Source: a virus. From it: DNA of 38,543 bases. Location of the stretch: the IMG/VR virus record IMGVR_UViG_3300030012_002985, positions 1-38,543 of that record. One strand, 5' to 3'. Both the position numbers and the translations under genes were made by a program. The notes below the pieces were generated by a model. The model ran no database searches and was not told where the DNA came from. It saw only the letters and a program-made list of their open reading frames with translations. Shown here in pieces: positions 1 to 38,543 of this stretch; position 1 is the stretch's first letter; each line of letters starts with the position of its first letter.

Positions 1-22
1 GACTAAGAGCAAATATGTTCAT
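1..22 (-). CDS. N-terminal 7 codons of the gene at 37923-38417 (contig edge)
   Basis: Read on the minus strand this is the start codon and next six codons (MNIFALS) of the protein complete at 38417-37923, cut by the window edge. It follows the stop of the gene at 36-344 by 13 bases. The ribosome site, AAGGAG followed by AATAAATAA and ATG, is the same 18-base string that starts the gene at 37002. On the circular genome this is the same gene, not a second one. Confidence 0.85.
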
Positions 23-148
23 TTATTTATTCTCCTTAATTGTTAGGGTAAAAATCATTAAAGTTTTTGTAATCAGATAATTTTCTCAAGCTTATCTCAT
101 TGTGTAACATCTTTATAAGGCCGTTATCTTTATCTATGTCAAAGTTTT
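1..148. repeat. Left copy of the terminal direct repeat
   Basis: These 148 bases recur at 38396-38543 with six substitutions, at left-copy positions 56, 102, 107, 111, 112 and 113. This shows that the molecule is circular or terminally redundant. The mismatches cover two silent and two amino-acid-changing codons of the gene at 36-344 (Lys to Arg and Asp to Asn in the right copy). Two related strains joined in one metagenomic assembly would explain this best; a true diverged duplication is the alternative. Confidence 0.9.
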
Positions 149-344
149 CAATATTTAGCATTTCTTCATGCTCGGGCGATAACCTAAAGTAATTCAAAAA
201 ATCTTCTTGCTTTTCAATCGACATATATTTTAATAAAAAATATAGTTGCTTTAAGGCGGTATCTTCTTCGTGTATAGAATCAAAAGTTCCAACGGTATAA
301 CTACGTCCAAGACCTACATCTACAATAATTAAATACTTATTCAT
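36..344 (-). CDS. Small acidic protein of unknown function
   Basis: This encodes 102 residues beginning MNKYLIIVDVG. The ATG at 344 is preceded by AAAGGAAAAC at good spacing, so I prefer it to an upstream in-frame TTG at 392. A hydrophobic first strand (YLIIVDVG) is followed by a helical, acidic, Phe/Tyr-rich body; there is no membrane segment and no recognised motif. It overlaps the end of the upstream gene (337-612) by 8 bases, so it is an operon member. Its last 37 codons and stop occur again, slightly diverged, at the right end of the window. Confidence 0.75.
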   Translation of the reverse strand: MNKYLIIVDVGLGRSYTVGTFDSIHEEDTALKQLYFLLKYMSIEKQEDFLNYFRLSPEHEEMLNIENFDIDKDNGLIKMLHNEISLRKLSDYKNFNDFYPNN

Positions 345-612
345 TTGTTTTCCTTTCATTGTTAGGGACAATGACTTCATAAAGCAAGTCAAGTGCTTTT
401 TTTATATCATGTTTGCCATTCGTATCAAATAATCCAAAGTATTTTTTAACATTTTTTAAGCGCCAATTCCTGTGTGGTTTTATACCCTTGCAAAACAATG
501 CTAGGTCTTTTTTTGATGTAATCAAATTCCACATAGCGACATTGATACCGCTACTCTTGGTCTCAAGGTCTTTTAAAAATTGGCAATTTTCATCTATGTT
601 TATTGGATTCAT
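337..612 (-). CDS. Hypothetical 91-residue protein
   Basis: The protein begins MNPINIDENCQFLKDLE; the start is set by AAAAGGAA ten bases upstream, directly after the hairpin at 627-667. It is a Lys/Asn-rich soluble protein with KPHRNWRLKNVKKYFGLF in the middle. I recognise no family. It is transcribed with the ATPase/VWA-like pair upstream of it and overlaps the next gene by 8 bases. Confidence 0.75.
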   Translation of the reverse strand: MNPINIDENCQFLKDLETKSSGINVAMWNLITSKKDLALFCKGIKPHRNWRLKNVKKYFGLFDTNGKHDIKKALDLLYEVIVPNNERKTNE

Positions 613-626
613 GTATTATTCCTTTT

Positions 627-667
627 ATTAATTATTACTTTCACTAAAGTATTAAGTAATAATTAAT
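627..667 (-). other. Intergenic hairpin A with conserved loop (ACTTTAGTGA type)
   Basis: A perfect 14-bp stem (627-640 with 654-667) closes a 13-nt loop that reads AATACTTTAGTGA in the transcribed (minus) sense. The stop codon of the gene at 663 lies inside the stem, and the ribosome site of the next gene follows about 10 bases later. No U-tract follows, so it does not look like an ordinary terminator. It shares 13 bases, ACTTTAGTGAAAG, with hairpins at 37880 and 31762. Confidence 0.7.
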
Positions 668-1541
668 TAAACCAGCTCGGTTTCTGTGCTATGTTTTTGA
701 GTGCTTTATCAAGGCCATCAAGAGCATGCTCTTCTGTTTTACAGAACTTTTGCTCTACTGTATGTATCACATTAAGCTCACGTTTGTAGCAATCGGATGT
801 CTGTGTCTGTCTGCCCATGCTACCATCAAAGCCGTATTTTTTGTCCATGATACCAAACATAAGGAATCGAAATAATCCTGGAAGGCCCGCGCTCATGAGT
901 CTGTGAATATCAAGAGGCTCGTTAGGTTTCTTGATTGGTATAGATAAGCCAAAGTATTTCCAAGACCTAGAACCCTCATATCTACAGAAGTTGTATGCAA
1001 ACACCTCACATGAGTATCCAAGTTTTGTAATGACATCACAAATCGTTGCTAGCGTGGCTCCTAGCAAAGCAAAGTCACGTTCTTTATGGCCAAACGCTAT
1101 GGCCATGTTCATACCTATCCTCACATTAGCACGCTTAGACTTACGTTCGACAGTTGTCCAATAATTATCTGAACCAGCCATTAACCTAGACATGCTTAAA
1201 TCATCACCGTCCTCGCGTCTGACTCGCTTACGTTTGCAACTGATACCCGAGCCAGCGAACTTAGACACATCAAATTTTCCGTTGATGCTAGCACGAAGTT
1301 TATGATACCGTCGAATCATAGGCTTAGATGTTTGACCTTTTTTGAGATGACTCAAAAGCGCCTCTTTTGTATCCACGTGTTCGCCAAACTGCCATTTTGA
1401 ATCCCTGTCCCTTTCGTAGTAGTAATCTAGCTCATCGATTATATTCAGAAAAGAGCGCATGTCTTTCATGTGTACGATAGCATGCTTACCCTCTAATTTA
1501 TCGTCGATAATTTTGGGTTTAAGTATGTTAGTGAAATCCAT
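663..1541 (-). CDS. VWA-like partner of the AAA+ ATPase (CobT-like candidate)
   Basis: A 292-residue protein starting 20 bases after the AAA+ ATPase gene, with a strong site (ACAGGAGGT) before ATG 1541. Its N-terminal third is charged and helical. From about residue 138 it shows the strand-helix pattern of a von Willebrand A fold (NVRIGMNMAIAFG, ATLATICDVITKLGYSCEVFAY). The usual metal site DxSxS is absent: the expected position reads GMNMA. Position and layout fit the common MoxR/CobS plus VWA pair, in which the ATPase remodels a target through the VWA partner. Fold assignment is inference; the pairing is seen. Confidence 0.55.
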   Translation of the reverse strand: MDFTNILKPKIIDDKLEGKHAIVHMKDMRSFLNIIDELDYYYERDRDSKWQFGEHVDTKEALLSHLKKGQTSKPMIRRYHKLRASINGKFDVSKFAGSGISCKRKRVRREDGDDLSMSRLMAGSDNYWTTVERKSKRANVRIGMNMAIAFGHKERDFALLGATLATICDVITKLGYSCEVFAYNFCRYEGSRSWKYFGLSIPIKKPNEPLDIHRLMSAGLPGLFRFLMFGIMDKKYGFDGSMGRQTQTSDCYKRELNVIHTVEQKFCKTEEHALDGLDKALKNIAQKPSWFN

Positions 1542-1561
1542 GTATATACCTCCTGTATAAG

Positions 1562-2776
1562 TTATTTGTATTCTCTTTTGATTGACTTGATGTCGACCTT
1601 ATCAAGTTCCTCTTTCGTCCAATTTTTTGTGAACGTATCTAGTATTTGACGGTTACTGTCTCCAGCAAGTCTCCACTTTTGACCGTCTAGAAAACATCTA
1701 GTACTGATTGTCCTGTTGATGTGATTCTCATCACATTTGGCTCTGAGGCTCCAAAACATCTCCGCTAGCTCAGAGAAATCGCCTACAAGCGCCCTTTCGA
1801 TGTTTTTATCATAGTCGACATAAACCTTCTGTAGTTGCAACCTGTCTAGTGTAGCTAGGTCTAGCTGGCCTCTACCAGCGAACTCAAAGTCTGTGCCATC
1901 ACCCCATGTATTTGAGCATACCGCTACATGGAAGTTTTCATGTTTCATAACATGAGGATTGTCCTTGTCGTTCGGTGTGCTAATAATGCCTTGATTATCG
2001 AACACAGAATTAAATATAAGACCAGCATTTGCATCGAAAGCATCGAACTCATCGAGACATAGGAATTTACCGTCCCTAAATGTATTTGATACGACACCAT
2101 CAATGAATGTACCGTCGAAAGTCATACGTCCTGTCATGTGAGCCTCAGTAACTCCAGCACTACCTTTTAGGTACTGATAGGTATTGTTTTCAGCTTTGAA
2201 GCCTAAGGCTTCAGCACATTGCTCCACGAGATGTGATTTTCCTGTACCGCTGGGCCCACAGAGCCAAACACGTTTGAACGTTTTGAGCGTTTTTAAGACT
2301 CGAGTAAACTGTTTGTGCTTGAGTCCCTCGATTTCTTTAGTCACTACGTCATTGAGTTTTACCACTACAGGACGTTGTAAGTGGCTCACTTTTTGGTCAA
2401 TCATCTTCGCTACATTAGCATTAGATTGCCTTACCTCGTCGATAAAAGCATCCCTCATCTCTTCATTTTTCTTGTAGATATCGTCACCAATCTTATCAGC
2501 GACTCGTTCTGCTAGCATATCTTCAAGGCTACCAGCGGGCGGTGTGCTAGGTGCTGGAGCTGGAGCTGGAGCTGGTGTCGGAGCTGGAGCTGGAACAGTA
2601 TCTTTGTCCTCGCTAAAAGGGTTGTGTTTGCCAAGTATAAACATGATAAGCTTATGCTTACGAGTCGTTTGACACCAACTAGTTGGTTTGTTCTCATGCT
2701 TACATTTTTGCATTGCAAGAGATTTAATGTTGCTATGAGCCATAGCATCGAGTTCTGAATATGTATATTCACTCAT
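1562..2776 (-). CDS. AAA+ ATPase, CobS/MoxR type
   Basis: A 404-residue protein. Residues 1-55 form a small basic head; 62-81 are a Pro-Ala linker; 85-160 are likely coiled coil. The AAA+ core follows with Walker A GPSGTGKSH (174-182), Walker B LCLDEFD (239-245), sensor-1 Asn in VCSNT (about 289) and an arginine-finger-like DRLQ (about 311). It resembles CobS-like ATPases often found in marine phages, whose role in infection is not settled. ATG 2776 has GGAGG about 11 bases upstream. It is co-transcribed with the VWA-like gene that follows, which is the expected partner. Confidence 0.85.
   Translation of the reverse strand: MSEYTYSELDAMAHSNIKSLAMQKCKHENKPTSWCQTTRKHKLIMFILGKHNPFSEDKDTVPAPAPTPAPAPAPAPSTPPAGSLEDMLAERVADKIGDDIYKKNEEMRDAFIDEVRQSNANVAKMIDQKVSHLQRPVVVKLNDVVTKEIEGLKHKQFTRVLKTLKTFKRVWLCGPSGTGKSHLVEQCAEALGFKAENNTYQYLKGSAGVTEAHMTGRMTFDGTFIDGVVSNTFRDGKFLCLDEFDAFDANAGLIFNSVFDNQGIISTPNDKDNPHVMKHENFHVAVCSNTWGDGTDFEFAGRGQLDLATLDRLQLQKVYVDYDKNIERALVGDFSELAEMFWSLRAKCDENHINRTISTRCFLDGQKWRLAGDSNRQILDTFTKNWTKEELDKVDIKSIKREYK
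2552..2594 (-). repeat. Hexamer repeat encoding the Pro-Ala linker
   Basis: Imperfect GGAGCT units in tandem encode alternating Pro and Ala in the ATPase. It is a low-complexity protein linker and a site prone to length change. Confidence 0.8.
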
Positions 2777-2809
2777 ATTTCGGTTCCTCCGATTTGGTTT
2801 GGGTTTTGA

Positions 2810-2864
2810 ATTGTTTTATTATTTACTAGCATCTTCATTTACATTCAGATGCTAGAAAATAATA
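2810..2864 (-). repeat. Hairpin C, first copy of a 55-bp direct repeat (GAATGTAAATGA loop)
   Basis: An identical 55-base copy lies at 3821-3875. The core is an 18-bp stem with one mismatch (2817-2834 with 2847-2864) around a 12-nt loop that reads GAATGTAAATGA in the transcribed sense. It starts right after the stop codon of the zinc-ribbon gene at 2865 and lies before the ribosome site of the ATPase gene. No U-tract is present. The loop resembles that of the hairpin at 37024. Confidence 0.75.
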
Positions 2865-3266
2865 TTAAAGGCTCCTCGTCCAGAGTTCTATCAACGCGAA
2901 GAGTAATCCTAGTGACATCCACGCGGTTAATATTTTAAGACCTTTGGCATTATTCTCGAATAATAACCATTCGTAAAAATCCATTATTTGACCTATGGCA
3001 TTGGCCAATATGTCAATAGCTTGGTTAAATGTCGACGTTATTTTATTCATTATTGTCATGATTTTCCCTTTTTTCTTGTTATAGGTTACTTCTTGGATAT
3101 AATCCAAGTCACAATTATTGCAAATATCATAATCTTCTGTGAATTTCATTTCTCGTCGGTTAAATCCACCGCCACAGTTATTACACATGTAGCTCCTCGT
3201 ATCACAGGCTGGACATCCGTCATGATGTCTGTGTAAAGGTTCTTTACATTCTAATATTCTATTCAT
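2865..3266 (-). CDS. Zinc-ribbon protein with C-terminal membrane anchor
   Basis: A 133-residue protein with GGAG before ATG 3266. The first 55 residues carry three CxxC knuckles (CPAC, CNNC, CNNC) plus a His-rich start (HRHHDGC), enough for one or two zinc sites. A linker and amphipathic helix follow, then one hydrophobic helix near residues 108-128 (LKILTAWMSLGLLFALIEL) and a short basic tail. I infer a cytosolic zinc domain tethered to the inner membrane. Function is unknown; it stands upstream of the AAA+ gene. Confidence 0.75.
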   Translation of the reverse strand: MNRILECKEPLHRHHDGCPACDTRSYMCNNCGGGFNRREMKFTEDYDICNNCDLDYIQEVTYNKKKGKIMTIMNKITSTFNQAIDILANAIGQIMDFYEWLLFENNAKGLKILTAWMSLGLLFALIELWTRSL

Positions 3267-3297
3267 AGTTCTCTCCTATGGTTGGTTATTAATTTTT

Positions 3298-3315
3298 CTA
3301 GAATTAAAATTCTAG
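3298..3315 (-). other. Short inverted repeat at a gene junction
   Basis: CTAGAATT and AATTCTAG are separated by two bases and span the TAG stop of the gene at 3312. The stem could form in the transcript just before the ribosome site of the next gene. The loop is too small to belong to the 12-13-nt loop family. Confidence 0.45.
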
Positions 3316-3809
3316 CCTTGATAATAGTTGTACACCCATTTTAAAAATGGTCGGTCTTTAGTTTCTGTATCCAAAACTATCAGTTGGTTTGTATTCCTGT
3401 TGTTAATAAACCATTTTCCTTTATGTACATTTTGGCCCTCTTCAGCATATTCAATTTTTGCCTCTTCTAGCTCAAAGCTAGTATGGTTCCATCCTAGTTC
3501 CTTCCAATCTTCCTTTTCGATGAAAAGGACACTCTCCATATCTGTCATATAATGGTCACTTTCCTCGTCGTAATGGTTCTCCCAATTAGTCCTTGCTATC
3601 TCCTTTAGTAGGTCGACACTAAGGTCGCTCTTCAGCGCCTTTCTAGTCTCCATGTCTGTTGAAAAACCGACTAGATTTCTTTGCCATGTATGGCCTCCAT
3701 TTGTAATCTCAACAGATACGACGACATCTCCCTCACTTATATTCCAAAGATAATTCGACGAGTTATCATATTCAATATTTGGTTTTAAAATTGGTTCAAT
3801 TTTATTCAT
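3312..3809 (-). CDS. Hypothetical acidic protein, 165 residues
   Basis: ATG 3809 is preceded by TGGAGC at about 10 bases. The protein is soluble, acidic and Trp-rich (MNKIEPILKPNIEY at the start, WKELGWNHTSFELEEAKIEY in the middle, FLKWVYNYYQG at the end). Alternating strands suggest a mostly beta fold, but I recognise no family. It is flanked by the two identical 55-bp hairpin repeats. Confidence 0.7.
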   Translation of the reverse strand: MNKIEPILKPNIEYDNSSNYLWNISEGDVVVSVEITNGGHTWQRNLVGFSTDMETRKALKSDLSVDLLKEIARTNWENHYDEESDHYMTDMESVLFIEKEDWKELGWNHTSFELEEAKIEYAEEGQNVHKGKWFINNRNTNQLIVLDTETKDRPFLKWVYNYYQG

Positions 3810-3820
3810 AATTTTGCTCC

Positions 3821-3875
3821 ATTGTTTTATTATTTACTAGCATCTTCATTTACATTCAGATGCTAGAAAATAATA
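3821..3875 (-). repeat. Hairpin D, second copy of the 55-bp direct repeat
   Basis: Identical to 2810-2864, including the one-mismatch 18-bp stem (3828-3845 with 3858-3875) and the 12-nt loop. It lies 18 bases after the stop of the gene at 3894 and before the ribosome site of the gene at 3809. Perfect identity of two non-coding copies 1 kb apart implies recent duplication or selection on every base. Confidence 0.75.
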
Positions 3876-3893
3876 GTGTTATTTGTTTTGTTA

Positions 3894-4268
3894 TTAACTA
3901 CCCAAGAATAGTGACACTAAAGTTATTTTTTGCTTTCTCTCACTAGTCTCGTCATTACTAAGTCCCAGCTCGCTAGCTTTTAGATACCTAAAAGCATCCA
4001 CAATCTCGAAACTTTCGAGGAAGACATGGTGAGTATCTCCCAAGTAATGGCTTTGTTGCTTAGCTATGCTAAGCAAGTCAAACCAAGTTGGATTAAAGAT
4101 AATATCCGACTCATATTCGTAGGTTAATCCGTCATAGTGTCCACCAACTATCTGCACCAATCCCTTCACTATTGGTTGGCTCATGAACTTATCAATTCCA
4201 TTCACTTGCTCTTCACTAAAGTGTTCTTTTGTCGGTGTAAAAAATATACTCTTGTTATGGCTTGTCAT
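3894..4268 (-). CDS. Hypothetical protein, 124 residues
   Basis: ATG 4268 follows TTGGAG at about 10 bases. The protein has no signal or membrane segment; DTHHVFLESFEIVDAFRYL in its second half is the most family-like stretch, but I cannot assign it. It is the second gene of the minus operon, after the GC-rich island. Confidence 0.65.
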   Translation of the reverse strand: MTSHNKSIFFTPTKEHFSEEQVNGIDKFMSQPIVKGLVQIVGGHYDGLTYEYESDIIFNPTWFDLLSIAKQQSHYLGDTHHVFLESFEIVDAFRYLKASELGLSNDETSERKQKITLVSLFLGS

Positions 4269-4470
4269 AGCTTATTACTCCAATATCGACGGCATTGTAT
4301 TTTTCTAGCTTGTCACATTAGCCGTCACTTAATGCTGACTTGCTACTTCTATGCGTAGAAGCTTGCTACTAGGTCTTCCTTCGCGTAGATAGGTCTTCAC
4401 GGCCTGCCTGTCTGCATGCCTGCCTGTCTTCGCGTAGACAGCTCTATGCTAGCTCCTCTAACGCGAAAAG
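4269..4470. other. Gene-free leader with small repeats and hairpins
   Basis: No convincing gene is seen. CTTCTA-TGCG-TAGAAG (4346-4361) is a 6-bp hairpin with a 4-nt loop. GCCTGCCTGTCT occurs twice (4402-4413 and 4418-4429). TAGGTCTTC occurs twice around 4370-4397. Two copies of CTTCGCGTAG fall here. The stretch would be transcribed on the minus strand between the gene at 4557 and the one at 4268, so a structured RNA is possible. Confidence 0.4.
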
Positions 4471-4528
4471 AGCCTTAGAGGGGAATCGAACCCCTACGCG
4501 CCTAAGCGCGCGTCCCAGACCTAAGGCT
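4471..4528 (-). ncRNA. tRNA-like structure, 58 nt, without D-arm
   Basis: On the minus strand AGCCTTAG and CTAAGGCT form an 8-bp acceptor-like stem. Inside lie a 6-bp hairpin (ACGCGC, loop GCTTAG, GCGCGT) and a textbook T-arm, AGGGG-TTCGATT-CCCCT, joined directly to the 3' acceptor strand. There is no D-arm, no 7-nt anticodon loop and no encoded CCA; CTTTT follows. The start, GTCTGGGACG, faintly recalls the D-loop analogue of tmRNA. It could also be the 3' part of a host tRNA-Leu (CTTAGGT recalls a UAG anticodon loop), as in an attachment site, but I see no integrase. Confidence 0.35.
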
Positions 4529-4556
4529 TTGGTTGTGTATTCGGTCGCGCTAGCGC

Positions 4557-4802
4557 TTACACGAACGCGTCCCTTGGAAGTTCACCGTTCTCGTCGAGAA
4601 GTCCGAGAAGGCCATCGTTCGCGCTCATCCATGCGTCCTCGATTGCTCTTCGCCTGTGTGAGTGTGCGTATGCGCTCGAAGGGAAATCCCTCGCGAACTC
4701 TTCCGCGTAACAGTCTAGAGCTTGTTGCTCTTCGCGTGTGGGCACGTCTGTGTGTGCGGGTTCGGTGCTTATTACTTGTTCTTCGCGTAGTATGCTTATC
4801 AT
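4557..4802 (-). CDS. Small acidic protein in the GC-rich island
   Basis: An 81-residue protein (MISILREEQVISTEPAH) with AGAAAGG about 10 bases before ATG 4802. It is acidic, soluble and helical (REEQQALDCYAEEFARDF). CGC and GCG codons are frequent, while the rest of the genome prefers AGA for Arg; REEQ occurs twice because the CTTCGCG repeat falls in frame. It is the first gene after the putative minus promoter and an inverted repeat, a position typical of early regulators or anti-host proteins. Its function is unknown, and base composition suggests acquisition. Confidence 0.6.
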   Translation of the reverse strand: MISILREEQVISTEPAHTDVPTREEQQALDCYAEEFARDFPSSAYAHSHRRRAIEDAWMSANDGLLGLLDENGELPRDAFV

Positions 4803-4819
4803 GTTAGTTTACCTTTCTT

Positions 4820-4839
4820 CGCGTAGGATGTCCTACGCG
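4820..4839. promoter_or_regulatory. Inverted repeat, candidate operator
   Basis: CGCGTAGGA and TCCTACGCG are perfect 9-bp arms separated by 2 bases. It lies between the putative minus promoter (4888-4917) and the start codon at 4802, 18 bases upstream of the ATG, so it could bind a repressor or act as a leader hairpin. One arm overlaps the last CTTCGCGTAG repeat. Confidence 0.5.
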
Positions 4840-4887
4840 TACTTGTTATTCGTTAGTCACTCGGATTTGCTCCGTCAGCGACCAGAG

Positions 4888-4917
4888 AATATACCTAGGA
4901 AAACATACTCAAGTCAA
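4888..4917 (-). promoter_or_regulatory. Sigma70-like promoter for the minus operon
   Basis: On the minus strand TTGACT (4917-4912) and TATATT (4893-4888) are separated by 18 bases; each matches the consensus at 5 of 6 positions. Transcription would start near 4880 and read the gene at 4802 and then the long minus operon. It is the best box pair I found upstream of that operon. Confidence 0.5.
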
Positions 4918-5144
4918 GGGAAAAATGCTTTATCGACGGTAAAGGGACGCAAAGCAATGCTCTTACGCGTAAGGGAGCTAGCTTGGAGCCAAAAAAAAAT
5001 AATGATTGCCCGAACGCGAAACGCGTACTCAACCGAATCCGACGAGCTAGCACCGAACGCGTAGGGGGTACTCGTATATATAGTACAAACCACAGATTTT
5101 TTGCACTATTTTTAGGTATCTCAAAGGCTTCTTACATCAAATAG
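4918..5144. other. Intergenic control DNA with CpG palindromes
   Basis: No gene is supported here. It holds a perfect 12-bp palindrome CTTACGCGTAAG (4962-4973), several ACGCG or ACGCGT words (near 5013, 5021 and 5057) and an imperfect dyad GTACT...AGTAC (5068-5086). It marks the transition from the GC-rich island to the AT-rich origin-like DNA. Confidence 0.4.
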
Positions 5145-5213
5145 AATGGCTAGGCTATAAATATATATACATGTATATCAACAACTTACAGATACACAAT
5201 TATATTATATATA
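5145..5213. other. AT-rich segment, candidate DNA unwinding element
   Basis: Runs of alternating A/T (AAATATATATAC, TTATATTATATATAG) directly precede the iterons. Placement next to iterons, between divergent operons, is what a replication origin's melting region looks like; this is inference. Confidence 0.4.
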
Positions 5214-5275
5214 GCAAAGGCATAGCTTAGCCATAGCTTTGCTATAGCTTGGCTATAGCCTTGCCATGCATATAG
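5212..5275. repeat. Tandem 11-bp iterons, candidate replication origin
   Basis: Four tandem units of consensus YATAGCTTNGC sit exactly end to end: CATAGCTTAGC (5221), CATAGCTTTGC (5232), TATAGCTTGGC (5243) and TATAGCCTTGC (5254). A weaker fifth unit, CATGCATATAG, follows at 5265. Each unit has inverted symmetry with its neighbour (GCTATAGC). The same units followed by the same GAAGTA tract occur inside the O-like replication gene at 34778-34840. I read them as sites for that protein. Confidence 0.6.
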
Positions 5276-5334
5276 AAGTAGAAGTAGAAGTATAAAGTAG
5301 AAGTATAAACCTAAGATTTATAAACCTTAGATTT
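5275..5334. repeat. GAAGTA repeats and a 15-bp tandem repeat beside the iterons
   Basis: GAAGTA occurs at 5275, 5281, 5287 and 5300, giving a purine-rich strand. It is followed by two 15-bp units, ATAAACCTAAGATTT (5305) and ATAAACCTTAGATTT (5320), differing at one base. They extend the origin-like array; the GAAGTA part is shared with the copy inside the replication gene. Confidence 0.65.
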
Positions 5335-5367
5335 ATACACAAAATACGCACTCAACCTTTTTTTTCT

Positions 5368-5396
5368 TTTACCTACCATTATTTTGGATTTATATT
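5368..5396 (+). promoter_or_regulatory. Candidate promoter for the plus (structural) operon
   Basis: TTTACC (5368-5373) and TATATT (5391-5396) are separated by 17 bases. The -35 box is weak (4 of 6), the -10 box good (5 of 6). It is about 60 bases upstream of the first plus gene. Confidence 0.4.
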
Positions 5397-5453
5397 AAGC
5401 CAAGTCAAAAATTATTTTTTTGAAATTTTTTAACAATCAAAGGAGATATGCAC

Positions 5454-5657
5454 ATGGCATTTGAGGTAAAGGACAATACTTTTTCAATTTTTGAGAATCA
5501 GAATAAAACTAATGAAAGACAACCTGATTTTACAGGAAAAGGTAAATTTAACGGCACAGATATAAAAGTTGCTGGCTGGAAGAAGACAGGAAAGAGTGGG
5601 ACAGATTTTGTTTCTTTCAAAATAGAAAAAGAAGGCGATTACGTTGCCAAAGGCTAG
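5454..5657 (+). CDS. DUF736-like small protein
   Basis: A 67-residue protein. I choose ATG 5454 because AAAGGAG ends 8 bases before it; an in-frame ATG at 5448 would be too close. The pattern NTFSIFENQNKTNERQPDFTGKG..., then a strand-rich domain with VAGWKKTGKSGTDFVSFKI, matches my memory of DUF736 proteins (small OB-like fold, common in plasmids and phages). The reverse is a weaker call: single-stranded DNA binding. It is first in the plus operon and overlaps the next gene by 14 bases. Confidence 0.6.
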   Translation: MAFEVKDNTFSIFENQNKTNERQPDFTGKGKFNGTDIKVAGWKKTGKSGTDFVSFKIEKEGDYVAKG

Positions 5658-5985
5658 AATAGGAAAAAGAAAATATAAAAGCCCTGCTTGGACAAGAAAA
5701 GAAGGCAAGAATCCAAAAGGTGGATTAAATGCAAAAGGTAGGGCTAGTTATAAAAAATCTACTGGCGGAACATTAAAAGCGCCTGTAAAATCTGGCGATA
5801 ACCCAAGACGAGCTAGTTTTCTAGCTAGAATGGGAAATATGCCAGGCCCAGAAAGAGATAGTAAAGGAAGGCCAACTAGGCTTTTACTTTCTTTAAGAGC
5901 TTGGGGCGCTAGCTCAAAAGCTGATGCTAGGTCAAAAGCAAAAAAAATGAGTAAAAGATTAAAAGCAAAAAAGAAAAGGAAATAA
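5644..5985 (+). CDS. Basic protein, DUF6321-like
   Basis: A 113-residue, strongly basic protein starting at TTG 5644 (AGAAGG at 8 bases), inside the end of the previous gene. The signature YKSPAWTRKEGKNPKGGLN, SGDNPRRASFLARMGNM and RLLLSLRAWGASSKADA is a recurrent marine-phage family of unknown function. A Lys/Arg-only tail (SKRLKAKKKRK) suggests nucleic-acid binding, perhaps DNA condensation or a packaged protein. First of three basic genes before terminase. Confidence 0.75.
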   Translation: MPKARIGKRKYKSPAWTRKEGKNPKGGLNAKGRASYKKSTGGTLKAPVKSGDNPRRASFLARMGNMPGPERDSKGRPTRLLLSLRAWGASSKADARSKAKKMSKRLKAKKKRK

Positions 5986-5986
5986 A

Positions 5987-6127
5987 ATGCCGAAAGTAGG
6001 AAAAAAGAAATTCCCTTATACAAAAAAGGGTAAGCAAGATGCTAAAAAATATGCTAAAAAAACTGGTAAGAAAATGACAAAGAAGAAATCTTCCAAAAAA
6101 AGCATGAAAAAGAGATATGGCAAGTAA
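5987..6127 (+). CDS. 46-residue lysine-rich protein
   Basis: The protein starts MPKVGKKKFPYTKKGKQD and ends SMKKRYGK; nearly half of it is Lys or Arg. The ATG follows the previous stop by one base and the 3' end overlaps the next gene by 11 bases, so translation is coupled. The MPKVGKKxFPYTxKG start is one I recognise from other marine phages. Probably DNA or RNA binding; role unknown. Confidence 0.7.
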   Translation: MPKVGKKKFPYTKKGKQDAKKYAKKTGKKMTKKKSSKKSMKKRYGK

Positions 6128-6512
6128 AACTGCTACAAAAAGAGACCCAAAAAAATGGGCTAGAGCTAAAGCCAAAGCTAAAGCGAAGATGGGCGGTAAA
6201 CACTCAGCTAGAGCCATGCAACTTGCAGTTAAGTATTATAAACAAATGGGTGGTACATATTCTGGTAAGAAATCATCTAGCAATAGTTTAAAAAAATGGG
6301 GTAAACAAAAATGGGGATATGTAACAAAAGGCGATGAGAAAAAGCCAAAAGCTAAACGCGGTAGATATTTACCAGAGTCTGTAAGAAAAAGTTTATCTGC
6401 GTCTGAAAAAGCCTCAACAAACAGAGCAAAAAGAAAAGCTAGCGCAAGTGGAAAGCCAGAAGCTAAGTATAGTAGAAGGATAAGAAGGAAAGTTCGCAGA
6501 GCTACCCGATGA
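6117..6512 (+). CDS. Basic protein, DUF5872-like
   Basis: A 131-residue protein with pI far above neutral. Signature stretches are RDPKKWARAKAKAKAK, SARAMQLAVKYYKQMGG, WGKQKWGYVTKGD and GRYLPESVRKSLSASEKA, which I recognise as a family shared by marine phages and large eukaryotic viruses. The C-terminus is an Arg-rich tail. Overlaps the genes on both sides (11 and 4 bases). Likely a DNA-associated, possibly packaged, protein; the exact role is unknown. Confidence 0.7.
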   Translation: MASKTATKRDPKKWARAKAKAKAKMGGKHSARAMQLAVKYYKQMGGTYSGKKSSSNSLKKWGKQKWGYVTKGDEKKPKAKRGRYLPESVRKSLSASEKASTNRAKRKASASGKPEAKYSRRIRRKVRRATR

Positions 6513-7321
6513 AAGTCAAATGCCGAGGTGTCGAATTTGATGTCTTAACAGTTGATGAAGCTAAGAAAAGAAAAATTACACCTGTAAATAACTGGAAAGA
6601 CGCAAAAGAAGGAGAATGGATACAGACATTTGATGATAAAATCGTTAAATGTACAGGAAGAAGAGAAGAAAACCCTTCTAACACTAAAAAGAAATATACT
6701 TTTATAAGAACAGGGTACGGAGAAAGAGGTACTCATAAAAAACATTACTACGCTCAAAAACAAAAAGACTACAGTAGGGATAGTTATTATTTTGGCAAAG
6801 AATTAGTTAAAGATGTTAAACCTACAGTTAAGCAAAGAACATTTGTTGATTTTTTATTTTTACATGGAATTACAAATAAACTAGGAATGTGGGATGCTGA
6901 GTCTATAATTTTAGCATACCAATCTGTTTATAAGGATAATAATCCAGACCAAGCCTTACGAAGAGGCTTAACAATACTAAAAAGAAAACATATAAGGGAA
7001 TATATTGCAATGAATATGAGAGATAAACTAAGTGCAATGGGTTTAGACGATGATTATGTAGCAACTAAGTACAAAGATATGATTGAAAATTCAGAAACAC
7101 CTCATGCAACCAAGTTAAACGCTTTAAATAGGGTAAGTGATATGCTAGGTCACATGGTAAAAGAGAAGAAAGAAGAGCATATAGAGGGTGTGTTCGCTCT
7201 TTCTGATGGAGATGTAAAAAAATTAGCATCTGTAAGACAAAAAATAGCAGAGACAACTTATGGCCCTAAAAAAAGAAGTAAAAACCAAAGGCTACACGAG
7301 TCAGCCTCGGTTAAAGAGTAA
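6509..7321 (+). CDS. terS: Terminase small subunit candidate
   Basis: A 270-residue protein overlapping the previous gene by 4 bases and standing two genes before the large terminase. The first 85 residues are strand-rich and charged. Residues 90-215 are helical, with a putative DNA-binding repeat (FVDFLFLHGITNKLGMWDAESIILAYQS) and ATKLNALNRVSDMLGHM, a common pattern near the end of small terminases. It would recognise the packaging site and hand DNA to TerL. The call rests on position and helix pattern. Confidence 0.65.
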   Translation: MKVKCRGVEFDVLTVDEAKKRKITPVNNWKDAKEGEWIQTFDDKIVKCTGRREENPSNTKKKYTFIRTGYGERGTHKKHYYAQKQKDYSRDSYYFGKELVKDVKPTVKQRTFVDFLFLHGITNKLGMWDAESIILAYQSVYKDNNPDQALRRGLTILKRKHIREYIAMNMRDKLSAMGLDDDYVATKYKDMIENSETPHATKLNALNRVSDMLGHMVKEKKEEHIEGVFALSDGDVKKLASVRQKIAETTYGPKKRSKNQRLHESASVKE

Positions 7322-7466
7322 AGAAGTAGATACTACTCAACCTGCGGTAATAAACATCAATGATGAAAATTATACCATTGATGGTTCTGTAGCTAAATAT
7401 ATTCTAAGTTTACTAGAGCAAATTGATATAATGGAATCAATGTTTGGAGATTATGGCGAAAGTTAA
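7260..7466 (+). CDS. Small protein between the terminase genes
   Basis: A 68-residue protein whose start lies 62 bases inside the end of the small-terminase gene and whose end overlaps TerL by 14 bases. The first 30 residues are basic and disordered; the last half (INDENYTIDGSVAKYILSLLEQIDIMESMFGD) is a likely short dimerising helix. No strong ribosome site is seen, so coupling to the upstream gene is likely. Function unknown. Confidence 0.6.
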   Translation: MALKKEVKTKGYTSQPRLKSKEVDTTQPAVININDENYTIDGSVAKYILSLLEQIDIMESMFGDYGES

Positions 7467-9120
7467 TAAAAATATTAAACACTTGTCTGATAAAGAAAGA
7501 TTGCAGATGCTAAAATCTATGTATTTAGATATTTTTACGTTTGCAGATGTGCTATTTGGTGATGCAGAAAATTCAATGCATTATCATTGTCGCTCCAAAT
7601 CGCCCGATTTTCATAGGGAAATTGCAAAAACCTTAATAGACATGCATGCTGGCGATAAACTAGCCGTAGTGGCCCCAAGAGACCACGCAAAATCAACATT
7701 TATCAACCTTATCTACCCTTTACACAGGATTTTATTTGGAGAAGAGCGTTTTTTACTACTTATTTCAGAATCTGAAATGCAATCTAAGTATAATTTAGAA
7801 GCTATAGGTAATGAAATAGAATTTAATCCTAAAATTAAATATTTTTTTGGAGATAGGCGTGGCCCGATTTGGGGTAAAGAAGAAAAAGAAATAATTGGCG
7901 GATATGATAAGAATGGAAAATCAAATGTTATGTGTAAATGCCTTATTCGTGGTACAGGTCAAAAAGTAAGAGGTTTAAAATATGGCGCATACAGGCCAAC
8001 TCTAACAATAATTGATGATGGAGAGGGTGAAGCAAATAGTACTACCCCTTCAGCTCGAGATAAATTTAGACGTTGGTTAAATGGTGCGGTAATTCCTGGG
8101 TCTGGTGACGCTAAACTTGTATTTATAGGTACTATAGTAGATACAGATTCATATCTTAATAGAATAGCTGGGCCATTAGCATATGATAAAAATGGTAAAT
8201 ATAAGGTCAAGGGTTGGAGGTCTTTGTTTTTTCAAGCTATTCCTCAAGATTTACCAAAAGGTAGATTTGGAACTTCTGGAAGTGAATTTTTAGATAAAAA
8301 AGGTAACGTAAAAGTTTTATGGCCAGAAAGAAGACCTTATGATTGGTTAATATCTGAAAGAGATAGATTACAATCAGAAGGAGATATAGGTTATTTTTAT
8401 CAAGAATATCAAAATATACCATTAGATGATAGTTTTAGAGTATTTAAAGAAAAAGATATGCGATATTGGGACGGTAGATATATGTATGAAGATGGTCAAA
8501 GTTTTATTTTAAGAACAGATGATGGTAGGAGAAATAAATTACCTGTAAACACATTTATGGGAGTTGACCCTGCATCTAGTGAAAATGTAAAAGCAGACTA
8601 TACAGTAGCTATGGTAATAGCTGTAGATAAAGAATATAATATTTACATATTAGATTATTTTAGGGGGCAAGTATCTCCAATGGATGGTGCTGATAAATTA
8701 TTTGAGCTAGCAGACCAATATCATCCAAAAGATATTAAGATTGAGGAAACTGGTCATGTTATGCTAGCAGATTATGTAAGAAGACATTCAAAAGAAACAG
8801 GAAGATTTTATAATATAAATACTAGAAAAGCTATCAAAGCAAAATATTACAGAATAAAACAAATGCAACCTTATTTTGCATCTCATGCAGTATTTTTAAA
8901 AGAAGAACATTCTGAGCTAGAATCAGAATTATTGAACTTTAAAGAACATGGAACGTTTAAGAAGGATACCCTTGATGCACTAAGATGGGCAATAGACGAT
9001 GTATGGGTTCCAAATGTAACTCAAAATGAATTAGGAGCTTGGATTGCTCCAGAACCAATCATGCAGGTTGATTGGGAAACAGGACAGATGTTTAATCCTT
9101 CTGATTTTGTTGAAGCTTAA
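7453..9120 (+). CDS. terL: Terminase large subunit
   Basis: A 555-residue motor. ATG 7453 is preceded by GGAG, better than an upstream in-frame TTG. The ATPase half shows Walker A VVAPRDHAKST (72-82) and Walker B TLTIIDDGEGE (183-193) with the catalytic acid. The C-terminal RNase H-like nuclease has GVDPASS with its metal-binding Asp near 371, IEETGH, and DTLDALRWAIDD near the end. It cuts concatemers and pumps DNA through the portal. Length is normal for the family. Confidence 0.92.
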   Translation: MAKVNKNIKHLSDKERLQMLKSMYLDIFTFADVLFGDAENSMHYHCRSKSPDFHREIAKTLIDMHAGDKLAVVAPRDHAKSTFINLIYPLHRILFGEERFLLLISESEMQSKYNLEAIGNEIEFNPKIKYFFGDRRGPIWGKEEKEIIGGYDKNGKSNVMCKCLIRGTGQKVRGLKYGAYRPTLTIIDDGEGEANSTTPSARDKFRRWLNGAVIPGSGDAKLVFIGTIVDTDSYLNRIAGPLAYDKNGKYKVKGWRSLFFQAIPQDLPKGRFGTSGSEFLDKKGNVKVLWPERRPYDWLISERDRLQSEGDIGYFYQEYQNIPLDDSFRVFKEKDMRYWDGRYMYEDGQSFILRTDDGRRNKLPVNTFMGVDPASSENVKADYTVAMVIAVDKEYNIYILDYFRGQVSPMDGADKLFELADQYHPKDIKIEETGHVMLADYVRRHSKETGRFYNINTRKAIKAKYYRIKQMQPYFASHAVFLKEEHSELESELLNFKEHGTFKKDTLDALRWAIDDVWVPNVTQNELGAWIAPEPIMQVDWETGQMFNPSDFVEA

Positions 9121-9500
9121 TGGGAAACTTTGATATTGATTTAGACTTTGGTAAAGTCTATGAAGAAAAGATAAGAGAACTTTTTGAAGGAGATGGCTCT
9201 ATAGAAGTCAAAACAGAAAGAGATATATGGGCTGATACAGGTAATGTTGCTATTGAAATAAAGTCTAGAGGTAAACCTTCTGGCATATCTACAACAGAAG
9301 CAAAATGGTGGATTCATAACTTTACTATAGAGGGAGATATGAAGTTTTCTATGATATTTAAAGTCGATAAACTTAGGAAAGCAATAAGGCATATGTATGC
9401 TAATGAACTTGCTAGCATAGTAAAAGGTGGAGATGATAATACAAGTGAGCTTGTTTTAGCGCCAATAAGTACATTAATTTTGTTAAATAAAAAATTTTGA
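9120..9500 (+). CDS. PD-(D/E)XK nuclease-like protein next to TerL
   Basis: A 126-residue protein starting on the last base of the TerL stop (TAATG). The core reads DTGNVAIEIKSRGKPSG (39-55) with E46-x-K48 preceded by acidic residues at 33-39, the shape of a PD-(D/E)XK site, and a Glu near the N-terminus (VYEEKI). AKWWIHNF follows. It resembles resolvase or restriction-type folds. A role in trimming DNA before or during packaging is inference from position. Confidence 0.55.
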   Translation: MGNFDIDLDFGKVYEEKIRELFEGDGSIEVKTERDIWADTGNVAIEIKSRGKPSGISTTEAKWWIHNFTIEGDMKFSMIFKVDKLRKAIRHMYANELASIVKGGDDNTSELVLAPISTLILLNKKF

Positions 9501-9537
9501 TTTATATATTATATATTGTATTATTAAATGAAGTTTT

Positions 9538-11550
9538 ATGATAAATCTAAATAAGCTTGAATTAAAAGAAATATCTGCTGAGCAAATTCGCTCAGAGTAT
9601 TTACATTACGAAAGTTCATCAAGTGAGTATCGTTATCAGATGGCTGAAGACCATGAATTTTTTCTTGGTTCTCAACTTACTAAAAATCAAAAAAATTATT
9701 TATTAAGTGTTGGACAGCCTCCAGAAGCAAATAATAAGATAAGACCAGCGGTTGAGCAAGTTTTAGCTAATATTGCATCTAGCGCTCCAGAATGGGATGT
9801 TCATTCTGTAGGAAAAACAGATAATGATGTTGCATTTGTATTCAATCAGTTACTAGATAAGATTTGGTATGATTCTGATGCTGACGTTCATTTTAGACAA
9901 ACTTGTAAAGATTTTATTGTAAAAGGCATAGCTTATATGTATATATACCCAGACTACCAAGGTGATGGTGGTCTCGGTACAATAAAAGTAAAAAGAATGC
10001 CACCAGAGTCAATATTTGTAGACCCAAATTCTACAATGCCAGATTTTTCTGATGCTAGCTCAATTATTTATTCTGATATTCATACAAAAGAGCATTTAAA
10101 AATATTATTTCCTCAGTATGCTAGCTTGATAGAGGATGCTCAAGAAGAAACAGATATAAATGAAAAATCAAGTGGCAAGTATAATAGAGACTTAAAAGAG
10201 ACAAGAGCTGATATATCTCAAGATGGTCAGCCTAAATGTAGAAAGTTCTGTTACTTTACAAAAGTAAGTATTCCTAAAGTCTTGATTTTAGACACAAATA
10301 CAGGAATGACTCAGAGCTATAATAAAAAGCAGTATAAAGAGCTTATAAAAGATAAACAATACGAAGAATTTTTAAAGCAAGGTATTATTACAGAGCAATT
10401 AACTTATGAAACAGGAATACGTGAAATATTTTCTGTTGGAGATACTATTCTATATGATGAGATTCTCCCAATATCTGAGTACCCCATTGCAGTTGCGTGC
10501 AATGAACATGCTGGTAGTCCGTATCCTAGCGGAGATGTAAGACATGCTAAAACACCTCAGAGAATGTTGAATAGAACTGAGGCTTTATTAATATCACATA
10601 CTAATGCTACAACAAATTTTAAATTAGTTTATGAAGATGGTGCTATTGACGCTAGCGAAATACAAAAATGGCATATACCAAATGCAATTATAAGAGCAAA
10701 TCCAGGTTCGCTAGCATCTGGTAAGATAAGAGAATTTGCACCACCTTCTGTTTCTTCTCAATTATATGTAGAAAAACAAAGATATGAAGTTGATATAGAA
10801 ACTGTATTCGGTGCTTATAAATTTTTACAAGGAAGTAGTCAAGGTGCGCCAGGAACTGTTGGGGAAGCTCAAATTATGGATGAGTCTTCTGCTAGAAAAC
10901 AAAATTGGAAAATATTACCAATATACGATATGCTTACAAGGTGCGCTAAAGTAATTACTGAGTGGATGCCTATGGTATATGATACTCAAAGAACATTAAG
11001 AATTATAAATCCTGTTGGAGATGAATCTGAAATAACGCTGAATATGCCAGTTATAGACGATAAAACTGGTGCAGTTGTAAAGATGTATGATATGCAAACT
11101 GCTAGATTTGATGTAAGAGTTGTAGTTGGCTCTACTAGGTCAAAGTCTCCAATGGCAGAACTACAAAAAGATTTAACATTATTAAGTGCTGGTATATATG
11201 ACAGAACTCAAGTTATTATGAACTTGAAAGGTGATATAAACAAAGCTAGCTTAATGCAAAGACAAAGTGAAATATTACAGTTACAAAGTCAGCTAGCTCA
11301 AGCACAAGAAGAATTAAAACGTATGAAGGGAGACCTTCAGACGAGAGAGCGCGAAGTCTTTCATGCTAATATGCGTGCAGAAATTAGTGAAGCTACAAAA
11401 CCTGTTTCACAGGCTGTTAGCAAAATTAAATCTAATGCTAAGCTGGAAGAAGCTCGACAAAGGGACAAAACTCGCATGGTCGGTGAGCAACTAGGTTCCC
11501 TTTCAAACTCGGTTAACTCAGAAACAGAAGCTCCGCTAGCAAGCGGATAA
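9538..11550 (+). CDS. Portal protein, P22-like
   Basis: A 670-residue protein. The N-terminal part (YRYQMAEDHEFFLGSQ, IRPAVEQVLANIASSAPEW) and the central wing (RMPPESIFVDPNS) match the P22-type portals of podoviruses. Near 440 is SSQGAPGTVGEAQIMDESSA, and the C-terminal 100 residues form a long coiled coil, as in barrel-bearing portals. Twelve copies would form the DNA channel docked by TerL. A 37-base AT-rich gap precedes it. Confidence 0.85.
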   Translation: MINLNKLELKEISAEQIRSEYLHYESSSSEYRYQMAEDHEFFLGSQLTKNQKNYLLSVGQPPEANNKIRPAVEQVLANIASSAPEWDVHSVGKTDNDVAFVFNQLLDKIWYDSDADVHFRQTCKDFIVKGIAYMYIYPDYQGDGGLGTIKVKRMPPESIFVDPNSTMPDFSDASSIIYSDIHTKEHLKILFPQYASLIEDAQEETDINEKSSGKYNRDLKETRADISQDGQPKCRKFCYFTKVSIPKVLILDTNTGMTQSYNKKQYKELIKDKQYEEFLKQGIITEQLTYETGIREIFSVGDTILYDEILPISEYPIAVACNEHAGSPYPSGDVRHAKTPQRMLNRTEALLISHTNATTNFKLVYEDGAIDASEIQKWHIPNAIIRANPGSLASGKIREFAPPSVSSQLYVEKQRYEVDIETVFGAYKFLQGSSQGAPGTVGEAQIMDESSARKQNWKILPIYDMLTRCAKVITEWMPMVYDTQRTLRIINPVGDESEITLNMPVIDDKTGAVVKMYDMQTARFDVRVVVGSTRSKSPMAELQKDLTLLSAGIYDRTQVIMNLKGDINKASLMQRQSEILQLQSQLAQAQEELKRMKGDLQTREREVFHANMRAEISEATKPVSQAVSKIKSNAKLEEARQRDKTRMVGEQLGSLSNSVNSETEAPLASG

Positions 11551-11573
11551 CTTCAAAAAAAAGGAGCATCGTA

Positions 11574-12458
11574 ATGGCAAATGAAGACCAGAATAGTCGC
11601 AATGAAGAAAAAAAGAATGAAGATAACCTAATGGCTGAATTACAACAGTTTAATGAAGGCTCTTCTCCAGAAGTTGAAGATGTACAAGAATCAACTGAAG
11701 AAATTCAAGAACTTCAAAGTGATGAGAATAGTGATAAAGAACCTGAGAATGAATCACAGGTTGAGCAATGGCTAATCGATAATAAGTTCAAAAATGATGA
11801 GGAAGGCGTACAGAAACTAGCTGACGCTTACAAACAACTCCAATCAAAGTCCGATAAAGAACGGAATGAATGGAATAGTAAACAGGAGAAGTTTGAAAAG
11901 CTAGAACAGTTAGATAATTTTCTAGCAGATAATCCAGAAGTTGTTAAAAAACTGTCAGAGGCAGTTGGAGAAAAACAAAAGGAATATTCTGGGCCACCTC
12001 AAAAGCCCGAGGACTATGACATTCTCGATGAATCCGTTGATAACTCTAGCTCTGCCAAGTGGAGAAAAGCACATGATGAATGGCTTATCAAACAAGGTGC
12101 ATTTCAAGCCATGCAAGAGGTTGAAAAATTAAAAGCTGAACTTTCACAGTCTCAAGCTTTTGACGCTGAAACCGCAGAGTTACAGAAAATGGGGTTAAGT
12201 GATACAGAAATTGTTGAATATAGACAATTTATGGCTGACCCAAATAATGTAACTCAGGAGAACTTGGTTCAAATATGGAAATCTTTATCAAATGGGAATA
12301 ATCCTACTCAAGAAGTAGTTAAAGCTGAAGAGCCTAAAAAGAAGGTAAAGCAAACGAGCCCCGCTTCTGTAACAGGACAAGCTCCAAAAGCTATACAGCC
12401 AGAGGAGAAAGCTATTGACAACTTTTGGAATGGGATTATGAAATACAATCGTAAATAA
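11574..12458 (+). CDS. Scaffolding protein candidate
   Basis: A 294-residue, very acidic, coiled-coil protein between portal and capsid genes, the classical position for scaffold. It starts MANEDQNSRNEEKKNED after AAAGGAGC. The C-terminal 50 residues turn basic (KKKVKQTSPASV) and end with a short helix, as scaffolds do where they bind coat protein. No protease is seen nearby. Confidence 0.75.
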   Translation: MANEDQNSRNEEKKNEDNLMAELQQFNEGSSPEVEDVQESTEEIQELQSDENSDKEPENESQVEQWLIDNKFKNDEEGVQKLADAYKQLQSKSDKERNEWNSKQEKFEKLEQLDNFLADNPEVVKKLSEAVGEKQKEYSGPPQKPEDYDILDESVDNSSSAKWRKAHDEWLIKQGAFQAMQEVEKLKAELSQSQAFDAETAELQKMGLSDTEIVEYRQFMADPNNVTQENLVQIWKSLSNGNNPTQEVVKAEEPKKKVKQTSPASVTGQAPKAIQPEEKAIDNFWNGIMKYNRK

Positions 12459-12459
12459 T

Positions 12460-12484
12460 ATTGCAATCCAAGTTGGATTGTAAT
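12460..12484 (+). other. Hairpin before the capsid gene
   Basis: An 11-bp stem with one G-U pair closes a 3-nt loop (centre CAATCCA-AGT-TGGATTG) immediately after the scaffold stop codon. No U-tract follows. It stands just ahead of the capsid ribosome site (AAAAAAGGAGATG), so an mRNA-protecting or processing role is more likely than termination. Confidence 0.55.
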
Positions 12485-12506
12485 GTAACAAAAAAGGAGA
12501 TGCCTT

Positions 12507-13946
12507 ATGGCAAATACGACTTACGGTAGTGGAACAGCGTTACAATTCTCAAGTGGCGAGCAAAGACAAGTCCTTGAGTTAGGTGATAAAATCCATTATT
12601 ACAATCCAGATGTCACTCCCATTTTCTCTCTGTTCGGAATGAGTTCTAATCCGACTCCTGTTCCAATCTTTGAGTGGATGGAAGATGAATATATGATAAA
12701 AAAATCTGTTGTTGTTGATGTTGATACTTCTGGGTCTCAGCTTCTAAATTCAACAGAAACTGCAGTAAACGACACAGGCTGTATTATCACATTAAACAGA
12801 CAAGCTCAAATGGAAGCATTTGAAGTTGGTGGTGTTTATGATATAGCAGTTAGCGGTGGAATGAGTTCTAGTAGTGGTGCAACTCAAGTAATGATAATCG
12901 CTACTGGAGATGCATGTTCTGCTTCTTCTGATGATGATAGAAATATCCAGTTTATTGGAGGTGATGGTTCAGATGCTTCTAATTTTGTATATGATGAAGT
13001 AGCATCAAGTAGTGACCTTTTAGCTCATGATGGCGCAACTGCTGGAACAGTTTCTTTTACTTATGTTGGTAATGCTGGTGTATTCGATGGTACTTATGCA
13101 AAACCTGGACATTCAGTAGCACAAGCATCATTAACTGATGATGATTCTGCTCCTATTCAAGCTGGTTCTAATGGCTATGCAGAAGGTAGTGCTGTAGCAA
13201 ATGAATCACGTAAAAAAGTTCGTAGGTTGAAAAACTGTACGCAAATTTTTCGTGAGCCATACACCATTACTAATACTGCTAAAGTAGCTGAGCATTATGG
13301 TGGTTCTGAGTTAGCAAGACTTCAAGCTAGAAAACTTGCTAAAATTAAAGGAGATATTGAGTGGGCTATTTTAACTAATGGCGCTTTATCTCTTGATGAC
13401 AGTTCTGAAAATCCAAAGAGAAAATTCCAAGGAATTGGACTTGGCTCTAATGATGGCTTTATTAAGTCAAACAATGGATTTAGTAATGAAGACTTGCAGT
13501 TAAGCTATAGTACTGGCGGTTTAAGTAACTTTGATTCTGTTGTAGAATCTATTTTCGGTGATATGGTTGCTGGAAGTATGAGTAAAACTGTATTCGCATC
13601 AAACAAGTGGATGGTTAAACTTGTTGGTATGCTTAGAGATGCAGATACTGGTTTTTATGATAGTGGTGAAAGTGCAAAAGCTGGTTTAAGAGTTCGCTCT
13701 TATATTGGCCCTGTAGGTGAGTTAAACTTTGTTCCTCATCCATTCCTAAAAGGAGCATACGAAGACTATGCTATAGCAATAGATGAAGCTAACTTTGATG
13801 TAAGACCTTTAAATGGTCGTGACATGCAGTTACGCTCTGATATTGTAAAAGATGGTCGCGATGGTCAAACTGATGAATGGTTGATGGAAGTTGGCGTTGA
13901 GGCTCGTAATGAGCAATGTCACGCTGTAATGAAGTTAACTTCTTAA
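12507..13946 (+). CDS. Major capsid protein, SU10-like
   Basis: A 479-residue protein with a strong ribosome site. The start (MANTTYGSGTALQFSSGEQ), DVTPIFSLFG near 35 and ELARLQARKLAKIKGDIEW near 270 match the SU10/DUF5309-type HK97-fold coat proteins. Residues about 90-230 are Gly/Ser/Asp-rich and probably form an inserted surface domain. It ends AVMKLTS. Flanking hairpins suggest that its message is set apart for high expression. Confidence 0.85.
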   Translation: MANTTYGSGTALQFSSGEQRQVLELGDKIHYYNPDVTPIFSLFGMSSNPTPVPIFEWMEDEYMIKKSVVVDVDTSGSQLLNSTETAVNDTGCIITLNRQAQMEAFEVGGVYDIAVSGGMSSSSGATQVMIIATGDACSASSDDDRNIQFIGGDGSDASNFVYDEVASSSDLLAHDGATAGTVSFTYVGNAGVFDGTYAKPGHSVAQASLTDDDSAPIQAGSNGYAEGSAVANESRKKVRRLKNCTQIFREPYTITNTAKVAEHYGGSELARLQARKLAKIKGDIEWAILTNGALSLDDSSENPKRKFQGIGLGSNDGFIKSNNGFSNEDLQLSYSTGGLSNFDSVVESIFGDMVAGSMSKTVFASNKWMVKLVGMLRDADTGFYDSGESAKAGLRVRSYIGPVGELNFVPHPFLKGAYEDYAIAIDEANFDVRPLNGRDMQLRSDIVKDGRDGQTDEWLMEVGVEARNEQCHAVMKLTS

Positions 13947-13958
13947 TCAGTAAGGATA

Positions 13959-13986
13959 TACTAGGGGCATTAATTTGCCCCTAGTA
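13959..13986 (+). terminator. Strong hairpin after the capsid gene
   Basis: An 11-bp stem (TACTAGGGGCA with TGCCCCTAGTA) closes the 6-nt loop TTAATT. It lies 13 bases after the capsid stop. No U-run follows, so it may only weaken or process transcripts. The GGGGCA/TGCCCC core recurs in the hairpin at 33808. Confidence 0.6.
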
Positions 13987-13994
13987 CCACTATT

Positions 13995-14135
13995 ATGCAT
14001 ACAACATACGGAACTAATTCAACAAAATTTTCTAATGGAAGTTCACGTTTGAAAACAACTTTGTCTAAAAAAACTTCTAAAATAAGAAAAAAATATAATA
14101 AGAGAAAAAAATATGCGCTATCAAGAAGCTTATGA
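13995..14135 (+). CDS. Possible 46-residue basic peptide
   Basis: An open frame from ATG 13995, MHTTYGTNSTKFSNGSSRL to KKYALSRSL, overlapping the next gene by 23 bases. It is Lys/Arg-rich at the C-terminus. There is no ribosome site in front of it because the capsid hairpin occupies that place, which is why I hold it as doubtful. Confidence 0.3.
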   Translation: MHTTYGTNSTKFSNGSSRLKTTLSKKTSKIRKKYNKRKKYALSRSL

Positions 14136-15045
14136 GATAATAGATATTGGCATTGTTTCTAATGGTATAGAGATACCTATAACTGAAACTTTAAAAACAA
14201 TATATTTTGATAAAGCAGTAGAGCAAATTGCTATGCGCTCTGTTCTTAAAAAGAATATCGAAGAATTTACAACAAGTGGAAAAGAATATATTTTTAATAA
14301 TGAAGATTATTCTGGTCAAGTTTATAAAGTAGAACTAGATAATAAAGATGTTCCTTTTGTAGATGAAGCGTCTGTTATATCTGGTATATCAGATGATAAT
14401 ATTTCTCATATAGGATATTTTTTAAAAACAGATAATTCTAGAACAGGAATTATAACTAATGTCACTCAAAGTGCTAGCGCTGTTATTACAAGCACAGCAC
14501 ATGGATTAACAACTAATGATTATATTATTATAAGTGAAGTTAAAGGAGCTACAGAAGCAGTTACAGGAAATGACATAATAAATGGAAGGTCTAATGTTGG
14601 AGTTATTCCTAGTGATGACCAATTTACTTTAAATCCAGCAAAAGATACTACTAACGGAACAAATGCACATGCATATATAAGTGGAGGAATATGGGAGCTA
14701 GATAATAAAAAAATACATCTTACTAAAACGCCAAGTGCAGGTAAAACATTAAAAGTTTATTATTATTCAAAGCCTTTAAAAAAAGATAGTGTTAGAAGTA
14801 GGATAGATTTACCAGACCAGCTAATACCTGTAGCAATACATGAAACACTTGGTCATTTTTTAAATTTAGCTGGAAACTTGCAATTAGGTACTGGACAAAT
14901 GGGTTTAGCAAAAAAAATTGAGAAAGATTATATAGAAACATCAAGAGCAAAAGAACCAATGCCCCACTTAATGCCTAATCCAATGCAGGTATTTGTTACA
15001 GATAGAAATGGTTCTCCAGAAAACACAACAGGAGCAGATAACTAA
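14113..15045 (+). CDS. Head-tail connector protein with FCCH-like insert
   Basis: A 310-residue protein between capsid and adaptor genes. A helical N-terminus is followed by a strand-rich segment. Residues about 113-185 (GIITNVTQSASAVITSTAH, GLTTNDYIIISEVKGAT) resemble the E1-FCCH-type beta domain often inserted in phage structural proteins. A C-terminal helical part (LIPVAIHETLGHFLNLAG) probably contacts the ring. Exact position in the virion is inferred from gene order. Confidence 0.55.
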   Translation: MRYQEAYEIIDIGIVSNGIEIPITETLKTIYFDKAVEQIAMRSVLKKNIEEFTTSGKEYIFNNEDYSGQVYKVELDNKDVPFVDEASVISGISDDNISHIGYFLKTDNSRTGIITNVTQSASAVITSTAHGLTTNDYIIISEVKGATEAVTGNDIINGRSNVGVIPSDDQFTLNPAKDTTNGTNAHAYISGGIWELDNKKIHLTKTPSAGKTLKVYYYSKPLKKDSVRSRIDLPDQLIPVAIHETLGHFLNLAGNLQLGTGQMGLAKKIEKDYIETSRAKEPMPHLMPNPMQVFVTDRNGSPENTTGADN

Positions 15046-15728
15046 TGGCAGATTTTCAAACTAGAATAGAGGATATTATTGGTAGCGTATCAAGTTTAGG
15101 TGCAGATGGTTCTTCTGATACTGAACAAGCTATTAATGATGCTTTAACTGATACAGCTTTAGAAATATTTAACTTACTACCAGATTCAATATTATTTCCT
15201 TTTTCAGTAAGGGAAAGTCCTGTAACTGCTAATCCAGTTATAAATGACATAGAAGGTTTAAGGATACTTGGAGCTGAAAGACAGAATGGTAATGATGCTC
15301 AAACAATAAATTATATATCCTGTGTTTATATAGACCCTACATTAGTTTCAAAAGTTCAACATCCAAATAGTATTTACTTTGCAACTCAAGAAGCTCCAGT
15401 TTGGACTATTTTTAACAGAGATTTATATATTTATCCAGAACCAGGTACAGGTGGCCCATATGACGATGCAAATGGAGCAGTAGCAATTACAGTTACAGCT
15501 CCAACAATAGAAGGAACAGATACTTCTATTTCTGTTTTCCCAAATGAATTAGAACATGTAGTTGTTCTTGGTGCTTGTGCTAGGTTAAAGCAAAGACAAA
15601 TATCTTTTTTTAATGAAGATGAAGATTCTGAAGTAGTTGCATTACATAGAGCGCAATATGCTGAGTTAGACCAAAAATATAAAGAAACTTTATCTCCTTT
15701 TGTTGCACAAAGAGATTCAGATGCCTAA
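15045..15728 (+). CDS. Adaptor (head completion) protein
   Basis: A 227-residue protein starting on the stop of the previous gene (TAATG). An N-terminal helical bundle (MADFQTRIEDIIGSVSS, EQAINDALTDTALEIFNLLP), a middle beta region (SVYFA-like SIYFATQEAPVWTIFNRDLYIYP) and a final helix (VALHRAQYAELDQKYKETL) form the pattern of ring adaptors that dock under the portal in SU10- and P22-like phages. Confidence 0.6.
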   Translation: MADFQTRIEDIIGSVSSLGADGSSDTEQAINDALTDTALEIFNLLPDSILFPFSVRESPVTANPVINDIEGLRILGAERQNGNDAQTINYISCVYIDPTLVSKVQHPNSIYFATQEAPVWTIFNRDLYIYPEPGTGGPYDDANGAVAITVTAPTIEGTDTSISVFPNELEHVVVLGACARLKQRQISFFNEDEDSEVVALHRAQYAELDQKYKETLSPFVAQRDSDA

Positions 15729-18700
15729 ACAAGTTATAGAACTAAACGTTAAAAAAGGTTTAAATACTGGTTTAGAAAAAAGAGACTTACAACTAGAAGA
15801 GGCTTCAAGACTTCAAGGTGTTTTAATTAATAAAGATTTTGGGGTAGTTGGGCCTGCTAAAGATTTAACTGCTCATACAGCAGGAACAGCAGATACTGGA
15901 CTTGTTGAGGGTCAATCGGCTACTAATCATGGTCATAATTTATTTGCTTTTTCGCATGATATGACCTCTTTTGCTCAAAAAGATATTCTACAAAATGGTA
16001 TAACTGGTCAAAACTCAGGCTCTTTATGGACAGTAAGCGGAGATGTTTCTAAAAATGATTCAGATTTTACTTATAGTCGTAGTGCTGGAAATGGTGGTTA
16101 TTTTGAACAATCTGCAAGTGATAGAGCTTATGCTGGCTTAGATAGCCATGCATATGTTTTAAAAATAAAAATTAGTGAGTTTAGGCACACATCGGGAACT
16201 GCTACTGTTTTACTTGTAGGTGGTTCTGGTTATTTTGCAAATGCTGATAAAACAATTTTTAGTACTGGTGTTGGCTCAGATAATGTAGGTGCAACCTATA
16301 TAGGAACTCATATAGTAAGATTTACATCTCACAGTTCTGCTTCTACTGGTGCATTTAAAGTATTAATTAATAATTTTCAAAACACAACAACTCTTGACCC
16401 AGAAATGGTTATAGATAGTGTAGAGTGTTATCCAATTCCTTCTAATACTGGAGATGATTATTTACTATTAAGGACAGGAAATGGTCAAGATGAGATAAGC
16501 TCTTATCACTACTCTAAGGATAAATGGTTTGGAGGCATATTAGCTCAAGATAATAATGGCCCTCAATATGTATTTTGGAAAGTTGATGGTAATGTTAGAA
16601 TTTCTGATGCTTCAAAATATGGAGACGAAGTAGACTATAAAAATTGGATAGGACATGTTAATCAAGTGCGTTTTAGTAATTTTGGAGTTGATGGATTTGA
16701 GTCTATTAATCCTACACCGTCTGGAGCTTGGGAAGCTTTTAAAACTTGGTATAACGTTGAACAGACTTCTACAGGTAGCGTTGCAGGAGCTACAAATGGA
16801 AATGGAGAATATATAAGAGTAAAAATAGTTACTGATAGTGGTGGAAATCCAACAGTTACTGTTCAAAGTGTTTCTGGAGCAGAAGTAAAATTTGGCGGAA
16901 CTGGTTATGAAGAAGGTGATTTTATAAGATTTACAGACCCTGGAAGTACTAGTGAAACTTGCGATGTTCAAGTAAGAAGTCTTCAAGAAGCAGGCCACGA
17001 AATGAATAGATGGATATGTACAGAAGCTCAATTAGTACCGCCTAGATATGAAAATGCTAGCACAGACCAGTTTGAGTTGCTTGACGCAGTAACTACTCCT
17101 AGTCTTTTACCAGATGGAAAAATACAAATTGGATTTCTAAACGATGATGCAAATACTGGAACTTGGAATACTACAGGAGCTGAAGGTACAGCAACAGCTG
17201 GTTCAAGTGGAACTACATTAGAAGATACAAGTGCTACTTTTACTGCTAGTATGGTTGGTAATCTAATTTCAAAAACTGGATATGAAGGTGTAATAATAGG
17301 ATTTACTGATTCAAATACAATAACTACATCGGGTACTCCAAATTGGACAAATTTAGATGATTATGGAATAAGAGAAGTTATTGATTTAGGTATGTCTTGG
17401 GTTTATGATGGTAATCAAGAAAGTTTAGTTACACATGTTCAATCAAATTATTCATTTACAGCTAAAGATACTTCTATAAAATGGACTAGTATAGCCTCAA
17501 ATGGCTATTGGGATTCAGATGATTTAGGTAGAATTACAGGAGCTAATATATATTGGAGAAAATCAAATGATGATTCACCAAATTGGTATCATTTATATGA
17601 GATACATTTAAATAAAGGTGGTCGAATTTCTAATGAATCAGATTTTATTAAATGGAGAGCTACAGGAAGTTTACAAGATAGTTCTTATGGTTATCGTATT
17701 TTTGGAAAAGATGGTGGTGATATATACATACGTAATCCACTTCAACTTGAGACATATGAGGCTAGAAATGGATTCATATCAGACCCAAATAATTTGTTAA
17801 ATATATCTAATGAAAATGAAACACCTTTCGGTTATTCTGCGGTTGTTGTTGCAAATAGAATTGCATATATAGCAAATGTAAAATATAAAAATGAATTTGG
17901 TCAAACTAGAAATTTTGGAGATGCTATATTTAAATCTATGCCAAATAAATTTGATACTTTTCCTTTAGATAGAAGATTAGAAGTAAGTATTCAAGATGGA
18001 GATGAGATTACTGCTTTAGCTACTTATGCAGATAGATTATTGCAATATAAAAAAAATAAAATGGAGCTTATTAATATATCTCAAGAAATTGAATTTTTAG
18101 AAGATACTTATAATTTTAAAGGTGTCTGTAAATCTTCAGCAGTATGCAAAACAGATTATGGAATTGCATGGGTAAATAAATATGGTTGTTATTTATATAA
18201 TGGAAAAGAAGTTTTAAATCTTGTTGATATTAAGGGTCTTAAAAAAATTAGTTCTGATGATTGGTTTGGTTCTAGTAATTATTCTGAGAATATGCAAATA
18301 GCATATCTTCCTTTAACAAGGGAAATATTAGTTCACAGAAGTAGTCTGGCAGAAGAAGATGAAGGAGGAGGGGATGTTTATGTTTTTAATTTAATCTATC
18401 AAAATTGGGTTAAGCATAATAATTTAATTACTCCTTATAGTGGTGACACTATTTATACAACAAATCTTATTACTGATAGAAATGGAGATTTAGTTTGGTC
18501 TATTGAAGATGGAGAAGTAAAAACATGGCAATATACTGAATATGGAAATAAGTTTATGCAAATGAATACTTCAGATATAGATTTTGGCGCTCCTTCAGTA
18601 AGAAAAAAAATATATAGAGTTAGAATATCTTACAATGGACAAGCTTCAAATATTAGTGTTAGATATTATATAAATGGAAGTCAAAGTGATTTGTATAATT

Positions 18701-18927
18701 TTGAAGGTGTTACTGATGGTAAACCAAATGGAGTAGAAACTACGACTCCTCTTGAAGATACTGGTGTTACTAATATTTGGAAACATGCAGAATTAAAACC
18801 TGCTACTTCTGATGCAAACAATGTTTATAGCTTTAGACTTGTTATTGGCGGAACCCCTTCAAGTACTACATATCCATTTAAAATAAATGATATTTCAATA
18901 GTGTATAGAGCAAAGACTATAAAATAA
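15721..18927 (+). CDS. Tail nozzle/hub protein candidate
   Basis: A 1068-residue beta-rich protein. I use ATG 15721, in GATGCCTAA overlapping the previous stop, rather than a TTG 21 bases upstream. The start (MPKQVIELNVKKGLNTGLEK) and the segments LLQYKKNKMELINISQ and GIAWVNKYGCYLYNGKEV recall the beta-propeller of podovirus tail hubs such as P22 gp10. Residues about 480-560 hold a Thr/Ser/Gly-rich beta insert. It would extend the DNA channel below the adaptor ring. Assignment rests on fold pattern and gene order. Confidence 0.55.
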   Translation: MPKQVIELNVKKGLNTGLEKRDLQLEEASRLQGVLINKDFGVVGPAKDLTAHTAGTADTGLVEGQSATNHGHNLFAFSHDMTSFAQKDILQNGITGQNSGSLWTVSGDVSKNDSDFTYSRSAGNGGYFEQSASDRAYAGLDSHAYVLKIKISEFRHTSGTATVLLVGGSGYFANADKTIFSTGVGSDNVGATYIGTHIVRFTSHSSASTGAFKVLINNFQNTTTLDPEMVIDSVECYPIPSNTGDDYLLLRTGNGQDEISSYHYSKDKWFGGILAQDNNGPQYVFWKVDGNVRISDASKYGDEVDYKNWIGHVNQVRFSNFGVDGFESINPTPSGAWEAFKTWYNVEQTSTGSVAGATNGNGEYIRVKIVTDSGGNPTVTVQSVSGAEVKFGGTGYEEGDFIRFTDPGSTSETCDVQVRSLQEAGHEMNRWICTEAQLVPPRYENASTDQFELLDAVTTPSLLPDGKIQIGFLNDDANTGTWNTTGAEGTATAGSSGTTLEDTSATFTASMVGNLISKTGYEGVIIGFTDSNTITTSGTPNWTNLDDYGIREVIDLGMSWVYDGNQESLVTHVQSNYSFTAKDTSIKWTSIASNGYWDSDDLGRITGANIYWRKSNDDSPNWYHLYEIHLNKGGRISNESDFIKWRATGSLQDSSYGYRIFGKDGGDIYIRNPLQLETYEARNGFISDPNNLLNISNENETPFGYSAVVVANRIAYIANVKYKNEFGQTRNFGDAIFKSMPNKFDTFPLDRRLEVSIQDGDEITALATYADRLLQYKKNKMELINISQEIEFLEDTYNFKGVCKSSAVCKTDYGIAWVNKYGCYLYNGKEVLNLVDIKGLKKISSDDWFGSSNYSENMQIAYLPLTREILVHRSSLAEEDEGGGDVYVFNLIYQNWVKHNNLITPYSGDTIYTTNLITDRNGDLVWSIEDGEVKTWQYTEYGNKFMQMNTSDIDFGAPSVRKKIYRVRISYNGQASNISVRYYINGSQSDLYNFEGVTDGKPNGVETTTPLEDTGVTNIWKHAELKPATSDANNVYSFRLVIGGTPSSTTYPFKINDISIVYRAKTIK

Positions 18928-19115
18928 TGAGTATGACTAGACAAGAAAGAATAGCCTTGCATAAAAAGCAAGAACGTTTGCAAATTAAAAAAGGCGTTCC
19001 TTCTATATCAGAAGTTATTGAAGGCGTTCCTGTAATAAGAGAAACATCTGAAGGTTTAGTTGAGTATTATCGTAGAGGCTCAGAATTATATAAAAAAATA
19101 TTAGATAAGGCATAA
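18927..19115 (+). CDS. Small basic protein, 62 residues
   Basis: Starts on the stop of the hub gene (TAATGA); a second Met two codons later is also possible. It is helical and charged, with EVIEGVPVIRETSEGLVEYYRRGSELY in its second half, a pattern I associate with small virion genes of marine podoviruses. Role unknown. Confidence 0.65.
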   Translation: MSMTRQERIALHKKQERLQIKKGVPSISEVIEGVPVIRETSEGLVEYYRRGSELYKKILDKA

Positions 19116-19117
19116 TT

Positions 19118-19918
19118 ATGGCAACAATAGATATATCGGCACTTGAAAATCTAGAAATGGATTCTGCTAGGAGCAGAGAAGAAACTGAGGCTTTAATACA
19201 ATTTTTAAGACAAAGACAAAAACGAGCTACACAAGAAGATGTTGCATTTGCTAAGAGTTTAAAAAGTGTTGGTCAAGCTGGTATAAAAGGATTAAAAACA
19301 AGAAGAGATTTTTTATTAGCTAGAAGAGGTGACCCTTCAATAACTTTAAAAGATTTTCTTTTAAGTCCAGAAAAAAGTGCAGTAGCTATGAAATCTGGAG
19401 TTGAAAGAATTGTTGCTGAAAAAGCTCCTTCAATATCACTTAAAGAAACACTTGGACTTGATAAAGAAAGAGGTTTTCAATTATTAAAACCAGAAGAAGA
19501 AATTTTACCAGGAGATGCAAGATTAAGTGCAGACACTAGGTCTATGAATATATTAGGTAAACTTGATGCTAACAAAGCAACTACAGAAGAAATAGCTGAA
19601 GCTGTCTCTCAAGCTAAAGAGAGGTTAGGAGATGTTAAAGAGACAGTTGAACTAGCTGGAGATATAAAAGATATTACTATAAGTGATAGTGCAGATGTTT
19701 TAACTGATGCTAGCACAGGAGCTAGCTCGCTTACTAGCTCAGCACTTACTAGTTTAGGTGTAGCAAAAGATATATCTAGTATATCACGTAAAGGACTTAC
19801 TCCTCAAAATTTATTATCAATACTTGGTACTGGAATTAGTTTTCTAAACCCAATAGCTGGATTAGTAACAAAAGGTGTTGGTACAATATTAGGAATGGCA
19901 AATAAAGTAAATAGGTAA
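19118..19918 (+). CDS. Internal virion protein candidate with hydrophobic C-terminus
   Basis: A 266-residue helical protein after AAGG. The first 180 residues are charged helices. The last 35 (LLSILGTGISFLNPIAGLV and on) are hydrophobic and Gly-rich, fit for membrane insertion, as in ejection proteins that form a channel during DNA delivery. It opens a run of four such genes before the fibre. Confidence 0.55.
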   Translation: MATIDISALENLEMDSARSREETEALIQFLRQRQKRATQEDVAFAKSLKSVGQAGIKGLKTRRDFLLARRGDPSITLKDFLLSPEKSAVAMKSGVERIVAEKAPSISLKETLGLDKERGFQLLKPEEEILPGDARLSADTRSMNILGKLDANKATTEEIAEAVSQAKERLGDVKETVELAGDIKDITISDSADVLTDASTGASSLTSSALTSLGVAKDISSISRKGLTPQNLLSILGTGISFLNPIAGLVTKGVGTILGMANKVNR

Positions 19919-19923
19919 TAATT

Positions 19924-20400
19924 ATGAAAATATTTGGGAAAAAAATACCAAAATGGCATCCACACTCAGGTAAGTTTGGAATTTTTGGAGAAACTCAGGG
20001 TACTAAATCTGCTAGAAAAGCTAAAAAAGAAATTGAAAAACAAACAGCTGTATTAGAACAAAGGATTCCAGAAATAGAAAAATCTTTTGCTACTTTGCAA
20101 GCAGTTCAATCTAGAAATCAAGAATTAAGAGGTCTTTCTGAGCTAGAAAATTTTTTAAATAAATCATATGATATAAGAAGAGAATCAGAAGTAGCTGAAG
20201 GTAGAACAGGATTTGCAACTATTGGAACAACAGAAGATAGAAGAATGCAAAGATTAATGAGACAAAGAGAAAGACAACAAGAAATGTCTAATATGCAGAA
20301 TCAGATGGCTAATTTAAAGTTAGCACAAGAAAAAGATAGAGAAGTAAGAAGTATTCAAGACTTAATATCTAGACTAGAGCTAGAAAAAACACAATATTAG
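19924..20400 (+). CDS. Coiled-coil internal virion protein candidate
   Basis: A 158-residue protein, almost entirely helical with heptads of Gln/Glu/Arg (EIEKQTAVLEQRIPEIEKS, MRQRERQQEMSNMQNQMA). No catalytic motif. Position between two putative ejection proteins suggests a structural partner. Confidence 0.55.
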   Translation: MKIFGKKIPKWHPHSGKFGIFGETQGTKSARKAKKEIEKQTAVLEQRIPEIEKSFATLQAVQSRNQELRGLSELENFLNKSYDIRRESEVAEGRTGFATIGTTEDRRMQRLMRQRERQQEMSNMQNQMANLKLAQEKDREVRSIQDLISRLELEKTQY

Positions 20401-20413
20401 TTGGAGAAATAGC

Positions 20414-21376
20414 ATGGCTTATAGAGACCCAGTTTTTAACGCAAATGTCTTAACTGACCTTTTAGGTAGTTATCTTGATTTAAAAAATAAAGAGCGTGAA
20501 AAATATTATGAAGCAGAGCAGAAAAAAGATAAAGATAAAACTGTAATTAGGCAAGGAGAAGATGGATTTTTGTATTATATAAACCCAAAAACTAAAACAA
20601 CACAAAGAGTTTTTGAAGGAAGTCAAATAAAACCTACAAAGCCAACTTTAAAAGATTTATATGATAAAGGAGATGGAAGCTCAATAATAGTAAAAGAACA
20701 AAATGGCAAACTTTATGATTTTAGTACAAATGAATTATTAACTGGAGAAGAGCTAGAAAATAAAACTTTTAAAGCTCCAACAAAGCCATCAACAGAAACT
20801 GTAGGTGATATAAAAACTGGAACTAATATATTAGATAATTCTGAAGTAAAATATTTTAAAAAAGGTAAAAGTTTTTATTTATTGTCTGAAAATCCAGATA
20901 CGGCAAAAGCAGATAAGCCTATGACCGCTAAAGATTGGTCTAATATACGCTTAAAAAAACCAGATGATTCTGAAAAAAAACAATTAGAAAAAGGAATGCT
21001 TTTTTATTTAAGAGGGCAACTAAAACCATTATATGCTAACTATGCTAAAAATTTTGGTGCTTCGAGTTGGCAAAAAGGTACTCCTAATTATTTAGATATG
21101 CTTGATAAAGAAAGACAAATTATTCAGTTTAAATTCCCAAAGACTAAAGTATATACTGATATTGAGACATTAAAAAAAGAAAATTCAGACTTAACTAAAG
21201 TTTATAAAACTGATGAAGATTTAAGAAAAGTATTAAATAATTTGTTTGAAAGAGGAATAGCAGGAGAAGGCCCACCGCCTTTTATTTTACACGAAAATGT
21301 TTTTGGAAGAGAAAGTGATATGTTAAATTTACTTCAATCAACTCAAAATTTTCTTCAAACAGATACTAAAGAGTAA
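20414..21376 (+). CDS. Hypothetical virion-region protein, 320 residues
   Basis: GGAGAA precedes ATG 20414. The protein is Lys-rich with repeated short strands (KTVIRQGEDGFLYYINPKTK, SIIVKEQNGKLYDFSTNE) followed by helices. I recognise no family. It ends on the start codon of the large ejection protein gene, so the two are translationally coupled. Confidence 0.55.
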   Translation: MAYRDPVFNANVLTDLLGSYLDLKNKEREKYYEAEQKKDKDKTVIRQGEDGFLYYINPKTKTTQRVFEGSQIKPTKPTLKDLYDKGDGSSIIVKEQNGKLYDFSTNELLTGEELENKTFKAPTKPSTETVGDIKTGTNILDNSEVKYFKKGKSFYLLSENPDTAKADKPMTAKDWSNIRLKKPDDSEKKQLEKGMLFYLRGQLKPLYANYAKNFGASSWQKGTPNYLDMLDKERQIIQFKFPKTKVYTDIETLKKENSDLTKVYKTDEDLRKVLNNLFERGIAGEGPPPFILHENVFGRESDMLNLLQSTQNFLQTDTKE

Positions 21377-24300
21377 TGCAAGACCAAGATTATACAAATT
21401 TAAGCATAGATGAATTTAATGCTTTATTTGCTAAGCCAGATGTAGACACTTCTAATGATTTATTAACTGAGCCAAATGAAGATATTTCTAGCAATTTATT
21501 ATCTGAGCCAAATATAGAAACTTCTGTAGAAGAAGAAAAAGAAGAAGAAACTAAAGACCTTACAAAATTAAGCATAGATGATTTTAATGCTTTACTACAA
21601 GGTTTTTCAGAAGAAGAAGTTCAGCAAGATACAGTACAACAAATTCAAGAAAATCCATTAGAGCAAGTTCAACAGGATACAATACCGCAACAACGACTTG
21701 ATTTTCCGTTAGAAGAAACTGTTGTTGAATCTACTCAAGCTCAAATAAGTCCTACTCATCCTATTTCTGATGACATATTAGATTTAGATAGTAGTATTGC
21801 TTTTGCAGACCCAGAAGAGTTGTTGCATTCTGAGATAGCAAAAACTGTAGAAGATTCTATGACTCCAGCTCAATCGCAAAAAGAGGCTGTTCCTTATAAA
21901 GATGCTATAGAAACAGTAAAAAAACAATTAGATGGTTTACGTGAGCAAGGAACTTTCCAAGTAGAAAGAAATCCTTTATGGAATGCATCTGGTCAAAATA
22001 CAGCTATAATGGCAGAGTTATTAATTAGTAACCCTATGAATATGGCATCAGCTAGACAGAATCTTGGTGTTTTTATACCAGAATATTATACTGAACCTCC
22101 ATTAAGTGAAACTGGATTTGCAGGTAGAGCTGGAAATTCTTTTATAGAAGGCATGACTATGGGTTATACTACTAATAGGCCAATGAGGCCCGCTAGAAGC
22201 AGAACTGAAGCTGTTGCTGATATTGTTGGTCAATTTGCGGGCGCTTATACTCCTTTTGCAACTCAATTAAAAGCTGGTCAAGCTATAGTAATGGGAACAA
22301 CTGCTCAAATAAAAAAAATAAAACCTGTCGCTAAATACATTGATGATATAGTATTAAAAAATAAAAAATTAGCAAGTTTTGGAGAAGGTGCGCTAGCAAA
22401 TACAATCGGTTTTAATATACATGGTCAACTTGGAGCAGGGCAAGCTGAAAAATCTGTAGAAAAGAAACTTAAAGAAATGGGAGAAAGTACTTTTCATGCT
22501 ACATTATTTAGTGGAGTAGGCTCTTTACAACAATTTGGAAAAATTTCTGCACTTACAGGTGCTGGTACTGTAACACTTCTTGGGTTTGCAATGGGGCCAT
22601 ATCTTACATTAGATGAGAATGCTACTGAGCAAGAGAAAACGAATGCATTTTCTCAAAGTGTTGCAAATGGTTTATTGTTAGGAACTATGCATTTAAAAGG
22701 TACTGCTAGCGAAAAAATAGATGGTTTAAAAGACTTTATAAAATCTACTATGCCAGAAACATCATTATCTGGTCAAAGAAAGATGATAATTAAATCTATT
22801 GATTCTGTTTTAAAAAATAAAGATATAGAAACAATAGGTAAAGATATACGACAAGGCATAATAGAAGCTAATAAAATGGCTAGGATAAAAGATGTAAGCT
22901 TTAAAGATGGACAACAACTTAAACTTGAATTAATAGATATTAAAAAAACTATTAATAATGAAATTGCAAAAGAAAATATTAAAAAATATAAAAAAGAAGT
23001 TGTTCCAAAAGAAGACCCAACTGAAGTTAAAGTAGAGTCTGAAGTAACGCCTAGAGTAATTAATTATAAAATATATACTAAACCTAGCGAACCTAGCAAA
23101 CCTAGCAAACCTACTAAACCTACTAAACCTAGTAAATCTAGTAAACCTAGATTTGGAAGAGATGAGTCTACTAGAAAGATAAAATCAATGCTAGAAGGCT
23201 TAGAAGAGCCTTCTGCTAGGTATAGATATGATAAATCAATATCGCAATTAATAGGAGATAAACAATCATATAGATATGATTCATTAGTTCAGCTTACAAA
23301 AGATTTAGGAATATATAATCCAAAAGCAAGAAAAAGAGAAGATATTGTAGATGCTCTTGTTGATTACTATAAAAAACCTGTTTTAGAATCAAAAAAACCT
23401 CCTAAAAAAATAGATGGTTTAAAAATATCTTACGACAATACTGGTAAGATGAAATTAGATATATTTAGTACAAAAGAGCTTAGACAAATAGCTGAAAAAA
23501 TTGGAATAAATACTAAAAAATTAAATAGACAAAAAATGCTAGATGCTATAATGAGAGCAGATAGTCAAGGAAAAGCTAATAAAGACCCTATACCTGCAAA
23601 AAAAGAATCAGAATTAAATGAAATAATGGAGAATGTTGCTTACTATGAAGCTGAAATACTTGGATTGTCTAAACAAGGAAAAGATTTTTCTAATTTAGAA
23701 GTTCAACAAAAAAAAGCATCTCTTAGAAAAGCAAAAGAAATAGAAAAAGAAATACGTTCTAAATATGACCCTAATAAATCAGAATCTGTTAATGTAGATA
23801 TTTTCCCAGGAATTAGTTTAGTAAGAGATATATTAAAAGCTAGAAAACAATCTAAAAATGCTAGAAGACCATTAACTGATGGTGAGCTAGAAGCAATAGA
23901 CTCTTTTATAAAAGGGAAAAATGTTACTCCAGAATCTATTGATTTAGCATTAAAAGCTTTAGCAGAAAAACCAATGAGTAAAACTATAAAAGACCAAGGT
24001 TTAAGCAATGTCGTAACTGAAGTTAGAAAAATTTTTAATCCGCTAGCAGATATGCCTAAGGCACAGCAAGACCAGTATTTAGATTTAAGAAATAAGTTTG
24101 CAGGACGAAATTATAAAATATCTCAAAAAATAGAAGAATGGGTATCTAATTTTAAAAATTATAGTGAAGAAGAATTAAGATTAAGCTATAGAGTTTTAAA
24201 TGGACAAGCTGATATTAAAGAAATAAAAAATCCAGACCTTGTAAAACAAACTAAATTAATAAGAAGATTGTTTGATACTTTTGGACAAGAGCTTGTAAAT

Positions 24301-26430
24301 AGAGGATTATTAAGTCAAGAAGCTTATGACGGTAAAAAAGGTAATTATCTTACTAGAATTTATTTAAGATATATTTTAGATAAAGGTGCAGGTCTTGGCT
24401 CTACAACATCTTTGAGTTTAGCTTATAGAAAGCAAAGAAAACAATTAAGTCAAGAAGAAAGAGATATACTTGGTGAAATAAAAACTCCAGAAAGTCCAAC
24501 TGAAGTTGGTTTATATAGAACTCTTGGAGATATCACTAAATTTGATTTTTTAAATGCAATAGCATCAAATGAAAAATTTGTTTTTCAACCTTCAAGACTA
24601 ACTGTTGACGGTAAAAAATATAGTATTGGTCAAGCTGTAAAAGAAAAAGAAGCTTTACAAGAAGTTTATTTTAATGCTGATAATGCTCAAAAACCTGTTA
24701 TAGAAAGACGAATAAAAATTATAGATAAAGAACTTCAAAAAGCAGAAGGTGTAATGAAAGAGCCTATTGAAGGTTTTATGCAAATGCCAATAGATAGCAG
24801 ATATGGGCCTCTTTCTGGAGCTTATGTAAGAAAATCTATTGCAAATGATTTAATACAGAATATTGGGATTGAAAGTGCTACATTAGGTAAAAGGCTTACT
24901 TCATATTGGAAAGCATCAAAAGTTGCAATGAACCCAGCAACTGTAATGAGGAACTTTTTATCAAATCCAGTACAGTTACATATGTCTGGAATGAGTTATC
25001 AAGATATAGCAAGATTAATGATTTCTGCTCCATTAAAAATGAAAAAAGGAGACATTGATTATATAAATGCTGGTAAAAGTGGTGTATTTGGTGGTACTTG
25101 GGCTAAAGCAGAAATAAATGCTTTATTAGAGCAATCAGCAAAATTTAAAAAAGAGTATGAAAAAAGTGGTGATTGGAAAACTGCAATACAAACATTTGGT
25201 AGGATAGTTGAAAAACCGATTGCAAAAACTGCTCAAAAAGCTGGTAATTTTTATTCTAAAATTGATGAATATTACAAATTTATTAAATATTTACATGGAA
25301 AAGAAAAAGGCCTTTCCGATGCAGAGGCTACAAGAGATGCTCAAAAATGGGTTATGGATTACTCATTAGTAAGTCCTACAGTAAAAGGTTTAAGAGAAAA
25401 TGCTTTTTTTGCTCCTTTTATTACATATCAAACTAAAATAGCTCCTTTAATTATAGATGCTATAAATCCAAAAACAGATTCAAATCCTATAGCATTAATA
25501 GCTCCATATATAGTAGCACAAGCAATAACAGATTATTCTTTTAATAAATTTAATATAAAAGATGAAAGTGAACAGGAACTACTAAAGTTAGCAATGGGTA
25601 GACAAATAGTTGAATCAAATGCTCCTATAATTTTACCTTATAAAGATGAACAAGGAAGACCTCAAGCAATCAATCTTGAATATGGATTACCGCATGAAGG
25701 CGTTTTAAATATGACTAAAAATTTTGTCGATGGAAATATGTCTGGTGTTGTAAATGCATTAGGGTTAACTCCAGGAGCAATGTTATTATCAGCTTTATAT
25801 ACAGGAACTATACCTACTCAAGATGGTGGACATATAGAAATATGGAACTCAAGCACTCCAATAGCAGAAAGAAATAAACAGTTTTTAGAGTTTGCAGGTG
25901 ATGTTATACTTCCTGGTTTTCTTAGCTCAAATGGCCCGCTAATGAATCTATTAAAAGATGCTAGCATAACAAATGTTCAAGAAACATTAAGTCAAGAATT
26001 ATCTAAATTTACTGCTTATACATTAAAACCAGTAGATGAAAAGAATTTAATGAAAGCTAATAGTGCTTTTGAAGCAAAACTAAGGCAAATATCATTAGAT
26101 GCTAATAGAAAAATGAAAAAAGCAGTAAGAGTTTCTAAAATAACTGGTGAAAATTATATAGATACTGAGGAATACTTTAACATACAGAAACAACTAGGAA
26201 TAAAAATTTTAAAGACACATTCAGAAATTTATGGTAATTTAAAATATGAAACTACAGAAGGATTTATGACCTTGAAAGAATTAATGGATGTATCTATTGA
26301 TAGGCTTGAAGAGTTGAGTTATGACAAAAGTAAAATGGATATGAGTTCACAAGGTCAAATAAATCAAGTTATGTCTGAAGAAGAGCTAAAAGCAATGAGA
26401 GAAGTAAAAGAAAGTGCTAGCACGCCATAA
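21376..26430 (+). CDS. Large internal (ejection) virion protein, polyvalent type
   Basis: A 1684-residue protein, the largest here. Residues 1-75 carry a repeated acidic motif (LSIDEFNAL at about 8 and LSIDDFNAL at about 64). Then follow helical regions, a Pro-Ser-Lys-Pro tract (about 570-592), and two SAP-like helical pairs (LTKDLGIYNPKARKREDIVDA near 650, LRQIAEKIGINTKKLNRQ near 705). The last 450 residues (VAMNPATVMRNFLSNPVQLH, FFAPFITYQTKIAPLIIDA) match the domain ending many large polyvalent phage proteins. I infer that it is packaged and injected with the DNA. No lytic or protease motif is seen. Confidence 0.6.
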   Translation: MQDQDYTNLSIDEFNALFAKPDVDTSNDLLTEPNEDISSNLLSEPNIETSVEEEKEEETKDLTKLSIDDFNALLQGFSEEEVQQDTVQQIQENPLEQVQQDTIPQQRLDFPLEETVVESTQAQISPTHPISDDILDLDSSIAFADPEELLHSEIAKTVEDSMTPAQSQKEAVPYKDAIETVKKQLDGLREQGTFQVERNPLWNASGQNTAIMAELLISNPMNMASARQNLGVFIPEYYTEPPLSETGFAGRAGNSFIEGMTMGYTTNRPMRPARSRTEAVADIVGQFAGAYTPFATQLKAGQAIVMGTTAQIKKIKPVAKYIDDIVLKNKKLASFGEGALANTIGFNIHGQLGAGQAEKSVEKKLKEMGESTFHATLFSGVGSLQQFGKISALTGAGTVTLLGFAMGPYLTLDENATEQEKTNAFSQSVANGLLLGTMHLKGTASEKIDGLKDFIKSTMPETSLSGQRKMIIKSIDSVLKNKDIETIGKDIRQGIIEANKMARIKDVSFKDGQQLKLELIDIKKTINNEIAKENIKKYKKEVVPKEDPTEVKVESEVTPRVINYKIYTKPSEPSKPSKPTKPTKPSKSSKPRFGRDESTRKIKSMLEGLEEPSARYRYDKSISQLIGDKQSYRYDSLVQLTKDLGIYNPKARKREDIVDALVDYYKKPVLESKKPPKKIDGLKISYDNTGKMKLDIFSTKELRQIAEKIGINTKKLNRQKMLDAIMRADSQGKANKDPIPAKKESELNEIMENVAYYEAEILGLSKQGKDFSNLEVQQKKASLRKAKEIEKEIRSKYDPNKSESVNVDIFPGISLVRDILKARKQSKNARRPLTDGELEAIDSFIKGKNVTPESIDLALKALAEKPMSKTIKDQGLSNVVTEVRKIFNPLADMPKAQQDQYLDLRNKFAGRNYKISQKIEEWVSNFKNYSEEELRLSYRVLNGQADIKEIKNPDLVKQTKLIRRLFDTFGQELVNRGLLSQEAYDGKKGNYLTRIYLRYILDKGAGLGSTTSLSLAYRKQRKQLSQEERDILGEIKTPESPTEVGLYRTLGDITKFDFLNAIASNEKFVFQPSRLTVDGKKYSIGQAVKEKEALQEVYFNADNAQKPVIERRIKIIDKELQKAEGVMKEPIEGFMQMPIDSRYGPLSGAYVRKSIANDLIQNIGIESATLGKRLTSYWKASKVAMNPATVMRNFLSNPVQLHMSGMSYQDIARLMISAPLKMKKGDIDYINAGKSGVFGGTWAKAEINALLEQSAKFKKEYEKSGDWKTAIQTFGRIVEKPIAKTAQKAGNFYSKIDEYYKFIKYLHGKEKGLSDAEATRDAQKWVMDYSLVSPTVKGLRENAFFAPFITYQTKIAPLIIDAINPKTDSNPIALIAPYIVAQAITDYSFNKFNIKDESEQELLKLAMGRQIVESNAPIILPYKDEQGRPQAINLEYGLPHEGVLNMTKNFVDGNMSGVVNALGLTPGAMLLSALYTGTIPTQDGGHIEIWNSSTPIAERNKQFLEFAGDVILPGFLSSNGPLMNLLKDASITNVQETLSQELSKFTAYTLKPVDEKNLMKANSAFEAKLRQISLDANRKMKKAVRVSKITGENYIDTEEYFNIQKQLGIKILKTHSEIYGNLKYETTEGFMTLKELMDVSIDRLEELSYDKSKMDMSSQGQINQVMSEEELKAMREVKESASTP
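23083..23150 (+). repeat. 9-bp tandem repeat encoding a Pro-Ser/Thr-Lys linker
   Basis: About seven units of CCTAGCAAA and variants (CCTACTAAA, CCTAGTAAA) encode PSK or PTK triplets in the large ejection protein. It is a flexible linker between its N-terminal and SAP-like parts, prone to slippage. Confidence 0.8.
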
Positions 26431-26530
26431 AAATTTTATATAAATTAAAACGTAATCAAAATTAGATTAAACCAAGATATGCCCATGAGAATTGTCAAGC
26501 TCGGTAAGGCATAGAACAGGAGTAAACAAG
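26431..26530 (+). other. Short leader with weak inverted repeats
   Basis: No gene. TAATC-AAAATTA-GATTA and a longer TATGCC...GGCATA pairing can form before the next ribosome site. No clear promoter boxes. Confidence 0.3.
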
Positions 26531-26839
26531 ATGGCAAATATAAATAAATATAGAGTTAGTGAATCTAACAATATTCAGCTAGGTCAAGCTGGTTCAATTT
26601 TTGATAGTGGTAACGGTGGAGCTACAACCCCTACATCTGGCGATATAGTTGCTATTCAATTTATAGCAGATACTACATTTACTACTTTAACACCAAAAGA
26701 TGATACTTATATAGGGACATCTGGCGGAGCTGGAGATGCAGTAACTAGTGGAGATACTTTTGGAGCTGGAGTTACTATATTCGGTAGGTGGAGTACATTC
26801 ACTATAAATAGTGGTAAAGCGATAGCTTACTTAGGATAA
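26531..26839 (+). CDS. Small beta-rich virion protein (decoration or tail-associated)
   Basis: A 102-residue protein. I choose ATG 26531 because ACAGGAG precedes it; an upstream TTG at 26492 lacks a site. The sequence IDxFxx-free and Gly/Thr-rich, with GDIVAIQFIADTTFTTLTP and FGAGVTIFGRWSTFTINSG, is a family I know from many marine phages, generally unassigned. It lies just before the fibre genes, which suggests a surface or tail-tip role. Confidence 0.6.
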   Translation: MANINKYRVSESNNIQLGQAGSIFDSGNGGATTPTSGDIVAIQFIADTTFTTLTPKDDTYIGTSGGAGDAVTSGDTFGAGVTIFGRWSTFTINSGKAIAYLG

Positions 26840-26973
26840 TGAAAGCGATATCTTTAGCATTATCGTATGCTAGCGCACTTACAAATTCAATAATTGCAGA
26901 CCTATCATCTTATTGGAGTAGACTAGATAATTGGGAAACAATAACAGATAGATGGGAAGACCTAACAGGATAA
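26839..26973 (+). CDS. 44-residue peptide with repeated Trp motif
   Basis: Starts on the last base of the previous stop (TAATG). An N-terminal helix (MKAISLALSYASALTNSI) is followed by SYWSRLDNWETITDRWEDL, where W-x-x-L/I-x-x-x-W recurs at Trp spacing 6-7. Overlap and coding character support it. Likely a small tail or fibre accessory; unknown. Confidence 0.55.
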   Translation: MKAISLALSYASALTNSIIADLSSYWSRLDNWETITDRWEDLTG

Positions 26974-26983
26974 GGAAAATATT

Positions 26984-27895
26984 ATGGGTAAATTAACAGG
27001 CCAAACAATAGCAGATAGTCACGACCAGTTAGTCATTGTAGACGATGCTTCTGGTATTAATTCTAGCTTACAACCTTTAGAAGGTGGAAAAACTGGTGGC
27101 GGTGTATCTGCTTTAAAAATAGCAACAGATAAAGTTGAAGTAATACCAAGTTCATCTGATAATGCTAATGCATTTGAAGTATCAAAAGCTGATGGTACTG
27201 CAATACTAACTACAGATTCTAGCTCAGAAACAGTTGATATAGCTGGACATGATGAAAGTTCAAAAGGATTAAAACTAGGTGGTACACTTGTAACTGCAAG
27301 TGCAACTGAATTAAACGCTTTAGATGGTGTAACTGCAACTTCATCTGAATTAAATGCTTTAGATGGTGATGCATCAGCTGGTGGTGATACAATAGCATCT
27401 ACTTCTAATGTAATAGTTGATATTGGTGGAACAGTTCAAAAGAAATCAGTTGAAGATTTAGAAGTAAAATTTGAAGATTACTTCGCAAGACCAATGTCGA
27501 TAATGTTATGGAATGCTAGTAGTAAATATATAATGAATAATACTACTGGAACAGATTTAAGTGATTGTGAAAGTGTATTTGATTTTTCTGATTTAGGTGC
27601 TTCTACTAATACTTATCAATTAAAATTATATGTTCATGTTACTTCTCATACTGGTAATGGTTATAATTTCCAATTACAATATGACAATGATTCTAGTAAT
27701 AGTAATTTAGCTTGTACAAATGCTAGCTCTACTACAACCACTATAAATGGTACAACTATATATGAAACTACTGTTGGTGAAATAACAGAAAGTGGATTAG
27801 TTAAATTTAATTTACATGGTTGGAACAATAATAATGGAGGTGGAGAAGATACACGATTTAATAAAGCATGGTTTTGGATTAGACCTAACTCTTAA
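26984..27895 (+). CDS. Tail fibre / receptor-binding protein candidate
   Basis: A 303-residue protein after AAGGAA. Residues about 100-125 hold the phage fibre repeat (TASATELNALDGV, TSSELNALDG), usually part of a trimeric shaft. The C-terminal 140 residues are beta-rich with Asn/Thr/Ser (TNTYQLKLYVHVTSHTGNG, WFWIRPNS), fit for a jelly-roll tip. It probably contacts the host surface. The pilin-like gene follows directly, 3 bases later. Confidence 0.7.
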   Translation: MGKLTGQTIADSHDQLVIVDDASGINSSLQPLEGGKTGGGVSALKIATDKVEVIPSSSDNANAFEVSKADGTAILTTDSSSETVDIAGHDESSKGLKLGGTLVTASATELNALDGVTATSSELNALDGDASAGGDTIASTSNVIVDIGGTVQKKSVEDLEVKFEDYFARPMSIMLWNASSKYIMNNTTGTDLSDCESVFDFSDLGASTNTYQLKLYVHVTSHTGNGYNFQLQYDNDSSNSNLACTNASSTTTTINGTTIYETTVGEITESGLVKFNLHGWNNNNGGGEDTRFNKAWFWIRPNS

Positions 27896-27897
27896 TT

Positions 27898-28392
27898 ATG
27901 AAAAATAATAGAGGTAACTCACTTGCGGAATTTGCAGTTACTATGGCTATTATGGCTACTTTAGCCACTACTTCAGCTCCTGCTTTTAGTCGCATTTCCG
28001 AAGGAGCTAAAGCTAAACAAACTAAATCAAATCTTGAGAAAATAGTAAAAGCATCTCAAATGTGGTACAATCAACAGATTGAACTATATGGTATGGGTAA
28101 GTTTCCTAGCCAAGCACATAGAACTACAAATATTGGATTATTAATAGATTATAATGAGAATAGAAGAATAGAAGTAGAAGAGCTATATGAAGCAGAATTT
28201 GTTCCTGTATTTAGCGATACAAGCTTTTTACATCTATTTGACAATGATACAATTAAAAGTCCCTATCAAGATGGCTTATATGCTTATGCTATTATTGGAG
28301 GCTCTGGTACTGGTGATAACATAGTTAGTCCTATATTTGTTGTAGTAGACACAGAAAACATAGAAGATTTTTATAAATATTATAAGCCATGA
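27898..28392 (+). CDS. Type IV pilin-like protein (class III signal)
   Basis: A 164-residue protein beginning MKNNRGNSLAEFAVTMAIMA. It has a short basic leader ending in Gly6, then a hydrophobic helix with Glu at +5 after the predicted cut (Glu11), and helix-end SAPAFSRI, which are the marks of type IV pilins and pseudopilins cut by prepilin peptidase. The typical Phe at +1 is Asn here. The rest is a helix then a small globular head (about 60-164). A phage copy next to the fibre could be a host-surface mimic or a membrane-anchored lysis or entry factor; function is unknown. Confidence 0.65.
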   Translation: MKNNRGNSLAEFAVTMAIMATLATTSAPAFSRISEGAKAKQTKSNLEKIVKASQMWYNQQIELYGMGKFPSQAHRTTNIGLLIDYNENRRIEVEELYEAEFVPVFSDTSFLHLFDNDTIKSPYQDGLYAYAIIGGSGTGDNIVSPIFVVVDTENIEDFYKYYKP

Positions 28393-28661
28393 ACGAAGAT
28401 TGGAAAGACTACCTAAAAATAGTAATATTTTTATTTGTTATTCTTGGTGGGCTTGTATTATTAGGCTCCTGTAATGGTGGATGGACAGTAGCTGGTGTCG
28501 ATATTAGTCCCTCAGATACTGTTCATGCAGACTTTATGATTATTATAGACCAAGATAGCACAAAACATTGGTATGCAAGAACTACAGTAGATGGCGGTAT
28601 ATTAATTGGAGATAATTGGTGTCATAAACATGGACAATGGGAAAAAGTAGAGAAAAAGTGA
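28389..28661 (+). CDS. Small lipoprotein or membrane protein
   Basis: A 90-residue protein overlapping the previous stop by 4 bases (ATGA). A hydrophobic helix (11-25) ends in LLGSC with Cys28, a plausible lipobox. The rest is a small beta-rich periplasmic domain with Trp and two Cys or His (WCHKHGQW). The location at the start of the lysis cluster suggests a spanin-like or superinfection-exclusion role, both inferred. Confidence 0.55.
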   Translation: MNEDWKDYLKIVIFLFVILGGLVLLGSCNGGWTVAGVDISPSDTVHADFMIIIDQDSTKHWYARTTVDGGILIGDNWCHKHGQWEKVEKK

Positions 28662-28984
28662 GTGAAGATTCAAAAACTTACAGGTCATATGGGGTCACTA
28701 AACTGGACGATAATTATCGGATTAGTCTCAACATTAAATGGCTTGGCCAACTTTGTGTTGCCATTTCTGGTCTTGTCTATGGATACCTACAGATTACGAA
28801 CAGAATTACAGACCTTGAGCGAAGAATGGAACTTGCTAATACCGACATTGCAGAACTTGTAGAAAAACATATAGAAGAAGAAGAAGTTAAAATTACTAAA
28901 ATGCAGGAGCAGTTAAAATGGTACGAAGAGGAATTAAACTTAAATCCTTTATCCTGGGGAAAAAGAAAAAAAAGAAAAAAATAA
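28637..28984 (+). CDS. Single-helix membrane protein with coiled coil, holin- or spanin-like
   Basis: A 115-residue protein. A GTG at 28658, which overlaps the previous stop as GTGA, is an alternative start giving 108 residues. One transmembrane helix (about 33-53, GQLCVAISGLVYGYLQI) is followed by a long acidic coiled coil (LERRMELANTDIAELVEKH) and a Lys-rich tail. This shape recurs in marine-phage lysis regions. Confidence 0.55.
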   Translation: MGKSREKVSEDSKTYRSYGVTKLDDNYRISLNIKWLGQLCVAISGLVYGYLQITNRITDLERRMELANTDIAELVEKHIEEEEVKITKMQEQLKWYEEELNLNPLSWGKRKKRKK

Positions 28985-29079
28985 ATTTTACCGATTGGTG
29001 GATTGAAGATAAATGGACAGAATTAGATGATATTGAACATGGTTATTTTATTAATAAAGAATTACGAAGAGTAAAATAA
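28918..29079 (+). CDS. 53-residue basic protein
   Basis: Starts inside the previous gene (67-base overlap, different frame) and ends on the next start codon (TAATG). A Lys tract (residues 15-21) is followed by INFTDWWIEDKWTELDDIEH. The C-terminal half looks coding; the N-terminal part overlaps the Lys tail of its neighbour. Role unknown. Confidence 0.4.
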   Translation: MVRRGIKLKSFILGKKKKKKKINFTDWWIEDKWTELDDIEHGYFINKELRRVK

Positions 29080-29252
29080 TGGCTCAGAAACGATTTTGTT
29101 GTATGATATGTAATGATTGGTGCTTAAAACCATACAATGGTTTATGTAAAAAATGTGATGAAGAACAAATTACAGGACATTTAAATAATAATAATAACAT
29201 TTCTACTTCATATAATTTAAATTTTTCTTATATTTACAGGGATGAAAAATGA
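29079..29252 (+). CDS. 57-residue zinc-knuckle peptide
   Basis: Begins MAQKRFCCMICNDWCLKPY and has CMIC (8-11) and CKKC (24-27), a zinc-ribbon pair, followed by an Asn-rich tail. It overlaps both neighbours by one or four bases (TAATG, ATGA). It is one of five Cys-knuckle proteins in this phage; target unknown. Confidence 0.55.
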   Translation: MAQKRFCCMICNDWCLKPYNGLCKKCDEEQITGHLNNNNNISTSYNLNFSYIYRDEK

Positions 29253-29566
29253 ATTTTCTAGAAATTTACAGCGAAGCGGGTATGATAGGTGTCGTAGGGG
29301 CTTTGTTAGTGTTTATGGTTTACTCTATGAACAAAAGAGGGTCTGCGCAGGCAGAAAGTTTACAAGACCTAAAAACGGAAAATAGAGGACAGAGTGAAAC
29401 TCTTGAAAATGCTGAAGGTATGTTAATTAAAATGATTGATAGATGGAATAAGTCAGATGAGCGCTTAGATAGAAAATTTGATGACCTTACAAAAGAAATA
29501 AATGATTTAGATAATCAAGTATCAGAAATAAAAGGAATAATATCAAGATTAAACGGTAAGCACTAA
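29249..29566 (+). CDS. Membrane protein with coiled coil, lysis region
   Basis: A 105-residue protein: transmembrane helix near 10-27 (GMIGVVGALLVFMVYSM) followed by a long heptad region (KTENRGQSETLENAEGML, LTKEINDLDNQVSEIKG). The signal-anchor plus periplasmic coil resembles i-spanins; it overlaps the next gene by one base. Confidence 0.55.
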   Translation: MNFLEIYSEAGMIGVVGALLVFMVYSMNKRGSAQAESLQDLKTENRGQSETLENAEGMLIKMIDRWNKSDERLDRKFDDLTKEINDLDNQVSEIKGIISRLNGKH

Positions 29567-29802
29567 TGAGATTAAATACAAATATATCATTAGAAAATAT
29601 TATTACAATAATAGCTCTTATTTGCTCTGTAACGCTAGCATTTGGATTTATGCAGTATGACATAGATATACTTAAAAAAGAGCTTGATTTAAAGGCAAAT
29701 ACGAGCGAATTAGATGCAGATAGAAAGCTTATTACATACAAATTGGACGTGATTATGAAAGATATTGAAGAAATTAAATTAACACTAAAAGAAAGGGAAT
29801 AA
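29566..29802 (+). CDS. Short membrane protein, spanin- or holin-like
   Basis: A 78-residue protein with one helix (8-27, NIITIIALICSVTLAFGFMQ) and a C-terminal coiled coil (DADRKLITYKLDVIMKDIEE). It repeats the plan of its upstream neighbour, with which it may pair. Confidence 0.5.
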   Translation: MRLNTNISLENIITIIALICSVTLAFGFMQYDIDILKKELDLKANTSELDADRKLITYKLDVIMKDIEEIKLTLKERE

Positions 29803-29803
29803 T

Positions 29804-30058
29804 ATGGACTTTTTTAATGATTGGCTTAGCTGGTCTAACTTATTTTATTTAGTTGGATTAATTATAGCTGGATACGCAACATCTGTTACTGCTAAAAACA
29901 GAAATATTGTAATCCAAATAGGTGAGCTAGTAAAAGCTTTAGAAGACGGATATAAAGATAAAAAGCTTAGTAAAGCCGAAAAGGACAAGATTATGAAAGA
30001 GGCGCTAGATGTTGGAAAAGCCGTTATTCAGAGCAAATGGAATCTTTGGGGTAAGTAA
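29804..30058 (+). CDS. Holin candidate
   Basis: An 84-residue protein directly before the endolysin (TAATG overlap). One membrane helix (about 13-30, LFYLVGLIIAGYATSVTA) and a charged C-terminal helix (YKDKKLSKAEKDKIMKEAL). Size and coupling to the endolysin fit a class III-type holin; the four neighbouring membrane proteins are rivals for that role. Confidence 0.5.
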   Translation: MDFFNDWLSWSNLFYLVGLIIAGYATSVTAKNRNIVIQIGELVKALEDGYKDKKLSKAEKDKIMKEALDVGKAVIQSKWNLWGK

Positions 30059-30438
30059 TGCCAAGATTCGGAAAAAGGTCAAAAGATAGACTAAAAGGAG
30101 TTAACCCAAAGCTAGTAAATATTCTTAATGAACTTATAAAAATAATGGATGTAACCATTATCGAGGGTTTAAGAAGTGAAGAAAGACAAAAAGAGCTTCT
30201 AGCACAGGGTAAATCAAAAACAAAATACAGTAAACATCTTGAAGGTAAGGCCGTTGACCTAGCGCCTTACCCAATAGATTGGGAAGATAGAGAAAGGTTT
30301 CATTATATGGGGGGCATGTTAAGAGGAATTTCAAAACAGTTAAATATAAATGTTCGCTGGGGCGGAGATTGGGATAATGACGGTGAGATAGCAGACAATA
30401 GCTTCGACGATTTAGTCCATATAGAACTGCTAGATTAG
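30058..30438 (+). CDS. Endolysin, M15-type peptidase
   Basis: A 126-residue zinc peptidase that would cut the L-Ala-D-Glu or a related bond in peptidoglycan. Motifs are IEGLRSEERQKELLAQG (35-51), SKHLEGKAVDLAPY (58-71) with zinc ligands H60 and D67, and LVHIEL with H121 at the end. It lacks a wall-binding domain, as is usual in phages of diderm hosts. Coupled to the holin candidate. Confidence 0.85.
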   Translation: MPRFGKRSKDRLKGVNPKLVNILNELIKIMDVTIIEGLRSEERQKELLAQGKSKTKYSKHLEGKAVDLAPYPIDWEDRERFHYMGGMLRGISKQLNINVRWGGDWDNDGEIADNSFDDLVHIELLD

Positions 30439-30440
30439 TT

Positions 30441-31526
30441 TTGAAAAAGCAAAATAACGGTCTTACAAGAGATAAATTTTGTAAAGACGCAGATGGGAAT
30501 ATTGTTGGATGTCCGCATTGTGGATTAAGTGATATTAGGAAAGATGGATGGCAATATTGGAAAAACAATAGAAAAAGACAAAGATATTTTTGTAATTCTT
30601 GTTATAAAAAAACTATTTCTCCAAAAATTTTAGAAAAAAATAAATTTGCAAGAGTATATGAACCCGAAGAAGACATTGATATACATGACCTTATTAAATA
30701 TAGAAATAAAAGATACAATAAAAAATATTCTGCACATGAACAAAAAAAGTTAATAGATATATCTATTAATATAAACGGGCCTATAGGTATATGCCATTTT
30801 GGAGACCCTCATGTAGATGATGATGGTACAAATTTAGCTGAAATATTTGATTTATGCGACCTTATAGAATCAACTGACGGTATGTTTGCTGGTAATTTAG
30901 GTGACGTTCAAAATAATTGGGTAGGAAGACTTCAAGCATTGCACGGTCAGCAAGCAACAACTGCTAAAGAATCTTGGGCTTTAACTGAGTATTTTCTAGA
31001 AAAGCTAACTTGGCTATATCTTATAGCTGGTAATCACGATGTATGGAGTGGTGACGGAGACCCGCTAGATTTTATTATGCGAGGTAAGCCTACTATATAT
31101 CAACAGCACGGTGCTAGAATGAACTTAATTTTTCCGAACGGCAGGACGGTGCGTATAAATGCTAGGCATCAATTTAAGGGTCATTCGATGTGGAATACAG
31201 CTCATGCTATAAGCCGAGCTGTGCAAACAGGCTGGAGAGACCATATTCTAACAGCTGGTCATATTCACGTGTCAGGGTATCAGGTTTTAAAAGACCCTGC
31301 TAGCGGGCTTATTAGTCACGCTATACAGGTAGCGTCATTTAAAAACATGGACAGTTACGCAGATAAGCTAGGATTAGATGATAGAAATATATTTAACGCT
31401 CCTGTTACGATTATCGACCCAGCATATGAAGATAATGATAATAGGCTTATTACTACATTCTTTAATCCTTACGAAGGCGCTGAATATTTAAAGTATAAAA
31501 GAAAAAAATATAAAAAACTTTTGTAA
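30441..31526 (+). CDS. Metallophosphoesterase with N-terminal zinc ribbon
   Basis: A 361-residue protein. TTG 30441 is the likely start, two bases after the endolysin stop; no clear ribosome site is seen. A zinc ribbon spans 24-54 (CPHC ... CNSC), like those that start transposases. The calcineurin-type phosphoesterase has FGDPHVDDDG (about 120), GNLGDVQNN (150), GNHDVW (196) and GHIHVSG (272), so all metal ligands are present. Phage proteins of this type act on DNA ends or nucleotides; the ribbon suggests a nucleic-acid substrate. Confidence 0.75.
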   Translation: MKKQNNGLTRDKFCKDADGNIVGCPHCGLSDIRKDGWQYWKNNRKRQRYFCNSCYKKTISPKILEKNKFARVYEPEEDIDIHDLIKYRNKRYNKKYSAHEQKKLIDISININGPIGICHFGDPHVDDDGTNLAEIFDLCDLIESTDGMFAGNLGDVQNNWVGRLQALHGQQATTAKESWALTEYFLEKLTWLYLIAGNHDVWSGDGDPLDFIMRGKPTIYQQHGARMNLIFPNGRTVRINARHQFKGHSMWNTAHAISRAVQTGWRDHILTAGHIHVSGYQVLKDPASGLISHAIQVASFKNMDSYADKLGLDDRNIFNAPVTIIDPAYEDNDNRLITTFFNPYEGAEYLKYKRKKYKKLL

Positions 31527-31548
31527 TATTCTTTTTACTAACTATATT
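31521..31548 (+). promoter_or_regulatory. Candidate promoter for the replication cluster
   Basis: TTGTAA (31521-31526), 16 bases, TATATT (31543-31548). It lies at the end of the phosphoesterase gene and 33 bases before the HTH gene. The -35 box is weak; the gap between gene blocks makes a promoter here sensible. Confidence 0.35.
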
Positions 31549-31580
31549 CAAACCCAACAAAACAAAGGGAAAGGAATATT

Positions 31581-31766
31581 ATGCAAGAATTTTACTCAGT
31601 AAAAGATGTTGCTAATCAACTTAATGTAACAGTTGGGACTGTTAGAAGTTGGATAAAAACAGGGACACTCAAAGCAAGTAAACCAAACGGTAAGAATTTT
31701 ATCATAGTTAGAACAGAACTAGATAATCTTATTAATAAAACAGTATATAAACCTGTAGACCTATAA
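31581..31766 (+). CDS. Excisionase-like helix-turn-helix protein
   Basis: A 61-residue MerR/HTH_17-type DNA-binding protein: FYSVKDVANQLNVTVGTVRSWIKTG, then a wing (LKASKPNGKNFIIVRTELDNLI). AAAGGAA precedes the ATG. Without an integrase it is more likely a transcription regulator than a true excisionase. Its stop codon lies in the long hairpin that follows. Confidence 0.75.
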   Translation: MQEFYSVKDVANQLNVTVGTVRSWIKTGTLKASKPNGKNFIIVRTELDNLINKTVYKPVDL

Positions 31767-31807
31767 TTATTAGTTCTTGAACTTTAGTGAAAGAACTAAT
31801 AATTATA
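31762..31807 (+). other. Intergenic hairpin E with conserved loop
   Basis: A perfect 17-bp stem (31762-31778 with 31791-31807) closes the 12-nt loop GAACTTTAGTGA. It overlaps the stop codon of the HTH gene and ends at the ribosome site of the next gene (GAGG, 10 bases before ATG). Loop and adjacent bases share ACTTTAGTGAAAG with the minus-operon hairpins A and B. No U-tract. Confidence 0.75.
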
Positions 31808-31817
31808 AGAGGTCAAC

Positions 31818-32021
31818 ATGAAAAAAAGTGAGTCAGTTGCTCGGCAAGAATGTGCTAACTATAATGTGGGCAAGTGTAGTGGCGTTATGTTTGTTAGAAA
31901 TGAAAGTGGCAAACAGATTGCTCAAGTTCTTAGTAAGGAACATGAGGGGAAAGATTGTTTTGCAGAAAAAGGGTGTGATTACTTTAATCAGATAGTATTA
32001 AAAGGATGTAGCTATGCATGA
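31818..32021 (+). CDS. Cysteine-rich small protein
   Basis: A 67-residue protein with Cys at 12, 19, 47, 53 and 64 (ARQECANYNVGKCSGVMF, DCFAEKGCDYF). The pattern ECANY..GxCxGV then C...GxxCxYF recalls a family common in phages and plasmids, probably metal-binding (zinc or iron-sulphur). Its 3' end overlaps the next gene by 8 bases. Confidence 0.65.
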   Translation: MKKSESVARQECANYNVGKCSGVMFVRNESGKQIAQVLSKEHEGKDCFAEKGCDYFNQIVLKGCSYA

Positions 32022-32223
32022 AGATAATGTGTTAAAAATGACGATTAAAAAAGGCAAGAAAAATACAGATGAGGACGCTAAGAATTTGTATTACACTATT
32101 TATAAACTAGCAGAAAACTTAGGTTTTAGAGTTATAGCTCCAAAATCTACAGATAAACAACTAAAGGAGGAAAGCAATGGGGAAAGTGAAAGAATACATT
32201 CTAGAGATAGAAGAACAGAGTAA
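32014..32223 (+). CDS. Small basic protein, 69 residues
   Basis: AAAGGA precedes ATG 32014. A helical centre (EDAKNLYYTIYKLAENLGFRVI) is followed by a polar tail; no family recognised. Its end overlaps the next small gene by 47 bases. Confidence 0.5.
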   Translation: MHEDNVLKMTIKKGKKNTDEDAKNLYYTIYKLAENLGFRVIAPKSTDKQLKEESNGESERIHSRDRRTE

Positions 32224-32305
32224 TGATGATGAGGCTGAATACTTTGAGCATGCTATGAGTAATCCGTGGCTAGACCTAGACATAAAAGAAAGGAAAAATA
32301 ATTGA
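32177..32305 (+). CDS. 42-residue acidic peptide with perfect ribosome site
   Basis: MGKVKEYILEIEEQSNDDEA to ERKNN, preceded by AAAGGAGG at ideal spacing, the best site in this cluster. It overlaps the upstream gene and ends in TTGA, which carries the TTG start of the Gam-like gene. This coupling argues that it is real. Function unknown. Confidence 0.7.
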   Translation: MGKVKEYILEIEEQSNDDEAEYFEHAMSNPWLDLDIKERKNN

Positions 32306-32835
32306 AATTAGTAAAGAAAGAATCTCATCCTGTACTTGAATTAGACGAGTTAAGGAATGAAAAAGATTACAGAATTGCTGAAGAGCAAGTGCAAATAAAA
32401 GATGTACATGCTGACCAGCTTTTGTGGAAGATTAAAGAACTAGAAAGAGACATTAAAGAGCTAGAAATGAGAAAGCAAGAATCGATTGATTTTTATGATA
32501 GAAGAATATATTCTGTGCAGAGTCAAATTAATTACAGAACTCATTTGCTAGAACAACACATGAAACTAGAAAATCAAAACTCTGGTAAGAAGACATCAAA
32601 ATTACCTAACGGTGTACTTCGATTAACCACAAGAAAAAAACTAACTTTTGGCGACGATGAAACATTGTTGAAGTTTTCATTTGACAACAACATACCAACT
32701 AGAGTCGTTGAAAAACCCGATAAGAAAGCTATTGCTCAATATGTACAAGTAATGGGAGATAAACCCGATATTTGTCAAGAAGAAGAGAAGACTAGCTTTA
32801 GTTACCAAACAACAAAGAACATAACAGAGGAGTAA
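32302..32835 (+). CDS. Gam-like host nuclease inhibitor
   Basis: A 177-residue protein starting at TTG 32302 (AAAGGAAA upstream, TTGA overlap). A two-helix coiled coil (IKELERDIKELEMRKQESI, RIYSVQSQINYRTHLLEQHM) is followed by SKLPNGVLRLTTRKKLTFG and a VVEKPDKKAIAQY end, the layout of phage Gam-like proteins that cap DNA ends against host exonucleases. It stands before the annealase-like gene, forming a recombination pair. Confidence 0.65.
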   Translation: MKLVKKESHPVLELDELRNEKDYRIAEEQVQIKDVHADQLLWKIKELERDIKELEMRKQESIDFYDRRIYSVQSQINYRTHLLEQHMKLENQNSGKKTSKLPNGVLRLTTRKKLTFGDDETLLKFSFDNNIPTRVVEKPDKKAIAQYVQVMGDKPDICQEEEKTSFSYQTTKNITEE

Positions 32836-32837
32836 GT

Positions 32838-33536
32838 ATGTCTGTAAAAATACATGGTAAAGAATACCGAACAGTTGCTGAAAGAGTTAATCTCTTTCAC
32901 GAGGAAAATAAGGATGTAGTAAAGAGCATCAAAACAAAAATATTGCTAAACAATGATAAGTTTGTTGCAATGAGAACAACTATAAAGATTGGAGATTGTG
33001 TTTATCATGGACATGCTCAAGAAGTTTATGGTAGTTCTCATATTAATGAAACTTCTGCGCTAGAAAACTGTGAAACATCTGCTATTGGTAGAGCATTAGC
33101 TAGTGCTGGATTTGGTGGAACTGAGTTTGCATCTGCTGATGAAGTTGCTAATGCAATATCTCAACAAAATGCAAAAGCTAGCACGGCTTCAAGTTCTTCA
33201 AATAATGGCCAAGTTCAAAAGAGCAATGGTCAAGTTCAAAGCGATGAGCCTTATGTACATACTGATGATGCAAGGGATTCTGCAATAACTTTTGGTAAGC
33301 ATAAAGGGGAACTGTGGCGAGATTTACCAAAGGATTACGTAACTTGGTTGGCTAATAATTCAGATAATGTAAAATGGCAAACTATGGCGGTGGCGGAAAT
33401 TACTGCTAGAGCATCTGAAAATATGGACGCTAAGAAAAAAGCAGATAAGCATGAAGAGGAAGAGATTCAAAGAGAAATGCAATTAAGTTCTGAGCCAAGT
33501 TTAGAGTTAGGAGTAGATGATGACTTACCGTTCTAA
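32838..33536 (+). CDS. ssDNA annealase-like protein with DUF3820-like part and SSB tail
   Basis: A 232-residue protein. Residues 1-110 (KEYRTVAERVNLFHEENKD, GHAQEVYGSSHINETSALE, CETSAIGRALASAGFGGTE) match a common phage recombination family near Rad52/ERF annealases. A Ser/Gln linker follows, then ITFGKHKGELWRDLPKDYVTWL (about 153-174), a DUF3820-type module. The end, VDDDLPF, copies the acidic tip of SSB that recruits repair enzymes. It would coat and anneal single strands while calling host SSB partners. Confidence 0.7.
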   Translation: MSVKIHGKEYRTVAERVNLFHEENKDVVKSIKTKILLNNDKFVAMRTTIKIGDCVYHGHAQEVYGSSHINETSALENCETSAIGRALASAGFGGTEFASADEVANAISQQNAKASTASSSSNNGQVQKSNGQVQSDEPYVHTDDARDSAITFGKHKGELWRDLPKDYVTWLANNSDNVKWQTMAVAEITARASENMDAKKKADKHEEEEIQREMQLSSEPSLELGVDDDLPF

Positions 33537-33783
33537 AGGGCAAAAAGAGATTATCTTAGAGCATTTAAAAGAAAATAAATCTATTACATCATGGACGGCT
33601 ATACAACAATATGGTATTACAAGATTATCTGATGTAATATTAAGGCTCAGAAGAGAAGGTTACAATATAGTAACCAAAATGGTAAGCTCTAAAGATAGGC
33701 GAGGAAGGGACAGTAATTATGCTAAATACGAGTTTGTTGAGCAAGTTACTGTAGGTGATAATTACAACTTAACATTCATGTAG
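33520..33783 (+). CDS. Helix-turn-helix protein (HTH_39-like)
   Basis: An 87-residue protein overlapping the previous gene. ATG 33520 is 6 bases after GGAG, so preferred over ATG 33517. The core KEIILEHLKENKSITSWTAIQ, YGITRLSDVILRLRREGYNI is the winged helix found in many phage replication regions. DNA-binding regulator or replication accessory. Confidence 0.65.
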   Translation: MTYRSKGQKEIILEHLKENKSITSWTAIQQYGITRLSDVILRLRREGYNIVTKMVSSKDRRGRDSNYAKYEFVEQVTVGDNYNLTFM

Positions 33784-33807
33784 GACTCCGCAAGGTCACA
33801 TGATAAA

Positions 33808-33835
33808 AGGGGCAAGGATTTTTTTTCTTGCCCCT
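33808..33835 (+). terminator. Hairpin with T-rich loop
   Basis: A 9-bp stem (AGGGGCAAG with CTTGCCCCT) around a 10-nt loop with eight T. It lies 24 bases after the HTH gene and 20 bases before the next. The GGGGCA/TGCCCC core is shared with the post-capsid hairpin. The U-run is in the loop, not after it, so it is not a standard intrinsic terminator. Confidence 0.5.
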
Positions 33836-33854
33836 ATACAAATAGGAATAAATT

Positions 33855-34253
33855 ATGCCAAGTAGAAGTAAACAAAAAGGTAATAGATTTGAACGTGAAG
33901 TTGTTAATATTGCTAAACAAAACAATGTAGAAGCTGAAAGAGCCTATGCTAGCAACGGTCTATCATTAGGGCATGCAGAAGAAGTTGATGTTGTGCTAAC
34001 AGGAAAAAATAAAGAATGGAGAGTTCAATGCAAAGTTAGAAAAAATATAGCACAATGGATAAAGCCTAATCCCGATACCGTAGATGTACAAGTTGTAAAA
34101 GAAGATAGGGGAACAATATATGCAATTTTACCGTTTGATGAGTTTCTAGAATTAATACATGATGATACTGAGGATTTTAAATCAGAAGAAAAAGCAATGA
34201 TTGAATCAGAAAGGATGGCAGATATAGGAAGGAGAATAGATGAGGGAATATAA
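33855..34253 (+). CDS. Hjc-like Holliday junction resolvase
   Basis: A 132-residue PD-(D/E)XK nuclease: GNRFEREVVNIAKQ (E13 or E15), EEVDVVLTG (D45) and RVQCKVRKN with Q58-x-K60 in place of the usual E-x-K. The basic N-terminus and compact length suit archaeal-type resolvases found in phages. It would cut branched replication intermediates before packaging. The Gln variant occurs in other active family members, but activity here is not shown. Confidence 0.7.
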   Translation: MPSRSKQKGNRFEREVVNIAKQNNVEAERAYASNGLSLGHAEEVDVVLTGKNKEWRVQCKVRKNIAQWIKPNPDTVDVQVVKEDRGTIYAILPFDEFLELIHDDTEDFKSEEKAMIESERMADIGRRIDEGI

Positions 34254-34437
34254 TCTAGGGGAGCAAGTAACTGCGAAGATTACCCTGCCAAGCGGAGAAG
34301 AAGATTATGTAAGCGGTGAAGTAGCATCTGTATCTGATGATTATATCTTTATTATATCAAAATGGCCTAGAAAAAAATACTATTCTATAAAAAGAGAAAA
34401 CATACTAACAAAACATGAGGAAAACAAAAATGGGTAA
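34240..34437 (+). CDS. Small SH3-like protein
   Basis: A 65-residue strand-rich protein (LGEQVTAKITLPSGEEDYVSG, YIFIISKWPRKKYYSIK). AAGGAG precedes ATG 34240, and it overlaps genes on both sides. It probably forms a small beta barrel; function unknown. Confidence 0.55.
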   Translation: MREYNLGEQVTAKITLPSGEEDYVSGEVASVSDDYIFIISKWPRKKYYSIKRENILTKHEENKNG

Positions 34438-35419
34438 TAAAATAGGAAAAGCTCCAGCATTTCAATTTTATGCTGGTGATTTTTTATCTGATATAAACGT
34501 AACAACCATGACAATGGCGCAAAGAGGCATATATATAACTTTGCTAGCATACGAATGGATTGAGGGTTCATTACCGTCTGATATGCTTAAACTTAGAATA
34601 TTATGCGGTAATCATACTGATTTTGATGCTGATTGGAGCATTGTACGTGATTGTTTCTTTGAAAAAGACGGTAGACTATATAACAGAAGACTAGAATCTG
34701 AGCGTACAAATATGATAGAATATAGAGAAAGAATGAGTGCTAATGGTCGTAAAGGTGCAAAGTCTAGATGGCAAGGCCATAGCAAAGCTATAGCTGAGCC
34801 ATCCATAATAGAAGTAGAAGAAGAAGTAGAAGTTAAAGTAAAGAAAAATAACGATAACCAAGTATTTAAAAAAGAATTTGAAAAAGATTTTTGGTCAATA
34901 TATCCAAGACGCGATAATAAAAAAAGAGCGCAAGATAAGTTCATCAGCCTTAGGAAAAAAGGAACTTCTATTGAGACTATTGTAAATGGCCTAGAATCTT
35001 ACAAAAAATATTGGAAACAACATGGTACAAGTGCAGAATATATTCCTATGGCTAGCACATGGTTGAATCAAGAACGATTTAATGACGAATTATTGAGCGA
35101 TACAAAAACTGTTGATAGGTTATCTGTGAAGAAAGATATCGAAAAAGAATATATGTGTCCAAGTTGTGAGCATGAAATAAAAACAAAAGAAGAAGATTTT
35201 ACAGGTAGTAAAGCATTGTGTAAGTCTTGTAAGGAAGATTTTTATCTTAGTAAAGTGAGTGCCATGATTGAAATACGAGCAAAAAAAGCTGAGCTAGCAA
35301 AGCCCAAAAGCCCCAGAACAGCAGAATCTGGGCTTCCAGGGAAAACTCAAGCTAGCACAAGCTCAGATGAATCAACTCAATCATTGGGCAGTCTGTTAGA
35401 GAATTTGGGGGTGCATTAA
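34430..35419 (+). CDS. O-like replisome organizer (DUF1376-type) containing iterons
   Basis: A 329-residue protein; ATG 34430 has GAGGA 10 bases upstream, unlike ATG 34415. The N-terminus (APAFQFYAGDFLSDINVTTMT, RGIYITLLAYEWIEGSLP) is the DUF1376/YdaU winged helix. The middle (FWSIYPRRDNKKRAQDKFIS, YIPMASTWLNQERFNDE) is the loader-contact part of phage replication proteins. A C-terminal zinc ribbon follows (CPSC ... CKSC, about 240-265). It would bind the origin and recruit the host helicase. Two 11-bp iterons and a GAAGTA tract lie inside the gene at 34778-34840. Confidence 0.8.
   Translation: MGNKIGKAPAFQFYAGDFLSDINVTTMTMAQRGIYITLLAYEWIEGSLPSDMLKLRILCGNHTDFDADWSIVRDCFFEKDGRLYNRRLESERTNMIEYRERMSANGRKGAKSRWQGHSKAIAEPSIIEVEEEVEVKVKKNNDNQVFKKEFEKDFWSIYPRRDNKKRAQDKFISLRKKGTSIETIVNGLESYKKYWKQHGTSAEYIPMASTWLNQERFNDELLSDTKTVDRLSVKKDIEKEYMCPSCEHEIKTKEEDFTGSKALCKSCKEDFYLSKVSAMIEIRAKKAELAKPKSPRTAESGLPGKTQASTSSDESTQSLGSLLENLGVH
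34778..34840. repeat. Intragenic iterons related to the control-region origin
   Basis: CATAGCAAAGC (34778), TATAGCTGAGC (34789) and CATCCATAATA (34800) are end-to-end 11-mers. GAAGTAGAAG repeats (34811-34833) follow in the same order and direction as at 5232-5305. They encode the linker HSKAIAEPSIIEVEEEVEV of the O-like protein. Lambda-type phages also keep the origin inside the initiator gene. Confidence 0.6.
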
Positions 35420-35511
35420 TGCAAGGTTGGCGCTTTTCGATTTTTGTTAAAAATAAGTTGTTTATCATTTTGATATTGACATTAACCTGTGGTTGGAGTA
35501 TCTCTTTATGA
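35419..35511 (+). CDS. 30-residue membrane peptide
   Basis: The ATG overlaps the stop of the replisome organizer (TAATG) and the stop overlaps the next start (ATGA). The peptide reads MQGWRFSIFVKNKLFIILIL and continues TLTCGWSISL, one hydrophobic helix after a basic head. Coupling on both sides supports translation. It could be a small toxin-like or anchor peptide, or merely a coupling leader. Confidence 0.45.
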   Translation: MQGWRFSIFVKNKLFIILILTLTCGWSISL

Positions 35512-35732
35512 TTAAAGAACTGATAATTGACGATTTAAGTCGTGCCCCCAAAAAATATAATGGATTCACGGATTACGATGGTAAGAAAGCAGACGTAAAT
35601 ATTAAATATTGTTGTAAGTGCAAAAAATGTTGGGAAAAAAAACGTAAAACTAATGGGAAAATACATGTTTTACATTATGAAGATTTTGTAACTTATGGCA
35701 AAGAAAGAGAAGTGTGTGATAAATGCTTATAA
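35508..35732 (+). CDS. Zinc-knuckle small protein
   Basis: A 74-residue protein from ATG 35508 (GGAG about 11 bases upstream; a TTG at 35493 is less likely). Cys pairs YCCKCKKC and VCDKC frame a basic loop (WEKKRKTNGKIHV), suggesting one zinc site. It is typical of small nucleic-acid-binding phage proteins. Confidence 0.6.
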   Translation: MIKELIIDDLSRAPKKYNGFTDYDGKKADVNIKYCCKCKKCWEKKRKTNGKIHVLHYEDFVTYGKEREVCDKCL

Positions 35733-35736
35733 TTGC

Positions 35737-35803
35737 TAGGGGCGCGAATCCCTTGAGCAAACCTCACTTGTCTAAAACCCGTGTCCTCCGTCGCGCCCTT
35801 AGT
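35737..35803. other. Structured element with 12-bp GC-rich closing stem
   Basis: CTAGGGGCGCGA (35737-35748) pairs with TCGCGCCCTTAG (35792-35803) with one G-U. The 43-nt interior can form a smaller TGAG-CAAAC-CTCA hairpin. It fills the gap between two genes and has no U-tract. It is not a tRNA: there is no T-loop. It could be a structured RNA, a processing site or a protein-binding dyad. Confidence 0.5.
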
Positions 35804-35820
35804 TACGAAGCTGAGCTAGC

Positions 35821-36021
35821 ATGAACGACAAGATAATAGAATTAATTAAGGAAAGAATGGATATTGGTAAGAGGGAATACGGTGAACAACTGGATGTTTT
35901 TGACGGTAGGAACTGGGAAAAAGAAACGCTAGAAGAGCTACTGGACGCATGCGTGTACTTAGCTTCAGCAATATTAAAACTTACGCTAGCAAAGGAAAGG
36001 AATAAAAATGAGGGCAACTGA
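35821..36021 (+). CDS. MazG-like short protein
   Basis: A 66-residue helical protein: KERMDIGKREYGEQLDVFDG, NWEKETLEELLDACVYLAS. E-rich helices with ELLDACVYLA match the small all-alpha MazG-like nucleotide pyrophosphatases found in phages. It may hydrolyse unusual NTPs. The second helix motif is shorter than in full MazG. No good ribosome site, but GCTAGC directly precedes ATG. Confidence 0.65.
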   Translation: MNDKIIELIKERMDIGKREYGEQLDVFDGRNWEKETLEELLDACVYLASAILKLTLAKERNKNEGN

Positions 36022-36199
36022 GTTTATAGATTTTATAAATAGAGATAGTTTATCTGATGATTTCCAATATTCTCATTTAGAGATAAAAGAAGAAGTTGAA
36101 GATAACAAAGGCGGTGTAAAATTTGTAATCAGAAAAGATTACAAAAAAATTAGACATGATTATAGAAAGGATATAAATGCTAAAGAAACAACAGTATAA
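36008..36199 (+). CDS. Hypothetical protein, 63 residues
   Basis: Overlaps the MazG-like gene by 14 bases, with AAAGGAA before the ATG. Charged, soluble (FINRDSLSDDFQYSHLEIKE); overlaps the next gene by 23 bases. No family recognised. Confidence 0.6.
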   Translation: MRATEFIDFINRDSLSDDFQYSHLEIKEEVEDNKGGVKFVIRKDYKKIRHDYRKDINAKETTV

Positions 36200-36551
36200 A
36201 GAGCAAAGAGATAATTTAGGCGCACATCTTAAAAATACCGTAAACAAAGTTTATCAAATAACTGACGGCATATCTCAAGTTTGTAAGCTAGCACGAAACG
36301 GCAGGTTGGGTAAAGGCAAAGCATTTAAGGAAATAGAAAAGTTAGCATCCGAGCTTAAAAACTTTAATGACGTGCCAGCAAACATGGCTTATAAATTTTC
36401 GCCTACAGGTGATTGGGAAGATTCTAAAACTTGGGAATATGAAAAAGAAAATAATTCTAAGTTTATTTTAAATAAAGAACAGGCTGATAAAAGTATATAT
36501 CCAACTATAAATGATTTTAAAAAAATACTTGAAAATTACAAGGGAAGTTAG
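36177..36551 (+). CDS. Hypothetical helical protein, last gene of the plus operon
   Basis: A 124-residue protein with AGAAAGGA before ATG 36177. Helical N-terminal half (LGAHLKNTVNKVYQITDGIS, KGKAFKEIEKLASELKNF), polar C-terminal half. No known motif. It is followed by the convergent terminators. Confidence 0.6.
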   Translation: MLKKQQYKEQRDNLGAHLKNTVNKVYQITDGISQVCKLARNGRLGKGKAFKEIEKLASELKNFNDVPANMAYKFSPTGDWEDSKTWEYEKENNSKFILNKEQADKSIYPTINDFKKILENYKGS

Positions 36552-36573
36552 TATATTTTAGCGTTTGTTATTT

Positions 36574-36598
36574 GTTAGTTGTTATGTCTAACTTTTTT
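36574..36598 (+). terminator. Possible intrinsic terminator of the plus operon
   Basis: GTTAG and CTAAC enclose a 9-nt loop and are followed by six T. The stem is weak (5 bp), but the U-run is in the right place, 23 bases after the last plus gene. Confidence 0.4.
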
Positions 36599-36627
36599 AT
36601 TTGTTTTATGGGTTAGATTATACATAA

Positions 36628-36668
36628 CGCGAGGGCGGTTTTTGTGGTATCTTTCTACCGCCCTCGCT
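36628..36668. terminator. Convergent inverted repeat between the operons
   Basis: GCGAGGGCGG (36629-36638) pairs with CCGCCCTCGC (36658-36667), with one more T-A pair inside; the loop is 18-19 nt with a T5 run. It is the strongest GC stem in the genome, placed where plus and minus transcription meet. No U-tract follows on either strand, so it may need a factor or act by processing. Confidence 0.6.
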
Positions 36669-36684
36669 CCTCTTAGTGAGGTAA

Positions 36685-37002
36685 CTAGTTAAAAGGGTCT
36701 AAATCGGGATTCGGAATAACCTTCAAGCTTTTTCTAGCATCTTCTCCACCACTAACTCTTATATCCTTATTCACTTCCTTTAAGTACGTCAAAGCCTCTT
36801 TATGTTTTCCTTTATTAAGTAATCCTTCTATAAAATCAGCATTCTTCGTATCAAGCTTAGTTACATACAGGATAGCATGTCTTTGCTCATTCGCATCCGC
36901 TCTAACTTTCATAAGATTCATATTCTTATTCATGTCTGAATCTTCTTTTAAAAAAGATTCTATTCCATGACAATCAGCTATTCCATAATATAGATTTTGC
37001 AT
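36685..37002 (-). CDS. Hypothetical protein, last gene of the minus operon
   Basis: A 105-residue protein (MQNLYYGIADCHGIESF). Its site and start, AAGGAG then AATAAATAA and ATG, are identical over 18 bases to those of the gene at 38417. ANEQRHAILYVTKLDTKNAD and FIEGLLNKGKHKEALTYL suggest helices. YYGIADCHG hints at a phosphatase-like start, but no further motif follows. Function unknown. Confidence 0.65.
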   Translation of the reverse strand: MQNLYYGIADCHGIESFLKEDSDMNKNMNLMKVRADANEQRHAILYVTKLDTKNADFIEGLLNKGKHKEALTYLKEVNKDIRVSGGEDARKSLKVIPNPDLDPFN

Positions 37003-37023
37003 TTATTTATTCTCCTTTTTTGT

Positions 37024-37051
37024 GAGGGCCAACATATACATGCTGACCCTC
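37024..37051 (-). other. Intergenic hairpin F (GCATGTATATGT loop)
   Basis: GAGGGTCA and TGGCCCTC (one mismatch) close a 12-nt loop, GCATGTATATGT in the transcribed sense, close to GAATGTAAATGA of hairpins C and D. It lies 15 bases after the stop of the PC4-like gene and before the ribosome site of the next gene. Confidence 0.55.
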
Positions 37052-37066
37052 GGTTGAATACATAAT

Positions 37067-37279
37067 TTACGCAGTAACTGTCTGTTCGTCCAGCGCAATT
37101 AATCCCTCGATGATTTTTGGTGCTAGCTCGGGATTGAACGCTACCCCCTTACGTGTTGGAATCATTTCATCAGTATCTTTTTTCTTCGTCCAAAGTCTTA
37201 TCTGTCCGAAAGTTCTACCGTTTACGGTGTCTTTTGTCACTCTGATTTCACTATTATCACTTACTTGTATTGTGTGCAT
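37067..37279 (-). CDS. PC4-like ssDNA-binding protein candidate
   Basis: A 70-residue protein with AAAAGGAG before ATG 37279. EIRVTKDTVNGRTFGQIRLW, a charged turn, and MIPTRKGVAFNPELAPKIIEGL follow the PC4 plan: four-strand sheet with an iR-type strand, PxxKG turn, then a helix. PC4-like proteins bind and dimerise on melted DNA and in phages can help replication or transcription. Length fits a single domain. Confidence 0.55.
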   Translation of the reverse strand: MHTIQVSDNSEIRVTKDTVNGRTFGQIRLWTKKKDTDEMIPTRKGVAFNPELAPKIIEGLIALDEQTVTA

Positions 37280-37305
37280 TATATGCTCCTTTTTTTTGTT
37301 ATTGA

Positions 37306-37854
37306 TTAAGAATTGCCGACAATATCTGTGTGAGATATACTGTCTAAAAGTTTTTTCACTTCATCTGTAAGCTCATCCTCGGGGATAGTTATGGCATCTC
37401 CGATGTATGTCTCTAGTATCTGCCCCTCGGAAGTATGTTTAGCAACTATCTGTAGAGATTCTGTATCGTCTATAATACCGCATTGCCTAGCTAAATCGTC
37501 GGGATTTAGAATTAGATTTTCATCTAATCTGTTTTTTCGGAGTTTGGATACGATTGGTACAATCATGGTCTGCATATCAGCTAGCACAGTACCCACAATC
37601 AGCGCCCTGTGCCTCTTGTCTACATTAGCGTTTTCGTTACTGAGGGCCTTGCTAAGCGCTCTGAAAATAACGTTTGTAAAGAACTTAAACAGTTTATCGA
37701 CAGTTTTTCTATCAGCTCTTTCGATGTCTTCTACCAAAACCAAGTTGCTGGCTACGAGTTCAGCAAAGAAATCCCGCGCCTTTTCAGATGAGAAATTAAT
37801 GGTAATTGCCCTGTTTGGTTTTGACATGCCTTTGGTTTTTTTGTTTTTGGTCAT
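37306..37854 (-). CDS. Hypothetical helical protein, 182 residues
   Basis: Start at ATG 37854 with CGGAGGGCC upstream. Basic N-terminus (MTKNKKTKGMSKPNRAITIN), then helices (KLFKFFTNVIFRALSKALSN, VLADMQTMIVPIVSKLRKN) and an acidic C-terminus. No recognised family. It lies between hairpin B and the PC4-like gene. Confidence 0.65.
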   Translation of the reverse strand: MTKNKKTKGMSKPNRAITINFSSEKARDFFAELVASNLVLVEDIERADRKTVDKLFKFFTNVIFRALSKALSNENANVDKRHRALIVGTVLADMQTMIVPIVSKLRKNRLDENLILNPDDLARQCGIIDDTESLQIVAKHTSEGQILETYIGDAITIPEDELTDEVKKLLDSISHTDIVGNS

Positions 37855-37879
37855 GTTGCTGGCCCTCCGATTGGTTTAT

Positions 37880-37926
37880 TTAATTAATTATTACTTTCAC
37901 TAAAGTATCAAGTAATAATTAATTAA
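37880..37926 (-). other. Intergenic hairpin B with conserved loop
   Basis: A perfect 17-bp stem (37880-37896 with 37910-37926) and a 13-nt loop GATACTTTAGTGA in the transcribed sense. It contains the stop codon of the gene at 37923, as hairpin A does for the gene at 663, and is nearly the same sequence as hairpin A. No U-tract. Confidence 0.75.
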
Positions 37927-38417
37927 TATATGGTTGGAATAACGTATGGTTGAAAAAGTTTAGGTATTGGTCGGTTTGTCCATTTGGCGTTATGAAGTTT
38001 TTCACCTACATAATATTTTCTGTATGCTAGCACAGAATATTTGTCTTTATACTCGTCGGGCATGGCTTGAGCGAACGGTGTAATCGTCGGATGTTTTGAT
38101 ATATCTGTGCTAAGTATATTTTTCTTACACCACTTGATAACTTTCTCAGACATGTGAACTTTGCCATATCTGTGAGTATATTCAGATGCTAGCGCTAATC
38201 CATGATTTACAAGCCAAAAGAAATTACCGATGTTCTCCCTCGCCCATTTAGTGCATGGATGATTGTAATGCACCCTTTTGTAAGGCACATCATACAGATT
38301 CGGGTCAAACGTGGAGCATAGCATTTGCGCTGATTCTAGCACCATTTTAACAACATGTTTATCATGTTGCATTTGTGCTGATACGATTGGACTATGACTA
38401 AGAGCAAATATGTTCAT
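37923..38417 (-). CDS. Conserved phage protein of unknown function
   Basis: A 164-residue protein (MNIFALSHSPIVSAQMQHD). The pattern QHDKHVVKMVLESAQML, YNHPCTKWARENIGNFFWLV, EYTHRYGKVHMSEKV is a recurrent marine-phage family I recognise but cannot assign; conserved His, Lys, Arg and Cys residues suggest an enzyme. The first seven codons recur at the left window edge. It continues the minus operon across the circle junction. Confidence 0.7.
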   Translation of the reverse strand: MNIFALSHSPIVSAQMQHDKHVVKMVLESAQMLCSTFDPNLYDVPYKRVHYNHPCTKWARENIGNFFWLVNHGLALASEYTHRYGKVHMSEKVIKWCKKNILSTDISKHPTITPFAQAMPDEYKDKYSVLAYRKYYVGEKLHNAKWTNRPIPKLFQPYVIPTIY

Positions 38418-38543
38418 TTATTTATTCTCCTTAATTGTTAGGGTAAAAATTATTAAAGTTTTTGTAATCAGATAATTTTCTCAAGCTTATCTCATTATGT
38501 AGCATTCGTATAAGGCCGTTATCTTTATCTATGTCAAAGTTTT
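38396..38543. repeat. Right copy of the terminal direct repeat
   Basis: Matches 1-148 at 142 of 148 positions with no gap, so the two ends overlap on a circle. See the left copy for the positions of the differences. Of the six changes, three fall in one codon (AAG to CGA) and the other three in three separate codons. Confidence 0.9.
38431..38543 (-). CDS. C-terminal part of the gene at 36-344 (contig edge)
   Basis: The stop and last 36 complete codons of the 102-residue protein repeat here with Lys-to-Arg and Asp-to-Asn changes and two silent changes. It is truncated by the window edge; on the circle it is the same gene from a close relative or a redundant end. Confidence 0.8.
   Translation of the reverse strand, partial: NFDIDKDNGLIRMLHNEISLRKLSDYKNFNNFYPNN

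Follow-up and report, generated by a model that had tools for sequence, protein, structure and literature searches.

The window, i.e., the whole stretch of 38,543 nucleotides that was analysed, is an IMG/VR virus contig whose genes for a terminase, a portal and a major head protein clearly mark it as a tailed phage; such contigs may be partial. An open reading frame on its plus strand, at 27898..28392, starts with ATG and encodes a protein of 164 amino acids, a phage pilin that belongs to the short class of what is described here as the GNSLAEF type. An earlier note on this DNA had proposed a class III signal for this gene; the reading frame is real, and its N-terminus reads as quoted there, MKNNRG/NSLAEF (MKNNRG/NSLAEFAVTMAIMATLATTSAP and, in a longer read, MKNNRG/NSLAEFAVTMAIMATLATTSAPAF, the slash being the predicted cleavage site). 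It comprises a short basic leader, MKNNRG (27898..27915, +), which is predicted and ends in the Gly at -1 after which the cut would fall, and a mature hydrophobic segment, NSLAEFAVTMAIMATLATTSAPAFS (27916..27990, +), with Glu at mature position +5 and no charged residue at mature positions 6-21. This part of the protein has a hydrophobic helix of about 20 residues, modelled at 7-25 with low confidence. The head domain (28090..28389, +) is made up of an FPSQ motif, a shortened mid-domain and then SPYQDGLYAYAI...SPIFVVVD..KYYKP, which is common to host pilins.

When 27 relatives are aligned (mean column identity of 88%), the positions from Gly-1 to Phe+6, that is G(-1), N, S, L, A, E(+5) and F, are invariant in all 27. 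When this protein is shuffled at constant composition, a comparable signal arises in 274 of 200,000 shuffles, and the invariance of the motif is, in our reading, stronger evidence for the predicted signal than this statistic. The leader of the relatives differs in length and in letters, because it is encoded at, or in overlap with, the 3′ end of differing upstream genes, for which reason leader variability was set aside as proof of a signal peptide. In some relatives (L092, L121, L126 and L130), the leader that separates the mature pilin from the upstream gene is extended and rich in Cys (e.g., MNKKCACIFFC[IT]CNNKG), which probably reflects an insertion of roughly 36 nt.

Against the Pfam N_methyl profile (PF07963) the phage pilin scores 17.8 bits, under the gathering cut-off of 21.2. 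Since the same search gives zero matches for the host pilins of pil loci, described below, this shortfall reflects a gap of the Pfam profile. On sequence grounds, the phage protein is classed with those host pilins and not under PF07963, and the GNSLAEF pilins thus brought to light represent a type that Pfam does not recognise.

Genomic neighbourhood

Directly upstream lies a fibre-like gene (26984..27895, +), whose stop is 2 bases before the pilin ATG. Family searches with this gene gave no match, and a homologue of it is present in just 2 of 54 relatives, other phages having other genes at that place. On the other side, a small membrane- or lipoprotein-like ORF (28389..28661, +) is the first gene of a conserved cassette and overlaps the pilin stop by 4 bases, as had been noted before, the two genes sharing an ATGA. 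The cassette continues with a one-TM coiled-coil protein (28637..28984, +), for which 52 of the 54 loci have a homologue downstream of the pilin, and with a protein having an N-terminal TM segment, a coiled coil and weak matches to Rz-like spanin/holin profiles (29249..29566, +; homologue in 49 of 54). It is closed by an M15-type endolysin (30058..30438, +; phrog_465, E 1e-43), with a homologue in 41 of the 54 relatives' loci over which these counts were made, some contigs ending before the endolysin. The placement of the pilin between fibre and lysis genes, claimed in the earlier note, is therefore firm on the lysis side, while the fibre label is plausible only. From 28389 to 30058 in the window, the endolysin is preceded by a run of small TM/coiled-coil ORFs, five or six in number, which are conserved across divergent phages and mostly belong to no named family.

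Viral relatives and an accessory insertion

Scans of IMG/VR yielded 88 and 90 contigs with a close relative of the phage pilin, and the viral copies, on about 90 contigs, are 67-92% identical. The view that such a gene is unusual for a phage consequently needs qualifying, since at least 88-90 contigs of that collection have one. Annotated phage records hold no relative of either the short or the long pilin, and the literature consulted yielded no description of phage-encoded pilins, its coverage being incomplete and such an absence no proof of novelty. Across 72 distinct genes, the median dN/dS is about 0.12, indicating purifying selection, with variation lowest in the N-terminal segment and highest in the mid-domain. 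As a separate observation, two isolated Vibrio phages, 033B (OP331229, about 39239-39385) and GH32 (MW451249, about 10775-10921), have an unannotated or “hypothetical” ORF with an N-terminus like that of an ordinary GFTLIEL pilin (54.7% over 53 aa).

The same cassette follows the pilin in the 54 relatives, in which capsid and portal either go undetected or show 24-32% identity, the gene upstream of the pilin being of several unrelated kinds. Among 32 pilin-bearing records, some of them fragments, the terminase is undetected in 18 and 31-37% identical to that of the window in 14; the pilin in such records is nevertheless 74-92% identical. Moreover, none of the 23 records whose terminase is window-like (61-97%) has the pilin, positive controls having been run on 11 of them; several of the 23 have the cassette, a few of the contigs ending before the expected place. 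In the pilin-less L391, the upstream gene leads straight into the cassette, which constitutes an exact empty site, and its alignment with L082, L124 and L126 delineates a pilin-gene-sized insertion at the cassette junction. Given this empty site and the absence from phages with a window-like terminase, the pilin is an accessory gene inserted where the conserved cassette begins. As judged from these comparisons, the gene is a mobile accessory single-gene insertion, common to divergent phages. The earlier note, whose identification of a pilin-like protein is well supported, had missed this mobility, as well as the multi-pilin operons of other phages.

Near the lysis cassette of a pilin-less relative, a tyrosine-recombinase-like ORF (L390:3062-4069, -) lies beside a regulator-like ORF; it has no homologue in the window or in the pilin loci.

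Homology to host pilins and host assignment

A genome scan with the phage alignment, in which the peptide patterns were phage-specific, had returned zero matches, and the search that located the host pilins was a scan of genomes for DNA encoding GNSLAEF[x]VT. The matches are records of Candidatus Marinimicrobia / Neomarinimicrobiota (SAR406) and unlabelled marine MAGs; three matches outside Marinimicrobia (L245, L248 and L252) were discarded as not being pilins, or as very short ORFs. The host pilins homologous to the phage protein adjoin genes of families PF01478, PF00437 and PF00482 (pilD, pilB and pilC). In SAT1450 (L253, PAVC01000032), the order is Peptidase_A24, T2SSE ATPase, a sigma-54-type regulator, T2SSF, an ORF and two tandem GNSLAEF pilins, and in MED-G177 (L247, SGYO01000001) a pair of GNSLAEF pilins precedes a row of ordinary GFTLIEL pilins.

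The phage pilin aligns with these host pilins, encoded together with PilB, PilC and PilD, over all 164 columns (hhalign, 100% probability, E 1e-42, 43% identity), and blastp gives 35-36% identity over about 208 aa (E about 1e-31). Counting from Gly-1, 24 of the first 30 residues are identical between the phage protein and a SAR406 host pilin. This end-to-end homology upholds the proposal of a phage type IV pilin-like protein that would be a substrate of a host prepilin peptidase, an enzyme found in 30 of 33 host-family genomes, 19 of the 33 being matched by the pilin profile. Very probably, the phage protein is homologous to the host pilin and made for handling by the host pilus machine.

Both groups have in common the leader, G(-1)/E(+5), the N-terminal helix, FPxQ, SPyQdG..Y...SPI..V.D and a C-terminal K.yqP. 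In contrast, the phage pilin is 164 aa long, against 220-260 aa in SAR406 pilins, and lacks most of the mid-domain; it has no machinery genes adjoining it and occupies its own long branch in the tree. A short pilin is also present in one host-phylum genome (L271), and the “shortened” head may therefore be ancestral instead of the result of phage trimming.

The most likely hosts, as seen from the pilin sequences, are members of the uncultured SAR406/Marinimicrobia group. This assignment rests on homology and on a single terminase link, namely a host-family genome with two contigs whose terminase is 65% identical to that of the window, which is an independent connection. An archaeal origin was rejected: the MAG labelled Euryarchaeota that was matched (L250, genome G037) is 1 of 194 in its order, and its type IV pilus locus is Marinimicrobia-like, contamination being likely. 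SAR406 is an abundant marine phylum for which we know of no cultured phage-host pair. The phage pilin ties several viral lineages to it and offers a testable handle on their interaction.

Structure model

From phage sequences alone the structure model was unusable (pLDDT 43), and a mixed phage/host alignment raised the AlphaFold2 model to pLDDT 81 (pTM 0.72). In it, a long broken N-terminal helix (alpha1) leads into a small three-stranded domain; past residue 40 the head domain is modelled at pLDDT about 82-95, the membrane helix being of low confidence. Foldseek against the PDB gave no match below E 0.001, the pseudopilin XcpG (9a1f) coming second (E 2.0), ahead of two type IV pilins; against BFVD nothing significant appeared. 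A sequence search of solved structures produced weak matches to geopilin and MshA (E 0.11-0.2). XcpG (9a1f), MshA (9lab) and geopilin (9egp) have an N-terminal methylation-type helix as the phage pilin does, yet differ from it in that none is significantly matched in sequence or structure. The pilin assignment accordingly rests on homology and genomic context instead of a fold search. That the helix might be a plain signal anchor, considered in the earlier note, is contradicted, as the head domain is also homologous to host pilins, constrained and modelled with the above confidence.

Long-class pilins and multi-pilin operons

A second class of viral pilins, of 204-223 aa and about 32-40% identical to that of the window, is found on contigs of up to 132 kb. 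Where sampled, these contigs encode a UvsX-like recombinase, a single-strand DNA-binding protein, an exonuclease or a primase, and some of the contigs have T4-like replication genes. Wherever a long-class locus has 600 bases or more of downstream sequence (34 loci), the GNSLAEF pilin is followed by one to three GFTLIEL pilins. Operons combining a viral GNSLAEF pilin with as many as three GFTLIEL pilins are seen at L144, L151, L174, L186, L194, L230 and other long-class loci.

The pilin tree, the root of which is unsure owing to long branches, contains one short-class clade, one clade of most long pilins and three long ones beside host pilins; the “short” rows inside the long clade (L170 and L173) are contig-end truncations. 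From this arrangement, more than one capture is likely. It is conceivable, though we would lean against it, that divergent SAR406 phages independently took host pilin genes and build phage-specified type IV pili, rewriting the pilus surface of the infected cell. As part of that proposal, and held just as tentatively, the independent captures would comprise a one-gene short form and operons of two to four genes, major plus minor, in larger phages.

A minor pilin of the long-class phages matches phrog_3433, “pilin” (moron, host takeover), at 1.9e-7, the shared part being the N-terminal region only, which shows that phage pilin-like genes are already catalogued. The pilin of the window has no match to this family at E up to 1, nor do 34 relatives at up to 0.1.

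Possible function

No recognisable homologue of PilB, PilC or PilD is encoded in any phage locus examined, and the phage pilin must therefore use host machinery. Its gene is late-type in position, in a co-oriented run with the fibre-like and lysis genes. The protein would thus be made late, from the fibre/lysis transcript, enter the inner membrane, be cut by host PilD and, by virtue of an N-terminal helix nearly identical to that of the host pilin, be accepted by the host PilB/PilC machine. Since the head is shorter and unlike that of the host, incorporation would either change the pilus surface or stall the filament. In a last step, the least certain of all, the infected cell or its debris would stop binding and pulling in pilus-dependent phage, which would protect the infection and the released progeny; the lysis-adjacent position suggests such a late benefit, in which phage would not be re-adsorbed by infected cells or debris. 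We give the full mechanism, i.e., a late, PilD-cleaved phage pilin that enters or jams the host pilus and limits re-adsorption or superinfection, a probability of roughly 0.45. However, superinfection exclusion early in infection fits the late placement poorly.

The phage pilin could, on the contrary, keep or raise working host pili for DNA or nutrient capture or particle attachment, aiding replication and not exclusion. Minor pilins prime pilus assembly, and the extra GFTLIEL pilins beside the major-type pilin in every one of the 34 long-class loci hence suggest building pili over blocking them, with which the near-host N-terminus also agrees. Nevertheless, the phage of the window has a single pilin, beside lysis genes, which is late for a metabolic benefit, and no link to competence genes was seen, so that this alternative appears rather unlikely. 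Less probable still is a dominant-negative decoy that builds up in the inner membrane, outside any filament, occupies PilD/PilC and halts assembly. The combination of a conserved membrane helix and a head that is shortened and divergent would suit it, and small phage proteins (Tip, Aqs1 and Zip) do disable the same machine (PMC11656802), but the head is strongly constrained beyond the need of a pure decoy helix, and the multi-pilin sets of the larger phages do not fit it.

Aid to the neighbouring TM proteins and the endolysin in breaching the envelope is improbable: although the pilin lies directly upstream of the cassette conserved in 52, 49 and 41 of 54 loci (28637, 29249 and endolysin, respectively), close relatives (L391) have the cassette without a pilin, and long-class phages have pilins without homologues of it. 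A virion part, e.g., a tail or fibre accessory, is very improbable, since despite the place directly after the fibre-like gene in the window the upstream genes vary between phages, and both the class III membrane signal and the homology to host pilins speak for the host envelope.

Returning to the proposed late action on the host pilus, the phage of the window and many other marine phages, not otherwise related, encode a version of the pilin of their most likely hosts, which suggests that they remodel or jam host surface pili in infection. Known phage proteins acting on type IV pili, namely Tip (D3112), Aqs1 (DMS3) and Zip (JBD26), have been tied to superinfection exclusion, through inhibition of PilB or PilZ (PMC11656802, PMC11436027). 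Unlike the phage pilin, they are small soluble inhibitors, and none of them copies the pilin of the host. Phages are thus known to shut off type IV pili by small inhibitors, and swapping in their own copy of a host pilin would be a different strategy.
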